From assembly GCF_005696555.1 (NCBI RefSeq), contig NZ_CP040005.1, forward strand, positions 2,108,001 to 2,172,000: a stretch of DNA of 64,000 bases. The letters run 5' to 3'. The translations under genes were made by a program, and so were the position numbers. Position 1 is the first letter of the stretch. Each line of letters opens with the position of its first letter. This document shows, piece after piece, positions 1-64,000 of the stretch. This stretch comes from Actinomyces sp. oral taxon 171 str. F0337. Lineage in GTDB: Bacteria; Actinomycetota; Actinomycetes; Actinomycetales; Actinomycetaceae. The notes below the pieces were generated by a model, which was given only the letters and a program-made list of their open reading frames with translations, was not told where the DNA came from and searched no databases.

Positions 1-1979
1 GGTTTGACGACGGCGATGTCCCGCAGGGTGGCGTCGGCGAAGACCGTGTAGGCGGGCCTGGACCTCTCCTTGGCGATCTCGGAGCGCCAGGCCCGCAGCT
101 CCTCGAACAGGGCGATGGTGCGGGGGTCGTTGTTGGCCTCGAAGTCGGCGGCGGACTGCCGGGAACGTTCCTTGGCGCTCTGGCGGCCCTGGCGCCGGGA
201 GGCGTCTTTGGTTCCGTGGCCGGTGGGCCACAGGCCCTCCAGGAAGCGGGAGGGTTTGCGGGCGGCCCGCCCTCCGGCGTTGCGGGCTCGTGCGTAGGAG
301 ATGATGAGGTGCTCGCGCGCGCGGGTGACGCCCACGTAGAGCAGGCGCCGCTCCTCCTCGATGGCGGCCTGCCCCTCAGCCAGGGAGATCGGCAGCAGCC
401 CCTCGCAGACACCGGCGAGGATGACGGCGTCCCACTCCAGGCCCTTGGCGGCGTGCAGGGAGGACAGGGTGACGCCCTCGACGGTGGGGGCGTTCTGGGC
501 GTCGGCGCGCTCACGCAGCTCGGTGTGGAAGGCGTCGAGGTCGGCGCCGCGAGTCTGGGCCATCTCATCGGCCAGAGTCACCAGGGCGTTGAGGGCGTCC
601 CACCGCTCGCGCACGGCTCCGCGAGGTGCGGGCGGCTCCTCGCTCCAGCCCTCGCGGGACAGGACGGTGCGTGCATCCTGGCTGAGGTCACCGGTCAGGG
701 AGGCCTTCTCTGTGCGGGCCGCCCCGAGGATGACGGCCATGGCGCGTTTGACCTCCTCGCGCTCGAAGAAGCGCTCGCCGCCGCGCACGAGGTAGCCGAT
801 CTGGGCGCCGGCCAGGGCCTGCTCGAAGACCTCGGACTGGGAGTTGGTGCGGTACAGGATCGCGATCTCGCTCAGGGGGACCCCGGCGGCCTGCAGGCGG
901 CGCACCTGGGCGACGGCGCCCTCGGCCTCGGCGATGTCGTCGTCGTAGGTCTCGAAGCGTACGGCGGGGCCACTGGGCCGCTGGGCGACCAGCTCGACGG
1001 CGCCGGCGGGCAGGTGCAGGCCGCCGCCTCCGCGCCGCGAGCGCGAGAGGACCCGGTTGGCCAGGGAGACGACCTGCGGGGTGGAGCGGTAGTCGCGGCT
1101 CAGGCGCACGGTGCGCGCGCCGTCGTAGCGGGTGGTGAAGCCGGTGAGGAACGCAGGCGTGGCCCCAGTGAAGGAGTAAATGGTCTGGGAGACGTCCCCC
1201 ACCACGCACAGCTGGCGGCGTCGCCCCAGCCACAGGTCCAGCAGGCGCTGCTGGAGCGGGGAGACGTCCTGGTACTCGTCGACGACGAAGTGCTTGTACT
1301 GGCCTCGCACCTGGGCGGCGACGTCCTCGCGGTCCAGGAGGATCCCGATGGTCAGCAGGAGCACGTCCTCGAAGTCGATGACGCCGCGCTCGCTCTTGGC
1401 CTCCTCATAGAGGGACAGGACCTGGGCGACCGTGGCCGCCTCCTGCCCGGCCACGCCGGTGCGACCGGCGGCGACGGCGGCCTGGGCGTAGTCCTCGGGC
1501 AGGGTCATGGTGACCTTGGCCCACTCGACCTCGGCGGCCAGGTCCCGCACGGTGGCCCGGTCGGTGGACAGGCCCAGGCGGCGGGCGGCGGCACCGACCA
1601 GGGGCGCCTTGTGGGCCTGGATGTCGGGGCGGCGCCCGCCGATGGCGGTGGGCCAGAAGTAGGTGAGCTGGCGCAGGGCGGCGGCGTGGAAGGTGCGGGC
1701 CTGGACGCCGGGGACGCCGAGGTCGGCCAGGCGCGAACGCATCTCGCCGGCGGCGCGGGCGGTGAAGGTGACGGCCAGGACCTGGGTGGCCTGGTAGGCG
1801 CCGGTGGCCACGCCATGGGCGATGCGGTAGGTGATGGCCCGGGTCTTGCCGGTGCCCGCGCCGGCAAGGACGCACAGGGGTCCTTCGAGGTGCTCGGCGA
1901 CCTCGCGCTGATCGGGGTCGAGGGCCTCCAGGAGCCTGGATGCGTCGAGAGGGGCGGGGTGGAGGGTGGTCGGGCTCAT
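1..1979 (-). CDS. uvrD2: UvrD2-like superfamily 1 DNA helicase (partial, C-terminus beyond window start)
   Basis: ATP-dependent 3'-5' DNA helicase of the UvrD/PcrA/Rep family, expected to act in DNA repair. About 659 codons are visible from the ATG at 1977-1979, and the reading frame runs off the window start. The N-terminus has the Q-motif region (DPDQRE) and a Walker A motif GAGTGKT at about residues 43-49. These are followed by AVTFTARAAGEM (motif Ia), VDEYQDVSPLQQ (motif II), GDVSQTIYSF (motif III) and the late motifs TLSSLHAAKGLEW and YVGVTRAR. The last visible residues (NDPRTIALFEELRAWR) look like the start of an HRDC domain, which is typical of actinobacterial UvrD2. It lies 63 bp downstream of nudC on the same strand, a pairing common in actinobacteria, so co-transcription is likely. 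Family assignment is firm; UvrD2 rather than another UvrD paralogue rests on the HRDC-like tail and the nudC neighbour. Confidence 0.93.
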   Translation of the reverse strand, partial: MSPTTLHPAPLDASRLLEALDPDQREVAEHLEGPLCVLAGAGTGKTRAITYRIAHGVATGAYQATQVLAVTFTARAAGEMRSRLADLGVPGVQARTFHAAALRQLTYFWPTAIGGRRPDIQAHKAPLVGAAARRLGLSTDRATVRDLAAEVEWAKVTMTLPEDYAQAAVAAGRTGVAGQEAATVAQVLSLYEEAKSERGVIDFEDVLLLTIGILLDREDVAAQVRGQYKHFVVDEYQDVSPLQQRLLDLWLGRRRQLCVVGDVSQTIYSFTGATPAFLTGFTTRYDGARTVRLSRDYRSTPQVVSLANRVLSRSRRGGGGLHLPAGAVELVAQRPSGPAVRFETYDDDIAEAEGAVAQVRRLQAAGVPLSEIAILYRTNSQSEVFEQALAGAQIGYLVRGGERFFEREEVKRAMAVILGAARTEKASLTGDLSQDARTVLSREGWSEEPPAPRGAVRERWDALNALVTLADEMAQTRGADLDAFHTELRERADAQNAPTVEGVTLSSLHAAKGLEWDAVILAGVCEGLLPISLAEGQAAIEEERRLLYVGVTRAREHLIISYARARNAGGRAARKPSRFLEGLWPTGHGTKDASRRQGRQSAKERSRQSAADFEANNDPRTIALFEELRAWRSEIAKERSRPAYTVFADATLRDIAVVK

Positions 1980-2042
1980 CGGGACCAGCCTGCCACGGGG
2001 CGGTGACAGGAATCGACGGCTGGTGACCCACGCCGGGTGGCG

Positions 2043-3158
2043 TCAGCTGACGATCGGGCCGCCGTACCAGTCCTCGATGAGGAGGCGGGCGATGGAGGTG
2101 GGGCCGGGCAGGAGGATGCTGCCGTCATCGGCGGCCGCGGTGAGCTCGTCACGGGAGACGAGGCGGGCCTCGACGACCTCCTGGCCGTCGGGGCGGGGCC
2201 GGTCCTCGCCGGCGGCCAGGCGGGCGCGGCAGCCGAGCATGAGGGAGCGCGGGAAGGGCCAGGGCTGGGAGGCGACATACTCGACATCGGCCACCCGCAG
2301 CCCGGTCTCCTCCCGCACCTCCCGGGCCACGGCCGCCTCAACGGACTCACCGGCCTCGACGAAGCCGGCCACGACCGAGTAGCGCCGGGGCGCCCAGGTG
2401 GCTCCGCGCACGAGGAGGAGGCGGTCGGAGGTGTCGGTGACCGTCATGATGACGGCCGGGTCGGTGCGTGGGAAGTGGACGGTGGCGCAGTCGGAGCACC
2501 GGCGGGCCCAGCCGGCCTCGATGATCTCGGTGCGTCCGCCGCAGCTCGGGCAGTAGGCGGAGCGGGCGTGCCAGGCGGCCAGGGCGGTGGCCGTGGTGGC
2601 CAGGCCGGCGTCGCGGGCCGTCATCTGGGCGCCCATGGCTCGCAGGGCGGAGAGCGGGTAGCGCTCCAGCAGGCGGCGCAGGTCGGGGTGGTCGACGGCG
2701 GTGCCCTCGGCGTCGGAGCCGGTGGCGGGCGGTTCGGGGGCGTCGGGGACCTCGAGGGCCTGGGGCACGACGACGGCGATCCAGCTGGGGCCGATGGAGG
2801 CTGCGTCGTCGGCGAGCTCGCGGCCCATGTAGAGGACGGTGAGGTCGGGGCAGCGGGTGGGGGCCGAGGCTCCGAGGTAGCCGACGCGCAGGTCGGGCAG
2901 GCCCCAGCCGCTGCGGGTGCCGGGGCCCTCCCAGGCTGTGGCGCCGGGGCTGCCGATGAGACTGGGCGGGGTGAGGCCGTCGTCGGGCAGGTCGGGGTGG
3001 ATGGCGGGGCCGGTCAGGGCGACGCGGCCGCGGGCGTCGACCAGCAGCAGCCGGGTGTCGGGGTCGGCGGCGAGGCGCTCCAGCAGCCCGGGCTCGCTGC
3101 GTCGCTCGGCGTCGCGGTCGGTGGCGGAGCGGGACAGGGCGAGCTGGGAGGTGCGCAT
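2043..3158 (-). CDS. nudC: NAD(+)/NADH diphosphatase NudC (Nudix, zinc-ribbon)
   Basis: Nudix hydrolase expected to cleave NADH/NAD+ to NMN(H) and AMP, and to remove NAD caps from RNA, in the cytoplasm. The 371-residue product has the NudC arrangement. A variable N-terminal domain is followed by a four-cysteine zinc ribbon (CPSCGG ... CSDCATVHFPR). Next comes a Nudix box starting GFVEAGES and ending REVREETGL, then the NudC signature SQPWPFPRSLMLG. The SQPWPFP stretch separates NudC from other Nudix families. Length is slightly above the E. coli enzyme (about 257 aa) because of the actinobacterial N-terminal extension. The start at 3158 (MRTSQLALSRS) gives the first in-frame ATG. A short inverted repeat (TCCCGC-A-GCGGGA, 3174-3186) lies just upstream and may be regulatory. 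It heads the nudC-uvrD2 transcription unit. Confidence 0.95.
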   Translation of the reverse strand: MRTSQLALSRSATDRDAERRSEPGLLERLAADPDTRLLLVDARGRVALTGPAIHPDLPDDGLTPPSLIGSPGATAWEGPGTRSGWGLPDLRVGYLGASAPTRCPDLTVLYMGRELADDAASIGPSWIAVVVPQALEVPDAPEPPATGSDAEGTAVDHPDLRRLLERYPLSALRAMGAQMTARDAGLATTATALAAWHARSAYCPSCGGRTEIIEAGWARRCSDCATVHFPRTDPAVIMTVTDTSDRLLLVRGATWAPRRYSVVAGFVEAGESVEAAVAREVREETGLRVADVEYVASQPWPFPRSLMLGCRARLAAGEDRPRPDGQEVVEARLVSRDELTAAADDGSILLPGPTSIARLLIEDWYGGPIVS

Positions 3159-3285
3159 GGGGTCACTCTTCCATCCCGCAGCGGGAAGTGCACATGGACG
3201 CTAACCACCCGCAACTCGCAAGATGACTACAGACCTAGCAGCCAGCTCCAGGAATAAACCACTACATCACACCAAGCACCGGAAG

Positions 3286-5277
3286 CTACCTATTTTGAAA
3301 TTCATCACATTCACTCAGCTCCAACACCTCCTCCCTACATAACATCAACCTTCTTGGGAGCTCCGCTAAAACCGGATGACACAAACGACCTACACCACCG
3401 GCAAAATATGCAAGAAAATAGAAGGAGATAGCCAACGAAAACACAGCGGAAAGCGCAGACGCCAGCCAAGCCCATTCATGCGATCCTTCAGCAGCATTAG
3501 CCACATGCCAAACAGCGACCCACGATCCCACACCTAACGGCATCCCATAAATCAATGCGAACACAAAATAGAGTGCCCGAAGCGGGCGGTCTAGCCATCT
3601 ACGTCGATTAACATCGACAACTCTTTCATTTAGCATAAAGAACACATAAATAACCCTCATCACAGACACCCAAATAGTTATGAGAGTCGACGAAAACATT
3701 ACAGCCAGAACTGTGACAACAGCCACAAAAACCCAGGAAGAAGGCGCTTCCTCTCGACCCCCGCCACCTCTCAGAACCCCCGCGATACAAATACCCCCAA
3801 GGAATAGTGACGAAATAGTCACTAGAATTCGATTCGTCAAAACAATCCAACGACTATACTCTCTACTTGGATATAGCTCCACAATATTTCCGAAACCATC
3901 ACTATACACAGTAGACTCAAAGTTGCCGGAGTGCTTCTTATATTCTTCCCACAAGGCGTCCAACTCTTTTTTCTTTCTCTCAAACCGAGAGTTTATTTTC
4001 TCTACTACAGGCTCATGAACAACCGCAATCAGCACCCAGGGAGATCCTACGCAGAGCACACTAAAGCACACTCCCCCCAGCACCAGCACGCCGTCCGACC
4101 ACGTCTTCGGATTAACCCACCAGATGAAATTCACTAAAACAACCAGGCAAAACAAAAACACCATAGCCAGCGCCACACACCAGGACTTCCGTGATTCAGC
4201 AAGAATGCGCCCCAATTTATCAGCAACAGAACCGAACTGAGAACTGGCTATCGCCGTAAGAGCAAGGACTCCCCCAACCAAGGCAAAGAGTTGACCTAAG
4301 TTCGAAAAATAAACACCTGGCCCCCATGAATCCCCCCAGTGACGCAGCGCAAGACATTTCTCTCGTTCCCGAAACTCTGCAACCCACGATAACACACCGC
4401 CACGATCAAACATAAACCACCCAGCAGGGACCAGCCCGAGGGCGAAAATCACCATCAGGAACTGCCACAGAACGTGGCCTTCAGATAGTCGAATCCGAGC
4501 TCGAATCACCCTACTCTTATCTTTATCACCCTCCCAGAATTTACATTTAGGAGCTTTTAATTTGCTATTTGTTTCACATTTCGATCTCGAACTCGACGAT
4601 GACGGCGAAGAATGGTCGACCCCCCGGTTTATCGATGGAATCTGCGAAGTAAGGGCGAGCTCTAAGGATCGCTCCACGTTGCCAGTACTTACCAGGTGGT
4701 GGCTGAAGCAGCCGACGAAAGCGTCACCTGCGCTCGTGGTATCAAGTGTGACGTCAGGGGCCGCGGACAGGATCCGCTCGCCGGCACTGGAAATCCACAG
4801 GACGCCCTGCTCTCCGAGGATTACAATGACGTTATCGATATCGTTCTCGCGTATTGCGACGGCGGCCCTCCTAACGTCTTCAGGGGTGCTTGTCGACATG
4901 CGGGCAATCATAGCCAGCTCGGTGTTGTTAAGAACAATGTAGTCACAGCCGCGAATCCGCGCCAAATCGAGATGAGGGTCGACGGGAGCAGGGTTGAGCA
5001 GAACAGGGACATTGTACTTACGTCCCAAGGCGATCGCCTCATAGACAGTATTCAGGGGGATTTCGAGCTGCAAGACGATAAGTCGACAGGAGGCGATGTC
5101 TTCTTCTGCGTCATGTAGATCATCAGGTGAGAGGAGGCCATTGGCCTCTTTGTCTTCACATTCCCTGCGGGCTTCAAAGGTTTCCAGGGGCTTCCCCTGG
5201 CAGGACATAGGACGGAGGTAGGAAATAAGGCCGACCATGTTGGAGCCGATGACGGCAATGTCCATTTTTTTTCGCAT
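3286..5277 (-). CDS. Internally deleted ribokinase remnant fused in frame to a multi-pass membrane protein
   Basis: One uninterrupted frame of 663 codons made of two unrelated parts. Residues 5-215 are PfkB/ribokinase-like: MDIAVIGSNMV at the start, LLNPAPVD (93-100), VLNNTELAMI (115-124) and the catalytic segment DTTSAGDAF (179-187, Asp185). About 80 residues of the sugar-binding lid, including the family GGKGANQ segment, are missing after residue ~35. The anion-hole TGAGD has become TSAGD, so kinase activity is unlikely. After a Ser-rich joint (about 223-232) the protein becomes a membrane protein of ~390 residues. It has about seven hydrophobic spans, a charged loop (FERKKKELDALWEEY) between spans, and no family I recognise. 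The ATG at 5277 has a GGAG upstream; an upstream in-frame ATG at 5412 adds a non-homologous Pro-rich stretch. The membrane part is clearly AT-richer than its neighbours, suggesting acquired DNA. It could be a pseudogene joint or a real chimera; the membrane part may also use its own internal start. Confidence 0.6.
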   Translation of the reverse strand: MRKKMDIAVIGSNMVGLISYLRPMSCQGKPLETFEARRECEDKEANGLLSPDDLHDAEEDIASCRLIVLQLEIPLNTVYEAIALGRKYNVPVLLNPAPVDPHLDLARIRGCDYIVLNNTELAMIARMSTSTPEDVRRAAVAIRENDIDNVIVILGEQGVLWISSAGERILSAAPDVTLDTTSAGDAFVGCFSHHLVSTGNVERSLELALTSQIPSINRGVDHSSPSSSSSRSKCETNSKLKAPKCKFWEGDKDKSRVIRARIRLSEGHVLWQFLMVIFALGLVPAGWFMFDRGGVLSWVAEFREREKCLALRHWGDSWGPGVYFSNLGQLFALVGGVLALTAIASSQFGSVADKLGRILAESRKSWCVALAMVFLFCLVVLVNFIWWVNPKTWSDGVLVLGGVCFSVLCVGSPWVLIAVVHEPVVEKINSRFERKKKELDALWEEYKKHSGNFESTVYSDGFGNIVELYPSREYSRWIVLTNRILVTISSLFLGGICIAGVLRGGGGREEAPSSWVFVAVVTVLAVMFSSTLITIWVSVMRVIYVFFMLNERVVDVNRRRWLDRPLRALYFVFALIYGMPLGVGSWVAVWHVANAAEGSHEWAWLASALSAVFSLAISFYFLAYFAGGVGRLCHPVLAELPRRLMLCREEVLELSECDEFQNR

Positions 5278-5675
5278 ATCGCATTCTCCGGGATTCAAAT
5301 GAGGTACAGGGGGTGGAGATGGTGATCGGGTAAGATATGAAGCACTGGGAGGTAGGATGGGAACTGCCGGCTGGTGAAACTGGTGCGCTTGTCTCTTGAG
5401 TCTCGAGTTCAAGGCTAGATCTTGTTGCGCCGGTCCGTGAGCCGGAAGTATATTTCGGTGATGCGGCCGTCGGCCCGGAGGAGCGTGGGGATGGGACAGG
5501 AACCAGTGCCGGGGCTATGCCAGAGAGAAGACGCTCGTGTGGGATGACTCTGACGGCGAACCGGTTGAAGACTGCTGACATCTGTACGGGCCCACAGCCT
5601 TTTGCTTTCGGTACCTCGTGCGAGGATAGCGTGCGGGCCGCGATGGTCGCCAGCACCGCCGTCTAGGCTGGGGGC
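5278..5675. other. Gene-poor 398-bp stretch between the ribokinase remnant and the cysteine desulfurase
   Basis: Several short open frames exist on the minus strand, but none shows a recognisable domain or coherent codon bias. They overlap one another in different frames. The segment probably holds the upstream region of the 3286-5277 frame and the promoter of the cysteine desulfurase. I see no convincing tRNA, repeat or terminator here. Confidence 0.4.
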
Positions 5676-6905
5676 GTGCGCACCTACCTCGATCATGCCG
5701 CCTCGTCACCGGTCCGCCCGGAGGTCGCCCAGCAGGTCGCCGAGGACCTGGCCAGTGGGCTCGGGGGTTGGGCGAACCCGAGTGCGCAGCACACTGCGGG
5801 CCGGCGGGTGGGGGCGCTGCTGGCGCAGGCGCGTGCCCGTCTGGCGAGTGCCCTGGGGGTGGATGCCCATGAGGTGCTGCTGACCTCCGGTGGTACGGAG
5901 GCTGATGCCCTGGTGGTCTCGGGGCGTGCGCGAGCGGTTCCGGGCGGGCGGCTGGTGGTCTCCCCGATCGAGCATCCGGCGGTTCTGGACTCGGCGCGCA
6001 CCGCCGTGGACCAGCTGGGGGCGGGGCTGAGCCTGTTGGAGGTGGACGGCGCGGGGCGGGTCGAGCTCGACTCGGTGGAGCGGGCGGTGGCGCCGGCGGG
6101 CAGTACCGACCACTCCCCCGCCTCCCTGGTCTCGGTCATGACGGCGAACAATGAGACCGGCGTGGTGCAGGACATGGCGGCGCTGGTGACGCGCGTGCGC
6201 GAAGCCAGCGGCAGCGGGCGCCCCGGGGAGGCCGGGTACGTGCCCGTCCACTCCGACGTGGTCGCAGCCCTGGGGAAGGTTCCCGTGGACTTCCACGGCT
6301 GGGGCCTGGATGCGATGAGTCTGAGCGGGCACAAGCTGGGGGCGCCGGTGGGCGCGGGAGCGCTGGTGGTTCGCCGCGACCTGGCGTTGACGCCGGCCAC
6401 GGGCGGGGGCCGTCAGGAGCGGGGGCTCCGCTCGGGCACGCAGGACGTGGTGGCGGCCCGGGCACTGGCCCTGGCAGTGGAGCTGGCGGTCGCCGAGCAG
6501 GAGGAGCAGGAGGCTCGGCTGGCGACGCTGCGGCGTCGGATCCTTGAGGATGCCGGGGCGCTTCCGGGCGTTCACGCCACGTTGCCGGAAAGTGCCAATC
6601 ATGTGGCCTCCACGGCGCACCTGTGGTTCGAGGAGGCCGACGCCGAGGCGCTGCTCATGGCCCTGGACCTGGCGGGGATTGATGCATCTGCGGGGTCGGC
6701 CTGCCACGCCGGGGTCACCCAGCCCAGTCACGTGCTCCTGGCGATGGGCTTCGAGGAGGGGCCGGCCCGCTCCACGCTGCGCTGCTCCCTGGGCCGGGAG
6801 ACGAGCCCCGACGACGTCGAGCGCCTGCTCGCCGCGCTCCCCGCGGCTCTTGAGGGGGCCAGGCGCGCTTGGAAAGTGACGCACAAGCCGCATTGCGAAG
6901 GTTGA
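5676..6905 (+). CDS. Cysteine desulfurase (NifS/IscS family)
   Basis: PLP-dependent class V aminotransferase-fold enzyme that removes sulfur from L-cysteine as an enzyme-bound persulfide, for tRNA thiolation and Fe-S assembly. The 409-residue product starts at a GTG (MRTYLDHAASSPVRPEV) and contains the conserved TSGGTEAD motif. The Schiff-base lysine is in SGHKLGAP (Lys220), and the persulfide-forming cysteine is in SAGSACHAG (Cys343). In many actinobacteria this gene is immediately upstream of mnmA, which uses its sulfur. Here mnmA begins about 9.2 kb further on, after an accessory region, so the pair looks split. Whether it should be called IscS, NifS or a dedicated MnmA partner cannot be decided from sequence alone, so no symbol is given. 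Confidence 0.93.
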   Translation: MRTYLDHAASSPVRPEVAQQVAEDLASGLGGWANPSAQHTAGRRVGALLAQARARLASALGVDAHEVLLTSGGTEADALVVSGRARAVPGGRLVVSPIEHPAVLDSARTAVDQLGAGLSLLEVDGAGRVELDSVERAVAPAGSTDHSPASLVSVMTANNETGVVQDMAALVTRVREASGSGRPGEAGYVPVHSDVVAALGKVPVDFHGWGLDAMSLSGHKLGAPVGAGALVVRRDLALTPATGGGRQERGLRSGTQDVVAARALALAVELAVAEQEEQEARLATLRRRILEDAGALPGVHATLPESANHVASTAHLWFEEADAEALLMALDLAGIDASAGSACHAGVTQPSHVLLAMGFEEGPARSTLRCSLGRETSPDDVERLLAALPAALEGARRAWKVTHKPHCEG

Positions 6906-6939
6906 TTGTTCGGGCTTCCGCTCCCCTCTTTGATGCATC

Positions 6940-7020
6940 CAGCCCCCTCGCCTCCAATAGGCCCTTAACGAGCTTGAGGAGGTAGCCGCAGTCATCGTCC
7001 TGGAGGAAGCGCAGAACCAC
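6940..7020 (-). pseudogene. Degenerate 3'-terminal fragment of a Fic-like gene
   Basis: On the minus strand this short stretch reads LRFLQDDDCGYLLKLVKGLL. It aligns in frame with the C-terminus of the intact Fic gene in this window (FRSLQDDYYARFARFVEIV), and there is matching nucleotide sequence around the CTCCAGGACGA core. It is far more diverged than the copy at 10.7 kb. It is too short to be functional and sits between the cysteine desulfurase stop and the sensor kinase start. Its homology rests on about 20 residues, so the call is tentative. Confidence 0.4.
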
Positions 7021-7038
7021 CCAACGCTCTCTGCCATA

Positions 7039-8397
7039 GTGGGAAGCATGCTCGGGCAGAACAAACGCATTGTGATCTGTTGCGCGAAGGTCCTTGGTGT
7101 CGGCGCCCTGGCATGCGTCTCAACCGCGAGCACCTGGGCACTCACCAGCTCCTGGGGGATCACAGCGGGCGCTGCCCTGGCCCTCATCGTCCTGTACTGG
7201 TGCCGTAAGCACCCCGATGCCGTGCTCGGCACCCACCTTGTCCTGTGCGCGCTACAGCTTGTCGTTGTCGACTCCCCGCTTCCTGCGGACCTTGCGGTCG
7301 CTGCGTCCTTCTATGCGGTCGGCCGGCGGGGCAGGCGCGAGCTCACGCCTGTCTGGGCGGCTGCCGTCGTCGTCGGCGCGGCACTGGGCGCGTGGGACTG
7401 GAACCGGGATGAGTTGGGAGTCGTCCCGCTCTCCCTCTGGGCTCAGGACATGGCGCAGGCCTTTGTCACTCAGTTGTGCGTCGCCGTTGCCACCTGGGGG
7501 CTGGGCAGGTTGGTGACGCAGCGCGGCCAGCTGCGGGCCAGCCGCCAGGCGGCGCACGACGCCGCGCTGCGTAACGAGATCGCCCAGGAGGTTCACGACG
7601 TCGTCGGGCACGCCCTGGCACTGATCGCCGTGCAGGCCGAGGCGGGTCACTACCTGGCAGCCGGCTCGGATGACATCGACGTCCCCGCCGACGAGCGACT
7701 GGAGCAGGCCGCGCAGGCTCTCGGGCAGATCCGGACGACGGTGCGCTCGGCTCTGGCCGACACCCGCAGCCTCACCCGGACCCTGGCCTCTCCCCCACAA
7801 CCGGGAGAACCACCAGGCGCTGCGGATTCCGCCGAGCCCGACGACGCCCGGGCCGCATCCCAGGTCACCGATAAAACACTGCGTCCGATCCCGCGGATCT
7901 CCGACCTGCCTGGGCTCATTGACGACGTTCGCACGACCGGTCTCACGGTCACCCTGTCAGTGGACGATCGGCTCATGAGCGAGGGCATGCAACCGAATGG
8001 CATCAACCTTCTCAGCGCGCAGGCGCAGCTCGCTCTCTACCGGACGGCTCAGGAGTCCTTGACCAATGTGCTCAAGCACGCTGAGGCAGCCTCGGTCGAG
8101 GTGCGACTGGAGTACCGTGACAGCGCGCCCGGCAAGGACGTGGTCCTGACCGTCGCCGACCACCCCGGCACGGCCGGCAGTGGGACCTCTCCCCCGGCGT
8201 TCGGCAGTCATCTCTCGCCTGAGCCGACTCCGGCACCCGTCGGCGGGGGCCAGGGGCTGGCCAACCTGCACCAACGCCTGGCGGTGGTCGGTGGATCCCT
8301 GAAGACGGGTCCCGGACCCGATGGGGGATTCATCGTGTGCGCCCGCATCCCCACCAAGTCCTCGCAGCCGACACCCGTCAACCCGAAGGTGAGCTGA
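7039..8397 (+). CDS. Two-component sensor histidine kinase, HisKA_3 (NarL/DesK-type)
   Basis: Membrane-bound sensor kinase of 452 residues that should autophosphorylate on histidine and pass phosphate to the response regulator encoded 1 bp downstream. The N-terminal ~170 residues hold about four to five hydrophobic spans with almost no extracytoplasmic domain, so it may sense membrane state or a small ligand. The dimerisation/phospho-acceptor box is EIAQEVHDVVGHALALIAVQ, with the acceptor His near residue 186. The ATPase domain has LYRTAQESLTNVLKHA (N-box, about 333) and GGGQGLANLHQRL (G-box, about 402). The start chosen is GTG 7039; an ATG at 7048 is an equally plausible start. Signal unknown. 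Confidence 0.9.
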   Translation: MGSMLGQNKRIVICCAKVLGVGALACVSTASTWALTSSWGITAGAALALIVLYWCRKHPDAVLGTHLVLCALQLVVVDSPLPADLAVAASFYAVGRRGRRELTPVWAAAVVVGAALGAWDWNRDELGVVPLSLWAQDMAQAFVTQLCVAVATWGLGRLVTQRGQLRASRQAAHDAALRNEIAQEVHDVVGHALALIAVQAEAGHYLAAGSDDIDVPADERLEQAAQALGQIRTTVRSALADTRSLTRTLASPPQPGEPPGAADSAEPDDARAASQVTDKTLRPIPRISDLPGLIDDVRTTGLTVTLSVDDRLMSEGMQPNGINLLSAQAQLALYRTAQESLTNVLKHAEAASVEVRLEYRDSAPGKDVVLTVADHPGTAGSGTSPPAFGSHLSPEPTPAPVGGGQGLANLHQRLAVVGGSLKTGPGPDGGFIVCARIPTKSSQPTPVNPKVS

Positions 8398-8398
8398 T

Positions 8399-9097
8399 AT
8401 GACCCGACCGCTGCGCATCGCGCTGGTGGACGACCAGGACCTGGTTCGCTCCGGCTTCCGCATGATTCTGGATGCCCAGAAGGACATGTGTGTGGTCGGT
8501 CAGGCCTCCGACGGCGTCAGCGCCCTGGACATGGTCGAGGCCACTCACCCCGACATCGTCCTCATGGACATCAGGATGCCCACCTTGGACGGCATCTCCG
8601 CCACCCATGCGGTTCTGGGCAGCCATCCCGACCTCAAGGTACTCATCCTGACCACCTTCGACCTGGATGACTACCTTGTGGCAGCGATGCGGGCCGGGGC
8701 CTCGGGATTCCTGCTCAAGGACGCGACGGCGCCCGAGCTGCTGGCCGGGATCCGCGCCGTGGCAAGGGGAGACTCGGTGGTGGCACCATCGACCACACGC
8801 CGGCTGCTGAAGCAGTGGTTTGCGCCCTCTGGTCCTACCGGTCCGGGCGGACTCTCGGTGCGCAGAGCTGACGCCGTGCACACAGAGTCCATCGATGCTC
8901 TATCCGATCGGGAGAAGGAGATCGTCACGCTGGTCGGACGCGCCATGAGCAACACCGAGATCGCCCAGCACCTCGTCCTGGCCGAGTCAACGATCAAGTC
9001 CCACCTCAACCGGATCCTGCACAAGCTGGAGCTGCGTGACCGGGCCCAGCTCATTGTGCTGGCCTACGAGAGCGGACTCGTGCGCGTGGGTGGGTAA
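8399..9097 (+). CDS. Response regulator, NarL/LuxR type
   Basis: DNA-binding response regulator of 232 residues, partner of the sensor kinase just upstream. The receiver domain has the acidic pair Asp11/Asp12 (ALVDDQDLVR), the phospho-acceptor Asp57 (PDIVLMDIRMP), and the conserved Thr and Lys (LTTFDLDDYL, FLLKDATAPE). A LuxR-type helix-turn-helix occupies about residues 165-228 (LSDREKEIVTLV ... STIKSHLNRILHKL). The gene begins one base after the kinase stop, so the two are translationally coupled. Targets are unknown. The divergently unrelated DUF418 gene 115 bp downstream has repeat-like sequence in its leader and is a reasonable candidate. Confidence 0.93.
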   Translation: MTRPLRIALVDDQDLVRSGFRMILDAQKDMCVVGQASDGVSALDMVEATHPDIVLMDIRMPTLDGISATHAVLGSHPDLKVLILTTFDLDDYLVAAMRAGASGFLLKDATAPELLAGIRAVARGDSVVAPSTTRRLLKQWFAPSGPTGPGGLSVRRADAVHTESIDALSDREKEIVTLVGRAMSNTEIAQHLVLAESTIKSHLNRILHKLELRDRAQLIVLAYESGLVRVGG

Positions 9098-9124
9098 CCC
9101 GGCACCGGTTGCGCGTCCCCGAGT

Positions 9125-9188
9125 TGGAAATCGCCCCGACACCTTGCAACCCCGGGTGGAAACTGGCCCCCATCGGTCACGATGACCG
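9125..9188 (+). promoter_or_regulatory. Candidate operator region of the DUF418 gene
   Basis: Two similar elements, GGAAATCGCCCC (9126-9137) and GGAAACTGGCCCC (9158-9170), lie one after the other in direct orientation. They are followed by an interrupted palindrome CGGTCA-CGA-TGACCG (9174-9188), 24 bp before the ATG. The arrangement suggests binding by a dimeric regulator, possibly the NarL-type regulator encoded upstream. This is inference from position only. Confidence 0.35.
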
Positions 9189-9212
9189 TCGTCGGGCTCT
9201 ACGGTCGGCTCC

Positions 9213-10259
9213 ATGAGTTCCAGCAACCGGTTCCATTTCCTCGACTCCTTGCGCGGCTTCGCCGTCGCAGGCATTCTCCTCGTCAACGCCGCAGATCTCA
9301 TGTGCCTGGGACATGACGTCCCGGTCCGGCCCTTCCAAGCCGTCCCGCTGGCGGAGAACGTCCTGAACTTCCTGGTGGCGACCCGCTTCGTACCGATCTT
9401 CTCCTTCATGTTCGGAATGAGCATGGGGTTCGTCATCGATTCCGCGATCCGCCGGGGTGCCCCTGCATGGAAGATCCTGCTGCGCCGCCTGGCCGCGCTC
9501 CTGGTGATTGGGCTACTCCACTCGATCCTCTATCCCGGTGAGATCCTGCGCGACTACGCGGTTGCGGGAGCCATCCTCCTGCCATTCGCCCTCAAGGTCC
9601 CGCGCTCCGTGCGTCTGGTACTCGGTCTGCTGGCAACGGTCAGCGCCTACGCATTTACAGGAGGAGGGGCACTATCACTGCCCGGGCTGTTCCTTCTGGG
9701 ATCGGCGGCCCAGGCCTACGGCCTTCCGGCACGGCTCGAGCACGCCGACCGTAGGATCGGGGCGGCGACGCTCGTATTCGCAGCCGCCAGCGCGGCCGCG
9801 ATCCCCTGGCAGGCCGCCGAGGGCGGTGATCCCAGGTTCTTCACGGCGGGCGGAGTCGCCGGAGGACTCATGGCCTGTCTCTACGTCTGCCTTCTGGCGC
9901 TGCTCTGGCGCACCCCGGTGCGGCGGGCCCTGAGCGCGGTATTCGAGCCCCTGGGCCGCATGGCGCTGACCTGCTACGTCACCGCTTCCTTCGTCATGGT
10001 GCCGGCGGGAGTGCTGCTCGATTCGCGCTCCACCCATGACGTGATTCCCGGTCTCATCGTCGCTGCCGCGGTTCTGCCCCTCCAATGGGTGTTCTGCCGT
10101 CTTTGGCTCTCCCGGTTCGCCTACGGCCCCCTGGAGTGGGCGTGGCGATGCGTCACCTGGTGGCGGTGGGTTCCGTTGCGGCGCCAGCAGTCACAGCAGC
10201 CTGACAATCAGTCAAGCCCATACAGGTACGCTCGGTTACCGACGACCGGGGTAATGTAG
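9213..10259 (+). CDS. DUF418 family (YeiB-like) integral membrane protein
   Basis: Polytopic membrane protein of 348 residues. The N-terminus FHFLDSLRGFAVAGILLVNA is the typical opening of DUF418/YeiB proteins, which share the acyltransferase-3-like LDxLRGxA pattern. It is followed by about eight to nine hydrophobic spans and the C-terminal DUF418 block (PLGRMALTCYVTASFV ... YGPLEWAWR). No enzymatic activity is established for the family, and transport or envelope roles have been suggested. It follows the two-component genes in the same orientation and could be their output. The product ends in a Gln/Ser-rich hydrophilic tail. Family call is confident, function unknown. Confidence 0.85.
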   Translation: MSSSNRFHFLDSLRGFAVAGILLVNAADLMCLGHDVPVRPFQAVPLAENVLNFLVATRFVPIFSFMFGMSMGFVIDSAIRRGAPAWKILLRRLAALLVIGLLHSILYPGEILRDYAVAGAILLPFALKVPRSVRLVLGLLATVSAYAFTGGGALSLPGLFLLGSAAQAYGLPARLEHADRRIGAATLVFAAASAAAIPWQAAEGGDPRFFTAGGVAGGLMACLYVCLLALLWRTPVRRALSAVFEPLGRMALTCYVTASFVMVPAGVLLDSRSTHDVIPGLIVAAAVLPLQWVFCRLWLSRFAYGPLEWAWRCVTWWRWVPLRRQQSQQPDNQSSPYRYARLPTTGVM

Positions 10260-10362
10260 ACCCTGTACTCTGTATCTCAGGATCCCGACGTCCTCCCGTG
10301 CAGGAGAACAACGAAGAGACCGCCGCCCGTCGTACAGCACTGCTCGCGCCGAGGAGCACCGC

Positions 10363-10728
10363 ATGCCAACCACCTCCAACAAGATGATCGGCGACTTCAG
10401 CGGCAAGCCGGCTTCGGCCGCCATGTACGCGGCAATCGAGTCCTACGCCCTCTCGCTCGGCTCCGTCACGAAGCACCTGACGGCCCAGGTGAGCTTCTCC
10501 GTCAACCGGAAGTTCCTGTGGGTCTGGGCCTATGAGCGGACGGGCGACGGCACCCTGTTCCTCAACGTGAGGCTCGATCGTCCCGTGGAGGATCCGCACT
10601 GCCACCACGTTGACCAGGTCAGTGCCAACAGGTGGAACCACCACGTCGTCGTCAAGACGATGGAGGCCGCGCAGAGTGACTGGCTCAGGGACCTCATTCG
10701 CGCCGGTCACGAGTTCGCCGCCCGGTGA
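10363..10728 (+). CDS. Small DUF5655-like protein of unknown function
   Basis: A 121-residue soluble protein opening MPTTSNKMIGDFSGKPASA. The body is an alpha/beta mix, with KHLTAQVSFSVNRKFLWVWAYERTG followed in turn by LFLNVRLDRPVEDP and a C-terminal helix (SDWLRDLIRAGHEFAAR). This pattern resembles the DUF5655 fold, in which a short domain predicts how a sample behaves in crystallised hypothetical proteins, and no function is known. There is no signal peptide or membrane span. The gene sits alone between the DUF418 gene and the Fic-tail repeat. Its codon use is like the host core. The domain assignment is from memory of the family pattern and is moderate. Confidence 0.6.
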   Translation: MPTTSNKMIGDFSGKPASAAMYAAIESYALSLGSVTKHLTAQVSFSVNRKFLWVWAYERTGDGTLFLNVRLDRPVEDPHCHHVDQVSANRWNHHVVVKTMEAAQSDWLRDLIRAGHEFAAR

Positions 10729-10732
10729 GCAC

Positions 10733-10856
10733 CCCTCACGGGTTCGAGAACCGCTCGTTCATTCCTCACCGGCGACGATCTCAACGAACCTGGCGAAGCG
10801 CGCGTAGTAGTCGTCCTGGAGGGACCTGAAGATCTCTCGCAGGAACCCCGGCTCCT
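10733..10856. repeat. 124-bp direct repeat, copy 1 (Fic gene 3' end)
   Basis: This segment matches 15178-15301 over 124 bp without gaps, with four mismatches by eye. It contains the last ~32 codons of the Fic gene on the minus strand and a little 3' flank. The two copies bracket the island at 10.86-15.18 kb in direct orientation. Confidence 0.9.
10759..10856 (-). pseudogene. Truncated Fic gene, C-terminal fragment
   Basis: Minus-strand reading gives EPGFLREIFRSLQDDYY and then ARFARFVEIVAGEE with a stop. It is identical to the intact Fic protein's C-terminus except for Ile for Thr after FLRE. Homology stops abruptly at 10856, where sequence related to an ISAs1-type transposase takes over. The catalytic HxFxDGNGR region is absent, so this is a dead fragment. 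It was created either by duplication or by disruption of a second Fic copy. Confidence 0.85.
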
Positions 10857-10879
10857 CAGGGGGTCGGCAAAGTCGGTGG

Positions 10880-11171
10880 ATGAGGGTGTCTGGGCCGTCC
10901 CGGGTCTGCTCACTACCCATGGAGCAAGCCCAGCCCGAGCAGGTTGCCACCTGGGTCCAAGGGCACTGGGGAATCGAGAAGCAGCTCCACTGGATCAGAG
11001 ACGTCATCTTCGACGCGGACCGCCACCAGCTGCGCACCCGCAACGGCCCCGAGATCATAGCCGCACTACGCAACCTGACCACCCGGCCTCATCCGCCTCT
11101 TCCACACCACCAGATCCCTATCAAGACGACCCACACGAGCCATCAGACTACTCACCCAACCAATCCCCTAA
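10880..11171 (+). pseudogene. ISAs1-type (IS4-like) transposase, 3' remnant with a frameshift
   Basis: The frame from about 10898 reads SLPMEQAQPEQVATWV then QGHWGIEKQLHWIRDVIF, followed by RLRT-like ADRHQLRTRNGPEIIAALRNL. This is the conserved C-terminal block of ISAs1-family transposases, including the HWGIE(N/K) motif carrying the last acidic catalytic residue. After ALRNLTT, near 11083, the frame must shift to continue as GLIRLFHTTRSLSRRP, ending at a TAA at 11169-11171. The N-terminal three quarters, including the other catalytic residues, is missing, so the element is dead. It forms the left shoulder of the low-GC RNA-repair gene. Confidence 0.8.
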
Positions 11172-11255
11172 ACCGAGTTTACCGACCTCTTGTGGAGGAC
11201 GGCGTGTCGTTTTCATGCTTCTATTATACTCGGAAGGGCAAGGTTGGTAATGCGG

Positions 11256-13436
11256 CTATACGGCTTTTTCTTGCTCACGTTGCCAGCGGTGACGAACATC
11301 GATAATAGACATCTGAGCCAACACGTCAGTAGGGATGCCCTGCATATAGGCAATGACACGCGCTTCGTACTCAGGATATGGGTAGGCAGCGGCACGCTTT
11401 GGCCTGCGCCCCTCCTTAAGTCCATCAAGCACACCACGCATCCGCTTCCAAAATGAGTAATAATCGAGTTTGGTTTTGACCTGCCAATGCTGAGCATCCT
11501 CTATTACAAAGCCCTCGATTGGTACACCGTCATACAAATAGTCAAGCCCCTGCACCTGCTCATACCAGGCCGCAAACTCCTCCCACGTTTGGAACGTCGC
11601 CGCAAGCCGCTTGGTTTCCATACCAAGCATAGCCGCAAATCGCTCACGCTCAACTTGGTCAACAGCGGCAAATTCCGCCTGGCGATGCACTATGTCGAGC
11701 AAAACAATCCGGTCTTGTACATACTCAATGATGTGTGGATCCTCTGTCGGAAGCATTACTTCACAGACCAAACATGCATTATGCTCGGCAAGATACTGAC
11801 GAATCACATCAACATGCTCGCCATAGCTCTGTAAAAACAGATGGCGAAACCACTCGGCAAATTCACTCTCCGTTGTTGTTTTCGACGCAAAGACGAGGTC
11901 ACCCAGTGTCGCATCATAGCCTACCAAGCCAAGATAACCATTCTCCTTCACCCAGGCGCGCACTGGAAAGACAAGTTGATCTTTGAGCGCAGAAAATTCA
12001 GTTTCTCGTCGCTCACCAATATTGAAGAACTTGTCATAGGCGCGAATTACAATCTCGTTCGTCAGTGTATTCATGAATAGTCCACGAGCTCGCACTGTTT
12101 GCGCTGTCCATTTTTTGTCATAAAACACCTTTGGTTTAAAGTGAAATGAGCTAATATTGCCCGGCAGTGACCGCTCACCAATCAGTTTATTGGCACGCAG
12201 ACCATGGATGAGCGGTGCGTTTTCCGGATGGAGGATGCCTTCAGCCGACTGGTTGCTTACCTCAACGACCGACCAACCCTCCTCGGCAAGCTGAGCAACC
12301 CGTAGCGTGCCACCAAACTCCACTTTGCCCTCGAGATTAAAGCACCGCTGATTATACTGCGCTGGATAATTCTGAGCGTTGCGATGGCCATGCACTTGAT
12401 AGACATTATCAGGGGTATGGGCAACAAAAGCATCGTCAATAGCACCAACCTGCTCATAGCGTCCCACACCACGAATATACTGCTGGCTGGCAAGCAGCAA
12501 AGGACTCTCCGGTAGATTACTCATTCCCGCATGACTCACAAATACTTGTTTATCATTCCATGTGTAGTAGAGAAAATCTTGCATGGAGTTCATCAAGCGA
12601 CTGACAACACGCTTGTCTATATTGGCACGCTCTAACTGCGCTCGAGTTCGGCCATTAAACTCTCGCGCTCTTATAGGTTGGCGATTAAGCCACTGCCAAA
12701 TATAGCCATCATGGTTACCCTCAATAAACGTCACATTCGGCCTGTCGACAAAATTATCGCACACATACTGCAATACTTCTGCATTCTCTGTGCCACGATC
12801 GAGCAGATCACCTGTAAAGATATAATAATCGTGCTCGACATAGGGGTGCTGCTCAAAATATTCACGCAGTGGCGTATAGCATCCTTGGATATCACCAATA
12901 TGGTGAATATGCTCATACTGACTCAAATTGATCGGTTGCTGATATGACGTGATAATCTCTTTTACTTCCGCTGGCTGTATGACAGTGTATCGTTTTGGTA
13001 TAGCACACGTGGAGAGGCGAGCGTGCATCTTCTCGAGAACTGCATCATCGACTACCTTATGTAGTGCACGCTGACGATTACGCTCCAGACAAACCTTGAG
13101 AGGCACATCCGCAAAATCTATAACGTACAGCTTGTAGCGATACTTTCGCGCAAGCCGAGCATACTGCTGAAAGTACGAGCTCGTTGTATGTGTTGCATCA
13201 ACCACAATGAACTCACCACGAGCCATCCGCATGTCAAGCAACTCATGAAGTTGTTGCCACACCCGCCGATCATCCCGATATGGCATAACGATACGTCCTG
13301 CGTCATTCATCACCGGGCCACTATATGCTAGGCGCAGAGCATCAGGAGATAGTGTATATGGGTCAAGTCCAGCAGATTGCAAAAAGGCACTTTTGCCAGA
13401 CCCAGGAATTCCACGTGTAATAAAAAGGTGGCGCAT
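11256..13436 (-). CDS. Three-domain RNA repair enzyme: polynucleotide kinase, metallophosphoesterase, T4 Rnl1-like RNA ligase
   Basis: A 726-residue protein that appears to hold a whole RNA end-healing and sealing pathway. Residues 1-165 are a P-loop polynucleotide 5'-kinase (GIPGSGKS 9-16; DATHTT 80-85; ERNRQR 118-123). Residues 176-395 are a calcineurin-like phosphoesterase (GDIQG 181-185, GDLLDRG 209-215, GNHDG 240-244, SHAG 301-304, HGH 349-351), a candidate 2',3'-phosphatase. Residues ~425-726 resemble T4 RNA ligase 1. They contain ARGLFMN, then YDKFFNIGE, the nucleotidyl motif I KENG (Lys497), motif IV EGFVIE (641-646) and motif V KTK (654-656). The ATG at 13436 has a good purine-rich ribosome site (AGGGAG). 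Codons are AT-rich and unlike all neighbours, and broken transposases flank it. It resembles bacterial Pnkp in layout but has an Rnl1-type ligase. Likely role: repair of tRNA or other RNA cleaved by anticodon nucleases or toxins. Activity is inferred from motifs. Confidence 0.85.
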   Translation of the reverse strand: MRHLFITRGIPGSGKSAFLQSAGLDPYTLSPDALRLAYSGPVMNDAGRIVMPYRDDRRVWQQLHELLDMRMARGEFIVVDATHTTSSYFQQYARLARKYRYKLYVIDFADVPLKVCLERNRQRALHKVVDDAVLEKMHARLSTCAIPKRYTVIQPAEVKEIITSYQQPINLSQYEHIHHIGDIQGCYTPLREYFEQHPYVEHDYYIFTGDLLDRGTENAEVLQYVCDNFVDRPNVTFIEGNHDGYIWQWLNRQPIRAREFNGRTRAQLERANIDKRVVSRLMNSMQDFLYYTWNDKQVFVSHAGMSNLPESPLLLASQQYIRGVGRYEQVGAIDDAFVAHTPDNVYQVHGHRNAQNYPAQYNQRCFNLEGKVEFGGTLRVAQLAEEGWSVVEVSNQSAEGILHPENAPLIHGLRANKLIGERSLPGNISSFHFKPKVFYDKKWTAQTVRARGLFMNTLTNEIVIRAYDKFFNIGERRETEFSALKDQLVFPVRAWVKENGYLGLVGYDATLGDLVFASKTTTESEFAEWFRHLFLQSYGEHVDVIRQYLAEHNACLVCEVMLPTEDPHIIEYVQDRIVLLDIVHRQAEFAAVDQVERERFAAMLGMETKRLAATFQTWEEFAAWYEQVQGLDYLYDGVPIEGFVIEDAQHWQVKTKLDYYSFWKRMRGVLDGLKEGRRPKRAAAYPYPEYEARVIAYMQGIPTDVLAQMSIIDVRHRWQREQEKAV

Positions 13437-13485
13437 ATTCTCTCCCTTTGTAGTGTCGTTTTCGAGATTTCACTTAACTACACCT

Positions 13486-13513
13486 TTTATAGCATATCAG
13501 AACATTGCGCAAA
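13486..13513 (-). promoter_or_regulatory. Probable promoter of the RNA repair gene
   Basis: Read on the minus strand, TTTGCG (-35-like) and TATAAA (-10) are separated by 16 bp. The -10 is extended by an upstream TGC. It lies about 50 bp before the ATG at 13436. A weak inverted repeat (TGTAGT ... ACTACA, 13449-13482) lies between promoter and ribosome site. The AT-rich promoter appears to have travelled with the gene. Confidence 0.5.
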
Positions 13514-13563
13514 CACCAATTACGTATTTCAGTTTTGTGCCTGGCTCATGATGGTGCGGTGGT

Positions 13564-15157
13564 ATGAGCCCGTTTCTGCGTAAGGTCAGGACCTCCTCGG
13601 GGGCGACGGCGGTGCAGATCGCGGTCAAGGAGGACGGCGTGCGCCGGATCGTGGAGCACCTGGGCTCAGCCCATAACAAGACCGAGGTGGCGGCCCTGCT
13701 GGAGGTCGGGCGGCAGAAGATGGCCGCCTGGCAGGGCCAGGGGCTGCTGGACCTGGAGTCCCTGGAACCAGCAGCGGGACGAACCGGCCTGGTAGGCGCA
13801 ACGGTGGAGTCCAAGCGCTCGGGCCTGCTGTGGGACGTTCTGCACGGGGTCTACGCCCGTCTGGGACTGAGGAACGCTACTGGGGGTGATCGGGCGTTTG
13901 AGCAGATGGTCGTCGCGCGCTTGGTCGAGCCGACCACCTGCAAGGCCGACACCCCCAGAGTCCTGTCCGAGATCGGCTGGCCAGCCCCGGCCCACCGCAA
14001 CACCCTGCAAGCCTGCCTGGCCCGGGCCCAAGAGCGGGGCTACCGCCAGGCGATCTCTCAGGCCCTGTTCGATCACGTCACCGCCGGTGGGGGTCTGGCC
14101 CTGTGCCTGCAGGCGTGACCACCTTGTACTTTGAGGCCGAGCGTGAGGATGATCTGCGGCGGGTGGGTTACTCCAAGGAGCGGAGGGTCGACCCCCAGAT
14201 CATCGTCGGGCTGCTGGTCGACCGGGCCGGTTTTCCTCTCCAGGTCGGATACTGGGAGGGGAACAAGGCCGAGACCACCACGATCATCCCCATCGTGGAG
14301 GCCTTCCAGGCCGCCCACGGCATCGCCGAGCTCGTGGTGGTCGCCGACGCAGGCATGCTCTCAGCGGCCAACCTGACGGCCCTGGACGACGCTCGGCTGC
14401 GGTTCATCGCCTGGGGCCCGACAGGTCCGCGCCCCCGGGGATCTGGAGGCGCACTTCCGCTGGAAAGGCGACGCCCCCGCCGACGGGCAGGTCATCGACA
14501 CCATCACCCCCAGGAGGGGCTCGCGGAGCCAGCGTGACGTCAGCAGGCGCCATGAGCCGGTGTGGGACCCGCACACCCATCCAGGCTCGTGGAGGGCGGT
14601 GTGGGCATACTCCAAGCGCCGCGCGGCCCGGGACAACCAGACTCTGACCGCTCAAGCCAATCGCGCCCGGGCCATCCGTCGCCGGTGAGAAGCGTCCCAA
14701 GGGCACGCGTTTTGTCACCGTCCACGCCGGTGACGCCACCCTGGACGAGGCCTCCCTGGCCAGAGCCCGGTCCCTGGTCGGCCTCAAGGGCTACGTCACC
14801 TTTCGTCCCCGCGCATCTGATGGACGCCGGCGATGTCATCTCCTCCTACCACGAGCTGTGGCACGCCCGGGCAGTCCTTCGCCGATGAGCAAGCACGACC
14901 TGAGGGCCCGCCCGGTCTTCCACCACACCCGAGACGCCACCTGGGCCCACCTGACCGTGGTCATGGCCTCCCTGGCCGTAGCCGGCTACCTCCAGGAGGC
15001 CACCGGGATCAGCATCAAACGCGTCATCCGCGCCCTCAAACCCCTCCAAGACGTCACCATCAACCTCAACGGCCACCACCTCACAGCCGCACCGCGTCTG
15101 ACCGACGCCGCCAACGACATCCTCACCACCCCGAGCACCCCACCCCCGGCGCACTAA
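13564..15157 (+). pseudogene. IS1634-family transposase, broken by several frameshifts
   Basis: The opening MSPFLRKVRTSSGATAVQIA, the block EHLGSAHNKTEVAALLE and the block GDRAFEQMVVARLVEPTT are characteristic of IS1634-type (DDE) transposases. The reading frame changes near 14100, where DVTTLYFEAE continues in another frame. The next frame contains VGYSKERRVDPQIIVGLL, then EGNKAETTTI and VVADAGM with a catalytic-type Asp. Further shifts occur near 14440, near 14690 and near 14810. The final piece, HDLRARPVFHHTRDATWAHL followed by AVAGYLQEATG, is the expected C-terminus. The gene is nearly full length but non-functional. I could not identify terminal inverted repeats. It abuts the right copy of the Fic-tail repeat. 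Confidence 0.85.
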
Positions 15158-15177
15158 GCGTCATGAGTCAGGAGCGC

Positions 15178-15301
15178 CCCTCACGGGTTCGAGGACCGCT
15201 CGTTCATTCCTCACCGGCGACGATCTCAACGAACCTGGCGAAGCGCGCGTAGTAGTCGTCCTGGAGGGACCGGAAGGTCTCCCGCAGGAACCCCGGCTCC
15301 T
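15178..15301. repeat. 124-bp direct repeat, copy 2 (3' end of intact Fic gene)
   Basis: Partner of the repeat at 10733-10856, offset by exactly 4445 bp. This copy is continuous with the complete Fic gene, so it is the original locus and the left copy is the duplicate. Confidence 0.9.
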
Positions 15302-15947
15302 GCTCGTACTCGCTCAGGCCGCGGTAGTAGAAAGCCTTGGTCGAGTCGAGCACGATGAACGGCATGATGCCGTTGTCCAGGCACTGCTGGAACATGAGGA
15401 TCCGCCCCACCCGACCGTTGCCGTCCTGGAAGGGGTGGATGACCTCAAAGCGGTAGTGGAAGTCGGCGATGTCATCAAAGGTCATGCTCGCCGGGGTGCG
15501 CGCGATGAGATCGTCGATGGCGAGCGCGACATGTTCGGGCGCCACGGTCTCGCGTCCGCCCACCACGTTGGGAAGGCGCTTGTAGTCCCCGACGGCGAAC
15601 GAAGGCCGCCGTGCATCTGCGGTCCCCTGTTTGAGAACTCGGTGGTAGTCCTTCATCGTCTCAGCGGTGATCGGCTCGCCGAGGCGGTCGATCATCTCAT
15701 CGAACAGCTCGAAGGAGTTGACCGCCTCCACGACGTCATCAACGAGGACGTTCTCTCCCGTAATGGTGCGGGTCTCGTAAATGAACCGGGTCTGCTCCTC
15801 ATCGAGCCGGCTGCCCTCGATACGGTTGGAGTTGTACGCCATGAGCACCTGGTTGAGGTGGTACAAGCCGCCCTTCATCCGCGTGCGGCGCTGATCGCGC
15901 AGGGTCCGGGCGAAGCTGCGGGCGTCAATGGCGTACTCGTCGGTCAT
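15204..15947 (-). CDS. Fic family protein (predicted AMP/NMP-transferase) with N-terminal inhibitory motif
   Basis: Complete 247-residue Fic-domain protein. Fic enzymes transfer AMP or other phosphate-containing groups from nucleotides onto hydroxyls of target proteins. The catalytic loop HPFQDGNGRVGR starts at His171 and is intact. The N-terminal helix carries SNRIEG (Ser40 to Gly45), which matches the (S/T)xxxE(G/N) inhibitory motif. This makes it a class II (self-inhibited) Fic that needs no separate antitoxin. The flap (PSFAVGDYKRLPN) is in the usual place before the loop. The ATG at 15947 is preceded by GAAGGAG. A perfect palindrome lies 14 bp upstream of the start, suggesting tight or autogenous regulation. 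Its 3' end is duplicated at 10.7 kb. It diverges from mnmA. Substrate unknown. Confidence 0.92.
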   Translation of the reverse strand: MTDEYAIDARSFARTLRDQRRTRMKGGLYHLNQVLMAYNSNRIEGSRLDEEQTRFIYETRTITGENVLVDDVVEAVNSFELFDEMIDRLGEPITAETMKDYHRVLKQGTADARRPSFAVGDYKRLPNVVGGRETVAPEHVALAIDDLIARTPASMTFDDIADFHYRFEVIHPFQDGNGRVGRILMFQQCLDNGIMPFIVLDSTKAFYYRGLSEYEQEPGFLRETFRSLQDDYYARFARFVEIVAGEE

Positions 15948-15960
15948 CGGGCTCCTTCAT

Positions 15961-15980
15961 CTGGGATAAATATATCCCAG
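15961..15980. promoter_or_regulatory. Perfect 20-bp palindromic operator upstream of the Fic gene
   Basis: Arms CTGGGATA and TATCCCAG flank a 4-bp AT centre with no mismatch. It lies between the Fic start (15947) and mnmA (16082), 14 bp from the Fic ATG, and overlaps where a -10 or transcript start would be. A dimeric repressor is likely; none is encoded next to it. Confidence 0.65.
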
Positions 15981-16081
15981 CGGCAACTACCTCACTGTCC
16001 CCTGCTCCCCACCACCGTCAACCTGCGGTAGCCTGCCACGGCCCGTAGCAACGGCTACCCGTCTGCCTGAAGGAGACCCTC

Positions 16082-17203
16082 GTGCGCGTTCTGGCCGCCC
16101 TGTCCGGCGGAGTCGACTCCGCCGTGGCCGCGGCGCGCGCCGTCGACGCCGGTCACGAGGTCGTGGGCGTCCACATGGCCCTGACCCGCAACCGGACCCA
16201 GACCCGCTCGGGCTCGCGCGGCTGCTGCTCCATCGAGGACTCCGCCGACGCCCGTTGGGCCGCCCAGATCCTGGGCATCCCCTTCTACGTGTGGGACCTG
16301 TCCGAGGAGTTCGAGGAGCGCGTCGTGGCCGACTTCCTCGACGAGTACCGCGCCGGGCGCACCCCCAACCCCTGCGTGCGCTGCAACGAGCGCGTCAAGT
16401 TCGACGCCCTGCTCGAGCGCGCCCTGGCCCTGGGATTCGACGCCGTCGCCACCGGCCACTACGCCCGCCTCACCGGCGGTGCCGCCTCCAGTCGCCCAGG
16501 CGAGACCACCGGCCTAACACTGCGCCGCGCCGCCGACGCAGCTAAAGACCAGTCCTACGTCCTGGCGGTCTCCGGCCGCGACGGCTTGTCCCGCGCCCTC
16601 TTCCCACTCGGTGACGCCCCCTCCAAGGCAGATGTACGCGCCGAAGCAGAGCGACGCGGCCTCCCGGTGGCCTCCAAGCCCGACTCCTACGACATCTGCT
16701 TCGTCGCCGACGGCGACACCCGCGGCTTCCTCACCCGCAGCCTCGGCGTTCACGAAGGCACCCTGGTCTCCCCCGACGGCGACGTCCTCGGCACCCACGA
16801 CGGCTACTTCGGCTTCACAGTCGGCCAGCGCAAAGGCCTGGGCCTGACCCGCCCGGCCCCCGACGGACGGCCCCGCTACGTCATCGAGACCCGGCCCTCC
16901 ACCAACGAAGTCGTCGTCGGCCCCGAAGAACTGCTCAGCCGCAAGAGCGTCGACGGCAACAACCTCATCCTCCTGGCCGACCCCCTCCCCCTCAACGACG
17001 GCGACCTCGGCTGGCAGGACGTGACCATCCAGGTGCGCGCCCACGGACGCCCCCTCCCCGCTGACGTTGCCGTCGATGTCGAGACCGGAACGCTGCGGGC
17101 CAAGTTGCACCACCCTTTGCGAGGCCTGGCGGCCGGCCAATCCGTCGTCGTCTACGGCGGCGACTCCGGTGACCAGGTACTGGCTCAGGCAACCGTGGCC
17201 TGA
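16082..17203 (+). CDS. mnmA: tRNA-specific 2-thiouridylase MnmA
   Basis: Adds sulfur to position 2 of the wobble uridine in tRNA-Lys, -Glu and -Gln, using ATP to adenylate the base and a persulfide relayed from a cysteine desulfurase. The 373-residue product has the PP-loop SGGVDS at residues 9-14 and the paired catalytic cysteines: Cys98 in NPCVRCN and Cys206 in SYDICFV. The substrate-binding block [10 protein letters not shown] is also present. The GTG start at 16082 is preceded by AAGGAG at a suitable distance. The matching cysteine desulfurase is about 9 kb upstream on the same strand, separated by an accessory region. Length and motifs are typical. Confidence 0.96.
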
Positions 17204-17281
17204 GCTGCGCGTCGCAGGACGGGGGCGCTCAGCCGACGATCCCCTGCCTGCCAGCACGAAGGAAAGGCGCGGCCGCACGAC

Positions 17282-17333
17282 TGGTGCGCCGCCCCGGCAT
17301 CAGCAGAAGAACCGATGCCAGGCCGGCGCACCA
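17282..17333. terminator. Compound hairpin between convergent mnmA and ABC permease genes
   Basis: Outer arms TGGTGCGCCG and CGGCGCACCA enclose a second stem, GGCATC/GATGCC. The position between two convergent genes fits a bidirectional terminator. There is no strong U-tract. Confidence 0.55.
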
Positions 17334-17343
17334 CGCCCCCGCC

Positions 17344-18165
17344 TCAGCGCAGGGAGGTGTGCTGCTCGATCGCGCGCACCGCCCACCAGGCCAGGACCAC
17401 AGCCAGCACCGGCCCGACGACCACGGACCCGACACCGATCACCGACGGCTGGACGCCGGTTCGGAGCGCCTCAAGGAACTGCGGCCACATCATCTGGCTC
17501 GTGAAATCGCCGGTGGTGACATCCATGCTGAGCGGCACGAAGAGAACGGCAATCAGGGCGAGTACCTGATTGACCGCGTAGAGCAGGACGAGCCCGATCA
17601 TGGGTGCCCCGAACCCGAGGTGGTTGAAACGGCCCTGCCCACCGATACTCATCACAGCACCGACCTCGATGACAAGCGAGAAGAGCCCGATGAGCACGAT
17701 CAGGACGAACAAGGCCATTTTGCCCGGTCCGGCCGTATCAATGGCCCAGAGCACCGGCTGGAGCACATCTTCGGTGGTGGACCCGATACTGTGGGCGAGA
17801 ACGGCGCACCAGGCGATGAGACCACCCAGGCAGATCGCACCCTCGACCAGCACCACTACGCAGGCGTAAAGAGCCTTGGCCGCGAAGTGCACCCGTCCGC
17901 GAACCGGAACGACCATGGTGAGGTAACCGCGCTGCCCGTACATGGACTGCCAGTAGTCGACGGCGACCTGAACCATGACGGCGACCGGTATCGCGATGAT
18001 CACCGCCATGGACGCCAGCTGCATGAGGCCGGCCAGCGCCGGCACGTCGGCCAGCAGCCACCACAGGCCGAGGAACCCGAGCAGAACGAGGCAGCAGGCC
18101 CCTGTCACAGAGGCATTGCGCCCCACCTGGGTACGAGCCTCCTCGATGAAGAGCGTGCGAAGCAT
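17344..18165 (-). CDS. ABC-2 type transporter, permease subunit
   Basis: Integral membrane protein of 273 residues with six predicted spans, starting MLRTLFIEEARTQVG. It is the last gene of a three-gene operon, and its start overlaps the ATPase stop by one base. There is no substrate-binding protein, so it should be an exporter or a membrane-stress transporter. YtrA-type GntR-ABC operons often respond to cell-wall antibiotics or peptides, but the substrate here is unknown. Sequence is host-like in composition. The family is called from hydropathy and operon context rather than from a distinct motif. Confidence 0.78.
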   Translation of the reverse strand: MLRTLFIEEARTQVGRNASVTGACCLVLLGFLGLWWLLADVPALAGLMQLASMAVIIAIPVAVMVQVAVDYWQSMYGQRGYLTMVVPVRGRVHFAAKALYACVVVLVEGAICLGGLIAWCAVLAHSIGSTTEDVLQPVLWAIDTAGPGKMALFVLIVLIGLFSLVIEVGAVMSIGGQGRFNHLGFGAPMIGLVLLYAVNQVLALIAVLFVPLSMDVTTGDFTSQMMWPQFLEALRTGVQPSVIGVGSVVVGPVLAVVLAWWAVRAIEQHTSLR

Positions 18166-18941
18166 CAGCGGTACTCCTTCCGGAACAGGGCGTCCAGGCT
18201 CGTGGAATGGGTCTGACGCAGATCGTCGGCATCGCCGGCCAGGAGCAGGCGACCGTCCTTGAGGAAGACGACGGAGTCGACGATCGGCTCGACGTCGGCG
18301 ATGAGGTGAGTGGAGATGAGCATGAGGGAATCCGATTCGAAGTCGCGCAGGACGCCGTCGAGGATGATCTCGCGGGCGGCCGGATCAACACCGGAGATGG
18401 GCTCGTCGAGCAGGTAGACCCGGGCGCGGCGACTCATCATCAGTGCAATGCGCAGCTTCTCCCCCATGCCCTTGCTCATCTCCTTGATGGAGCGCTCAGC
18501 GGGCAGAGCGAAGAAGTCGACCAGCCGGCGGGCCTTGGCGGCGTCGAAATCGGCGAAGAGCCGGGAGAACTGGGCGATCGCCCGAGGCGGGGTGAGGCTG
18601 GTGGCCAGGAAGTCGGCGTCGGGCAGGAAGGACACCAGCGCCTTGGACAGCGGCCCGGGGGCATGCCCGGCGATGCGCACCTGACCCTCGTAGTCGGCCA
18701 GGACGCCGGCGAGAATCTTCAGCAGAGTGGTTTTGCCGCAACCGTTGGCGCCCATGAGGCCGACGATGCGTCCGGCGGGCAGCGACAGGCTCAGATCGCG
18801 CAGGGCAGGACGCCCGCGATAGGTCTTGGTCAGGTGGCGCACGGTCACCAGGGGCGGGGCGCCATCCAGGGACGGAATGGTATTGAAGCGTGCATCGGAG
18901 CCTTGCACATCCGACGGCGCCGCCGTCAGCGAACTGCTCAT
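18165..18941 (-). CDS. ABC transporter ATP-binding protein
   Basis: ATPase subunit of 258 residues that should power the adjacent permease. It has Walker A GANGCGKTT near residue 65, a Q-loop region (VSFLPDADFL), a signature helix in the degenerate form MSKGMGEKLRIAL, and Walker B plus D-loop (VYLLDEPISGVDP). A final switch His (LISTHL) is present. The signature lacks the canonical LSGGQ but keeps the SKG(M) form common in drug/peptide-type exporters. The start overlaps the regulator stop (ATGA, 18938-18941), indicating translational coupling. Confidence 0.92.
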   Translation of the reverse strand: MSSSLTAAPSDVQGSDARFNTIPSLDGAPPLVTVRHLTKTYRGRPALRDLSLSLPAGRIVGLMGANGCGKTTLLKILAGVLADYEGQVRIAGHAPGPLSKALVSFLPDADFLATSLTPPRAIAQFSRLFADFDAAKARRLVDFFALPAERSIKEMSKGMGEKLRIALMMSRRARVYLLDEPISGVDPAAREIILDGVLRDFESDSLMLISTHLIADVEPIVDSVVFLKDGRLLLAGDADDLRQTHSTSLDALFRKEYR

Positions 18942-19324
18942 GAGGGCTCTCCTGATTCGTCAGTGGTGGAAGCCGGCCACCGTTCGGCAAGGGTCTCGCC
19001 CGCTTGAGCGAGATCCATACCGATGGCGGTGACAGCGGCGATGAAGGTGTCCGTGGCGCCGACGGCGAGCTCACGTCGGACGGCGTCGAGCACCGCGGCA
19101 TCAGCGGTGACGAAGCGCCCGGCAGTGCGCTCGGTAACGGTCAGGCCGCTGCGATCGAGCTCGGCGAGGGCGCGTTGGACGGTGTTGGGGTTGACCCCGG
19201 CCTGCGTGGCGAGATCGCGCACGCTGGGGATCCGGGTTCCGGCGGGCCAGATGCCGGTGACGATCCGCATGCGGAAATCATCGACCAGCTGGATCCAGAT
19301 CGGACGCGAGTCGTCGAGATCCAT
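18938..19324 (-). CDS. GntR-family transcriptional regulator, YtrA subfamily
   Basis: Small repressor of 128 residues that opens MDLDDSRPIWIQLVDDFRMR. This is followed by the GntR winged helix (GTRIPSVRDLATQAGVNPNT, then VQRALAELDRSGLTV). The C-terminal part is only about 50 residues, the hallmark of the YtrA group, in which a short two-helix dimerisation region replaces a ligand domain. Such regulators control the ABC genes directly downstream, as here. A palindrome upstream of the start is the likely binding site, giving autoregulation. Confidence 0.92.
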   Translation of the reverse strand: MDLDDSRPIWIQLVDDFRMRIVTGIWPAGTRIPSVRDLATQAGVNPNTVQRALAELDRSGLTVTERTAGRFVTADAAVLDAVRRELAVGATDTFIAAVTAIGMDLAQAGETLAERWPASTTDESGEPS

Positions 19325-19390
19325 GGCTCTCCTAGTGCTCGGGGACGGGAAGTGCTCATGAGCGCAGCACAGGCGGCCTCAGCAGACCAC

Positions 19391-19412
19391 CTGTATTACT
19401 GCACTAATACAG
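19391..19412. promoter_or_regulatory. Palindromic operator of the YtrA-type ABC operon
   Basis: Arms CTGTATTA and TAATACAG are a perfect 8-bp match around a 6-bp centre. It lies 67 bp upstream of the regulator ATG, in the promoter position. Its symmetry and AT content fit the operators of GntR/YtrA repressors. Confidence 0.65.
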
Positions 19413-19520
19413 TGACACAAGGAGGGGTTGCCGTCAACCCGAACGGCCTCGAGCCCACACTCGGACTCGAGGCCGCAGCTCCTCGTCGGTCAGGGTCGAC
19501 CACCCCTTCCCACCGAAGGC

Positions 19521-21779
19521 TCAGTCAGGAGGATCGACGATGGCGCGGTAGTCGGCATAGCACTCGGCAAGAAGCGCAGGCGGCACCTGCTCCAAGGGCA
19601 CGACCCGACGACCATCGACCAGGCACAGGGGACCAGTGGTCACTACCTGGTCCTCACTCCACACGTCCACCCCACTGAAATCGATGACGCTGCACAGACC
19701 GGCTACCGGGAAGTCCTTGAGGAACGTGCTGTACCAGTGGATGTTGGAGTCGGGCTCGTAGCCACGGGACTTGGCCCGTTTGCGCAGGTCACGGGCAATG
19801 ACACGCCTTCCCGCCCCATCGTCGATGCCCCGCTGCCCCTTGCCCACCTTCGGGACCCGAGCAGAGAACTGGTCGAAGAGCGGAGCGACCTCGTAGTCGG
19901 CCAGGTGCTCCCACCAGTCGGCCACTTCCGCCTCCGACAACAGCGTCCCGTGTGCCAGTCCGACCACGGCCTCCGAAGGCAGCTCCAGGACGGCGTCGTC
20001 AGCCCCCAGAAGCTGACCGTCCTCGGCGGGGCGGAAGGTCCAGGCCTGGGGCGCCTCGCCGCCGCCTTCCAGCTCATTAGCACTCCCACCCTCGTCCTGA
20101 CGGCGGGCCACCCAGACCAGACGAGCCGCCAGGTGCCGGGCCAGCGGATGGTCGGCGAACAGCTCCCGCCACAGCGGAAACGGCCAGGAGCGCCCGACAC
20201 ACATGGCCTCGTACAGACGCCGCCTCTGGACCTTGAGGACAGCGGCCACCTCCTTGCGCGCAAAGGTCAGGCGGCGCCTGGCCTGCGCCACGATCTCACT
20301 GTCCTCGCCCTTGCGTGCGGCGGGCAGACTCTTGCGTGCCCGTCCGTCGGAGTCCGTCAGGGCGATGGTCAGCTCAGGGGTCAGGCGCCCCAGGAACTCG
20401 CGCTCGCCGTAGGACAGGTGCAGCAGGCCGTCATGTCCGAAACCGGCCGTGGGGACGCTGCGGTCACCGAGCTCGGCCTCACTCCAGCCTCGCTCGGCGG
20501 CCACAGCCCGAGTGAGCAGGTTGGCGAAACCACGCACCTGCGGCAAGCGGTGCTGGGCTGCAGCCGAGACCATGACCTGCAGGGCCTCGGCGGACGGGTT
20601 CGCGGCGACGGCGGTCAGGACGGTCTCGGACTCGGCGCGCCATGTGGCATGGCGGCTCAGGGCGCTCCTGGCGGCGGCGGCAAGACGCTCACCCTCCATC
20701 CCGACGGCGAAGGCGAGCAGCCCCTTGTTCTTCAGGCTCTCCCCCTTGACGGCCTCACGGTTATGGGCGACCCAGGACTCGACGACGAAGGCACTCAGCT
20801 CACGGGTGTCCGCCGCATCGAGCAGGCTCAGGTAGAGCTCGATGGTGCCGGCCCCGTCGGGGGTCTTGAGCCTGTAGGCCTCGAGCACCCAGTGGCGCAC
20901 GATGTCCGGGTCGAGCGGCGTCCCGTCGGCGAGCCTCACCTGGGGCAGAGCCTCGAAGGGGAACCAGTCCAGGGCCACCGGAGGGCGCTTCAGTCGCCGT
21001 TTGGGAGGTGTGAGGGCCTCCGCTGTGACGATGTCGGTGACGTCATCCCCGTAGACCTGCAACGTGCGCAGCAGGTTGGCCCGCGCGAGACGGTCCTTCT
21101 CCTGGGCGCGGGCGGCACGCAGTCGGGCGACGCCGTCGGGAATCATCAGACCGGCCAGCCAGGCCGCACCCACCCGGCGCACGTGCGCAATCGGACTCAT
21201 CACCGCCTCAAGGGCCAGATCCCCGACCTCGGGGAGGCCTGAGAGAAGCTCCTGGGCCAGCATCCGGTTGAACTCGGAGCGCCCCACCGCGACCTGCGCC
21301 AGGGCCGGCACCATGCTCTGGGGAACGGCGGGGAAGTGGGCGAGCGCGCACAGCACTCGCGTCGCCGACGTGGAATCCTCCAGCAGGTCACGGGCCCTGG
21401 CCAGGTCCTGGGCCATCCACGGCCAACTGTCCTCGGACTCACAAGTCCACAGGGCCCAGCCCCAGGTGATCGTGCGCACCACCTCGGGCGGATGCCCCGC
21501 CCGGGCCAACGCGTCGGCGACGAGGCGCGGATCGGTGTCCCACGGCAGGCCCTCCTCCAGGCTGTGGCGGTGAGTACTTGTGCCGATGTCCCCGTCAGAT
21601 ATGTTCAGGGAGCGGCACAGGTCATCGAGCGCCGCAGCGCGAGCCTCAGGAAGAGGAATCATCGGGGGAACCACGACCGGTGAAGTGTCACCCGACTCCG
21701 CTCCTGCCTGTTCCACCTGCTTCACGACTTCCTGACTTGTGTCGTCGGACGGGTTCTGAGACCTGGGCGTGACCGGCAT
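19521..21779 (-). CDS. DUF4132 domain protein (short paralogue)
   Basis: Large soluble protein of 752 residues of unknown biochemical activity. The C-terminal half is a DUF4132 domain: ERGWSEAELGDRSVPTAGFG, then LLHLSYGEREFLGRLT, LYEAMCVGRSWPF, and the ending PPALLAECYADYRAI. The same blocks occur in the 1233-residue protein at 24.4-28.1 kb, so the two are paralogues; this one lacks about 480 N-terminal residues. The first ~300 residues contain HEAT-like helical repeats (LAQVAVGRSEF ... LPEVGDLALEAV). DUF4132 proteins (E. coli YehI/MolR-like) cluster with MoxR-vWA genes, as in this region. It is transcribed divergently from the broken PQQ-type gene. Function is inferred only by association. 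Confidence 0.8.
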   Translation of the reverse strand: MPVTPRSQNPSDDTSQEVVKQVEQAGAESGDTSPVVVPPMIPLPEARAAALDDLCRSLNISDGDIGTSTHRHSLEEGLPWDTDPRLVADALARAGHPPEVVRTITWGWALWTCESEDSWPWMAQDLARARDLLEDSTSATRVLCALAHFPAVPQSMVPALAQVAVGRSEFNRMLAQELLSGLPEVGDLALEAVMSPIAHVRRVGAAWLAGLMIPDGVARLRAARAQEKDRLARANLLRTLQVYGDDVTDIVTAEALTPPKRRLKRPPVALDWFPFEALPQVRLADGTPLDPDIVRHWVLEAYRLKTPDGAGTIELYLSLLDAADTRELSAFVVESWVAHNREAVKGESLKNKGLLAFAVGMEGERLAAAARSALSRHATWRAESETVLTAVAANPSAEALQVMVSAAAQHRLPQVRGFANLLTRAVAAERGWSEAELGDRSVPTAGFGHDGLLHLSYGEREFLGRLTPELTIALTDSDGRARKSLPAARKGEDSEIVAQARRRLTFARKEVAAVLKVQRRRLYEAMCVGRSWPFPLWRELFADHPLARHLAARLVWVARRQDEGGSANELEGGGEAPQAWTFRPAEDGQLLGADDAVLELPSEAVVGLAHGTLLSEAEVADWWEHLADYEVAPLFDQFSARVPKVGKGQRGIDDGAGRRVIARDLRKRAKSRGYEPDSNIHWYSTFLKDFPVAGLCSVIDFSGVDVWSEDQVVTTGPLCLVDGRRVVPLEQVPPALLAECYADYRAIVDPPD

Positions 21780-21819
21780 AGCCGTATTGTGCCGGCCCTC
21801 ACGAGCACCGGATGCGGAA

Positions 21820-23325
21820 ATGACGGAGCATTACTCCGGACATACGTCCTTCTAGACGAAGGTATATTCACCAGTTGATCGGTCATCTATTTCGCCTCTC
21901 GGCCGGACCGCTTCCTTCTACGCTACGGCCCTGTCTCCGTCTCCTGACTCCTCCTCCCCCGAATTCTCTTCTCCCGAGATCCCCTCATCCACGACCCCGC
22001 CACCCACGGCACCAACCCAGGTCGCCCCGGTCTCCGCCTCAACACCATCACCTCAACGACGGCATCGGGCACGGCTCGGAATTCTCAGCGTCGTCGTCGT
22101 TCTGGTCCTGGCACTCGGCGGTGGAGGGCTGTGGGCACTGACGCGCGGCTCCAACCCGCTCTCAATGGTCAAGGCCCCGATCCTCAAGGCTCAGCAGGAC
22201 CTGTCCAACCTCGGCAAGGAGCCTGCGGCAGCACCCTTCGACGCGAGTGGCACCACGGCAATCACCAACAAGCAGCTGACGATCCTGCGGGTGATCGCCG
22301 ATCACCGTGAGACGCTGGTGGCCCTGAGCGCGAGCTCATCGTCGTTCTACGCCGCCTGGCAGGTTCCTGTCCCTGACAACCTGGCGGGGCAGCACCTCAA
22401 CTGTCGAATCAACGCCAAGACCTTCGACTGCGGTGACCAGATCAGCGTCGACCTGGCCTCGGGGATCAACGCCCCCGCCAAGCCGTCGACCGTCTCCGCC
22501 GCCTCCCCCACGACGCCCGCCTCAGCGGTTCCGGCCCAGCCGAGCGACAACAGCTCCGACGCGCCCGCCCAGACCGGGACTCCGAGTGCTCCCAGCGGCA
22601 CGACCTCTGCGAACCCCGCGGCCCCCTCCGCCACCTCGTCCTCCACTCCTGCCGCAACAGCGTCACCAGGTACGGCGACGTCGGCGCCGGCGCCCGCCTC
22701 GGTGCGGCTCGGCGATACCCCCAGCAGCGGAAAGCCCCTGTCGGTCAGCTCCGACGGCACCGTGAGTGTCAACCGGGACAAGGTCTCCGGCCTGAAGCTT
22801 GACGGCACCAAGCCGGTGTGGGCGACCCGAGTCGAGGCGTCCCGCAAGCTCGCCGGTGTCAGCCTGCCGATGAGCCGCGATATCTGGGTGGTCAGCGACG
22901 GCGTCACCGTGGCAGGTCTCGACGGCAGCAGCGTGCTGTGGTCGAGCAAGCTCCCCGAGGACGTGGGCGCCCTCAACACGTTGGGTACCGAGGTGGTACC
23001 CCGCTGGCAGACGAGCAAGGGCGCCATCGTCATGGCCTACCCGGACTCGCTGCGCGCCCTCGACCCAGTCGATGGAAGCACGATCTGGCGGGTCTCCACC
23101 CCAGTGACCTCGTGGGCGGCCGGTGATGGTTACGTCGTGGTCTTCAACGGCTCGACGACCTCAGTCCTGGCCTTCGACTCCGGTTCGAGCTCGACCCGCG
23201 CCACGGCTCTGCCGACCTCGGCCCCAGTCTCCGCAGATGCTCCCGACCTGAAGGAGCTCAAGAACGCGGACCTCGACGTCCCGGGTATCTGCGCGGAGGC
23301 CTTCAGCCGAGGGGGTCGGGGATGA
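21820..23325 (+). pseudogene. Membrane-anchored Ser/Thr/Pro-rich PQQ-propeller-like protein, 5' part, with in-frame TAG
   Basis: From the ATG at 21820 the frame reads 11 codons and meets a TAG at 21853-21855. It then stays open to 23325. The frame between 21856 and the next ATG (22165) encodes a Pro/Ser-rich cytoplasmic segment and a clear membrane span (LSVVVVLVLALGGGGLWAL), which must belong to the protein. Yet no ATG, GTG or TTG occurs there, so a nonsense mutation or sequence error is likely. The extracytoplasmic part has a long Ala/Ser/Pro linker (residues from TVSAASPTTPASAVPAQPSD on). It is followed by propeller-like repeats (GLDGSSVLWSSKLP; ALDPVDGSTIWRVSTP). The stop overlaps the next frame (ATGA), and the two probably form one gene. 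Function unknown, perhaps sensory. Confidence 0.6.
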
Positions 23326-24236
23326 CGAGGGCCGACATAGTCGAGCAGGCCCCGGAAAAGACGAAAGTCACCTTCTCCGACGGCAAGGCCGCCGGCACCG
23401 CCAGAGGTAACGGCCTGGGGGGCGGCTCGTCGAACACGATCGCCATGAAGTCGACACAGCTGGGTCTGTTCGGCACCTCACCGGTGATGGTCGCCGTCCT
23501 GGACTGCAACGCCGACCTTCCCGACTACGGCTTCGATGTTCTTGTCGCCTACAACGCTGACAAGGAGATGGTCGGCTCCCTCATGATGGAGGGCAGCAAC
23601 GAGATCGGCTACGTTCCCGCCCCGCACATGGAGAACCTGCGCGTTGTCGGCGGCACCGTCATCTTCGACGAGCCGCAGCTGCGGCTCTACGGTGACGAGT
23701 CCTGCCGGACCTGCGGCGGCAGCGCCTCAGCGACGGTCACCGCGCAATGGGACGGTCAGGCCCTGACGCTCGCCGACGTCGTCTACCACATTCCGGGCAG
23801 CCTGCCCATGAGCGGGGACCACCGGCGCCCGTCCCTGGCCGAGGTGCAGAAGGTCTATGACGCCCTCGCCTCGGGGCAGGACGACAAGGCGGCCGAGCAC
23901 ATCGATCCCACGATCCTGCCTTTCATGGATCAGCCCGCGGAGCGGGTACCGACGGGTGACACGATGTGCACCGCCTTCCTGCCCGAGGGAGGCAAGGTGG
24001 TCGCCTGCCTGCTGGCCGGCCCCAAGGACTCCTCAGGCGCCTCGGTCGCCAACTCCATGGACCTGGATCAGGGAACGATCATCTGCCCGATCGCCCTGGA
24101 CGATCCGTCGAAGCCGTGGATGACGCCCAGGCCGAGTACGAACAACAGTGAGCAGAAGCAGTACGGGTCCTGGCTGCTGCTGAGCTCTGACATGGAACGC
24201 TTCCGAATCACCCACCTGCAGCACAAGGTCAACTGA
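23322..24236 (+). pseudogene. 3' part of the broken membrane-anchored protein (separate frame)
   Basis: A 304-codon frame starting at the ATG that overlaps the stop of the upstream frame. It has no signal peptide or membrane span. Its content (two- and three-cysteine clusters such as ESCRTCGG, and a beta-rich body with LFGTSPVMVAVLDCNADLPD) looks extracytoplasmic. It therefore makes sense only as the continuation of the anchored upstream part. A single missing base in the G runs at 23311-23321 would join the two frames. Translational coupling of two separate proteins is the alternative. No family recognised. Confidence 0.5.
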
Positions 24237-24250
24237 CGGCCCCGGGCGCG

Positions 24251-24291
24251 TTGTGGGGGTGCACCGTCGACGAGATGGTGCACCCCCACAA
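24251..24291. terminator. Strong bidirectional terminator hairpin
   Basis: A perfect 15-bp stem (TTGTGGGGGTGCACC / GGTGCACCCCCACAA) with an 11-nt loop. It sits between the plus-strand gene ending at 24236 and the minus-strand DUF4132 gene ending at 24366. It has no poly-U tail, which is common in high-GC actinobacteria. Confidence 0.75.
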
Positions 24292-24365
24292 TGACGTCGG
24301 AGGAACTGTTCAGCCGCGCCGCCTACGAGCGCGGCCGCCCCCCCTGCGGGCCCTCACCACCGCCT

Positions 24366-27300
24366 CTAGAACAGTCTTGTCCTGTCCTCCCAGTCCGGGT
24401 CGTAGGCCCCCAGCGCCGCCAGGGCCGCATAGTCCGCGTAGCACTCGGCCAGTAGCGGCGTGGGCACCTCGTCCAGTGCCACCAAACGACGACCAGTTCC
24501 GCGACGCAGCTCCAGGCTGTCGGTCGCACACGGGTTGTTACCCCACGACACGAAAGCACCGGTGAAGGTCAGCGCGACAGTGAGGCCCGCTGCGGGGATC
24601 GTGCGGAGATACTCGGTGAACCAACCCCCGTCCTCCGTTCCCCCGCGACGGTACCCGCGCTGAGAGGCGACATTGCGCACGGAGTAGGCGTCGGTCATGT
24701 GCCCACGAAGATCGGTGAGCCGCTGCTGGCCCGGTGTGATGACGGGTGCGAGCGCGGAGAGCTGGTCGAACAGCGGCTCGACCTCGTAGTCGGCCAGGTG
24801 CTCTCGCCACGCCGCCACGGCGTCGGGCCCGATGATGGTCCCGTGCGCCACCGTGATCTCCCCCTGGCCCGGGAGGTCGACGACGGCGTCGTCGACTCCC
24901 AGCAGGTCCCCTTCCGGTGTGGGACGGAAGACGATCGACTCGCCGCCGTCAGCCGGGTCGAGCTGCCAGATGACCCGAGTGACGAGGTGCCTCATGAGCG
25001 GGTGGGCGAGCAGAAGGTCACGCCATTCGACAGGACTCCATCCGCGTCGCACGCACATGGCCTCGTAGAGCCGGCTGCTTTGAAGGGAGAGCACGTTCTT
25101 GGCCTCCTTGCGGGAGGCGGTGAGCTGTTTCTTGGCGGCTTTGACCGCGTCCGCATCGTCGTCGGCCCGGGGCGCCGGCAGTGAGGCCCGGGTCTTCCCA
25201 TCCGGCCCGGTCAGTGCGATCTTGAAGTCCGCGGTCAACCGGCCGGTGAAGGAACGGGCTCCGTAGCTCAGGTGCAGCAGGCCGTCAGAGCCGAAGCCTG
25301 CAGTGGGGACGGTCCGATCCTCCAGCTGCTCGGCGCTCCAGCCCCGTTCGACGGCGACCTCGTCCACCAGCTCGCGGGCGGTCTTCTGCAGGCTCGCCAT
25401 CTTGTGACGCTGCGCCACGCCGATCAGCACCTGGAGAGCGGGGTCCTGGCCGTTGGCTCGAAGAGCCCGAATGAGGACCTCGTACTGGGGACGACGGTTG
25501 CGGTGGCTCCGCATGTAGCTGTGGGTCAGGCTGGCGAGCTCGCCGCCATCGGCTCCGACGGCGAAGGCCATGAGGCCCTTGTCCGCCATCGCCGAACCCA
25601 GATACGTCCCCTGATGCTCGTCGTAGATCTGCTTGACGTAACTCTCCAGAGGTCGAGCCAGCCCCTGCCTGGCCCTTTCCCGTTCCTCAGGATCGTCGCT
25701 CTGGGCTGCCGAGGTCCAGTACCGCTGGAAGTACTGATACCGCTTCAGCCCGATGTCCTGGGCATGGGCGAGGCTCTGCTCGGGGCTCGGGTGAGCGGTG
25801 TCCCGCGCCGCCCAGGCTCTGACCAGATGGAGGGCCAGTCGACGGGCATCGTGCGGGTCGAGGAGGGACAGATACAGGCCGATGAGGCCCCGACCGTCGG
25901 GATCCTTCATGATCACGGCCAGGCTCACCCACCAGCGGATCACCAGCGAGCTCACCGGGGCGCCGTCTCGCCAGCGCACAGTGGGCAGGCCGTCCCAGTC
26001 GAGCCAGTCCGGACCGGCTGCTGGATCGGCCTCCAGTCCCTCGGCAGCCTCCTGCTGGAGACGGCCGGGAGACAGGAGCTCGGTGAGATCCTCGCCGCAG
26101 GCCCGCATGGCTTTGAGCATGCTGGCACGAGTCGCCGCATCCTCTTCTGTGGCGTAGGCGGCGCGAAGGGGGTCAAGGGATCGCTGAGGGGCCTGAGCGG
26201 CGATCCACTCGGCCGCGGATCGCCTGACCTCCGCTGACGGGTCCTTCAGCATGGGCTCGGCCAGGATGGGTGCGGCCGGGGAGACGCTGAGCAGCCGCTG
26301 CACCCGACGTCGCAGCCGTGGGGAGGCCGTGACCGCCATGCGCGCGAGCCTGGGGAGGAGGTCGACGGGCAGTCTGGGGAATGCCTCCAGAATGTCCAGC
26401 GCACGAAGAACCTTCTCCGAGCTATCGAGCCCTTCGGCCAGGTCATCGAGGTGCTCCCACGCCCACGGCCAAAGGATCACGGGATCTCCCGTACGCCAGA
26501 CCACGTCACGGACCGCACCGTCAATCGGGAGGTTGAAGTGCCTCAGCACCGCTTCAATGGCTCGAGGATCGGCATCCGCGTCCTCTCCCCACGACAGAGC
26601 GTCTCTCCATCTGGTGGAGGGCTCGTCGGCGGTCAGCCGCAGAAGGTGGACGACTGACAGGGACGGCACGAAGGAGCCCACCCACCCAAGGCGGTACTTC
26701 CTGAGAATGGCCGGGACTCCTGTTGATCGACCCTCGGCGACTGCGATGAAGGCCTCCACATCCTGTTCAGTGGCCAGGTACCTCGCGGCGATCTCCTCCC
26801 GAGATTCCGCACCTTGAGGATCCCAGGCGTCATCGACGAGCCGGTTGAGGATGCGCCAGAGCTGCTGCCGTGCGGCATCGGCCGGCTGGTCGAGAGCGAT
26901 GTGCTCGACCTCCGGCAGAACGACGGGAGCCTGCTCGGACTCCTCACTCGCCCACCGGGAGAAGGCCGCACGGGCACGCAGCTGCTCGACCGCCACGGCG
27001 AGCACGGGGTTTTTCTCGGCCGCGACGTCGAGAAGATCGTCATCAGCTCCCTCGGCCAGGTGGTCGAGCAGGTCGGTGGAGCGTTGGAAACCTGCTTTGC
27101 TGCGGATCGCCTTCCCGGACAGGAGCTCGGCGAGGGCCTCACGGCGTGGGGTATCGGGAACCCGCCCCAGCAGGTCGATGGCTTGGAGACGCGTCATGCG
27201 CTTCTCCTCCAGCGTCAGTGGGACCAGGAGGTGGGCCACAGGCCCAAGATCCATGTCAAGACCGGCCAGGAGCAGCACAAGATCACGTCGGTCGTACTCG

Positions 27301-28067
27301 TTCAGGCTGCGGATGAACGACGCCGGAATCCGCGACCCGTGTGACTGCAGGTACTCCGCGATTCCCGGGAGACGGCAGGGAACTCGACTGTCGTCATTTA
27401 AGTACGCGTATCGTGACAACCACAAGGTCAGTACCAGGGAGGGGATTTTGCCCGCTTTGACTCCATCCAGGGCCAAGACCTCAGCGAAGCGCTCAGGCCC
27501 CCACATCAATCGCTCTTTCACCATATTCACCGCCGCCTCTTCCCAGGGGTCGACGGTTCTGACCACATCCTCGTTCAAGAGAAGTAACCAGAGAGGGGTG
27601 AAAGCCTTCCGGCGCCAGTCCTGTTTTCCCGGAGTATCGGCAGCCCAGATCGCACGAAGGAGCTGACCATATCGCCACCACTGTTGAGCACTGAACGCAT
27701 CACAACGATACAGACTGTCACGTAGTGAATACAGAACACGGCGACGATCTCGAGGGGGCTCCCTCATATCCGACGACCATGCGACACCTACTGCAGACAG
27801 CCGATCTGCAAGATCGTCCCTCACAGGAAGTGTTCTATTCAGCTCGCCAACACCACCGAACAACGCGTCCGTCTCCGGCTCCTGCCACACCTGCTCCACG
27901 ACATCCGCAGACTCTCCCGAGAGCACATAGGAGACGGCCTTCTCATGGAGGTCTGCACTGATCACCCGCAGGGGCAGGAGCGCCCTGGCCAGTTCATCGG
28001 ATGGGACGACCTCACACATTTCAGCGACTTCTTCCCGATTCACAACACTCTCCATAAGCATCCGCAC
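24366..28067 (-). CDS. Giant DUF4132 domain protein
   Basis: Soluble protein of 1233 residues. The C-terminal ~400 residues are DUF4132: ERGWSAEQLEDRTVPTAGFG, then LLHLSYGARSFTGRLT, LYEAMCVRRGWSP, VAHGTIIGPDAVAAWREHLA and the ending TPLLAECYADYAAL. The middle (about 300-720) carries HEAT-like helical repeats, for example AEPMLKDPSAEVRRSAAEWI. The first ~300 residues have no recognised domain. DUF4132 has no proven activity; E. coli MolR/YehI is the best-known relative. It follows the MoxR-DUF5682-vWA-SWIM genes on the same strand after a 164-bp gap and is probably part of the same functional set, as effector or scaffold. The start ATG at 28067 is one of two closely spaced in-frame ATGs (MRMLMES), so the exact start is uncertain by a few residues. 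Confidence 0.85.
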   Translation of the reverse strand: MRMLMESVVNREEVAEMCEVVPSDELARALLPLRVISADLHEKAVSYVLSGESADVVEQVWQEPETDALFGGVGELNRTLPVRDDLADRLSAVGVAWSSDMREPPRDRRRVLYSLRDSLYRCDAFSAQQWWRYGQLLRAIWAADTPGKQDWRRKAFTPLWLLLLNEDVVRTVDPWEEAAVNMVKERLMWGPERFAEVLALDGVKAGKIPSLVLTLWLSRYAYLNDDSRVPCRLPGIAEYLQSHGSRIPASFIRSLNEYDRRDLVLLLAGLDMDLGPVAHLLVPLTLEEKRMTRLQAIDLLGRVPDTPRREALAELLSGKAIRSKAGFQRSTDLLDHLAEGADDDLLDVAAEKNPVLAVAVEQLRARAAFSRWASEESEQAPVVLPEVEHIALDQPADAARQQLWRILNRLVDDAWDPQGAESREEIAARYLATEQDVEAFIAVAEGRSTGVPAILRKYRLGWVGSFVPSLSVVHLLRLTADEPSTRWRDALSWGEDADADPRAIEAVLRHFNLPIDGAVRDVVWRTGDPVILWPWAWEHLDDLAEGLDSSEKVLRALDILEAFPRLPVDLLPRLARMAVTASPRLRRRVQRLLSVSPAAPILAEPMLKDPSAEVRRSAAEWIAAQAPQRSLDPLRAAYATEEDAATRASMLKAMRACGEDLTELLSPGRLQQEAAEGLEADPAAGPDWLDWDGLPTVRWRDGAPVSSLVIRWWVSLAVIMKDPDGRGLIGLYLSLLDPHDARRLALHLVRAWAARDTAHPSPEQSLAHAQDIGLKRYQYFQRYWTSAAQSDDPEERERARQGLARPLESYVKQIYDEHQGTYLGSAMADKGLMAFAVGADGGELASLTHSYMRSHRNRRPQYEVLIRALRANGQDPALQVLIGVAQRHKMASLQKTARELVDEVAVERGWSAEQLEDRTVPTAGFGSDGLLHLSYGARSFTGRLTADFKIALTGPDGKTRASLPAPRADDDADAVKAAKKQLTASRKEAKNVLSLQSSRLYEAMCVRRGWSPVEWRDLLLAHPLMRHLVTRVIWQLDPADGGESIVFRPTPEGDLLGVDDAVVDLPGQGEITVAHGTIIGPDAVAAWREHLADYEVEPLFDQLSALAPVITPGQQRLTDLRGHMTDAYSVRNVASQRGYRRGGTEDGGWFTEYLRTIPAAGLTVALTFTGAFVSWGNNPCATDSLELRRGTGRRLVALDEVPTPLLAECYADYAALAALGAYDPDWEDRTRLF

Positions 28068-28231
28068 AGCGCATGAATCCGACTCGATATACCGGTCAGC
28101 AGACAGTCATCCTACAGGTGCGGTATCGTGCCCTGAGCGCTTTCTCCATTTCGAGCTGTCGGTTCCCGCCGCCGAGAGGTCCGTGCAGGCTGTGCGGGCC
28201 GTGTGCCACTCGGCCGGAGGCTCCGGTGATA

Positions 28232-30378
28232 TCAGAGCGTCAAGGCGTCGAGCCGATCGATGACGGCGCAGGCCCGCAGCACAGCGCCGGGACTCGGCCG
28301 GTCGTCCACCTCGGTAAGCACGGCCGCCAGAGTGGTGAGCTGGAGGTCACCGGCCATGCGGACTCGCGCGCGCAGCACGTGCGCCACCGTGCTCGTGGGC
28401 CGTGTCGTCCCGGAGGCCGCGAGCGCGGTGAGCGCCTCGCGCACGTCCTGGACCAGTGCCCGTATAGGCATGCGATCGCCCCGGTTCGTATGGGCCTCGT
28501 GAGTGTGCGTCTCCTCCACGCGTCTGCGCAGCCGGCCGTATCCCCTCCCGGAAGCGCCGCGAGAAGGAGGGAAAGTGGCCACCAGAAGGCTGATCCGGTC
28601 GTGCTCGCGCACGAAGACACCGGATGGATGGTCGCCCTCGACGGTGATGGCATGCACCTGAAGTTCGCGGGAGAGCACGTCGGAGACCATCTGCATCTCA
28701 CCGCCGCCGACCTCCATACACAGCAGGTGCCTGCGCCCGTCGGTGCTCGTCACCGGCAGCAGGTAGTGCTGGTGGACCTCGTCGATGCTGATCGGTCCCA
28801 GGCCGTCCTGGGCAACTATGATCAGACGGAGCCGGGGAACGGGCGCCTCGAAGCGGGCGACCTCCGGCCCGGATCCGGTCTGTTGGAGATGATCGGCCAC
28901 GGCTTCCAGGTCGATGTCGTCGTAGCCGGCCTCAGCGCTGCGGCGGGTGACGGACGTGCGGTTGGAGGGGGCCAGGGAGCCGTCGGGCCGGCGCTCGGCA
29001 CCGGTCAGGCGTAGGGGGCCGGACAGGATGTTCCTCATCGATGTGCCCCACAGGAGGGTGGCGTCCAGTGAGTAGTGGAAGGCGACGTCGGTCCCGGCGG
29101 CTCGCCCGGTGGTGACCATCTCCGGTTGGTCGTGGTCCAGGTCCCAGAGTCTGACGGTCAGTCCTCGGCTTCCCGAGGGGGCCGTCCACCAGGTGGCGCT
29201 CAGCGGGAGCAGCAGCCCGGTGTGGGCCGTCTCAGTGTCGGTTGGCCCGATGAGAGCGGGGTCGGGTGGGCCGGTGACGGCTGTGAGCGCCTGGGTCAGG
29301 GCCCAGGCCGCGGCCAGGGCGCTGAGGACGGTGGCCTCATCGACGGCGTCGTCACGCTCAGCGAGAGCCCGGAGCCTCCCGGCGGCGGAGGTCAGCAGCC
29401 GGGACAGTCGGGGCAGCTCCTCCAGACGGGTGACCTGGGCCAGGCGCTCCAGGTCGGTGGCGCTGCGGGGGCCGGCGTGTGAGATCCCCGCGGAGAGGAG
29501 AGTCTCAATGGCGGTTGCGACCGTTGAGACGACGTCCCGCTTCCGGTCGTCGAAGGTGGACTTCTCATCCGGCCACGGCCAGGGGCGGCCTGCGCGGGCG
29601 AAGAGTCGGATGACGGCTTGAAGGCACCAGGCCGCCTTGGCGGCCGAGGAGTGACGTCCAGAGACGATCATGCCTCGTGGCCCCAGTCCCGCGATCACAA
29701 CGATCTCGGGAGCGTCGGGCCAGGTGATGCTCAGGCGTCCAGGAGCACTGGTCACGTCGGTGGGGGCAGCGAGCCGGTCCGGTGCGGTTCCGGCCAGGGA
29801 CGCCTGCGCGCGCCGCCGGGCCTCAGCCCCCAGGGACTTCTCGACGTCGGCCGGCTTCCAGGCGAGGACCTCCTCCAGGACCGGATCGCTCGGGGCCCTT
29901 GGGCGGGTGCGGGGGTGACGGAGGCATCCGGGGATGCGGGGTTCGTCGGCGTCTCGGCGGCCGTGGTGCTCTCGTCGGCCCCGTCCCGGTTGACGGCTTC
30001 GCGCAGCCACAGGCAGGCGGCGAGGATGTGCACGCAGATGCCGGCCACGGGGCAGGGACAGCGCGCGTCCTGCGGGCCGGAGACGGTCAGGGTGACGGGA
30101 ACCGCTGGCCGGCCGACTCCGATGGTCACTGTCCCGGGTACTGGCTGCTCCCCTGCTTCGGGATCAATGGGCCCGTTGACGGGCTCGACCCGGCCGGCGG
30201 CCAGCTCGGCACGTCCGCGACGCAGCAGGCCCCGGTTGCCCAGGGCGATCAGGGCGACATCGTCAAGCGCACCATAGACCGAGAAAGCAGCTGCCCAGGA
30301 GTCACCGCAGGCTCCCGGGGTCTGTGAGGCATCGGGGGCGCCGGCGGAGCGTTGAGACTGGCCGGTCCGCTCGTTCAT
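28232..30378 (-). CDS. SWIM zinc-finger protein (YehQ-like), reading frame interrupted near 29.9 kb
   Basis: Two minus-strand frames together form one protein of about 715 residues. The 5' frame (30378 to about 29905) contains the SWIM zinc finger: Cys107, Cys109, Cys115 and His117 in RCPCPVAGICVHILAA. The 3' frame carries the remaining ~555 residues, starting APSDPVLEEVLAWKPADVEK and ending at 28232. A single missing base in the C run seen at 29921-29925 (minus-strand reading) would join them. SWIM domains bind DNA or protein. YehQ-type SWIM proteins accompany MoxR and vWA genes, as here. The start overlaps the vWA stop (ATGA), showing tight coupling. It could be a sequencing error, a phase-variable tract or a true pseudogene. 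Confidence 0.75.
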
Positions 30379-31559
30379 ACAGTCACCTCAGCCAGCCAGG
30401 AGGCGAACCGGTCCGGGGTCATGGCGGCGATCCTCATACCGACCTCGGACAGGCGCTCGGCCACGTCATGGTCGTACCAGGCGTGTCCCCTGTCGTCCAA
30501 GGAGACCAGCCCCAGCACGGTCATGCCTTGGGCAACCAGGTCACGCACCCGTTTGACGAGGGTGGACACCGATCCCCCCTCCTCGAAGTCGCTGATGACC
30601 GTCACAATCGTCCGACTGGGGCTGGTCACCGTTCCAGCGGCGTAGCCGACGGCGTTGGCTATGTCCGTTCCGCCTCCCAGCTGACTGGTCATGAGAACCT
30701 CGACGGGATCGTGAACCGTGTGGCTGAGGTCGACGACGGTGGTGTCGAAGACGGCCAGTCGTACGGACAGGCCGGGAAGACCCGCAAGGATCGAGGCCAT
30801 GATGGCACTGTGGAGCAGGTTGGAGGCCATGGAGGCGGACTGGTCCACCAGGATGATGACGTCCCAGGTCAGGTTGCGTCTCCTCTGGCGGGACATGAAG
30901 CGCACGTCCTCGACGATCATGCGGCCCGTGCCCGGGTCCACGTTGCCCAGGTTCGCGGTAATAGTGCGACGCCAGTCGAAGTTGCGCGCCAAGGCATGAG
31001 GACTGTTGCTGCGCCGACGGGCTCCGCTCAGGGCCGTCGTCACGGGGTGCTGAAGGCGCTCCATGATGTCGGTGACGATCCGGGAGATGAGGGCACGCAG
31101 CCCGTCAGTGAGTTGGGGTAAGATCGTCCCCTTGATCCGCAGCAGTGCGGCCCCGAGCTCGGGACTGGTGTCGATGGCCTCAATGGCGTCCGGGTCGGCC
31201 AGCAGCTCGGAGAGCCCGTATCGGGTCAGCGCGTCGCTCTCGAGTCGTTGCAGGGTGGAGGCCGGGAAGAGCCTGCGGGCGCCATCGAGCCAGTCGACCG
31301 CCCGTATGACCGATGGTCCCAGGGTGGCTCTCGTGCCGTCGCCGCCTCCGGCGCCCAGCCGGTGCCCGCGGCCCGTGTACTCGCGGTCATAGATGTAGCC
31401 CAGGGCGTCATCGAGGTCGGCGTCCTGGTGCCTGCGCGGCAGTTTCGGCTCGGCGTATCGGCCCAGCACCATGCGCCAGCGACGTGCTGCCAGGTCACCC
31501 TCCGGCCCCTCCCAGGAGGCGGAGGCGTTCAACGGCGTGCCGCTCGTCATCCTGCCCAC
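30375..31559 (-). CDS. vWA domain protein (YehP-like)
   Basis: A 394-residue cytoplasmic protein whose C-terminal half is a von Willebrand factor A domain. The metal-ion-dependent adhesion site is complete: DQSAS at 239-243 (DxSxS), with a later Thr in LGGGTDIANAVGYAAG and an Asp in TVISDFEEGG. The N-terminal ~220 residues form a helical region seen in MoxR-associated vWA proteins. vWA partners of MoxR ATPases are thought to deliver client proteins or form a metal-dependent complex. Both gene ends overlap neighbours: 13 bp with the DUF5682 gene upstream and ATGA with the SWIM gene downstream. The start could also be the ATG three codons downstream. No signal peptide. Confidence 0.9.
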   Translation of the reverse strand: MGRMTSGTPLNASASWEGPEGDLAARRWRMVLGRYAEPKLPRRHQDADLDDALGYIYDREYTGRGHRLGAGGGDGTRATLGPSVIRAVDWLDGARRLFPASTLQRLESDALTRYGLSELLADPDAIEAIDTSPELGAALLRIKGTILPQLTDGLRALISRIVTDIMERLQHPVTTALSGARRRSNSPHALARNFDWRRTITANLGNVDPGTGRMIVEDVRFMSRQRRRNLTWDVIILVDQSASMASNLLHSAIMASILAGLPGLSVRLAVFDTTVVDLSHTVHDPVEVLMTSQLGGGTDIANAVGYAAGTVTSPSRTIVTVISDFEEGGSVSTLVKRVRDLVAQGMTVLGLVSLDDRGHAWYDHDVAERLSEVGMRIAAMTPDRFASWLAEVTV

Positions 31560-34084
31560 TCCCCCAGTCCGTCGCGCACCAGGGAGGCGACCAGGTCCCG
31601 TTCGATCTGAGACCCGAGCGCGACGTGGGCCGGATCCACGGTCCAGACGGTGTCGAGATCGGAGGCGGCGGCCCCGATGAGCTGTGCCACCATCTCTGCC
31701 AGGCGATGGGTCTCCACGGGCCTCAGTGCGGTGAAGGCCCGCCGCAAGTCGGGCAGTGCGGCGACGAAGGCCCGATCATCAAGGCCGGTCAGCGCCCCGG
31801 TGACGGCCTCGACGGCGTCGGGAGAGTGCAGAAGCACGTCCGGGGCGGATCGCACCAGGCCCACGATGAAGTCTGCGGCCCGTGCCGGATCCGCTCCCAT
31901 TGCGAGATGAGTGACGACGGCGCACACCGCCTCCTCCTGGCTGAGTGCCCTGACGGAGGCCGCGATGCCGGTGGCACAGCCGACAAGAACCGCGGCTGCG
32001 TCGCGGCTTCGACGCAGAACCTCGATCTGACGCAGTACCGCCCCGAAGCCGGCGCCCTGGGCAGCCTCACCCATGCGCTCATCATCGGCAGCCGATCGGA
32101 TGATGAGGTCCCGTACCGAGATGAGGGCATCGACGGCCTGAAGCGCCTCCTGGCCCTCCAGGCCGACCAGATCGGAAAGACGCCGGGCGATCATGGCGTC
32201 GCCCCGGTGCAGAATGGACCGGATCCGGGCAGCGGCATGGTCCAGGCGCAGTCGGGACGTGGACTCGATCAGGCCCGCCAGCCGGTGCAGGGCCTCAACG
32301 AGCTCCCCCAGGTCGCTGAGTTGTCCGAGACTGTTCTCAAGGCGGTCGCAGACGTCGCCGGCCTCGGCGTCGAGCCCCATGACCGCCAGCTCACTGACCA
32401 GCGCCACCAGGGTCTCAGCGCTGAGCTCACCGGTGAGCCGCTGGGCCAGTCGGGTTCGCACGAGGACATCGAGATCGGGGGCCTCCTGGGCCGCGCGCAC
32501 GAGTGCGGCCTCCACCATGGGGGTCCAGCTGTAGACCCACTCCTCGAGGAACTGCCCCATGCCGGTGCCGGCGACGAGGTCGGCCCCTGAGATCTGGTGG
32601 GCGAAGCCGGAGCCGACGAAACGCAGGCGAGCGAGCAGCTCGCGGCGCTCGCGGTGGCGAGGTCGGCGGCTGGTGTCGAGGCTGACGCGGTGCTCGACGG
32701 CGTCGTCGATGATGAAGCGCGCGGCGCGCAGGCGGTCGCGCACCTGGCGGACCAGTGGCGGGGTGGCGATGCCGTCGGGCACCTCCCCCACGTCGGAGGC
32801 GGCCAGGACGGAGGCGACGGCCGCTCCCAGATTGCCCGACAGCCCGGTTTCGTCCTTGACCAGGCAGCTGGTGAGGGCGTCAAGGATGTCGCAGCGTCCG
32901 GGCCATGCCCGGCCGCGCAGTGCGGCCAGCCGCATGGCTTGCTCCACAGTGGCCAGCACCTGGGCGGTCCCCAGTGGTTCGCCGAGCTCACGCAGGGCGG
33001 TGGCGACGTCGATGACCACGGTGGTGGCGAAGGCCCGGGCGGCTCCCGCCGGCTCCGGGACGGGCCTGGCAGTCCGCCGCGTGGCTCGTCGAGGGCCTGT
33101 GCCACTGCCATCGAGAGGACTGGCCCCGGTGCGGGCCCGCCAGGCTCGCTGCCACAGGCCCGGTGAGGGCATGCCGGCGCCGTATCCGCGCAAGGCGTCG
33201 AGGCGGGCGAAGTCGTAGCGGATGAGCCATGCCGGCCCGCCGGGTTGGGGCTGCGGCTCGGGCAGCCACGCGGCGTGCTCGGTCGCGTCGAGGCAGTCGA
33301 GCAGTGCCATGATGTGAAAGCCCCCGGTGACGACCACGACCGGGGCGGCCGGAGCAGCGGAGCCCTTCTCGCCGGCACCGGTCGGTGCGGCTGCCGGCAG
33401 GTGCCGTCTCAGGGCGGCCGACATGACGGCTTCGCGGGCGTGGGTGCCGTCGGCGTCGAGGACCTCGCGCTCAACGTCGAGCCGTGCCAGCCCCGACCAT
33501 GCCAGTGTGTCGGAGAAGAAGCCGCGCCAGGATCGGATATCGGCGGTGGCTCGGTCCTCGAAGAGGTGCTCCCAGACCTCGTCGTGGTCCCGGCAGCCCA
33601 GGCGCCGGGCGAGGGCGTCCAGGCTGCGCGAGCGAGCCAGGTACCGCTCGGCCTGGAGCGTGCGGGCGACCGCGCCGCGAGCATCGTCGCGGGGATCGTC
33701 ATCATCTCGAAGGCAGGCGCTGCGGTCGATGAAGGCGGCCTCGGCCCCGTGCTGCCCGGCCCATCGCAGAGCCACCCACTCCGGGGAGAACTCGGCCAGC
33801 GGGTAGTAGGAGGCGGTGCGCTCACCCAGGGAGAGCAGCGCCACCGGCGGTACGGTTCGCGGGTCCTGGAGGGAGGGCAGGAGGGCGGCGTACTCGACCG
33901 GCCCCTCGATGAGAACCGTGGCGGGATGCACCTCCTCCAGAAGCGCCGACAGGGCCAGGGCGCAGGCGGGTGAGTGGTGACGGACGGGGACGAGGTGAAC
34001 ACCCGCCTCGCCCCAGCGCCGCTGGGAGTCCAAGGCGTACTGGAGCCGGGCGGGGACCTGCGTCGTCGAAGCACTCACTCCCAT
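31547..34084 (-). CDS. DUF5682 family protein (YehM-like)
   Basis: A protein of 845 residues with no proven activity. The N-terminal block VHLVPVRHHSPACALALSAL is characteristic of DUF5682, as are IEGPVEYAALLPSL and YYPLAEFSPEWVALRWA. This opening resembles the TraB/EreA-like fold, with a conserved RHHSP and an acidic EGP. The remainder is largely helical. In characterised neighbourhoods this family accompanies MoxR and vWA genes, as here. The ATG at 34084 is chosen because AAGGA sits just upstream of it. It overlaps the MoxR stop by 10 bp, while the longer start at 34117 would lie inside the MoxR gene. The vWA gene start overlaps its 3' end by 13 bp. Function unknown. Confidence 0.85.
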   Translation of the reverse strand: MGVSASTTQVPARLQYALDSQRRWGEAGVHLVPVRHHSPACALALSALLEEVHPATVLIEGPVEYAALLPSLQDPRTVPPVALLSLGERTASYYPLAEFSPEWVALRWAGQHGAEAAFIDRSACLRDDDDPRDDARGAVARTLQAERYLARSRSLDALARRLGCRDHDEVWEHLFEDRATADIRSWRGFFSDTLAWSGLARLDVEREVLDADGTHAREAVMSAALRRHLPAAAPTGAGEKGSAAPAAPVVVVTGGFHIMALLDCLDATEHAAWLPEPQPQPGGPAWLIRYDFARLDALRGYGAGMPSPGLWQRAWRARTGASPLDGSGTGPRRATRRTARPVPEPAGAARAFATTVVIDVATALRELGEPLGTAQVLATVEQAMRLAALRGRAWPGRCDILDALTSCLVKDETGLSGNLGAAVASVLAASDVGEVPDGIATPPLVRQVRDRLRAARFIIDDAVEHRVSLDTSRRPRHRERRELLARLRFVGSGFAHQISGADLVAGTGMGQFLEEWVYSWTPMVEAALVRAAQEAPDLDVLVRTRLAQRLTGELSAETLVALVSELAVMGLDAEAGDVCDRLENSLGQLSDLGELVEALHRLAGLIESTSRLRLDHAAARIRSILHRGDAMIARRLSDLVGLEGQEALQAVDALISVRDLIIRSAADDERMGEAAQGAGFGAVLRQIEVLRRSRDAAAVLVGCATGIAASVRALSQEEAVCAVVTHLAMGADPARAADFIVGLVRSAPDVLLHSPDAVEAVTGALTGLDDRAFVAALPDLRRAFTALRPVETHRLAEMVAQLIGAAASDLDTVWTVDPAHVALGSQIERDLVASLVRDGLGEWAG

Positions 34085-35199
34085 AGTCCTTGGGAGGCGA
34101 CCAGGAAGTCTCTCCACTCGGCGCTGCTCTCCGCCCGTTCACGCACCACCGAGTCGAGGTAGAAACGGATACGGGTGGCGTCCTCGTCCTCGCCCTTGAG
34201 TGCCACTCCCACCATCTGGCGGGCGATATCGGATGCCCTCACCATGCCGTCGCCGAGGTAGCGGGCACTCAACGACGCAGCCACACCGACGTTGACGGCC
34301 TCGGCGGTGGACATGACGGTCTCGGGGCGCTTGACCGGGGTGCCGGCCTGCGTGGTCCCGGTGCGCAGGTCGGCGAAGGCGGTGACCAGGACGCCGAGTA
34401 CCTGGGGACTCATGGGCACCCGCTGCTCACCGAGCTCGGCATCCAGGGCACGAGCAATGAGATCGGCCTCGAAGGCGCGGTCGGCGATGGGGCGGACCGT
34501 CTCGAAGTTGAAGCGCCGCTTGAGCGCGGAGGACATCTCGTGGACGCCCCGGTCCCGCAGGTTCGCGGTGGCGATGACGTTGAATCCCTGAGCCGCACTG
34601 ACGCGGAACCCGTCTCCCAGCTCCGGAACCATGAGCTGCTTCTCGGAGAGCACGGAGACGAGCGTGTCCTGGATCTCGGGCGGGCAGCGAGTGATCTCCT
34701 CGAAGCGCACGATGCTGCCCTGCTCCATGGCCTGGTAGACCGGCGAGGGCACCAGGGCCCTGCGCGTGGGGCCCTCGGCAATGAGGAGCGCGTAGTTCCA
34801 TGAGTAGCGGACGTGGTCCTCGGTGGTGCCTGCCGAGCCCTGAATGGTCAGAGTCGAGGCACCGCAGACCGCTGCGGCAAGAAGCTCAGAGAGCATGGAC
34901 TTCGCGGTTCCCGGCTCGCCGACGAGCATGAGGCCCTGGCGTCCGAGCAGCGTCACGATCGCCCGGTCGACGAGCGGGTCGTCCCCGTAGAACTTCCGGG
35001 TGACGCCGAGGTCCTCGTCCCCAACGATGAAGGTGCGCACCGAGTGGGGCGACAGGCGCCACCCCCGGGGGATCTCCGCACCGCGCTGAGCATCGGCGGC
35101 GGCCAGGGCGGCCAGCTCATCGGCCCACCGCTCCTCAGCGGCAGGACGCAGCACCTGCTTCGTCTCAGGCGCAGACCACCCGCTCGATCCTGCGGTCAT
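34075..35199 (-). CDS. MoxR family AAA+ ATPase (YehL-like)
   Basis: AAA+ chaperone-type ATPase of 374 residues. Walker A is GEPGTAKS (94-101), Walker B is IVRFEEITR and sensor 1 is FNVIATANLRDRG. Arginine-finger candidates lie in SSALKRRFNFE. MoxR ATPases use ATP to remodel or insert cofactors into partner proteins and usually work with a vWA protein. The vWA gene lies two genes downstream, and the DUF5682 gene overlaps its end by 10 bp. It is the first gene of the cluster, so its promoter is expected between 35199 and the EtfA stop at 35252, or the cluster is read from further upstream. Membership of the YehL branch is inferred from the neighbours. Confidence 0.93.
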   Translation of the reverse strand: MTAGSSGWSAPETKQVLRPAAEERWADELAALAAADAQRGAEIPRGWRLSPHSVRTFIVGDEDLGVTRKFYGDDPLVDRAIVTLLGRQGLMLVGEPGTAKSMLSELLAAAVCGASTLTIQGSAGTTEDHVRYSWNYALLIAEGPTRRALVPSPVYQAMEQGSIVRFEEITRCPPEIQDTLVSVLSEKQLMVPELGDGFRVSAAQGFNVIATANLRDRGVHEMSSALKRRFNFETVRPIADRAFEADLIARALDAELGEQRVPMSPQVLGVLVTAFADLRTGTTQAGTPVKRPETVMSTAEAVNVGVAASLSARYLGDGMVRASDIARQMVGVALKGEDEDATRIRFYLDSVVRERAESSAEWRDFLVASQGLWE

Positions 35200-35251
35200 C
35201 TTCCTGCCTCCCGATCGATCGATGCCGCATCATCCGTCCGCCGTTGCCGTC

Positions 35252-36244
35252 TCAGCCGCGCAGCGTGGCGAGCTCCTCGACGAGCTGGGGCACGACCTCG
35301 GTGACGTCACCGACGACGCCGAAGTCGGCCATCTCGAAGATCGGGGCCTCGGAGTCGTCACAGATGGCGACGACGGTGCCTGCGCCCTGGATGCCGCTGG
35401 TGTGGTGGACGGCGCCGGAGACGCCCAGGCCGATGTACAGACGCGAGGAGATGGTCTCGCCGGTCTGGCCGATCTGGGCGCTGCGCTCGATCCAGCCCTC
35501 GTCGCAGGCCACGCGGGTGGCTCCGACGGCGGCGCCGAGCGGCTGGGCCAGGGAACGGACCAGGTCGAAGTCGCCGTCCACGCCGCGGCCGCCCACGACG
35601 ACGGTGCGAGCCTCGGTCAGGGCCGGGCCGGAGGCGACGGAGGTGGCCTCGCGCGAGACGAGGCGAACAGCGGCGGCCTCAGCACTGACGGGCACCTCGA
35701 GGGGCTCGGCGGTCAGTGGCGCGCCGTCGGCTGCGGCGACCTCTGCGATCCCGGGGCGCAGGGCGATGATCGGGGCGCTGCCGCCCGAGCCGACGGAGGC
35801 GGTGGTGGACCAGGAGCCGGACAGGACCAGCTTGGAGGCGCGCAGCACGGAGTCGTCGCCCGCACCGACCGCCTCCAGGGCGGTGGCGTCGGAGACGCAG
35901 GCCGAGCCGAGTACGATGGCGGCTCGCCCGGCCAGCTCCTTGCCCCGGTAGTCGGAGACGACCAGGACCGCTGCGGGCTGGACGGCGCCGACGGCCGCCA
36001 CAACGGCGTCGGCCGCGGTGGCGGGCAGGTGGGCGGATTCGCCCAGGTCGGCGGTCAGCAGCCGGGTGGCTCCGGCGCCGGCCAGGGCCGCACGGACCGG
36101 CTCACCCAGGGGCTGAAGTGCCAGGGCGAAGACATCGCCGCTAGTCAGCTCCCGGGCGGCGGTGAGCAGCTCCAGGCTGGGGCCGGTGGGGGCGGCCTCG
36201 GCGGTCTCGAGGTCGACGAGGACGAGGAGGGGGGCATCGAGCAT
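35252..36244 (-). CDS. etfA: Electron transfer flavoprotein, alpha subunit (EtfA/FixB)
   Basis: FAD-binding alpha subunit, 330 residues, of the heterodimer that takes electrons from acyl-CoA or other dehydrogenases. The N-terminal domain opens with the typical LVLVDLETAEAAPTGPSLEL pattern. The C-terminal FAD domain includes VVGGRGVDG, then LGAAVGATRVACDEGW and YIGLGVSGAVHHTSGIQGAG. This last block is the EtfA signature. It follows etfB by 112 bp in the same orientation. No ETF dehydrogenase or ETF-quinone oxidoreductase is encoded nearby, so the electron donor and acceptor are unknown. Confidence 0.95.
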   Translation of the reverse strand: MLDAPLLVLVDLETAEAAPTGPSLELLTAARELTSGDVFALALQPLGEPVRAALAGAGATRLLTADLGESAHLPATAADAVVAAVGAVQPAAVLVVSDYRGKELAGRAAIVLGSACVSDATALEAVGAGDDSVLRASKLVLSGSWSTTASVGSGGSAPIIALRPGIAEVAAADGAPLTAEPLEVPVSAEAAAVRLVSREATSVASGPALTEARTVVVGGRGVDGDFDLVRSLAQPLGAAVGATRVACDEGWIERSAQIGQTGETISSRLYIGLGVSGAVHHTSGIQGAGTVVAICDDSEAPIFEMADFGVVGDVTEVVPQLVEELATLRG

Positions 36245-36356
36245 GGGAATCAGCTTCTTTCGCAGGTGGTATGAGGCGGGTGGGGCAGCGCGCCCGGTTC
36301 GTGCGCCCTGATTGAGGACGACGCCGAGCTGAGTGTACGGGCGCTGCGGCTCACCC

Positions 36357-37115
36357 TCAGACGAGCTTGTTCTCCACGAGCCAGGCGGCGAGCTCTCGGC
36401 CCGCCTCGCCGGCGTCGGTGCGGATGATGCCGGCCTCGCGGGCGGGTCGGGCCTCGTCGTCGACGACTGCGACGGCCGGTTCGGCGATCTGGAGGCCGAG
36501 CCCGGAGGCGTCCCAGAAGTCGATGGGCTTCTTCTTCGCGGCGCGCATGGCGGCGAAGTTGGGGTAGCGGGGCTCGTTGGCCTGATCGGTGACGCTGACG
36601 AGCGCGGGCAGCGGAGCGCTGAGGACCTCGCGGACGGTGCCCACGGTGCGGGTGACGGTCACGGCGCCGCCGTCGACCTCGAGGTGGTTGGCAAGCGTCA
36701 GGGCCGGACGGTGCAGGGCGGCGGCCAGGGCACCGGGCAGCATGGAGGTCATGGAGTCCAGGGAGGCCATTCCGGTGACGACCAGGTCGACCTCACCGAT
36801 GCGCTCGATGGCGTTGGCCAGGACCCGGGCGGTGGTGACGACGTCGGCTCCGGCCAGGTCGTCGTCGGCGACGACGACCCCGGAGTCGGCGCCCATCTGC
36901 AGGGCACGACGCACCCCGTCCTCAGCGTCCTCAGGTCCCATGGTCAGTGCGATAACCTCGCCGTCGGCCTCCTCGGCCAGACAGACGGCGGCCTCGACGG
37001 CGTTCTCGTCGAGCTCGTTGAGGACGTCCTCCTCGCCGCGCACGAGCCGACCGTCCTCGATACGACGCTCGGACTGCACGTCGGGAACGTGCTTGATGCA
37101 GACCACGATTCTCAT
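36357..37115 (-). CDS. etfB: Electron transfer flavoprotein, beta subunit (EtfB/FixA)
   Basis: Beta subunit that binds AMP in the ETF dimer with EtfA. The start is set at the ATG at 37115 (MRIVVCIKHVPDVQSERR), which is the canonical EtfB N-terminus. An in-frame start at 37166 would add 17 unconserved residues. The 252-residue product has LNELDENAVEAAVCLAEEAD and the nucleotide-binding GPEDAEDGVRRALQMGADSG. It also has VVTGMASLDSMTSMLPGALA (the beta-subunit signature). The upstream region has two palindromes that are good candidates for repressor sites. Confidence 0.95.
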   Translation of the reverse strand: MRIVVCIKHVPDVQSERRIEDGRLVRGEEDVLNELDENAVEAAVCLAEEADGEVIALTMGPEDAEDGVRRALQMGADSGVVVADDDLAGADVVTTARVLANAIERIGEVDLVVTGMASLDSMTSMLPGALAAALHRPALTLANHLEVDGGAVTVTRTVGTVREVLSAPLPALVSVTDQANEPRYPNFAAMRAAKKKPIDFWDASGLGLQIAEPAVAVVDDEARPAREAGIIRTDAGEAGRELAAWLVENKLV

Positions 37116-37150
37116 GGGCTCAAGGTTGCCATAACAGCGGCATCTCACCA

Positions 37151-37184
37151 CTGAGCGCTCAGTCACCCTGACACGGTGTCAGGG
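37151..37184. promoter_or_regulatory. Two adjacent palindromes upstream of etfB
   Basis: CTGAGCGCTCAG (37151-37162) is a perfect 12-bp palindrome. CCCTGACAC-G-GTGTCAGGG (37166-37184) is a second, with 9-bp arms. They lie 36 and 51 bp upstream of the etfB ATG and about 150 bp before the glgX start. The TGACAC/GTGTCA arms look like TetR-family sites. The regulator is not in this window. Confidence 0.55.
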
Positions 37185-37330
37185 CGATGATCGGGATGAC
37201 GGAATGATGGCGACGCCATCGCGCCGGGGTGTCTGAACGCGCCCCTGAACGCGACGCGGCGCACTCCCACGAGGGAGACCTCACTGCCCCTCAAGTGGTA
37301 GCAACCAGCAGCCGCCAGGACAATGGGCCC

Positions 37331-39724
37331 ATGTCTTCGATGCCAGAGCCCGCTCCAGCACCGCGCGCCGAGCTGCCAGCAGCTCCTGACCACGGCCTGG
37401 GCGTCGCTCTGAACGGAGACGGGGCGGACTTCGCGGTCCACGCCCCGCACGCAACGGCCGTGGACCTGTGCCTGCTGACCACGGATGCCGACGGCGCCGT
37501 GGTGGACGAGACCCGGATCGGGATGCACGGGCCCTCGCGGGGCCTGTGGAGCGCCCACGTTCCCGGAGTCGGAGCCGGCCAGCGCTACGGCTACCGCGTC
37601 CACGGGCCCTGGAACCCGCATGAGGGTCTGCTCTACAACCCCCGCAAGCTGCTGCTGGACCCTTACGCCCGCGCCCTGGATGGCCGAGTGGACCTGGGGC
37701 CGGCCCTCTACGCCCACGAGGTCACTGACGACCTGGTTCCGGCGGCCGAGCCGTGGCTGCCCTCTCACCTGGACTCGGCGGGCAGCACCGCCGTCGGCGT
37801 GGTCACCGGTGATACCTTCCCGGTGGTTCCGGGGCCACGCGTGCCTCGCGAGCGCACCATCATCTACGAGGCCCACGTCAAGGGCCTGACCTACAAGCTT
37901 CCCGGTGTGCCCGAGAAGCTGCGCGGCACCTACGCGGGGCTGGCCCACTCGGTGACGGTCGAGCACCTCAAGGGCCTGGGGATCACCACGATCGAGCTGC
38001 TGCCGATCCACGCCTCGGTGACCGAGCCCTTCCTGACCAAGCGGGGCCTGACCAACTACTGGGGCTACTCCACGCTCAGCTACTTCGCCCCCGAGCCCTC
38101 CTACGCCACGGCCGCGGCACGTGCGGCGGGCCCGCAGGCGGTCCTGGACGAGGTGCGCGGCATGGTCTCCATGCTCCACGAGGCCGGCCTGGAGGTCGTG
38201 CTCGACGTCGTCTACAACCACACCTGCGAGGGCGGTGTTGACGGCCCCTCCTTAAGCCTGCGCGGCCTGGACAACCTGGACTACTACCTGCACGCCCCCT
38301 ACCTGCCGGCGCAGTACATGGACGTCACCGGCACCGGCAACACGGTGGACTTCCGGGCCACGGGGGCGATTCGGCTGGTCCTGGACTCGCTGCGCTACTG
38401 GGTCACCGAGGTCGGCGTCGACGGCTTCCGCTTCGACCTGGCGACCACCCTTGGGCGCCATGCCGCGGAGTTCTCGCCGCGCCACCCGCTGCTCACGGCG
38501 ATCGCCACCGACCCGGTCCTCAGCACCGTCAAGCTCATCAGCGAGCCCTGGGACGTGGGGCCCGGCGGCTGGCGCACCGGCCAGTTCCCCGAGCCCTTCC
38601 AGGACTGGAACGACCACTTCCGCGACACCACGCGCTCCTTCTGGCTGCATGACGCCTCGGAGATCTCCAAGGGCCGTCTGGGCTCGGACCTGCGAGACCT
38701 GGCGACGCGCCTGTCGGGCAGTGCGGACCTGTTCAGCCACGGGGAGTTCCCCGGCGGTCGCGGCCCGCTGGGCTCGGTCAACTTCGTGGCGGCGCACGAC
38801 GGCTTCACCCTGCGTGACCTGGTGGTCTACGACCACAAGCACAATCTGGCCAACAAGGAGGACAACCGAGACGGCAACTCCAACAACCGTTCCTGGAACC
38901 ACGGTTTCGAGGGAGACGTCGTCGAGGGCATCAACGGTGGCCCGATCGAGGTGCTGCGCCGCCGGTCGATGCGCAACCTGCTGGCCACGGTGCTGCTGAG
39001 CGCCGGCACCCCCATGCTGGTGGCCGGCGACGAGATGGGACGCACCCAGCAGGGCAACAACAACTGCTACTGCCAGGACTCCGTGCTCTCCTGGGTGGAC
39101 TGGAACCTGGAGGTCTGGCAGCGCGATCTGGTCGCCACAGCACGCTTCCTCATCCATCTGCGCCAGACCCACCCGGTGGCGCGCCCCTCGCGTTTTGCGA
39201 CCGGGCAGGTCCTCGAGGGCGACACGATCCCGGACCTGGCCTGGTACCGGGCGGACGCCGTACCGATGGACGGGGACTCCTGGCACGATCCGCACACTCG
39301 CGTGGTCCAGATGCTGCGCTCGGGCCACCCCTGGAACGACGACGACATGCTCGTGGTCATCAACGGCGCCCTGGACCAGGTCGACGTCGTCCTGCCCGAG
39401 GGGCGCGGGACCGACTGGCACCTGTCCTGGGACTCGACCTGGGCGGTCCCCCAGCCTCATACCGCCCCCTTCTCCCAGGCGCGGCGGGTGAGCCGCAGCC
39501 CCCAGGACGCGGAGGCCGATGTCATCATCGAGACGGACAACTCTGGTGAGGTGAAGGACGTCAGGACCGTGACCGGCAGCGCTGACGGCCACACCGCTGA
39601 GAGTCTCACTGACTGTCATCAGGACCGTCCGGGCGACACGACGATGCTGGAGCCGCTGTCCCTACGGGTCTACTTCTCCGGTGAGCCGCTCGAGAACCTG
39701 ACCCCGGGCACCGAGACGGACTGA
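37331..39724 (+). CDS. glgX: Glycogen debranching enzyme GlgX/TreX (GH13)
   Basis: Hydrolyses alpha-1,6 branches of phosphorylase-limited glycogen. The 797-residue product has the N-terminal CBM48-like region followed by the GH13 barrel. The nucleophile Asp is in [20 protein letters not shown] and the acid/base Glu in [40 protein letters not shown] holds the late conserved Asp. The ATG at 37331 ([11 protein letters not shown]) is chosen, and [24 protein letters not shown] family homology begins just after it. A GTG at 37229 would give a longer, less likely form. It heads the glycogen region and lies opposite etfB. Confidence 0.93.
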
Positions 39725-39795
39725 GCCGCACCGGCACTCAGGCGGAGCAGACCGCCATCAGTCCGCTGCGCAACCGCACCCCCTAGGATGAGGTT

Positions 39796-40908
39796 ATGAC
39801 TCAGACCCCCACCGCGGCCGAGGAGGCCCTGGCCAACGCCACCAATGACGCCTCCCTGGCCCGATCGATCGCCCGCTCCGCCGAGATCGAGGCCGATATC
39901 GCCGTCAACCCCGGCCGCTACCGGATGTTCACCGGGGTCCGTCCCACCGGGAACATGCACCTGGGCCACTACTTCGGCACCATGCACTCCTGGAAGACGA
40001 TCCAGGACGCGGGCGTGGACACCTGGATCCTCGTGGCCGACTACCAGGTCATCACCGACCGCGACGGCGTCGGCCCCATTCGCGAGCGGGTCCTGTCCCT
40101 GGTCACCGACGCCCTGGCGGTGGGCGTGGACCCGCAGCGCTCGACGATCTTCGCCCACTCGGCGGTCCCGGCCCAGAACCAGCTGATGCTGCCCTTCCTG
40201 TCCCTGGTCACCGAGTCCGAGCTGCACCGCAACCCGACGGTGAAGTCCGAGCTGGAGGCCACCGACGGGCGGGCCATGAGCGGCCTGCTGCTCACCTACC
40301 CGGTCCACCAGGCCACCGACATCCTCTTCTGCCAGGCCAATCTCGTCCCCGTGGGCAAGGACCAGCTCCCCCACCTGGAGCAGGCCCGGCTCATCGCCCA
40401 GCGCTTCGACAAGCGCTACGGGCGGGCCGTCAAGGAGCACCCGGTCTTCCGCCGCCCTGAGGCGCTGCTCAGCGAGGCCCCAATGCTGCTGGGCCTGGAC
40501 GGGGAGAAGATGAGCAAGTCGCGCCGCAACACGATCGAGCTGCGGATGAGCGCCGATGAGACCGCCAAGGCCCTCAAGAAGGCCAAGACGGACTCCGAGC
40601 GCGTCATCACCTACGACCCGGTCAACCGGCCGGAGGTCTCCAACCTGTTGATGCTGGCCTCCCTGTGCGGGGCCGGCACCCCCGAGGAGATCGCCGAGCG
40701 CATCGGTGACGGCGGCGCGGGCACGCTCAAGAAGGTCACCACGGAGGCAGTCAACGAGTTCTTCGCCCCCATCCGGGCCCGTCGCGCCGAGCTGGCGGCC
40801 AACGAGGACTACCTCCTGGACGTGCTGGGGCAAGGTAATGCCCGGGCCAACGAGGTCGCGACCAGGACGCTCGACGACGTCCGCACCGCCATGCAGATGA
40901 ACTACTGA
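39796..40908 (+). CDS. trpS: Tryptophanyl-tRNA synthetase
   Basis: Charges tRNA-Trp with tryptophan in the cytoplasm. The 370-residue class I synthetase has the HIGH-type motif HLGHYFGTM near residue 54 and GEKMSKSRRNTIEL near residue 236 (KMSKS). The block TDILFCQANLVPVGKDQLPH is typical of TrpS. It is interposed between glgX and glgE, both glycogen genes, with a strong hairpin after it, so it is probably its own transcription unit. Nothing unusual in length or motifs. Confidence 0.97.
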   Translation: MTQTPTAAEEALANATNDASLARSIARSAEIEADIAVNPGRYRMFTGVRPTGNMHLGHYFGTMHSWKTIQDAGVDTWILVADYQVITDRDGVGPIRERVLSLVTDALAVGVDPQRSTIFAHSAVPAQNQLMLPFLSLVTESELHRNPTVKSELEATDGRAMSGLLLTYPVHQATDILFCQANLVPVGKDQLPHLEQARLIAQRFDKRYGRAVKEHPVFRRPEALLSEAPMLLGLDGEKMSKSRRNTIELRMSADETAKALKKAKTDSERVITYDPVNRPEVSNLLMLASLCGAGTPEEIAERIGDGGAGTLKKVTTEAVNEFFAPIRARRAELAANEDYLLDVLGQGNARANEVATRTLDDVRTAMQMNY

Positions 40909-40946
40909 CGGCCTTTCTGCCGCTGAGCCCGCAGGCTCAACCGCAT

Positions 40947-40983
40947 GATCGGCCCGGTTCGCGACGCGCGTACCGGGCCGATC
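40947..40983. terminator. Terminator hairpin after trpS
   Basis: Perfect 12-bp arms GATCGGCCCGGT and ACCGGGCCGATC around a 13-nt loop, just downstream of the trpS stop. It separates trpS from glgE, whose start lies about 20 bp beyond it. A smaller hairpin (TGAGCC-CGCA-GGCTCA, 40924-40939) precedes it. Confidence 0.7.
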
Positions 40984-41003
40984 CGCGCCCTGCGAGCCGA
41001 CAT

Positions 41004-43199
41004 GTGACTCAGGTCGTTTCTCACCGTAGTCTTGCCCCTGTGACTCCGAACACGACGCCGAAGGCCGGCAAGAAGCAGTCCACCCGTCCCTCCAAGTCCT
41101 CTGCCGCTCCCACCGATGCATCTGCCCAGGGCACCGGGACGGAGGCCACACCATCGGTCCCGTCCGCGACCTCTGCGGCTCCGCAGCCGGCCCCGTTCTC
41201 GCTGATCGGCCGGATCCCGGTGATCGAGGTCTTCCCCGTCGTCGAGGATGGGCGCTGGCCGGCCAAGGCGGTCGTCGGCGAGGTCATCCCGATCCGCGCC
41301 ACCGTCTTCCGCGAGGGGCACGACCGCTACGGCGCCACCGCGGTGCTGGTGCGTCCCGACGGCACTGACGGCCCCAGTGCCCGGATGCACGACATCGCCC
41401 CGGGCCTGGACCGCTATGAGGCCTCCCTGGCGCCCGATGCCCCTGGGGACTGGCGCTTCCGCGTCGAGGGGTGGTCGGACCCGTACGCCACTTGGAGTCA
41501 CGACGCCGGCATCAAGGTGCCCGCCGGCATCGACGTCGAGCTCATGCTGGAGGAGGGCGCCAGGGTCCTGGACCGGGCCGCGGTCATCGAGGGACGGGAC
41601 GAGGAGGGCCTCAAGGCCCTCAACGACGCCGTGTGGATCATGCGGGACCCCTCCAACCCCGTGGCCGACCGCCTGGCTGCGGGCCTGTCCGACTCGGTCA
41701 AGACCGCCCTGGAGCGACTGCCGCTGCGCGACCACGTCTCCCCCTCCGCCGAGTACCCCCTCCAGGTGGACCGCGAGCGCGCCCTGACCGGCTCCTGGTA
41801 TGAGATCTTCCCGCGCTCGCTGGGCTCGGGGGCCGGCGAGGACGGTACCTGGCACTCGGGGACGCTGCGCAGCGCGACCGAGCGACTGGACCGCATCGCG
41901 GCCATGGGCTTCGACGTCCTCTACCTCACGCCCATCTCCCCCATCGGCCTGACCAACCGCAAGGGCCGCAACAACACTCTGACGGCCCGTCCCGGCGACC
42001 CCGGCTCCCCCTACGGCATCGGTTCCCCCGACGGTGGTCACGACGCGATCCACCCCGACCTGGGCACCTTCGAGGACTTCGACGCCCTGGTGGCGCGCTC
42101 GCGCGAGCTGGGCATGGAGGTGGCCCTGGACCTGGCGCTCCAGTGCTCCCCGGACCACCCGTGGGTGACGGAGCACCCCGAGTGGTTCACGGTCCTGGCC
42201 GACGGCTCCATCGCCTACGCCGAGAACCCGCCCAAGAAGTACCAGGACATCTATCCGCTCAACTTCGACAACGACCCCGAGGGCATCTATCAGGCGATCC
42301 TGGAGGTCGTGCGTACCTGGATCGCGCACGGAGTGACGATCTTCCGGGTGGACAACCCCCACACCAAGCCTCTGCCCTTCTGGCAGCGGCTCATCGCCGA
42401 GATCCACGCCGAGTCCCGCGACGTGCTGTTCCTGGCCGAGGCCTTCACCCGCCCGGCCATGATGCGCACCCTGGGCATGATCGGCTTCCACCAGTCCTAC
42501 ACCTACTTCGCCTGGCGCAACACCAAGGAAGAGCTCATCGAGTACATGATGGAGCTCAGCAAGGACACCGCCCACCTGCTGCGTCCGGCCTTCTGGCCCA
42601 CGACGCACGACATCCTCACCCCCTTCATGACCAACGGGAAGGTGCCGGCCTTCAAGCTGCGCGCCGTGCTGGCGGCCACGCTCTCACCGACCTGGGGCAT
42701 CTACTCGGGCTACGAGCTGGCCGAGTCCACGCCGCGCCCGGGCTACGAGGAGCAGATCGACAACGAGAAGTACGAGTTCAAGCCGCGTGACTTCGCGGCC
42801 GCTCGCCGCAACGGCATCGAGGACCTCCTCACGCGCCTCAACGCCGCCCGGGCGGCCCACCCGGCGCTGCGCCAGCTGCGGGACATCTACTTCCACCCCA
42901 CGAGCGATGACCAGATCATCGCCTACTCCAAGCGGGTGGACGCCTTCCACAACCCCACGGGCAAGGACGACGTCATCCTGACGGTGGTCAACCTCGACCC
43001 GCACGGAGCACGGGCAGGCGAGGTCTACCTCAACCTGGAGGCCCTGGGCCTGCCGGGCTGGGTCGATGCCTCGCGCCCAGTGGTCAAGGTGAGCGACGAG
43101 CTCACCGGCGCGAGCTACGAGTGGTCGGGGCAGAACTATGTGCGTCTCGACCCCTTCGCCGGGCAGGCCGCTCACGTCTTCTCCGTGGAGCCGCTGTGA
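41004..43199 (+). CDS. glgE: Alpha-1,4-glucan:maltose-1-phosphate maltosyltransferase GlgE (GH13_3)
   Basis: Extends alpha-1,4-glucan by transferring maltose from maltose 1-phosphate. It is the key step of the GlgE pathway. The 731-residue product opens with a Ser/Thr/Ala-rich tail. It then has the GlgE N-domain (RIPVIEVFPVVEDGRWPAKA). The barrel has the nucleophile in TIFRVDNPHTKPLPFW and the acid/base in DVLFLAEAFTRPAM. The NPHTKP motif is diagnostic. A GTG at 41004 is used; GTG 41040 is possible. The stop overlaps the treS GTG by four bases (GTGA, 43196-43199), so the genes are coupled. Confidence 0.95.
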   Translation: MTQVVSHRSLAPVTPNTTPKAGKKQSTRPSKSSAAPTDASAQGTGTEATPSVPSATSAAPQPAPFSLIGRIPVIEVFPVVEDGRWPAKAVVGEVIPIRATVFREGHDRYGATAVLVRPDGTDGPSARMHDIAPGLDRYEASLAPDAPGDWRFRVEGWSDPYATWSHDAGIKVPAGIDVELMLEEGARVLDRAAVIEGRDEEGLKALNDAVWIMRDPSNPVADRLAAGLSDSVKTALERLPLRDHVSPSAEYPLQVDRERALTGSWYEIFPRSLGSGAGEDGTWHSGTLRSATERLDRIAAMGFDVLYLTPISPIGLTNRKGRNNTLTARPGDPGSPYGIGSPDGGHDAIHPDLGTFEDFDALVARSRELGMEVALDLALQCSPDHPWVTEHPEWFTVLADGSIAYAENPPKKYQDIYPLNFDNDPEGIYQAILEVVRTWIAHGVTIFRVDNPHTKPLPFWQRLIAEIHAESRDVLFLAEAFTRPAMMRTLGMIGFHQSYTYFAWRNTKEELIEYMMELSKDTAHLLRPAFWPTTHDILTPFMTNGKVPAFKLRAVLAATLSPTWGIYSGYELAESTPRPGYEEQIDNEKYEFKPRDFAAARRNGIEDLLTRLNAARAAHPALRQLRDIYFHPTSDDQIIAYSKRVDAFHNPTGKDDVILTVVNLDPHGARAGEVYLNLEALGLPGWVDASRPVVKVSDELTGASYEWSGQNYVRLDPFAGQAAHVFSVEPL

Positions 43200-45133
43200 G
43201 CACCGATCCGATGAGCACTGCCCCGATGCCCACCGGCAGCAAGGTTCCGGCCGCGGTGCCTGCCGGAACCTTCAGCCAGCCTGCGGCGGGCGTCCCCGTC
43301 ACAGCCCCTGTGGCGGCTCAGATGACGGCGATCCCCACCCCTAGCGGCGGGATCCCCATGCCGCTGGCGGTGGCTCCGCCGATCCCCGGGGTGCCGGCCC
43401 TGCCGGCTCAGGCCCGCCCCGGCCTGAGCCCGGACCCCGAGTGGTTCCGCACTGCGGTCTTCTACGAGGCGCTGCTGCGCTCCTTCGCGGACTCCGACGG
43501 CGACGGCGTCGGGGACCTGCGCGGGCTCATCTCCCGGCTGGACTACCTGGCGTGGCTGGGCGTCGACTGCGTGTGGATCCCGCCCTTCTACCCCTCTCCC
43601 ATCCGTGACGGCGGCTACGACATCTCCGACTACACGGCCATCGACCCGCGCTACGGGACGATGGAGGACTTCCGGGAGCTGGTCCACCAGGCCCACCAGC
43701 GCGGGATCCGCATCGTCATCGACATGGTCGTCAACCACACCTCGGACGCCCACCCGTGGTTCCAGGCCTCCCGCTCGGACCCCGAGGGTCCTTACGGGGA
43801 CTTCTACGTGTGGGCCGACGACGACTCCGGCTACGACGACGCCCGCATCATCTTCGTGGACACCGAGGAGTCCAACTGGGCCTACGACGTCGAGCGCGGC
43901 CAGTTCTACTGGCACCGCTTCTTCTCCCACCAGCCCGATCTCAACTACCGCAACCCTGCGGTCATCGAGGCGATCCACGACGTCATCCGCTTCTGGGCGC
44001 GCACCGGGGTGGATGGCTTCCGTCTCGACGCCATCCCCTACCTGACCGAGTCGGAGGGCACCAGCTGCGAGAACCTGCCCGGCACCCACGAGATCATCGC
44101 TGGGATCCGCGAGATGCTCGACCGGGAGTTCCCCGGGACCATCACGCTGGCCGAGGCCAACCAGTGGCCCGAGGACGTCGTGGAGTACTTCGGCACCGAG
44201 GAGGCGCCAGAGTGCACCATGTGCTTCCACTTCCCGGTCATGCCGCGCATCTTCTACGCGTTGCGGCAGGGCTCGGCCGAGGCCATCCGCTGGGTGCTGG
44301 AGAAGACCCCCGACATTCCCGCTCACGGGCAGTGGGGGACCTTCCTGCGCAACCACGATGAGCTGACCCTGGAGATGGTCACCGACGCCGAGCGCGACCA
44401 GATGTACGCCTGGTACGCCCCCGAGGAGCGCATGCGCGCCAACATCGGGATCCGACGCCGACTGGCGCCGCTCCTGGACGCCTCACGCGCCGAGGTGGAG
44501 CTGGCCTACGCCCTGCTCCTGTCGCTGCCGGGCAGTCCCTGCCTCTACTACGGCGACGAGATCGGCATGGGTGAGAACATCTGGCTTGAGGACCGCGACG
44601 CCGTGCGCACCCCCATGCAGTGGGACGACTCCCCCAACATGGGTTTCTCCTCCGTGGTCGATCCCGGTGCGTTGACGCTTCCGCTCATCCAGGCCCCCGG
44701 CTACGCGCACCTGACGGTGGCCACCGAGATGGCCCGGCCGGACTCGCTGCTGCACTTCACTCGGCGGATCCTGCACCTGCGCCGCGCCCACCCCGTACTG
44801 GGGCGCGGGAGCTTCCTGCTGCGCCCCACCAGTGACGACGCCGTCCTGGCGCACACGCGTTGCGACGAGGCCGCGGTGGAGGGGGCCGAGACCCTCCTGT
44901 GCGTCGCCAACCTCTCCTCCACCCCCCGATCGGTGACGATCGAGGTTCCCGAGCTGGCGGGCAAGGGCACCACGGACCTGTTCGGGGGCTGCGCCTTCCC
45001 TCCCGTCGACGACCGCGGCCGCCTCACCCTGACGCTGGGTGCGCGCGGATACTACTGGCTGTCCGTCGACAGGACCGACCCCGACGACGCCCCTGAGGGC
45101 GATCACGAGAACCACCCGACCGAGGAAGTCTGA
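43196..45133 (+). CDS. treS: Trehalose synthase TreS (maltose alpha-D-glucosyltransferase, GH13)
   Basis: Interconverts maltose and trehalose, and with maltokinase channels trehalose toward maltose 1-phosphate. The product is about 645 residues from the GTG at 43196, which overlaps the glgE stop; an in-frame ATG lies five codons downstream. After a Pro/Ala-rich N-terminal tail it has the TreS barrel: WFRTAVFYEALLRSFADSDG, then GVDGFRLDAIPYLTESEGTS (nucleophile Asp) and ITLAEANQWPEDVVEYFG (acid/base Glu). FLRNHDELTLEM carries the third acid. The stop overlaps the maltokinase ATG by one base. The tail length is unusual and probably non-catalytic. Confidence 0.95.
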   Translation: MSTDPMSTAPMPTGSKVPAAVPAGTFSQPAAGVPVTAPVAAQMTAIPTPSGGIPMPLAVAPPIPGVPALPAQARPGLSPDPEWFRTAVFYEALLRSFADSDGDGVGDLRGLISRLDYLAWLGVDCVWIPPFYPSPIRDGGYDISDYTAIDPRYGTMEDFRELVHQAHQRGIRIVIDMVVNHTSDAHPWFQASRSDPEGPYGDFYVWADDDSGYDDARIIFVDTEESNWAYDVERGQFYWHRFFSHQPDLNYRNPAVIEAIHDVIRFWARTGVDGFRLDAIPYLTESEGTSCENLPGTHEIIAGIREMLDREFPGTITLAEANQWPEDVVEYFGTEEAPECTMCFHFPVMPRIFYALRQGSAEAIRWVLEKTPDIPAHGQWGTFLRNHDELTLEMVTDAERDQMYAWYAPEERMRANIGIRRRLAPLLDASRAEVELAYALLLSLPGSPCLYYGDEIGMGENIWLEDRDAVRTPMQWDDSPNMGFSSVVDPGALTLPLIQAPGYAHLTVATEMARPDSLLHFTRRILHLRRAHPVLGRGSFLLRPTSDDAVLAHTRCDEAAVEGAETLLCVANLSSTPRSVTIEVPELAGKGTTDLFGGCAFPPVDDRGRLTLTLGARGYYWLSVDRTDPDDAPEGDHENHPTEEV

Positions 45134-46755
45134 TGCCCCACGAGCCGATCTCCGCCATACCACAGCCCGCCGCACCGCAGCCCGCCACACTGCAGGAACG
45201 GTCCCTGCGCAGCGCCCAGGCGCCGTCGACCTGGCCCAGTGACGCAGATATCCTGGCGGCACTGGGACCGTGGATGCTTCAGCGGCGATGGTTCCCCCTC
45301 AAGGGGGATGCCGCACCGCCGCTGGGTTCCCTGCGCATCATCGCCTCCTGGGAGCCGGAGGCGGGGGTGCGCGACCTCGTCATCGCCGCCCTGCGGGGCA
45401 ACCAGGCCGAGACCGGTCACCATGACGGGATGGTGCTGCTGCACGTGCCCGTGGTCCTGGAGGCCGCCGAGGCGCTCGACTCCTTCGCCACCCCCGGTGA
45501 GGCCCCCGGCAACCACGGCCTGCTGGTGACCACCGGCTCTCAGGGGTCACCCACGCAGGTGGCGCTCGTCGACGGCGCCCACCACCCGGCCTTCTGGCGG
45601 GCCTGGGCCCTGAGCACGCTGAAGGCGGGCACCGTCCTGAGCGAGGCCGGAGCCCTGGCCATCGCCCAGCGGGCGCCGAGGCTGCGGGTGACCACCGGGG
45701 AGCAGTCCAACACCTCCGTCATCCTGCCGGCCCCTTCCGACCCCGCCGAGGCTCTTGGGGAGCAGGACGCCGCCACCGGTGACCTCATCGTCAAGCTCCT
45801 GCGGGTCCTGGAGCACGGGCGCAATCCCGACGTGGAGCTGTCGGTGGCCCTGGCCCGCAGCGGCTGGGACCGGGTGCCCACGCCGGTGGCCTGGTCCACC
45901 ATGACCTGGACGCGCATGGGCGGCTGCGGCCAGCCCGCCCTGGAGGAGTCCACCGACTCGGCCGTGGCCTGCAGCTTCGTCCCCCGCGCCGACGACGGCT
46001 TCGAGCTGTTCTGCTCACTGGCCTCCACCGACGACGTCGACGGACCGGTGCGGGCCCGGGCCGTGGAGCTGGCCCGGGATCTGGGACGTACGACCGCGCA
46101 GATGCACCACCACCTGGCCGCCTCCCTGGGCACGAGCCGACCGCCAACGCCGACCGAGCTCGCTGCCTCCCTGCGCAAGCGCGCCCGGTGGGCGCTGGAG
46201 GAGGTGCCCGAGCTCTCCGGGCACATCCGAGCCCTGGAGCTCAAGGTGGAGCAGACCATGGAGCGGCTTGAGGCGCTCGAGGCCCTGGAGCCGGCCACCC
46301 GCATCCACGGCGACTACCACCTGGGGCAGGTGCTTCACGAGATCGGCGGCCAGCAGCGCTGGTACGTCCTGGACTTCGAGGGCGAGCCCCTGCGCCCCCT
46401 GGCCCAGCGCTCCGACCCCGACCTGCCGGCCCGGGACGTGGCCGGCATGCTGCGCTCCTTCGACTACGCCGCCGCCGTGGGCAAGGCACCTCACCCCGAC
46501 TGGCTCCCCGCCGTGCGCTCCGCCTTCGAGGAGGGCTACCGCCTGGGACGCCAGGAGACCGGCTCGCTCACCCCGTCGCCAGCGGCATCCGGCGACCAGG
46601 AGCAGGCCGAGGCCTCGTACCAGACGGTCCTGACCTGCCTGGAGCTGGACAAGGCCCTCTACGAGGCCGTCTACGAGGCCCGTAACCGTCCCGACTGGCT
46701 GGGCATCCCCATGGCGGGGATCGAGTCGGTCCTGTCCACGCACACGGAGGGCTGA
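45133..46755 (+). CDS. mak: Maltokinase (Mak/Pep2)
   Basis: Phosphorylates maltose to maltose 1-phosphate, the GlgE substrate. The 540-residue protein has the aminoglycoside-phosphotransferase-like fold. The catalytic loop is [15 protein letters not shown] and the metal-binding motif is [16 protein letters not shown]. The late block WYVLDFEG with [15 protein letters not shown] is typical of actinobacterial maltokinases. In many species TreS and Mak are fused or form a complex. Here they are separate genes joined by a one-base overlap (TGATG). It is followed by glgB after 88 bp. Confidence 0.93.
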
Positions 46756-46843
46756 GCACGCAACGATCCTCCATCCCCCGCATTCCCATCGGTTCGACGT
46801 CCAAAAGCACCCGTTAATCACCAACGCATGGAAGAGTTGCTGT

Positions 46844-49078
46844 ATGAGCGCCAACACCCCTGAGAAGGACCTCGGCCCCGAGGCCCCGGCCGACCTCGCC
46901 CCCGTCCCCGTTGACCCCTGGATCCTGGCTGACGTCGCCTACGCGCGCTACCACGACCCGCACGAGGTCCTGGGCGCCCACGTCGGCGAGAACGGAGTCA
47001 CCATCCGCACCGTCCGCCACCTGGCCGACGACGTCGTCGTCGTCACCAAGGACGGCACCCACCCGGCCACCCACGAGCAGGACGGCGTCTGGGTGGCGGT
47101 CCTGCCCGGCCAGGAGGTCCCCGACTACCGCATCAAGGTCACTTACGGCGACGAGACCACCACCGTCGACGACCCCTACCGCTACATGCCCACTCTGGGC
47201 GAGATGGACACCTACCTCATCTCCGAGGGCCGCCACGAGGAGCTGTGGGAGGTCCTGGGCGCCCACGTCAAGCACTATGACGGCCCCATGGGTGAGGTCG
47301 AGGGAACCGCCTTCGCCGTGTGGGCCCCCAACGCCCGCGCCGTACGCGTCGTCGGCGACTTCAACTACTGGGACGGCACGGCCACCGCCATGCGCTCCCT
47401 GGGCTCCTCCGGCGTGTGGGAGCTGTTCGTGCCCGGCGTCGGAGTCGGTGCGCGCTACAAGTTCGAGATCTGCTTCGCCGACGGGTCCTGGCACCAGAAG
47501 GCCGACCCGATGGCCCGCGCCACCGAGGTCCCCCCGGCCACCGCCTCGGTGGTCACCGACCAGTTCCACGAGTGGGAGGACCAGGAGTGGATGGCCAAGC
47601 GCGCCACCACCGACCCCCACAGCGGACCGATGAGCATCTACGAGGTCCACATCGGTTCGTGGCGCCAGGGACTGGGCTTCCGTGGTCTGGCCAAGGAGCT
47701 GGTCCCCTACGTCAAGGAGGCCGGCTTCACCCACGTGGAGTTCCTGCCGGTGGCCGAGCACCCCTTCGGCGGCTCCTGGGGCTACCAGGTCACCAGCTAC
47801 TACGCACCCACCTCGCGCTTCGGCACCCCGGACGACTTCCGCTACCTGGTGGACCAGCTCCACCAGGCCGGCATCGGCGTCATCCTGGACTGGGTGCCCG
47901 CCCACTTCCCCAAGGACGAGTGGGCCCTGGCCCGCTTCGACGGCACCCCGCTGTACGAGGACCCAGACCCTCAGCGCGGCGAGCACCCCGACTGGGGCAC
48001 CTACGTGTTCAACTTCGGACGCAACGAGGTGCGCAACTTCCTCGTCGCCAACGCCCTCTACTGGCTCCAGGAGTTCCACGCCGACGGTCTGCGCGTCGAC
48101 GCCGTGGCCTCCATGCTCTACCTGGACTACTCGCGCCAGGACGGCCAGTGGCACCCCAACCAGTTCGGTGGCCGCGAGCACCTGGAGGCCATCAGCTTCC
48201 TGCAGGAGGCCACCGCCACCGCCTACCGCAAGAACCCCGGCATCATCATGGCCGCCGAGGAGTCCACGGCGTGGCCGGGCGTCACCGCCCCCACCGAGTA
48301 CGGCGGCCTGGGCTTCGGACTGAAGTGGAACATGGGCTGGATGAACGACACCCTGCGCTACCTCGCGGAGGACCCGGTCAACCGCCGCTACCACCACGGC
48401 GAGCTGACCTTCTCCCTCGTCTACGCCTTCTCCGAGCAGTTCATCCTGCCGCTGAGCCACGATGAGGTCGTCCACGGCAAGGGCTCCCTGCTGTCCAAGA
48501 TGCCCGGCGACCCCTGGCAGGAGCTGGCGGGCCTGCGCACCCTGTACGCCTACCAGTGGTCCCACCCCGGCAAGCAGCTGCTGTTCATGGGGCAGGAGTT
48601 CGGGCAGGGAACCGAGTGGAACGCGGACACGTCCCTGGACTGGTGGATCCTGGATGACCCCGGCCACCAGGGGCTGCTCTCCCTGGTCAGTGACCTCAAC
48701 CGCCTCTACCTGAGCTCGCCGGCCCTGTGGTCAGAGGACTTCTCCCACCGGGGATTCGAGTGGATCGAGGCCGGCGACGGCGACCACAACGTCCTGTCCT
48801 ACCTGCGCAAGGGGACCGACGCCGACGGGCGGGCCGACCTGATGGTCTGCATCGTCAACTTCGCCGGCACCCCGCACGAGGGCTACCGGGTGGGCCTGCC
48901 CTTCGCCGGGGACTGGGAGGAGGTCCTCAACACCGACTCCGAGGAGTACGGAGGCTCCGGCGTGGGCAACCTGGGCCGTGTCGAGGCCGAGGACCTGCCC
49001 TGGAACGGGCGCCCGGCCTCGGTGCGCCTGCGAGTCCCCCCAATGGGAGCGGTCTTCCTGCGTCCGGCTCAGGACTGA
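46844..49078 (+). CDS. glgB: 1,4-alpha-glucan branching enzyme GlgB (GH13)
   Basis: Creates alpha-1,6 branches in the glucan made by GlgE. The 744-residue protein has two N-terminal carbohydrate-binding-like regions, including [15 protein letters not shown] and [20 protein letters not shown]. The catalytic barrel has [11 protein letters not shown], then [19 protein letters not shown] with the nucleophile Asp and [20 protein letters not shown] with the acid/base Glu. [15 protein letters not shown] holds the third acid. Length matches GlgB. It is co-oriented with the upstream GlgE pathway genes and completes TreS-Mak-GlgE-GlgB. Confidence 0.96.
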
Positions 49079-49096
49079 CCCGAGCTGAAACCACGC

Positions 49097-49140
49097 ACCG
49101 CGGTGGGGTGAGGGGCATGAGCCTCTCGCCCCACCGCGGT
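49097..49140. terminator. Terminator hairpin after glgB
   Basis: Arms ACCGCGGTGGGG and CCCCACCGCGGT pair perfectly over 12 bp, with an inner GAGG/CCTC stem in the loop. It lies 19 bp after the glgB stop and ends the GlgE-TreS-Mak-GlgB unit. glgP begins about 215 bp further on. Confidence 0.7.
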
Positions 49141-49353
49141 CTGATGCCCATAACGTGATCAGAACCTTGAACTCGACCCTCCGCCATCACCTATGAGCCG
49201 GTAGTCTGGGCCTTGTCTCGCACAGGCGCGCGGCCTCCGGTGCCCTGTGCTCCCTGCGCGCTCCGGTCGGTCCGGCCCCGTCGATGTACGATGTTTCAGT
49301 CCGATGCAAGAGTCTTGCAGTCGGCGACCACGATGCCTGACAAGGGAAGAAGA

Positions 49354-51720
49354 ATGACACAGAAGCTGGTCACGAGCGCCCCCGCGCAGGTGCGCGCCGT
49401 ATCCGGTCGGCCCGAGACCGCAGCCACCCTCATGGAGGTCTGGCAGGGCCTGTCCGCCGCCGTCGTCGACACCATCGCGGACGACTGGTACGCCACCGAG
49501 CAGAGGTACAGCGCCGGACGCCAGGAGCACTACTTCTCCGCCGAGTTCCTCATGGGCCGCGCTCTGCTCAACAACCTCTCCAACCTGGGGATGGTCGACG
49601 AGGCGCGCGAGACCGTCGATTCCTTCGGAGTCAACCTCACCGACGTCCTGGAGCAGGAGCCCGACGCCGCTCTGGGCAACGGCGGTCTGGGACGCCTGGC
49701 CGCCTGTTTCCTCGACTCCTGCGCCACCCTCGACCTGCCGGTCAACGGCTTCGGCATCCTCTACCGCTACGGGCTGTTCAAGCAGCTCTTCGAAGACGGC
49801 TTCCAGACCGAGCACCCCGACCCCTGGATGGAGGAGGGCTACCCCTTCGTCATCCGCCACGAGGAGGCCCAGCGCCTGGTGCGCTACCAGGACATGACCG
49901 TGCGCGCCATCCCCTACGACATGCCCATCACCGGCTACGGCACCAGGAACGTGGGGACCCTGCGCCTGTGGAAGGCCGAGCCGCTTGAGGAGTTCGACTA
50001 CGACGCCTTCAACTCCCAGCGCTTCACCGAGGCCATCGTCGAGCGCGAGCGCACCTCGGACATCTCCCGTGTCCTCTACCCCAACGACACCACCTACGAG
50101 GGCAAGGTCCTGCGGGTGCGCCAGCAGTACTTCTTCTGCTCGGCCTCCCTGCAGCAGATCGTTGAGAACTACGTCAGCCACCACGGTGAGGACCTGTCCG
50201 GCTTCGCCGACTACAACGCCATCCAGCTCAACGACACCCACCCGGTACTCGCCATCCCCGAGCTGATGCGCATCCTCCTGGACGAGCACCACCTGGGCTG
50301 GGAGCAGGCCTGGGAGGTGGTCACCAAGACCTTCGCCTACACCAACCACACGGTGCTGGCCGAGGCCCTGGAGACCTGGGAGATCTCCATCTTCGACCGT
50401 CTCTTCCCGCGCATCACCGAGATCGTTCGCGAGATCGACCGCCGCTTCCGCCTCGAGATGGCCGAGCGCGGCCTGGAGCAGGGCACCATCGACTACATGG
50501 CCCCCATCTCCGGGGACAAGGTGCGCATGGCGTGGATCGCCTGCTACGCCTCCTACTCCATCAACGGCGTCGCCGCGCTGCACACCGAGATCATCAAGCG
50601 CGAGACCCTGGGCGAGTGGCACGCCATCTGGCCCGAGCGCTTCAACAACAAGACCAACGGCGTCACCCCGCGTCGCTGGCTGCGCCAGTGCAACCCGCGC
50701 CTGTCGGCGCTCCTGGACGAGGTCACCGGCTCGGACACCTGGGTCAAGGACCTCTCCGTCCTGGCCGAGCACACCGACTCCGTGGACGAGTCCGTCTACG
50801 ACCGCCTGGCGGAGATCAAGCACGCCAACAAGGCGGACTTCGCCGCCTGGATCGCCCGTCGCGAGGGGGTCGAGATCGACCCGGAGGCGATCTTCGACGT
50901 CCAGATCAAGCGCCTCCACGAGTACAAGCGCCAGCTGCTCAACGCCATCTACATCCTGGACCTCTACTTCCGCATGAAGCAGGACCCGAGCCTGCAGGTC
51001 CCCAAGCGGGTCTTCATCTTCGGGGCGAAGGCGGCTCCCGGGTACATCCGGGCCAAGGGCGTCATCAAGCTCATCAACGCCATCGCCGACCTGGTCAACA
51101 ACGACCCCGTGGTCTCCCAGACCATCAAGGTCGTCTTCGTCCACAACTACAACGTCTCCCCGGCCGAGCACATCATCCCGGCCGCCGACGTCTCCGAGCA
51201 GATCTCGATGGCAGGTAAGGAGGCCTCGGGCACCTCCAACATGAAGTTCATGATGAACGGGGCCCTGACCCTGGGCACGCTCGACGGCGCCAACGTGGAG
51301 ATCCTGGAGGCCGTCGGGGACGACAACGCCTACATCTTCGGCGCCACCGAGGACGAGCTGCCCTCCCTGCGCGAGAGCTACGACCCCGTGTGGCACTACG
51401 AGAACGTCCCCGGTCTCAAGCGCGTCCTGGACGCCTTCACCGACGGAACCCTCGATGACAACGGCTCGGGCTGGTTCGCCGATCTGCGCCGCAGCCTGCT
51501 GGAGGCCTCCTACGAGCCCGCCGACGTCTACTACGTCCTGGGCGACTTCGCCTCCTACCGCGAGACCAAGGACGCCATGGCGGCCGACTACGCGGACACC
51601 CGCGCCTGGCAGCGCAAGGCCTGGGTGAACATCACCCGCTCGGGCCGCTTCTCCTCCGACCGCACTATCAGCGACTACGCCCGCGAGGTCTGGAAGATCG
51701 ATCCCGAGCCGATCGCCTGA
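49354..51720 (+). CDS. glgP: Glycogen phosphorylase GlgP
   Basis: PLP-dependent enzyme releasing glucose 1-phosphate from the non-reducing ends of glycogen. The ATG at 49354 (MTQKLVTSAPAQ) is preceded by GGGAAGAAG. A more upstream in-frame start at 49213 would add ~47 unconserved residues. The ~788-residue product has the phosphorylase signature EASGTSNMKFMMNGALTLGT, with the PLP-binding lysine (NMKF). It also has FNNKTNGVTPRRWL and QNDTHPVLAIPELMRIL-like sequence (IQLNDTHPVLAIPE). It ends at a very strong hairpin and is probably a separate unit from glgB. Confidence 0.95.
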   Translation: MTQKLVTSAPAQVRAVSGRPETAATLMEVWQGLSAAVVDTIADDWYATEQRYSAGRQEHYFSAEFLMGRALLNNLSNLGMVDEARETVDSFGVNLTDVLEQEPDAALGNGGLGRLAACFLDSCATLDLPVNGFGILYRYGLFKQLFEDGFQTEHPDPWMEEGYPFVIRHEEAQRLVRYQDMTVRAIPYDMPITGYGTRNVGTLRLWKAEPLEEFDYDAFNSQRFTEAIVERERTSDISRVLYPNDTTYEGKVLRVRQQYFFCSASLQQIVENYVSHHGEDLSGFADYNAIQLNDTHPVLAIPELMRILLDEHHLGWEQAWEVVTKTFAYTNHTVLAEALETWEISIFDRLFPRITEIVREIDRRFRLEMAERGLEQGTIDYMAPISGDKVRMAWIACYASYSINGVAALHTEIIKRETLGEWHAIWPERFNNKTNGVTPRRWLRQCNPRLSALLDEVTGSDTWVKDLSVLAEHTDSVDESVYDRLAEIKHANKADFAAWIARREGVEIDPEAIFDVQIKRLHEYKRQLLNAIYILDLYFRMKQDPSLQVPKRVFIFGAKAAPGYIRAKGVIKLINAIADLVNNDPVVSQTIKVVFVHNYNVSPAEHIIPAADVSEQISMAGKEASGTSNMKFMMNGALTLGTLDGANVEILEAVGDDNAYIFGATEDELPSLRESYDPVWHYENVPGLKRVLDAFTDGTLDDNGSGWFADLRRSLLEASYEPADVYYVLGDFASYRETKDAMAADYADTRAWQRKAWVNITRSGRFSSDRTISDYAREVWKIDPEPIA

Positions 51721-51728
51721 TCGTCAAG

Positions 51729-51777
51729 GCACATACGAGCGCCCCTCACCGCACTGGCGAGGGGCGCTCGTATGTGC
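51729..51777. terminator. Very strong bidirectional terminator after glgP
   Basis: A perfect 19-bp stem (GCACATACGAGCGCCCCTC against its complement) with an 11-nt loop, extended by three more pairs past a one-base bulge. It lies between glgP (plus) and the YbbN-like gene (minus), so it serves both. Confidence 0.85.
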
Positions 51778-51821
51778 TTGGTGCGCCGGACTGCCAGGCC
51801 CTCAGCGGGACCCATCGAGGC

Positions 51822-52757
51822 TCAGTAGAGCATGGTGGCCAGGCGGCGGCGGGCCTGGGCGACCTCCGGGGAGGTGGAGCCGATGACCTCGAAGAGCTCG
51901 AGCAGTCGCAGCCGGGCCGTCTCCCGCTCCTCCCCCGTGTGGGTACGCACGGCCTCCAGGGCTCGGCCCAGAGCGGCGTTGACATCCCCCAGGGCCAGGG
52001 CGGCGTCGGCGCCGGCCAGGGCCGCGGCCAGATCCGTGGGAGCGGCGTCGGCCGCCGCAAGGAGCTGATGGGGGTCCTGGCCGTCCAGGCGGGCCATGAG
52101 ACGCACCTGGTTGCGGGCCACCTTGAGGTCGTCGTCGCCCGGGTTCTGGGCAATGGCGTGGGTGTACACCTCCTCGGCGGCGGCGAAGTCCCCGGCCTCG
52201 ATGGCCTCGCGGGCGGCCCGCTCGACCTCGGTCTCCTCGGGCTCGACCTCAGTGTCAGCGCCGGCTGCGCCGTCGACGGCGATGGTGCCGTCGACACCGT
52301 TGGCGGCCGCCACCTCCAGCAGCTGGTCGATGACCGAGCGCACCTGCTCCTGAGGCACCGTCCCCTGGAACATCGGCACCGGCTGGCCCGCGATGAGGGC
52401 CACGACGGTGGGAACGGCCTGAGCCTGGAGGGCCTGAGCGACCTCCGGGGCGGCATCCACGTTCACGCGCGCCAGCTGGAAGCGGCCGGCGTACTGTCCG
52501 GCGAGCTGTTCCAGGACGGTGGCGAGATCAGCACTGGCCTGGCTGCGCGGGCTGTGCAGGACGACGATGACGGGGACCTGGGTCGAGACCTCGGCGACGT
52601 CGCGCAGGCTGGAGGCATCGACGTCGACGACGAGCGGCACCGGCAGGCCGGAGGCTCCCGCGGGGCCCTTGGTGGCGGGGCTCGGGGTACCACCGGTAGA
52701 GCCGGCAGGTTTGGCGGGGGCGAGACTGGACAGGTCGACGGCGCCGAACATGCTCAT
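51822..52757 (-). CDS. Thioredoxin-fold TPR protein (CnoX/YbbN-like co-chaperone)
   Basis: A 311-residue protein with an N-terminal thioredoxin fold and a C-terminal helical TPR-like region (EAGDFAAAEEVYTHAIAQNP). The usual CxxC redox site is replaced by SPRSQAS in VVLHSPRSQASADL, so it cannot work as a dithiol reductase. CnoX/YbbN proteins act as holdases that hand clients to GroEL/DnaK, and the lack of cysteines is seen in several. A short Pro/Gly-rich linker (about residues 10-35) precedes the domain. It faces the glgP terminator and stands alone on its strand. The fold is clear; the chaperone role is inferred. Confidence 0.85.
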   Translation of the reverse strand: MSMFGAVDLSSLAPAKPAGSTGGTPSPATKGPAGASGLPVPLVVDVDASSLRDVAEVSTQVPVIVVLHSPRSQASADLATVLEQLAGQYAGRFQLARVNVDAAPEVAQALQAQAVPTVVALIAGQPVPMFQGTVPQEQVRSVIDQLLEVAAANGVDGTIAVDGAAGADTEVEPEETEVERAAREAIEAGDFAAAEEVYTHAIAQNPGDDDLKVARNQVRLMARLDGQDPHQLLAAADAAPTDLAAALAGADAALALGDVNAALGRALEAVRTHTGEERETARLRLLELFEVIGSTSPEVAQARRRLATMLY

Positions 52758-52922
52758 AGCAGCTCTGCCTTCCTCGGGCCGCAGCCCGGTTGCTTCTATG
52801 GTCTGGGTCTTTCGTTGTCCTAGTATCGGCGCGGTTGACAGGCCTCACGCCGCTCGGAGGCCTGGTCGCACCAGCGGCCCGGCCCCGAGTGGTCATGGAG
52901 CCGGGCCGGGGATCGGTGGCGC

Positions 52923-53972
52923 TCAGGACGGTTTGGCCGATGCCGACGCCGTGGGGGCGGGCGTCTTGGAGTCATCCCGTTCCACTTTCATGAGCGCTGT
53001 CTCGGCGCCCAGAACGGTCACCTTCTCACCGGTTCCCTCCTTGGGGATGGAGAAGGCGACCATGGAGTCGTAGGTGGCGGTCACGGTGCCGAGGATCTTC
53101 TGGTTGCCACCCATGTAGGCGGCAACATCGCCCTGCAGGGTGAGGTCGGAGCCGTCAACGGTGCGCTTGTAGACCACCGTGAAGGTCAGGGTGGTGAAGA
53201 CCAGCGCCCCGCCGTCCCCCTCCTCCAGCTGGAGGCCCTGGAACCCGTCCTGACCGGGGACCGCCGTCACGGTCACTTCCCCGTAGTTGCTCAGGTCGGT
53301 CGTTCGGGCGTCGTGAACCTTTCGGCGCAGGCTGTCATCGGGGAAGGCCTTGCCGTTCTCACCGTCGGGGTGGTTGAGCGCATCGACATAGGAGTCGAGG
53401 ACGGCCTTGGGGGTGGCGACCAGCCCTGTGGACTCGGCCGTCACCTGCTTGGCGCGCTGGGCAGACTGCTTGGTCAGCACGGGAATGCTCGCCTGCGCGG
53501 CGAATCCCTGCACCCAGCCCCACACCTTGAACTGGTCCCGGGCCGAGCCCTGCTCCAGGGAGATGATCGAGACGCTCTTGTCGCCCTCCGAGGCGACGGC
53601 GGCGTTACGCGGGAAACCGACGGTCTGCCCCACGCCCCCGCCCTGGATCTTCGTGGTCATGGCGTGGATGAACGAGTCGTTCCCACTGGCGGAGGCGGTG
53701 CGGTACTCGGCGGCACGGATCCGCGCCGCAGGCCCGGACATGACCTCCTTGACCTTCGCCTCGCTCTTCTCCTTGTCCGCCGCCGCCAGGCCGGTCTGGA
53801 CGCGCTGGAGGATCTCGGCGAGCTGCTTGTCGTTGAGGACGGGCTCGGCGATCGGCGTGCCGGAGGCCAGGGTCTCGGCGGTCTTGGTCTGGGACCGCGA
53901 GCAGGCGGCCAGGCTCAGGGCGATGGCGGAGGCACCGCCTGCGCTCAGAAAGGCTCGACGGGTGGACATCAT
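52923..53972 (-). CDS. Predicted lipoprotein, unknown function
   Basis: A 349-residue exported protein. The N-terminus MMSTRRAFLSAGGASAIALS ends at a lipobox (LAAC), so it should be attached to the outer face of the membrane. The paired arginines (TRRAF) suggest Tat export. The mature protein is rich in Lys/Glu and beta-like segments (LVFTTLTFTVVYKRTVDGSD) and ends in a Pro/Ala/Ser tail. It is the second gene of a pair: its ATG overlaps the stop of the upstream membrane-protein gene (ATGA). I recognise no family. A role with that partner at the cell surface is likely. Confidence 0.75.
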   Translation of the reverse strand: MMSTRRAFLSAGGASAIALSLAACSRSQTKTAETLASGTPIAEPVLNDKQLAEILQRVQTGLAAADKEKSEAKVKEVMSGPAARIRAAEYRTASASGNDSFIHAMTTKIQGGGVGQTVGFPRNAAVASEGDKSVSIISLEQGSARDQFKVWGWVQGFAAQASIPVLTKQSAQRAKQVTAESTGLVATPKAVLDSYVDALNHPDGENGKAFPDDSLRRKVHDARTTDLSNYGEVTVTAVPGQDGFQGLQLEEGDGGALVFTTLTFTVVYKRTVDGSDLTLQGDVAAYMGGNQKILGTVTATYDSMVAFSIPKEGTGEKVTVLGAETALMKVERDDSKTPAPTASASAKPS

Positions 53973-55717
53973 GCGTGCTCCTGGTGGTCGGGGTCCGCGG
54001 TGGGGTCTGGTTCGCCGAGAGGCTCGGCGTCGACGGCCTGGATGACGGCGGGGTCGGTCTCGGGAGGCAGCTCGACGCCGCCGGAGTAGGAGGGCCAGGA
54101 CACGGTGGTCGACGTCGCGGAGGAGTCCCCGAAGCTGTTCGGGGAGAAGGTCCCCTGCGCCGGCTCGACCTCCTGCTCACTCCGGCTCAGCGACGCGTCG
54201 GTCACCTCCGGCTGGGTGATTCCGGTCGGCATCTGAAGGCTGGGGTCCTGCGACGGGGCCGAGGCCGTCACGTCCTGGAGCCCGGCGGTGTCGGTCTTGA
54301 AGGACTGCGCATCGACATCGCCTGCCACGTGGCTGGTGCGGTGCTCCGGCGGCGCGAAGCGGGAGTGGTCCTGGACATCAGCGGGCTGGTCGGTGATCTG
54401 GTCCACGCCCACGGCCATGTGGCCGGCGCCGGCTGCAGCATCACTGAGAGCCGGGGGGTTGGAGCGAGCCGACGAGTCGGACATGTCGGCAGCATCCGAG
54501 GCGATTGACAGCGCCTCGCCGTCCTGGAGACCCTCCGGCTCCCGGCCGGCTCGGTACTGCTGGGTGGCGGCCTCATCAAGACCGGGAACGACCGACGCGC
54601 CTCGGGTCACTCCAGCAACCGCATGATCACCCTGACCGCCGGGCCCCTCACCGTAGGCGCCGTCAGGCTCGTCGCCGAACCCGCCGCTGGACCCACCGCT
54701 GATCCCGGCGGCGGGGTCATAGCCGTAACCGTTGGCGGGAGGCGCCTCAGGCGCCTGGGGGACGGAGGACGTCTCGATGCCGTCGAGGTAGACGCGCCCC
54801 GTGCGCGGGTCGGTCCAGGGCTCGCCAGATGCCTCGGCGCGCTCCTTGACCCGCAGCTCTCGGCGAGTCAGCTGCCGGTCGGGATCGTCCACCTGAGGGA
54901 TACCCTCGGTGGAGACGGAGTCGGCGTTGGCGATGCGGGCCGCACGCTCGGCGGAACGGGTCCGCCGATCAACATTGGCGCGGCGCAGCTGGAGGTCGAT
55001 GAAGAACAGGAATGCCCCCACGAGCACGAAGAGGCCGCCCAGAACCAGCCCCCCGTAGAAGTACCAGGGCGTTTCCACCTGCCGCTCCCAGGTGACGGTC
55101 AGACTAGGAGCCGGGGCCTTGCCGTCGGTCATGGCCATGACGACGATCTGCTCGTCGATGTCCTTACGCGGCAGCATGGCGCGGTCAGCGTCCTCCGCGG
55201 TGTTGAAGGTGACTGACGAGCCACCGGTCTTCTCCCCCAGCCAGATATCGGAGCCCGAGGCGGTCACGGCATTGGCCTTGCGCTCCGAGCACTGCGTCCC
55301 GGCGGACGACGGCGTCGCCCCCGCCTGAGCGGAGGCGGCGGGGGTGGCGGAGGCCGATGGGCAGTACTTGGTCTCGTCCTTGGAGGACAGACTTCCGGCA
55401 TCGGCGTCGATACGGGTGACCACCGTGTAAGGAAGCGCCCTGTCGGCGTCGGGGCTCATCCAGGCGTCGAGGTCGGCCGCCCTGGCCACGAAGAGGTGGA
55501 CGTCCTTGCCGTCGGAGGAGCTCGCGGTCACGGTGACGTCGGACCCCACACCACTGAGAACCCCGGGGGCTGTGAAGACGTAGGGCTGGGAAGGAGCGGA
55601 GGCGAGCTTCGCCTCGGCCTTGGAGCTGGGTTTCCAGATGGTGGCCGAGCAAACGGCCAGGGCGACCAGGACCAGCCCGAGGACGGTCACCACCACGCTC
55701 AAGATACGTCGACTCAC
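53969..55717 (-). CDS. Actinobacterial membrane protein, two spans, unknown function
   Basis: A 582-residue protein with an N-terminal span (SVVVTVLGLVLVALAVCSAT) and an extracellular region of ~190 residues containing Ala/Ser-rich stretches. A second span follows (FYGGLVLGGLFVLVGAFLFF) at about residues 225-250. The cytoplasmic ~330 residues have a basic stretch and then a low-complexity Ser/Ala/Gly-rich tail. The extracellular half has beta-type segments but no family I know. It is coupled by a 4-bp overlap to the downstream lipoprotein gene, so the two may form one surface complex. Start at the ATG at 55717 gives an ideal membrane anchor. Confidence 0.75.
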   Translation of the reverse strand: MSRRILSVVVTVLGLVLVALAVCSATIWKPSSKAEAKLASAPSQPYVFTAPGVLSGVGSDVTVTASSSDGKDVHLFVARAADLDAWMSPDADRALPYTVVTRIDADAGSLSSKDETKYCPSASATPAASAQAGATPSSAGTQCSERKANAVTASGSDIWLGEKTGGSSVTFNTAEDADRAMLPRKDIDEQIVVMAMTDGKAPAPSLTVTWERQVETPWYFYGGLVLGGLFVLVGAFLFFIDLQLRRANVDRRTRSAERAARIANADSVSTEGIPQVDDPDRQLTRRELRVKERAEASGEPWTDPRTGRVYLDGIETSSVPQAPEAPPANGYGYDPAAGISGGSSGGFGDEPDGAYGEGPGGQGDHAVAGVTRGASVVPGLDEAATQQYRAGREPEGLQDGEALSIASDAADMSDSSARSNPPALSDAAAGAGHMAVGVDQITDQPADVQDHSRFAPPEHRTSHVAGDVDAQSFKTDTAGLQDVTASAPSQDPSLQMPTGITQPEVTDASLSRSEQEVEPAQGTFSPNSFGDSSATSTTVSWPSYSGGVELPPETDPAVIQAVDAEPLGEPDPTADPDHQEHA

Positions 55718-56182
55718 GACGCGGGTCTCCTATGTTCGTGGACACGGTTCGACGACGGCCGGCTACGGAGCCGGGTATCGCTGCGAGCGCTCACCGTGCG
55801 CCCGCCTGGGGACCAGAATCGCATGACGGACCCCGCGACCGCACCGACCTCAGCGCAAGATCACAACCAGACACGCGCTGAGCGAATCGACATCTCCCGG
55901 GATTACCCCGACAGAAAGAGCGCCACCGGCCCACCGAGCAGCGCTCCGGTCTCGAAGCGGAGCCAGAGGAACGCGAGGAGAAACGTGCGCACGAGATCGA
56001 TCGCGCCCGAGCAGACCATCAGCATCACCATCCCCGGCCGCTCTCACTCGGCCAGGAACGGATCCCACACTCACTTCTTGTGCGCATGGTCACACTTTCG
56101 TGTTTACCGTCCGGATCACACCCAATCGTTAGGCTTGGCCCGGTGGTGAGCGTCCCCGGCTCGCCAGGAGGAGGAACCCGAC
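55718..56182. other. 465-bp divergent intergenic region
   Basis: Separates the minus-strand membrane-protein gene from the plus-strand coiled-coil gene. It holds no convincing coding frame. It should contain two divergent promoters; an AGGAGGAGG ribosome site lies just before 56183. I see no strong palindrome in it. Confidence 0.5.
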
Positions 56183-57805
56183 GTGGCTGAGGAATACAGC
56201 GAGTTTGCCATCACGATGCGCGGTTACGACCGTGCCCAGGTCGACCGGAAGCTGGAGCAGCTCTCGCGTCAGCTGGCCGACGCCCGTCGTGAGGTGGCCA
56301 GTCTTGACCAGCGCGCCATGACGCTGGCCGGCGAGCTGGCCGACGCCCAGCGCCGGCTGCGGGAGTCCGACAAGCCGACCTACGCAGGCCTGGGCTCACG
56401 GATCGAGCAGCTGCTGCGCAGCGCCGAGGAGCAGAGCGCCTCCGTCCTGTCCAAGGCCAACGCCGAGGCCGACGCCCTCCTGACCCGCACCCGAACCAAC
56501 GCCAAGAACCTCTCCGAGCGCAGCGCCTCGGAGGCGGCGACCCTGCTCGCCGACGCCCGCCGAGAGGCCAGTGAGCTGCGCTCCCGCTCCCAGGGGGAGG
56601 CCTCGACCGCCCTGGCCAACGCCGAGGCCCGCGCCCAGGAGCTGGTCTCCTCCGCCTCACGCAAGGCCGCCCAGATCTCCGCCGACTCCGAGGCGGCCGT
56701 CACCGAGATGCGAGCCACCGCGGAGCGCGAGGCCGCCCTGGTCCTGTCTCAGGCTCGCAAGCAGGCCGCCGAGATCGCCATCACCTCCGAGCGCGACGCC
56801 ACCGCCAACCGAGAGGCGGCCGCGGCCGAGGCCGACGAGCTGCACAAGACCTCCACGGCGAAGGCCGAGGAGATCCTCTCGGCCGCCAAGCAGGAGGCCG
56901 AGCTGACCGTCGGCAAGGCGAAGCGCGAGGCCGAGGAGATCCTCACCTCGGCGCGCAACGAGTCCGAGACACTGCGTCGCTCGGCCACCGACGAGGCGGC
57001 CGCGGCCCGCTCCGAGGCCACCGAGCTGCGCCAGCAGGCGACCCTGGAGATCGCCGCGGCGCACGAGCAGGCCGCTCAGGAGGACTCCGACGCCCACGAG
57101 GCCACGCGCGAGCGCATCCGCGAGATGCAGGAGCAGGCCCAGATCCAGGCCCAGGAGGCCGAGGAGCGTCTTCAGGAGGCGCTGTCCCGGGCTGAGGAGG
57201 TCCGCGCCCGCACCGACACCGAGGCCCGCAAGCGCCAGGAGGAGGCGGTCGCCCAGGCTGAGGAGACCCTGGCACAGGCACGGATCGAGGCCGAGCAGAT
57301 CATCAGCGACGCCCGCGCGGACGCCGACGTCACCGCCCAGGTGGCCGCCCGTCAGCTCCAGGAGCTCGAGCGCCAGCGCGACTCGGTCGCCGCCTACCTC
57401 ACCGAGATGCGCGGCGTCCTGGGAGGCGTACTGCCCCAGGCTCCCACCTTCAGCGACCACGTCGCGGCCCTGCCTCAGGAGTCGAGCCCGGCTCCGGCTC
57501 CGGACCAGTCCTCCGCGGATTCGGCGGAGCCGGCCGCATCCGGCAGTGCCAGCAGCGCGCACTCCGCCGGCTCGAGCAGCGCCGCCTCCGCACCGTCGGC
57601 CACCTCGGCGGCCCCTGCGTCGGCCGGCAGCAAGGCCGCTGCGACCTCGGGCGGTGGCCAGCAGGCTGGCACGCAGTCGGCACCGAAGAACGCCCAGAAG
57701 GGTGGAGCCGGTCGTATTGAGCACGTTCCGGCCCCCGGTAAGAGCTCTAACAACTCCGGTAACGCAGGCAATCGCCACCCCCGCCAGGGCAAAGGTCGCC
57801 GCTGA
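56183..57805 (+). CDS. Long coiled-coil DivIVA/FilP-like cytoskeletal protein
   Basis: A 540-residue protein of which residues ~20-410 are an almost unbroken coiled coil rich in Ala, Glu, Arg and Lys (for example SASEAATLLADARREASELR). The N-terminus MAEEYSEFAITMRGYDRAQV is a DivIVA-type start, with the short membrane-targeting loop pattern. The last ~120 residues are a low-complexity Pro/Ala/Ser tail ending in a basic HPRQGKGRR. Such actinobacterial proteins (FilP, Scy, Wag31 relatives) organise polar growth and cell shape. The GTG at 56183 follows a near-perfect ribosome site. A small conserved gene starts 10 bp downstream, likely co-transcribed. Confidence 0.85.
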   Translation: MAEEYSEFAITMRGYDRAQVDRKLEQLSRQLADARREVASLDQRAMTLAGELADAQRRLRESDKPTYAGLGSRIEQLLRSAEEQSASVLSKANAEADALLTRTRTNAKNLSERSASEAATLLADARREASELRSRSQGEASTALANAEARAQELVSSASRKAAQISADSEAAVTEMRATAEREAALVLSQARKQAAEIAITSERDATANREAAAAEADELHKTSTAKAEEILSAAKQEAELTVGKAKREAEEILTSARNESETLRRSATDEAAAARSEATELRQQATLEIAAAHEQAAQEDSDAHEATRERIREMQEQAQIQAQEAEERLQEALSRAEEVRARTDTEARKRQEEAVAQAEETLAQARIEAEQIISDARADADVTAQVAARQLQELERQRDSVAAYLTEMRGVLGGVLPQAPTFSDHVAALPQESSPAPAPDQSSADSAEPAASGSASSAHSAGSSSAASAPSATSAAPASAGSKAAATSGGGQQAGTQSAPKNAQKGGAGRIEHVPAPGKSSNNSGNAGNRHPRQGKGRR

Positions 57806-57814
57806 GACGCAGAA

Positions 57815-58306
57815 GTGACCACCGACGACGCCGCCCGGTTCGAGACCGAGTCGACCAGCACCTCCGGTCCTGGTGACTCCGACTGGGCGGCGTCGCGTCG
57901 TCGAGCGGCCATGCAGCGGGCCCGCATGCTCCAGGAGCATCAGGACGCCGAGCACGCCCGGGCCTGCCGCATCGTGGGGCTCTTCCTCAGGGTCGCCCGC
58001 GAAGAGGGCCTTGAGGACGTTCCTCTGCGGGTGCGCGGCTACGCGGGCGGTAGTGCCCGCACCCCGCTGCACGGTTGGTACCTGAGGGCCGATGAGAAGG
58101 TCGGTATCGACACGGAGGGGAACTACTACGTCCTGTCGATGCCGCTGAGCCTTCGGCACCGCCTGCGCGGGGTCAGGCCCGAGAGTCAACCCGTGCCGAT
58201 GACCATTGGCGAGGGCGGGCGTGACGGCGACGTCGTGCCGCTGCGCTTCGCGCTCGACCGCCTGCTGCCGGGCTGGGAGGAGCGCTCCCCCGAGCCGCTC
58301 GTGTGA
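57815..58306 (+). CDS. Conserved actinobacterial protein of unknown function
   Basis: A 163-residue soluble protein from a GTG start nine bases after the coiled-coil gene. The N-terminal third is charged and helical (WAASRRRAAMQRARMLQEHQ). The rest is compact and has GYAGGSARTPLHGWYLRADE and VGIDTEGNYYVLSMPLSLRH. No catalytic motif or signal peptide is visible. The tight spacing suggests co-expression with the coiled-coil gene and perhaps a role in cell morphology. Confidence 0.75.
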   Translation: MTTDDAARFETESTSTSGPGDSDWAASRRRAAMQRARMLQEHQDAEHARACRIVGLFLRVAREEGLEDVPLRVRGYAGGSARTPLHGWYLRADEKVGIDTEGNYYVLSMPLSLRHRLRGVRPESQPVPMTIGEGGRDGDVVPLRFALDRLLPGWEERSPEPLV

Positions 58307-58343
58307 CTCTCAGCCCCACCGCTTCCCACCGCGGTGCCGGGTT

Positions 58344-58634
58344 CTACCAGAGGCGGCGCTCCCAGCACGAGGTGTGCCAGTGGCGCCGCTCCTCCAGTCC
58401 CCGGTCGGCTCCGAAGAGGGACTCGTTGGTCCAGGCCACCACGTGCGCGGTGCCGGCGGGGATGACGCGGTGGCAGCCGGGGCAGGTGTAGGACTTGTCC
58501 CCACCACGCAGGTGGCGCACGGTGAAGTCCGCGCCGCCGGGACCGGTCTGGGTGCGCGGCACGGAGGCGAGACGGTCCATGCTCAGGGGAATGTGCCCCT
58601 GCCCGTAGGGGCGCTTGGATCTGCGACGTGCCAT
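58344..58634 (-). CDS. Small zinc-ribbon-like conserved protein
   Basis: A 96-residue basic protein. The N-terminus MARRRSKRPYGQGHIPLSMD is highly basic, and the body has a CPGCH motif (SYTCPGCHRVIPAGTAHVV) and a later HTSCWERR. The pattern suggests a small zinc-binding fold. It is widely conserved in actinobacteria and is often named ATP/GTP-binding protein without evidence. It overlaps no neighbour and converges with the small gene ending at 58306. Function unknown. Confidence 0.8.
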   Translation of the reverse strand: MARRRSKRPYGQGHIPLSMDRLASVPRTQTGPGGADFTVRHLRGGDKSYTCPGCHRVIPAGTAHVVAWTNESLFGADRGLEERRHWHTSCWERRLW

Positions 58635-58649
58635 GACCAGATCTCATCA

Positions 58650-58690
58650 CATCCGGCTGCCGTCCCCAAGCCGGGGGCGGCAGCCGGATG
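58650..58690. terminator. Terminator hairpin below the sugar ABC importer operon
   Basis: Arms CATCCGGCTGCCG and CGGCAGCCGGATG pair perfectly. The inner TCCCC/GGGGG extends the stem to 18 bp around a 5-nt loop. It lies 55 bp after the minus-strand permease stop (58745) and also upstream of the small zinc-ribbon gene. Confidence 0.75.
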
Positions 58691-58744
58691 CGAGAACAGG
58701 CGGGGTCCGCAGGGGAAGCGGGGTGAGCGGCCCTCTGGCCGGCC

Positions 58745-59599
<855 letters not shown>

Positions 59600-59605
59600 C
59601 GCCGC

Positions 59606-60535
59606 TCACCTCCGGCCCTTGGCGTCGTGGATGAGGTAGGGGATGACGGCGACGGCGACCAGGACCAGCAGGATCGTGCCGACGGCGGCGGCGTTGGAAT
59701 AGTCGTTGTCGGTCATGAAGTTGAACATGTCGATGGCCGGGACCTTGGTGGAGTAGGTCCGCTGGTCCGTGATCGACATGATGAGGTCGAAGGACTTCAG
59801 GGACATGTGCCCGATGATGATGACGGCGCTCAGGGCGATCGGGGTCAGCTGGGGGAAGATGATCGACTTGTAGAGCTGCCACTCGCTGGCGCCGTCGACC
59901 CGGGCGGCCTCACGCAGGTCGTCGGGAATGCCACGGAAGCCGGCCAGGAAGAGGGCCATGACGTAACCGGCCAGCTGCCACACGGCCGGCAGCGCGATGG
60001 CGAGGATCCCCCAGGTGGTGTTCTGGGTCCATGAGTTCTCCAGGAACCTCAGACCGGTCATCTCGAAGAGACGGTTGAGCCCGGAGGCCTTCTCGCCCTG
60101 CGCGGAGTTGAGCAGCCACCGCCACACCACGCCCGAGGCCACGAAGGACACGGCCATGGGGAACAGGAAGATGGAGCGGAAGACCCCTTCCCCCTTGATG
60201 GGGCGGTCCAGGAGCCAGGCCCACAGGAAGCCGACCACGAGGGTGCCGGCCAGGAACGTGACCGTGAACAGGATGAGGTTGATGAAGGAGTGCCGGAAGT
60301 CCGGGTTGCCGAACAGGGTCGTGAAGTTGCTCAGGCCGACGACGGTGGTGCCCCGGCGTCCTGAGACCTGACCGGCGGTGTGCATGTCCAGCAGGGAGGT
60401 GTTGATGTTGATCCCGATCATCCCGTAGACGAAGACGCCGACAAGGATGATCGAGGGCGAGATGAGGAGGAGGCCGGGCCCCCACTGCCTCCAGCCCGTC
60501 CGACGGCGCCGCACGGGGGCGCTCTTGGTGCTCAC
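59606..60535 (-). CDS. Carbohydrate ABC importer, permease subunit (MalF type)
   Basis: Membrane protein of 309 residues with six spans and the EAA motif EAARVDGASEWQLYKSIIFP. It has a cytoplasmic N-terminus rich in Arg (VRRRRTGWRQWGP). It pairs with the MalG-type permease just downstream. The binding-protein gene ends 141 bp upstream. Together these make a standard binding-protein-dependent sugar importer. Confidence 0.93.
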   Translation of the reverse strand: MSTKSAPVRRRRTGWRQWGPGLLLISPSIILVGVFVYGMIGININTSLLDMHTAGQVSGRRGTTVVGLSNFTTLFGNPDFRHSFINLILFTVTFLAGTLVVGFLWAWLLDRPIKGEGVFRSIFLFPMAVSFVASGVVWRWLLNSAQGEKASGLNRLFEMTGLRFLENSWTQNTTWGILAIALPAVWQLAGYVMALFLAGFRGIPDDLREAARVDGASEWQLYKSIIFPQLTPIALSAVIIIGHMSLKSFDLIMSITDQRTYSTKVPAIDMFNFMTDNDYSNAAAVGTILLVLVAVAVIPYLIHDAKGRR

Positions 60536-60676
60536 AAGGTTCTCCAGATACGTAGGTGACGGAAGAATCCGTCTGTCGTAGTGATGACAGCCGGCTGAAT
60601 GATCGGTGAGAGGTCGGCCCCGGGGCGGGGCGAGCCGGAGCGGATGCGCGGCCCGCTCCCACCCCCGGGGAACCGA

Positions 60677-61996
60677 TCAGGAGGCGGCAGCGGCCTTGAG
60701 GTCGGCCTGCAGGGCGGTGACGTCGGAGGCGCCCTGAGCGAACTTGGTCAGGGCATCGTTCATCGCGTTGGTGGCCTTTGCGGGCAGGGCCGCGCCGTGA
60801 GCGATGGAGGAGACGATCTTGTCCTTGGCGAAGGACTCCATGGCCGAGCGCTGGTACTCGGAGAACTTGCCCTTCTCCTCGTCGCTGAGGTCGGTGCGGG
60901 CGGGGATGGAACCCTTGACCGTGTTGAAGGCGATCTGGCCGTCCTTGGAGGAGATGGCGTTGAGCCAGTTCTTGGCTCCACCGGGGTGCTTGGCGCCGTC
61001 GGGCAGTGTGAAGGAGTCGGCGAGGAAGTCGAAGACGCCGTCGGTGCCCGGGACCGGGAAGTAGACGTAGTCCTGGCCGGCCTTCTTGCCGGCGGCGTCG
61101 AAGCCGGCCACGGCCCAGTCGCCCATGACGTTGAAGGCGGCCTTGCCGTCCATGATGGGCTTCATGGCAGGTTCCCAGTCCTCGGTGTAGAGGGAGGAGT
61201 CGGTGAACCCCACGATGGTCTTGTAGTGACCCAGCGCCTTGGTGACCTCGGCGCCGCCCCAGTCGGTCTTGCCAGCGAAGAGCCCGTTGTAGGCGTCCAC
61301 GCCCAGGTCGGCGATGAGGATGGTCTCGAGCAGCTCGAGCTGGGTCCAGGCCATGCCCATGGTGATGGGCGTCAGGCCGGCGGCCTTGACCTTCTCCATG
61401 TCGGCGATCCAGGCGTCGATGGAAGTGGCGGGCTTGGTCGGGTCGAGCCCGGCGGCCTTGAGGGCGGGCACCGAGGCCCACACGACATTGGCCCGGTGGA
61501 TGTTGGAGGGCACGGAGTAGATCTTGCCGTCGGAGTCCTTGAGACGGTCCATGAGGGTGGCCGGGAAGGCCTCGTTGAGCTTGAACTCCTCATAGAGGCC
61601 GGAGACGTCCAGCAGGTAGCCGGCCTCGATGTGGTCCTTGATCTCGGCACCTGCGTGGGCCTGGTAGGTGTCCGGCGGGTTCTTGGCGGCCAGGTCCGCG
61701 GCGAGCTTCTGCTTGGCCTGGCTGCCGGCACCACCGGAGACGGCCTTGTTCTCGAACTTCGTCTTGGGGAACTGCTGGTTGAAGACCTTGACCAGGGCAT
61801 CCAGGCCGAGCTTCTCCGAGCCGGCCGACCACCATGTGACGACGTCGACCTGGCTGGCGTCCCCTTCACCGGCGGCTCCAGCGGACTTCGAGCCGGAACT
61901 GCCGGAGGTGGCGCAGGCGGCCAGGGTAGCGGCGACTGCAGTGGTTCCCAGCCCCGCCAGCACGGCACGACGGGAGAGGTAGTGGGTGGAACGCAT
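60677..61996 (-). CDS. Sugar-binding lipoprotein of an ABC importer (MalE/ extracellular family 1)
   Basis: Secreted binding protein of 439 residues. The leader MRSTHYLSRRAVLAGLGTTA has a twin-arginine-like pair (SRRAVL) and ends with a lipobox (LAAC), so it is a lipoprotein. The mature part begins with a Gly/Ser stretch followed by the ABC solute-binding fold (VDVVTWWSAGSEKLGLDALV, then IDAWIADMEKVKAAGLTPIT). It is the first gene of the importer operon and carries its promoter. Sugar specificity cannot be predicted. Confidence 0.93.
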   Translation of the reverse strand: MRSTHYLSRRAVLAGLGTTAVAATLAACATSGSSGSKSAGAAGEGDASQVDVVTWWSAGSEKLGLDALVKVFNQQFPKTKFENKAVSGGAGSQAKQKLAADLAAKNPPDTYQAHAGAEIKDHIEAGYLLDVSGLYEEFKLNEAFPATLMDRLKDSDGKIYSVPSNIHRANVVWASVPALKAAGLDPTKPATSIDAWIADMEKVKAAGLTPITMGMAWTQLELLETILIADLGVDAYNGLFAGKTDWGGAEVTKALGHYKTIVGFTDSSLYTEDWEPAMKPIMDGKAAFNVMGDWAVAGFDAAGKKAGQDYVYFPVPGTDGVFDFLADSFTLPDGAKHPGGAKNWLNAISSKDGQIAFNTVKGSIPARTDLSDEEKGKFSEYQRSAMESFAKDKIVSSIAHGAALPAKATNAMNDALTKFAQGASDVTALQADLKAAAAS

Positions 61997-62215
61997 GGGA
62001 CTGCTCCTTAGAAACGACGGTGTCTCATGACCACGGCACCATTGCCGCGGGCGGGAGGATCAGATGTTGTCTAGTCATCTGATCTCGCCAGAGAGTAGAC
62101 CCAAACTGAGTGAAACTCAAGCATACATTGCGCAAACAATCATTATACTGGTCGTGAACCACAGGTCTGTACCAGCAATGTCAACGCTCATCCACCACCC
62201 CATCCACCACAGACA
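61997..62215 (-). promoter_or_regulatory. Promoter region of the sugar importer with a possible LacI-type half
   Basis: An AT-rich stretch lies upstream of the binding-protein gene. It contains TTGCGCAA (62128-62135), a short palindrome with a central CG seen in LacI-family sites, and TGAGT-GAA-ACTCA (62109-62121). Both are weak evidence. No LacI-family gene is in the window. Together with the terminator to 62255, this accounts for most of the 379-bp gap up to mdh. Confidence 0.35.
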
Positions 62216-62255
62216 TGAAAAAGGGTCCTCGCCGCTCGAATGAGCGGCGAGGACC
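62216..62255 (-). terminator. Rho-independent terminator of mdh
   Basis: Perfect 14-bp stem GGTCCTCGCCGCTC / GAGCGGCGAGGACC with a 4-nt loop. Read on the minus strand it is followed by CCCTTTTT, a proper U-tract. It is the only terminator in the window with a clear poly-U tail. Confidence 0.9.
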
Positions 62256-62375
62256 TAGGAGGAGCGGACGAGGCCTCACTGCCCCGCACCCCAAGGTGGT
62301 CCGTACCAGGAACGGGGTGGGCCCGAGCGGGGTCTCAGGCCGAGCCCGGGCGCCGAGTCGGAGGGTGCGAGGGGC

Positions 62376-63473
<1,098 letters not shown>

Positions 63474-63613
63474 TCACCACTCCCTAGAGCCGGGGAGGTC
63501 GCATTCCTCCTGGTACCCGTGATCTCAGTGAGATACTCGCCGCCCCTGACAACATCCCGTCCTGGTCGATACGCTGGGGCCTCCCCAGCCCGTTTCTCGC
63601 TTCCAGGACCGTG

Positions 63614-64000
63614 ATGAGCTCACGCCGATCCCCCGCGTCCATCCTTGCGCCACTGCGCCGCGGTTCCCCGCCCCGTCCTGCGGTCTCCTCGCCCGCCGGG
63701 CGCCGAGCAGGCTCCCTCTCATTCGGTCTGACGCTCCTGGGCGCCCTGGGATCCGGTTGGTGCCTCATCTCCACCGGACGCGCCCTGGGCGCGCTGCTGA
63801 GATCCTCGTCGGCAGCGGGCCTGCTCGCTCAGGCTCTGGCAGCAGCCGCCCTGAGCGCTGTCTGCCAGCTGCTGGCCCAGCGGGTCGCTCGCTTCAGTGC
63901 GATCACTGAGGAGGCGCACCTGCGCCGGCTCACCCTGGCTCACCTGCTGGGGCTGGGCCCGGCGCGCGCTGCCGACGTCCGCAGCGGTGCGACCGCCTCC
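63614..64000 (+). CDS. Probable ABC exporter (membrane domain start, gene cut by window end)
   Basis: An open frame from the ATG at 63614 (an adjacent GTG at 63611 is also possible) runs off the end, giving 129 codons. It starts with a Ser/Arg-rich cytoplasmic stretch, then two hydrophobic spans (SLSFGLTLLGALGSGWCLIS; AAGLLAQALAAAALSAVCQL). It ends with RRLTLAHLLGLGPARAADVR. That last block, with the following GAT(A)S-type sequence, is like the first transmembrane module of ABC exporters (CydD/MsbA-like). The ATPase domain would lie beyond the window. The family call is tentative. Confidence 0.55.
   Translation, partial: MSSRRSPASILAPLRRGSPPRPAVSSPAGRRAGSLSFGLTLLGALGSGWCLISTGRALGALLRSSSAAGLLAQALAAAALSAVCQLLAQRVARFSAITEEAHLRRLTLAHLLGLGPARAADVRSGATAS

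Follow-up and report, generated by a model that had tools for sequence, protein, structure and literature searches.

The window analysed here is a stretch of 64,000 nucleotides from the chromosome of Actinomyces sp. oral taxon 171 str. F0337 (contig NZ_CP040005.1). An open reading frame on its minus strand encodes one polypeptide, which we call KPL for kinase-phosphoesterase-ligase, with the following parts:

11256–13436, minus strand: KPL gene, 726 aa, ATG start
12942–13436, minus strand: 5'-OH polynucleotide kinase domain, residues 1–165, with the Walker A motif GIPGSGKS
12252–12941, minus strand: metallophosphoesterase domain, about residues 166–395, with motif I GDIQG (Gln184) and Glu369
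11265–12239, minus strand: ATP-dependent RNA ligase domain, residues 400–724, a nucleotidyltransferase and a Trl1-type C-terminal helical domain
11946–11948, minus strand: codon of Lys497, the predicted motif I nucleophile (KENG), placed by conservation and by alignment with Trl1

The frame is without an internal stop across its 726 codons, and three Pfam families match it above their gathering scores: AAA_33 at residues 4–142 (E = 2e-21), Metallophos at residues 177–355 (E = 2.1e-13) and RNA_lig_T4_1 (PF09511) at residues 450–660 (E = 3.6e-37; 128.8 bits against a gathering score of 28.3). The first-pass annotation of this DNA had described a kinase, a phosphoesterase and a ligase in one 726-residue chain, and the intact frame and the Pfam trio bear this out segment by segment; every motif that it named is present in KPL. 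In a family alignment of 29 sequences, which includes the window protein and relatives down to 39% identity, the invariant columns are G14 and K15 in the P-loop of the kinase, D182, D210, R214, N241, H242, H302 and H351 in the phosphoesterase, and K497, N499, G500, E641, G642 and K656 in the ligase. The earlier assignment of Lys497 to ligase motif I agrees with this invariance and with the alignment of the residue to Lys148 of Trl1. Seven KPL proteins from other Actinomyces genomes, which are about 30% identical to the window protein, retain the catalytic motifs with small changes. As judged from these alignments, a chance occurrence of the motif set is excluded.

The structure model of KPL has a pLDDT of 91.9, indicating a confident fold, and a pTM of 0.60, by which the packing of the domains is uncertain. 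Its three segments match the kinase of Clostridium thermocellum Pnkp, the phosphatase of the same enzyme and the fungal Trl1 ligase. PADLOC gave at most a weak partial match to the KPL protein.

The ligase domain and related repair systems

Fungal Trl1 resembles KPL in having a ligase that is built from a nucleotidyltransferase and a helical C-terminal domain. The two differ in the rest of the chain: Trl1 has the order ligase-kinase-phosphodiesterase and uses a 2H phosphodiesterase, whereas KPL has the order kinase-phosphoesterase-ligase, a kinase of the bacterial Pnkp type and a calcineurin-type phosphoesterase that is predicted to heal the 3' end. The KPL ligase had previously been called T4 Rnl1-like, and this part of the annotation was not upheld. 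T4 Rnl1 was rejected as the nearest ligase, with Trl1 fitting better in both sequence and fold: the structural alignment with T4 Rnl1 was limited to KPL residues 405–666, whereas the fold match with Trl1 runs through the C-terminal domain and extends to the residues of its phosphate pocket. On the combined evidence of sequence and model, the KPL ligase is nearer to fungal Trl1, C-terminal domain included, than to T4 Rnl1. In Chaetomium thermophilum Trl1, a sulfate near the active site is held by Arg334 and Arg337, together with His227 and Asn150 (PMC6592678). The HMMER alignment places Lys497 of KPL at Trl1 Lys148, Asn499 at Asn150, His568 at His227, Arg667 at Arg337 and Lys664 at Arg334, and in this pocket Asn499, His568 and Arg667 are invariant in the 29-sequence alignment.

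The kinase and phosphatase of KPL match those of bacterial Pnkp of the C. thermocellum type, which has Hen1 as a partner. KPL differs from it in its Trl1-like RNA ligase, as well as in Gln184 and Glu369, which replace a His and an Asp of Pnkp. The NCBIfam equivalog model of Pnkp (TIGR04075) covers only residues 7–307 of KPL and scores 76.7 bits where its cut-off is 750, and the window's genome gave no match to this model at E ≤ 1e-40. No Hen1 was found among the seven neighbouring ORFs scanned, in line with the annotation. Its remark that no RtcB gene adjoins KPL also holds and can be widened, as RtcB was found in none of the seven genomes searched, the window's own included, while the control search detected it in 9 of 14 known genomes; KPL therefore does not duplicate an RtcB route in those seven genomes.

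T4 phage has the same three activities that are predicted for KPL, and the KPL ligase falls in the RNA_lig_T4_1 family, but T4 divides these activities between two proteins, Pnkp and Rnl1, and its phosphatase belongs to another superfamily than that of KPL. The baculovirus AcNPV Rnl/Pnkp is like KPL in holding a ligase, a kinase and a phosphatase in one chain, and unlike KPL in that the ligase comes first and the phosphatase is of the T4 type. A role in the repair of damaged RNA has been described for T4 Pnkp and Rnl1, and the phosphatases of T4-like Pnkp1 and of Pnkp-Hen1 are assigned to different superfamilies (PMC4411300). The same source describes bacterial RNA repair with a kinase, a phosphatase and a ligase in the Pnkp1-Rnl-Hen1 complex of Capnocytophaga gingivalis (PMC4411300), which differs from KPL in consisting of three proteins, with a T4-type phosphatase and a Hen1 methyltransferase.

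Predicted reactions and the 2'-phosphate

The best reading of the domains, the confident model and the conserved residues is that KPL is a self-contained repair enzyme for RNA breaks with 2',3'-cyclic-phosphate and 5'-OH ends, as the first-pass annotation had proposed for a protein with these predicted activities. In the reactions that we infer, the metallophosphoesterase would act on the 2',3'-cyclic phosphate that a metal-independent ribonuclease leaves behind, first opening it and then taking the phosphate off, and the P-loop kinase would phosphorylate the 5'-OH. ATP would then adenylate Lys497, and the AMP would be passed to the 5'-phosphate, upon which the ligase would seal the break. The likely substrates would be tRNAs that toxins or anti-phage nucleases have cleaved in the anticodon loop.

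The product of the phosphoesterase could differ from that of Pnkp because of two active-site positions. In motif I (GDIQG), KPL has Gln184 in place of the His of the six bacterial Pnkp proteins compared (GD-V/I-HG), and Glu369 stands in place of the Asp of their DTG motif. In C. thermocellum Pnkp, the motif I His reportedly helps to determine whether 2'-OH or 2'-PO4 ends are formed, and a change of this His to Asp is said to give a 2'-PO4 end that is sealed by yeast Trl1. At the position of Gln184, the 120 listed relatives of KPL (P0001–P0120) have Gln in 65 cases and His in 53, with two lacking the motif; the corresponding numbers for 80 viral loci are 5 Gln, 73 His and 2 without the motif.

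KPL would follow a fungal-like route if the phosphoesterase stopped at the 2'-PO4 and the Trl1-like ligase required this group. Gln184 at the place of the Pnkp His, with the role reported for that His, would fit such a route, as would the Trl1 sulfate-binding pocket that KPL keeps (Asn499, His568, Lys664, Arg667). Fungal tRNA ligation itself leaves a 2'-PO4 (PMC6333775). On the other side, the counts above make His common at this position in the family, and the 2'-phosphotransferase KptA/Tpt1 (PF01885) was found in none of seven KPL-bearing genomes, while a control search detected it in 3 of 14 known genomes, so that a 2'-PO4 scar would stay. Because of this result for KptA, we consider a 2'-PO4 product unlikely. 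Full healing to 2'-OH/3'-OH is favoured for KPL as a testable guess.

Origin and junctions of the KPL fragment

The DNA around KPL is a patchwork with the following features:

11207–13480: segment of apparent Saccharibacteria derivation, aligned in 2275 columns with positions 10229–7956 of the Saccharibacteria locus L002 (JAUMZP010000001.1) at a nucleotide identity of 90.1%
11207–11216, minus strand: beginning of the Saccharibacteria gene that follows (a 330-aa ORF in L002), with its start codon, cut short after some three codons
13478–13539, minus strand: 62 nt matching L002 13351–13412 at 84%, just upstream of a putative radC
10899–11187, plus strand: DDE_Tnp_1 transposase/IS remnant at the left border, matched at 75% by another site in this genome
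13551–15172, plus strand: broken IS with a DDE_Tnp_1-type transposase at the right border (Pfam 22.5 bits, just below the cut-off of 23)
15204–15947, minus strand: Fic-domain protein, its 3' end duplicated at 10727–10856 (130 bp, 96%)

A scan of genome contigs, confined to close relatives of KPL, gave one match, a copy with 91% protein identity in a Candidatus Saccharibacteria MAG. We built a KPL tree of 112 rows by a quick method with SH-aLRT support only; it contains the window protein, three Saccharibacteria loci, 75 of the 120 listed proteins, 26 viral loci (those with a number divisible by three) and seven loci of the genus (L003–L009) from the nine other Actinomyces genomes with a match, of which two gave no locus. 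The window KPL groups with the copy from the MAG (SAC_L002) and the listed relative P0001 at a support of 100, within a larger group of 38 rows (support 98) that contains all three Saccharibacteria copies and the window, and the seven Actinomyces-type proteins lie across branches of support 100 from it. A close copy was found in none of the 48 other genomes of the genus, where the best match is 30% identical, and nine of these 48 carry the deeply divergent KPL type. The GC content of the KPL gene is 0.48, and its GC3 is 0.47, compared with 0.45 for the Saccharibacteria copy and 0.80–0.89 for eight neighbouring host genes. The mnmA gene nearby points to Actinomyces as the genus of the host, its named matches including A. 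viscosus at 84% and a partial protein of A. oris at 92%. Vertical descent within Actinomyces was rejected on the missing close copy in the genus, the composition and the tree.

From this tree and composition and from the nucleotide match, the window copy is very probably a recent import from Saccharibacteria into Actinomyces, which the first-pass annotation had not noticed. The label of the donor rests on MAG records, and KPL appears to be rare in the class of this MAG, with 3 of the 392 genomes searched carrying it, the MAG included, so that it would be accessory in that class as well. Given that P0011, a listed relative with 58% identity, is labelled Actinomycetaceae, an older exchange may have run in the opposite direction.

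The homology to Saccharibacteria exceeds the KPL frame on both sides, indicating that flanking DNA of the donor came along with the gene. A TATAAA-like box is seen by eye upstream of the KPL start. The 62-nt match, which stands upstream of L002 ORF 13424–14086 in our reading of that ORF as a putative radC, lies 3 kb beyond KPL in the Saccharibacteria contig, so that the donor would not have shared its gene order with the sequenced relative. That Saccharibacteria genome has the 62-nt stretch once; a separate hit of 19 nt there belongs to a different portion of the query. The outermost dozen bases of the stretch match less well, which makes the outer edge uncertain. Long copies of the right-hand IS in other Actinomyces mostly begin at the equivalent of 13551, 13558 or 13565 and run to about 15172. 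In the IS searches, of the first-look candidates 40 out of 180 and 40 out of 46 were scored in the window's genome, and six in each genome of the genus. The imported piece, about 2.3 kb long, would have brought KPL and its upstream region, with host IS remnants now on both sides.

Such a patchwork could be an assembly chimera or a contamination with no real insertion in the chromosome. The foreign stretch starts and stops at IS DNA, where assemblies can err, and cells of Saccharibacteria attached to Actinomyces (PMC9040727) could be isolated together with them. The window's genome is, however, a single contig of 3.10 Mb that is 99.98% complete and 0.84% contaminated, and the flanking IS remnants have only short or diverged genomic matches among the candidates scored, leaving few places for misassembly. 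The fragment of 2.3 kb is also cut at both ends, and it diverges by 10% from the Saccharibacteria copy that is known. We consider an artefact highly improbable and an insertion into the chromosome the likely reading.

The association of the two lineages offers possible routes for the fragment into Actinomyces. Saccharibacteria that have been brought into culture are obligate episymbionts of Actinobacteria, and Actinomyces were the main hosts on which strains of HMT-957 grew (PMC9040727). Given that Saccharibacteria are epibionts of Actinomyces, gene flow from epibiont to host is likely. The transfer may have gone by DNA uptake from attached cells or by a shared phage. Of nine putative Saccharibacteria phages that other bacteria target as well, seven are targets of Actinobacteria, which include A. 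oris, A. naeslundii and A. viscosus (PMC10746230). No report of a transfer from Saccharibacteria to Actinomyces was found in the searchable literature, which includes the accessible parts of PMC9040727 and PMC10746230 and lacks most subscription papers.

KPL would presumably be expressed in Actinomyces and be of benefit there. It might instead be a passenger that came with the fragment, is not usefully expressed and is decaying. Unique residue changes number 43 on the window branch, 19 on the Saccharibacteria copy and 10 on P0001, and at the 43 window positions the outgroup agrees with the other two at 25 and with the window at 12. The excess on the window branch fits a weaker constraint since the transfer. 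Moreover, the locus is crowded with IS remnants, its composition is unadapted to the host, and the promoter scan gave no hit ahead of the start of KPL. Against decay, the frame of 726 codons is intact with all catalytic residues kept, and the upstream region of KPL arrived together with the gene. The pairwise dN/dS between the window KPL and the Saccharibacteria copy is 0.105 and similar across the domains (0.11, 0.12 and 0.09), although most of that history may predate the transfer. On balance, we find it rather doubtful that KPL is a decaying passenger.

Family distribution, meaning and substrate

Among 7997 candidates scored, 2157 were relatives of KPL at E ≤ 1e-10, and all three Pfam domains are present in each of the 120 relatives listed. 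In viral contigs, a scan of 217 stretches confirmed 171 relatives, and 80 of them were kept. To judge by these matches, this type of enzyme occurs widely among bacteria and phages, and the fusion itself is common. The view of the fusion as unusual, taken in the first-pass annotation, is thus not sustained, and the proposition that it is rare was rejected by the number of bacterial and viral relatives; the unusual part is the provenance of this copy, the enzyme type itself being widespread. The architecture may have been described before, most likely by Burroughs and Aravind 2016 (NAR). Neither a title nor a biochemical study on a fusion of the KPL type was found in the searchable literature, outside which most subscription papers lie.

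Taken together, domains, model, tree and composition make it very probable that KPL is a trifunctional RNA repair enzyme that Actinomyces acquired recently from a Saccharibacteria lineage. If this is true, a widespread family combines, within a single polypeptide, the healing domains of bacterial Pnkp and a tRNA ligase of the fungal type, and does so in viral contigs with tRNA genes as well; KPL would be a compact module of repair and counter-defence, as well as a possible RNA-joining reagent. An intact gene that passed from a candidate phylum of epibionts to the genus of its hosts would then be a direct trace of DNA exchange between the two. As a long shot, Actinomyces might use the epibiont-derived KPL as immunity, resealing tRNAs that are cut in the conflict of epibiont, host and phage. 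It is an equally speculative thought that the parasite's own protection gene now guards the host lineage, with the shared phages as a natural carrier.

A target among tRNAs cleaved by ribotoxins is plausible, and we infer it in part from the viral relatives. Phage RNA ligases have been described as counter-measures to the cleavage of host tRNAs (PMC7824862, PMC9503650). We found tRNA genes on 23 of the 26 viral KPL records searched, with no background control; of the 80 viral loci, 30 were scanned, and in 14 of these the retrieved flanks of up to 8 kb contain a tRNA gene, some loci being near-duplicates, again with no background control. These counts are suggestive only, because large phages often carry tRNAs and there is no matched background. 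The main substrate could also be broken DNA or an RNA other than cleaved tRNA, given that kinases and phosphatases of the Pnkp type can act on DNA ends. However, family and fold both mark the ligase as one for RNA, with a tRNA ligase as its nearest match, and the viral relatives are often near tRNA genes, with the reservation on background already made, so that a main substrate of this kind appears distinctly improbable and cleaved tRNA is retained as the plausible target. No neighbour is shared by more than 14 of the 80 viral loci. Likewise, no common partner gene was found beside the other Actinomyces KPL genes scanned, whose neighbours are a helicase/nuclease, a CRISPR locus and housekeeping genes.

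Probable rearrangement of the KPL locus in Saccharibacteria

A stretch upstream of the kinase-phosphoesterase-ligase fusion protein (KPL) in the window, at 13478-13539, corresponds to positions 13351-13412 of L002, the contig of a Candidatus Saccharibacteria MAG, where it lies upstream of a different gene, read as radC. Because the same stretch precedes the radC-like gene in L002 and KPL in the window, the comparison of the two sequences implies that the KPL locus underwent rearrangement within Saccharibacteria. Among the listed relatives of KPL, P0004 carries the NCBI label Verrucomicrobiae and is identical to the protein of locus L011, whose genome is a member of the class to which the Saccharibacteria MAG belongs; the label of P0004 is therefore probably wrong.

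Residue 184 and a divergent KPL type in Actinomyces

Of the 120 closest proteins listed (P0001-P0120), 65 have Gln at position 184, which lies in the first phosphoesterase motif (GDIQG in the window's protein), but His occupies it at 73 of the 80 viral loci (L016-L095); this difference may bear on the product of 3'-end healing. Of the 48 other Actinomyces genomes, 9 carry a second, deeply diverged KPL type, and the first phosphoesterase motif in the seven aligned proteins of this type (L003-L009) reads GDVQS in six and GDVHS in one. At locus L129 (1531-9825), from another Actinomyces genome (G012), the divergent KPL is directly followed on the same strand by type I-G CRISPR genes, assigned by PADLOC as Cas7g, Cas56g, and Cas3g.

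Genes flanking the fragment

Beside the probably Saccharibacteria-derived fragment that contains KPL lies the following gene:

15204-15947, (-) strand, Fic-domain protein gene

In PADLOC, its product hits the candidate defence family PDC-S04 (7e-95), with a weaker hit to SoFic (3.9e-23). A second copy of the 3' end of this gene (130 bp, 96%) is located at 10727-10856 on the opposite side of the fragment. A DUF5655 protein is encoded at 10363-10728, close to the left IS remnant.
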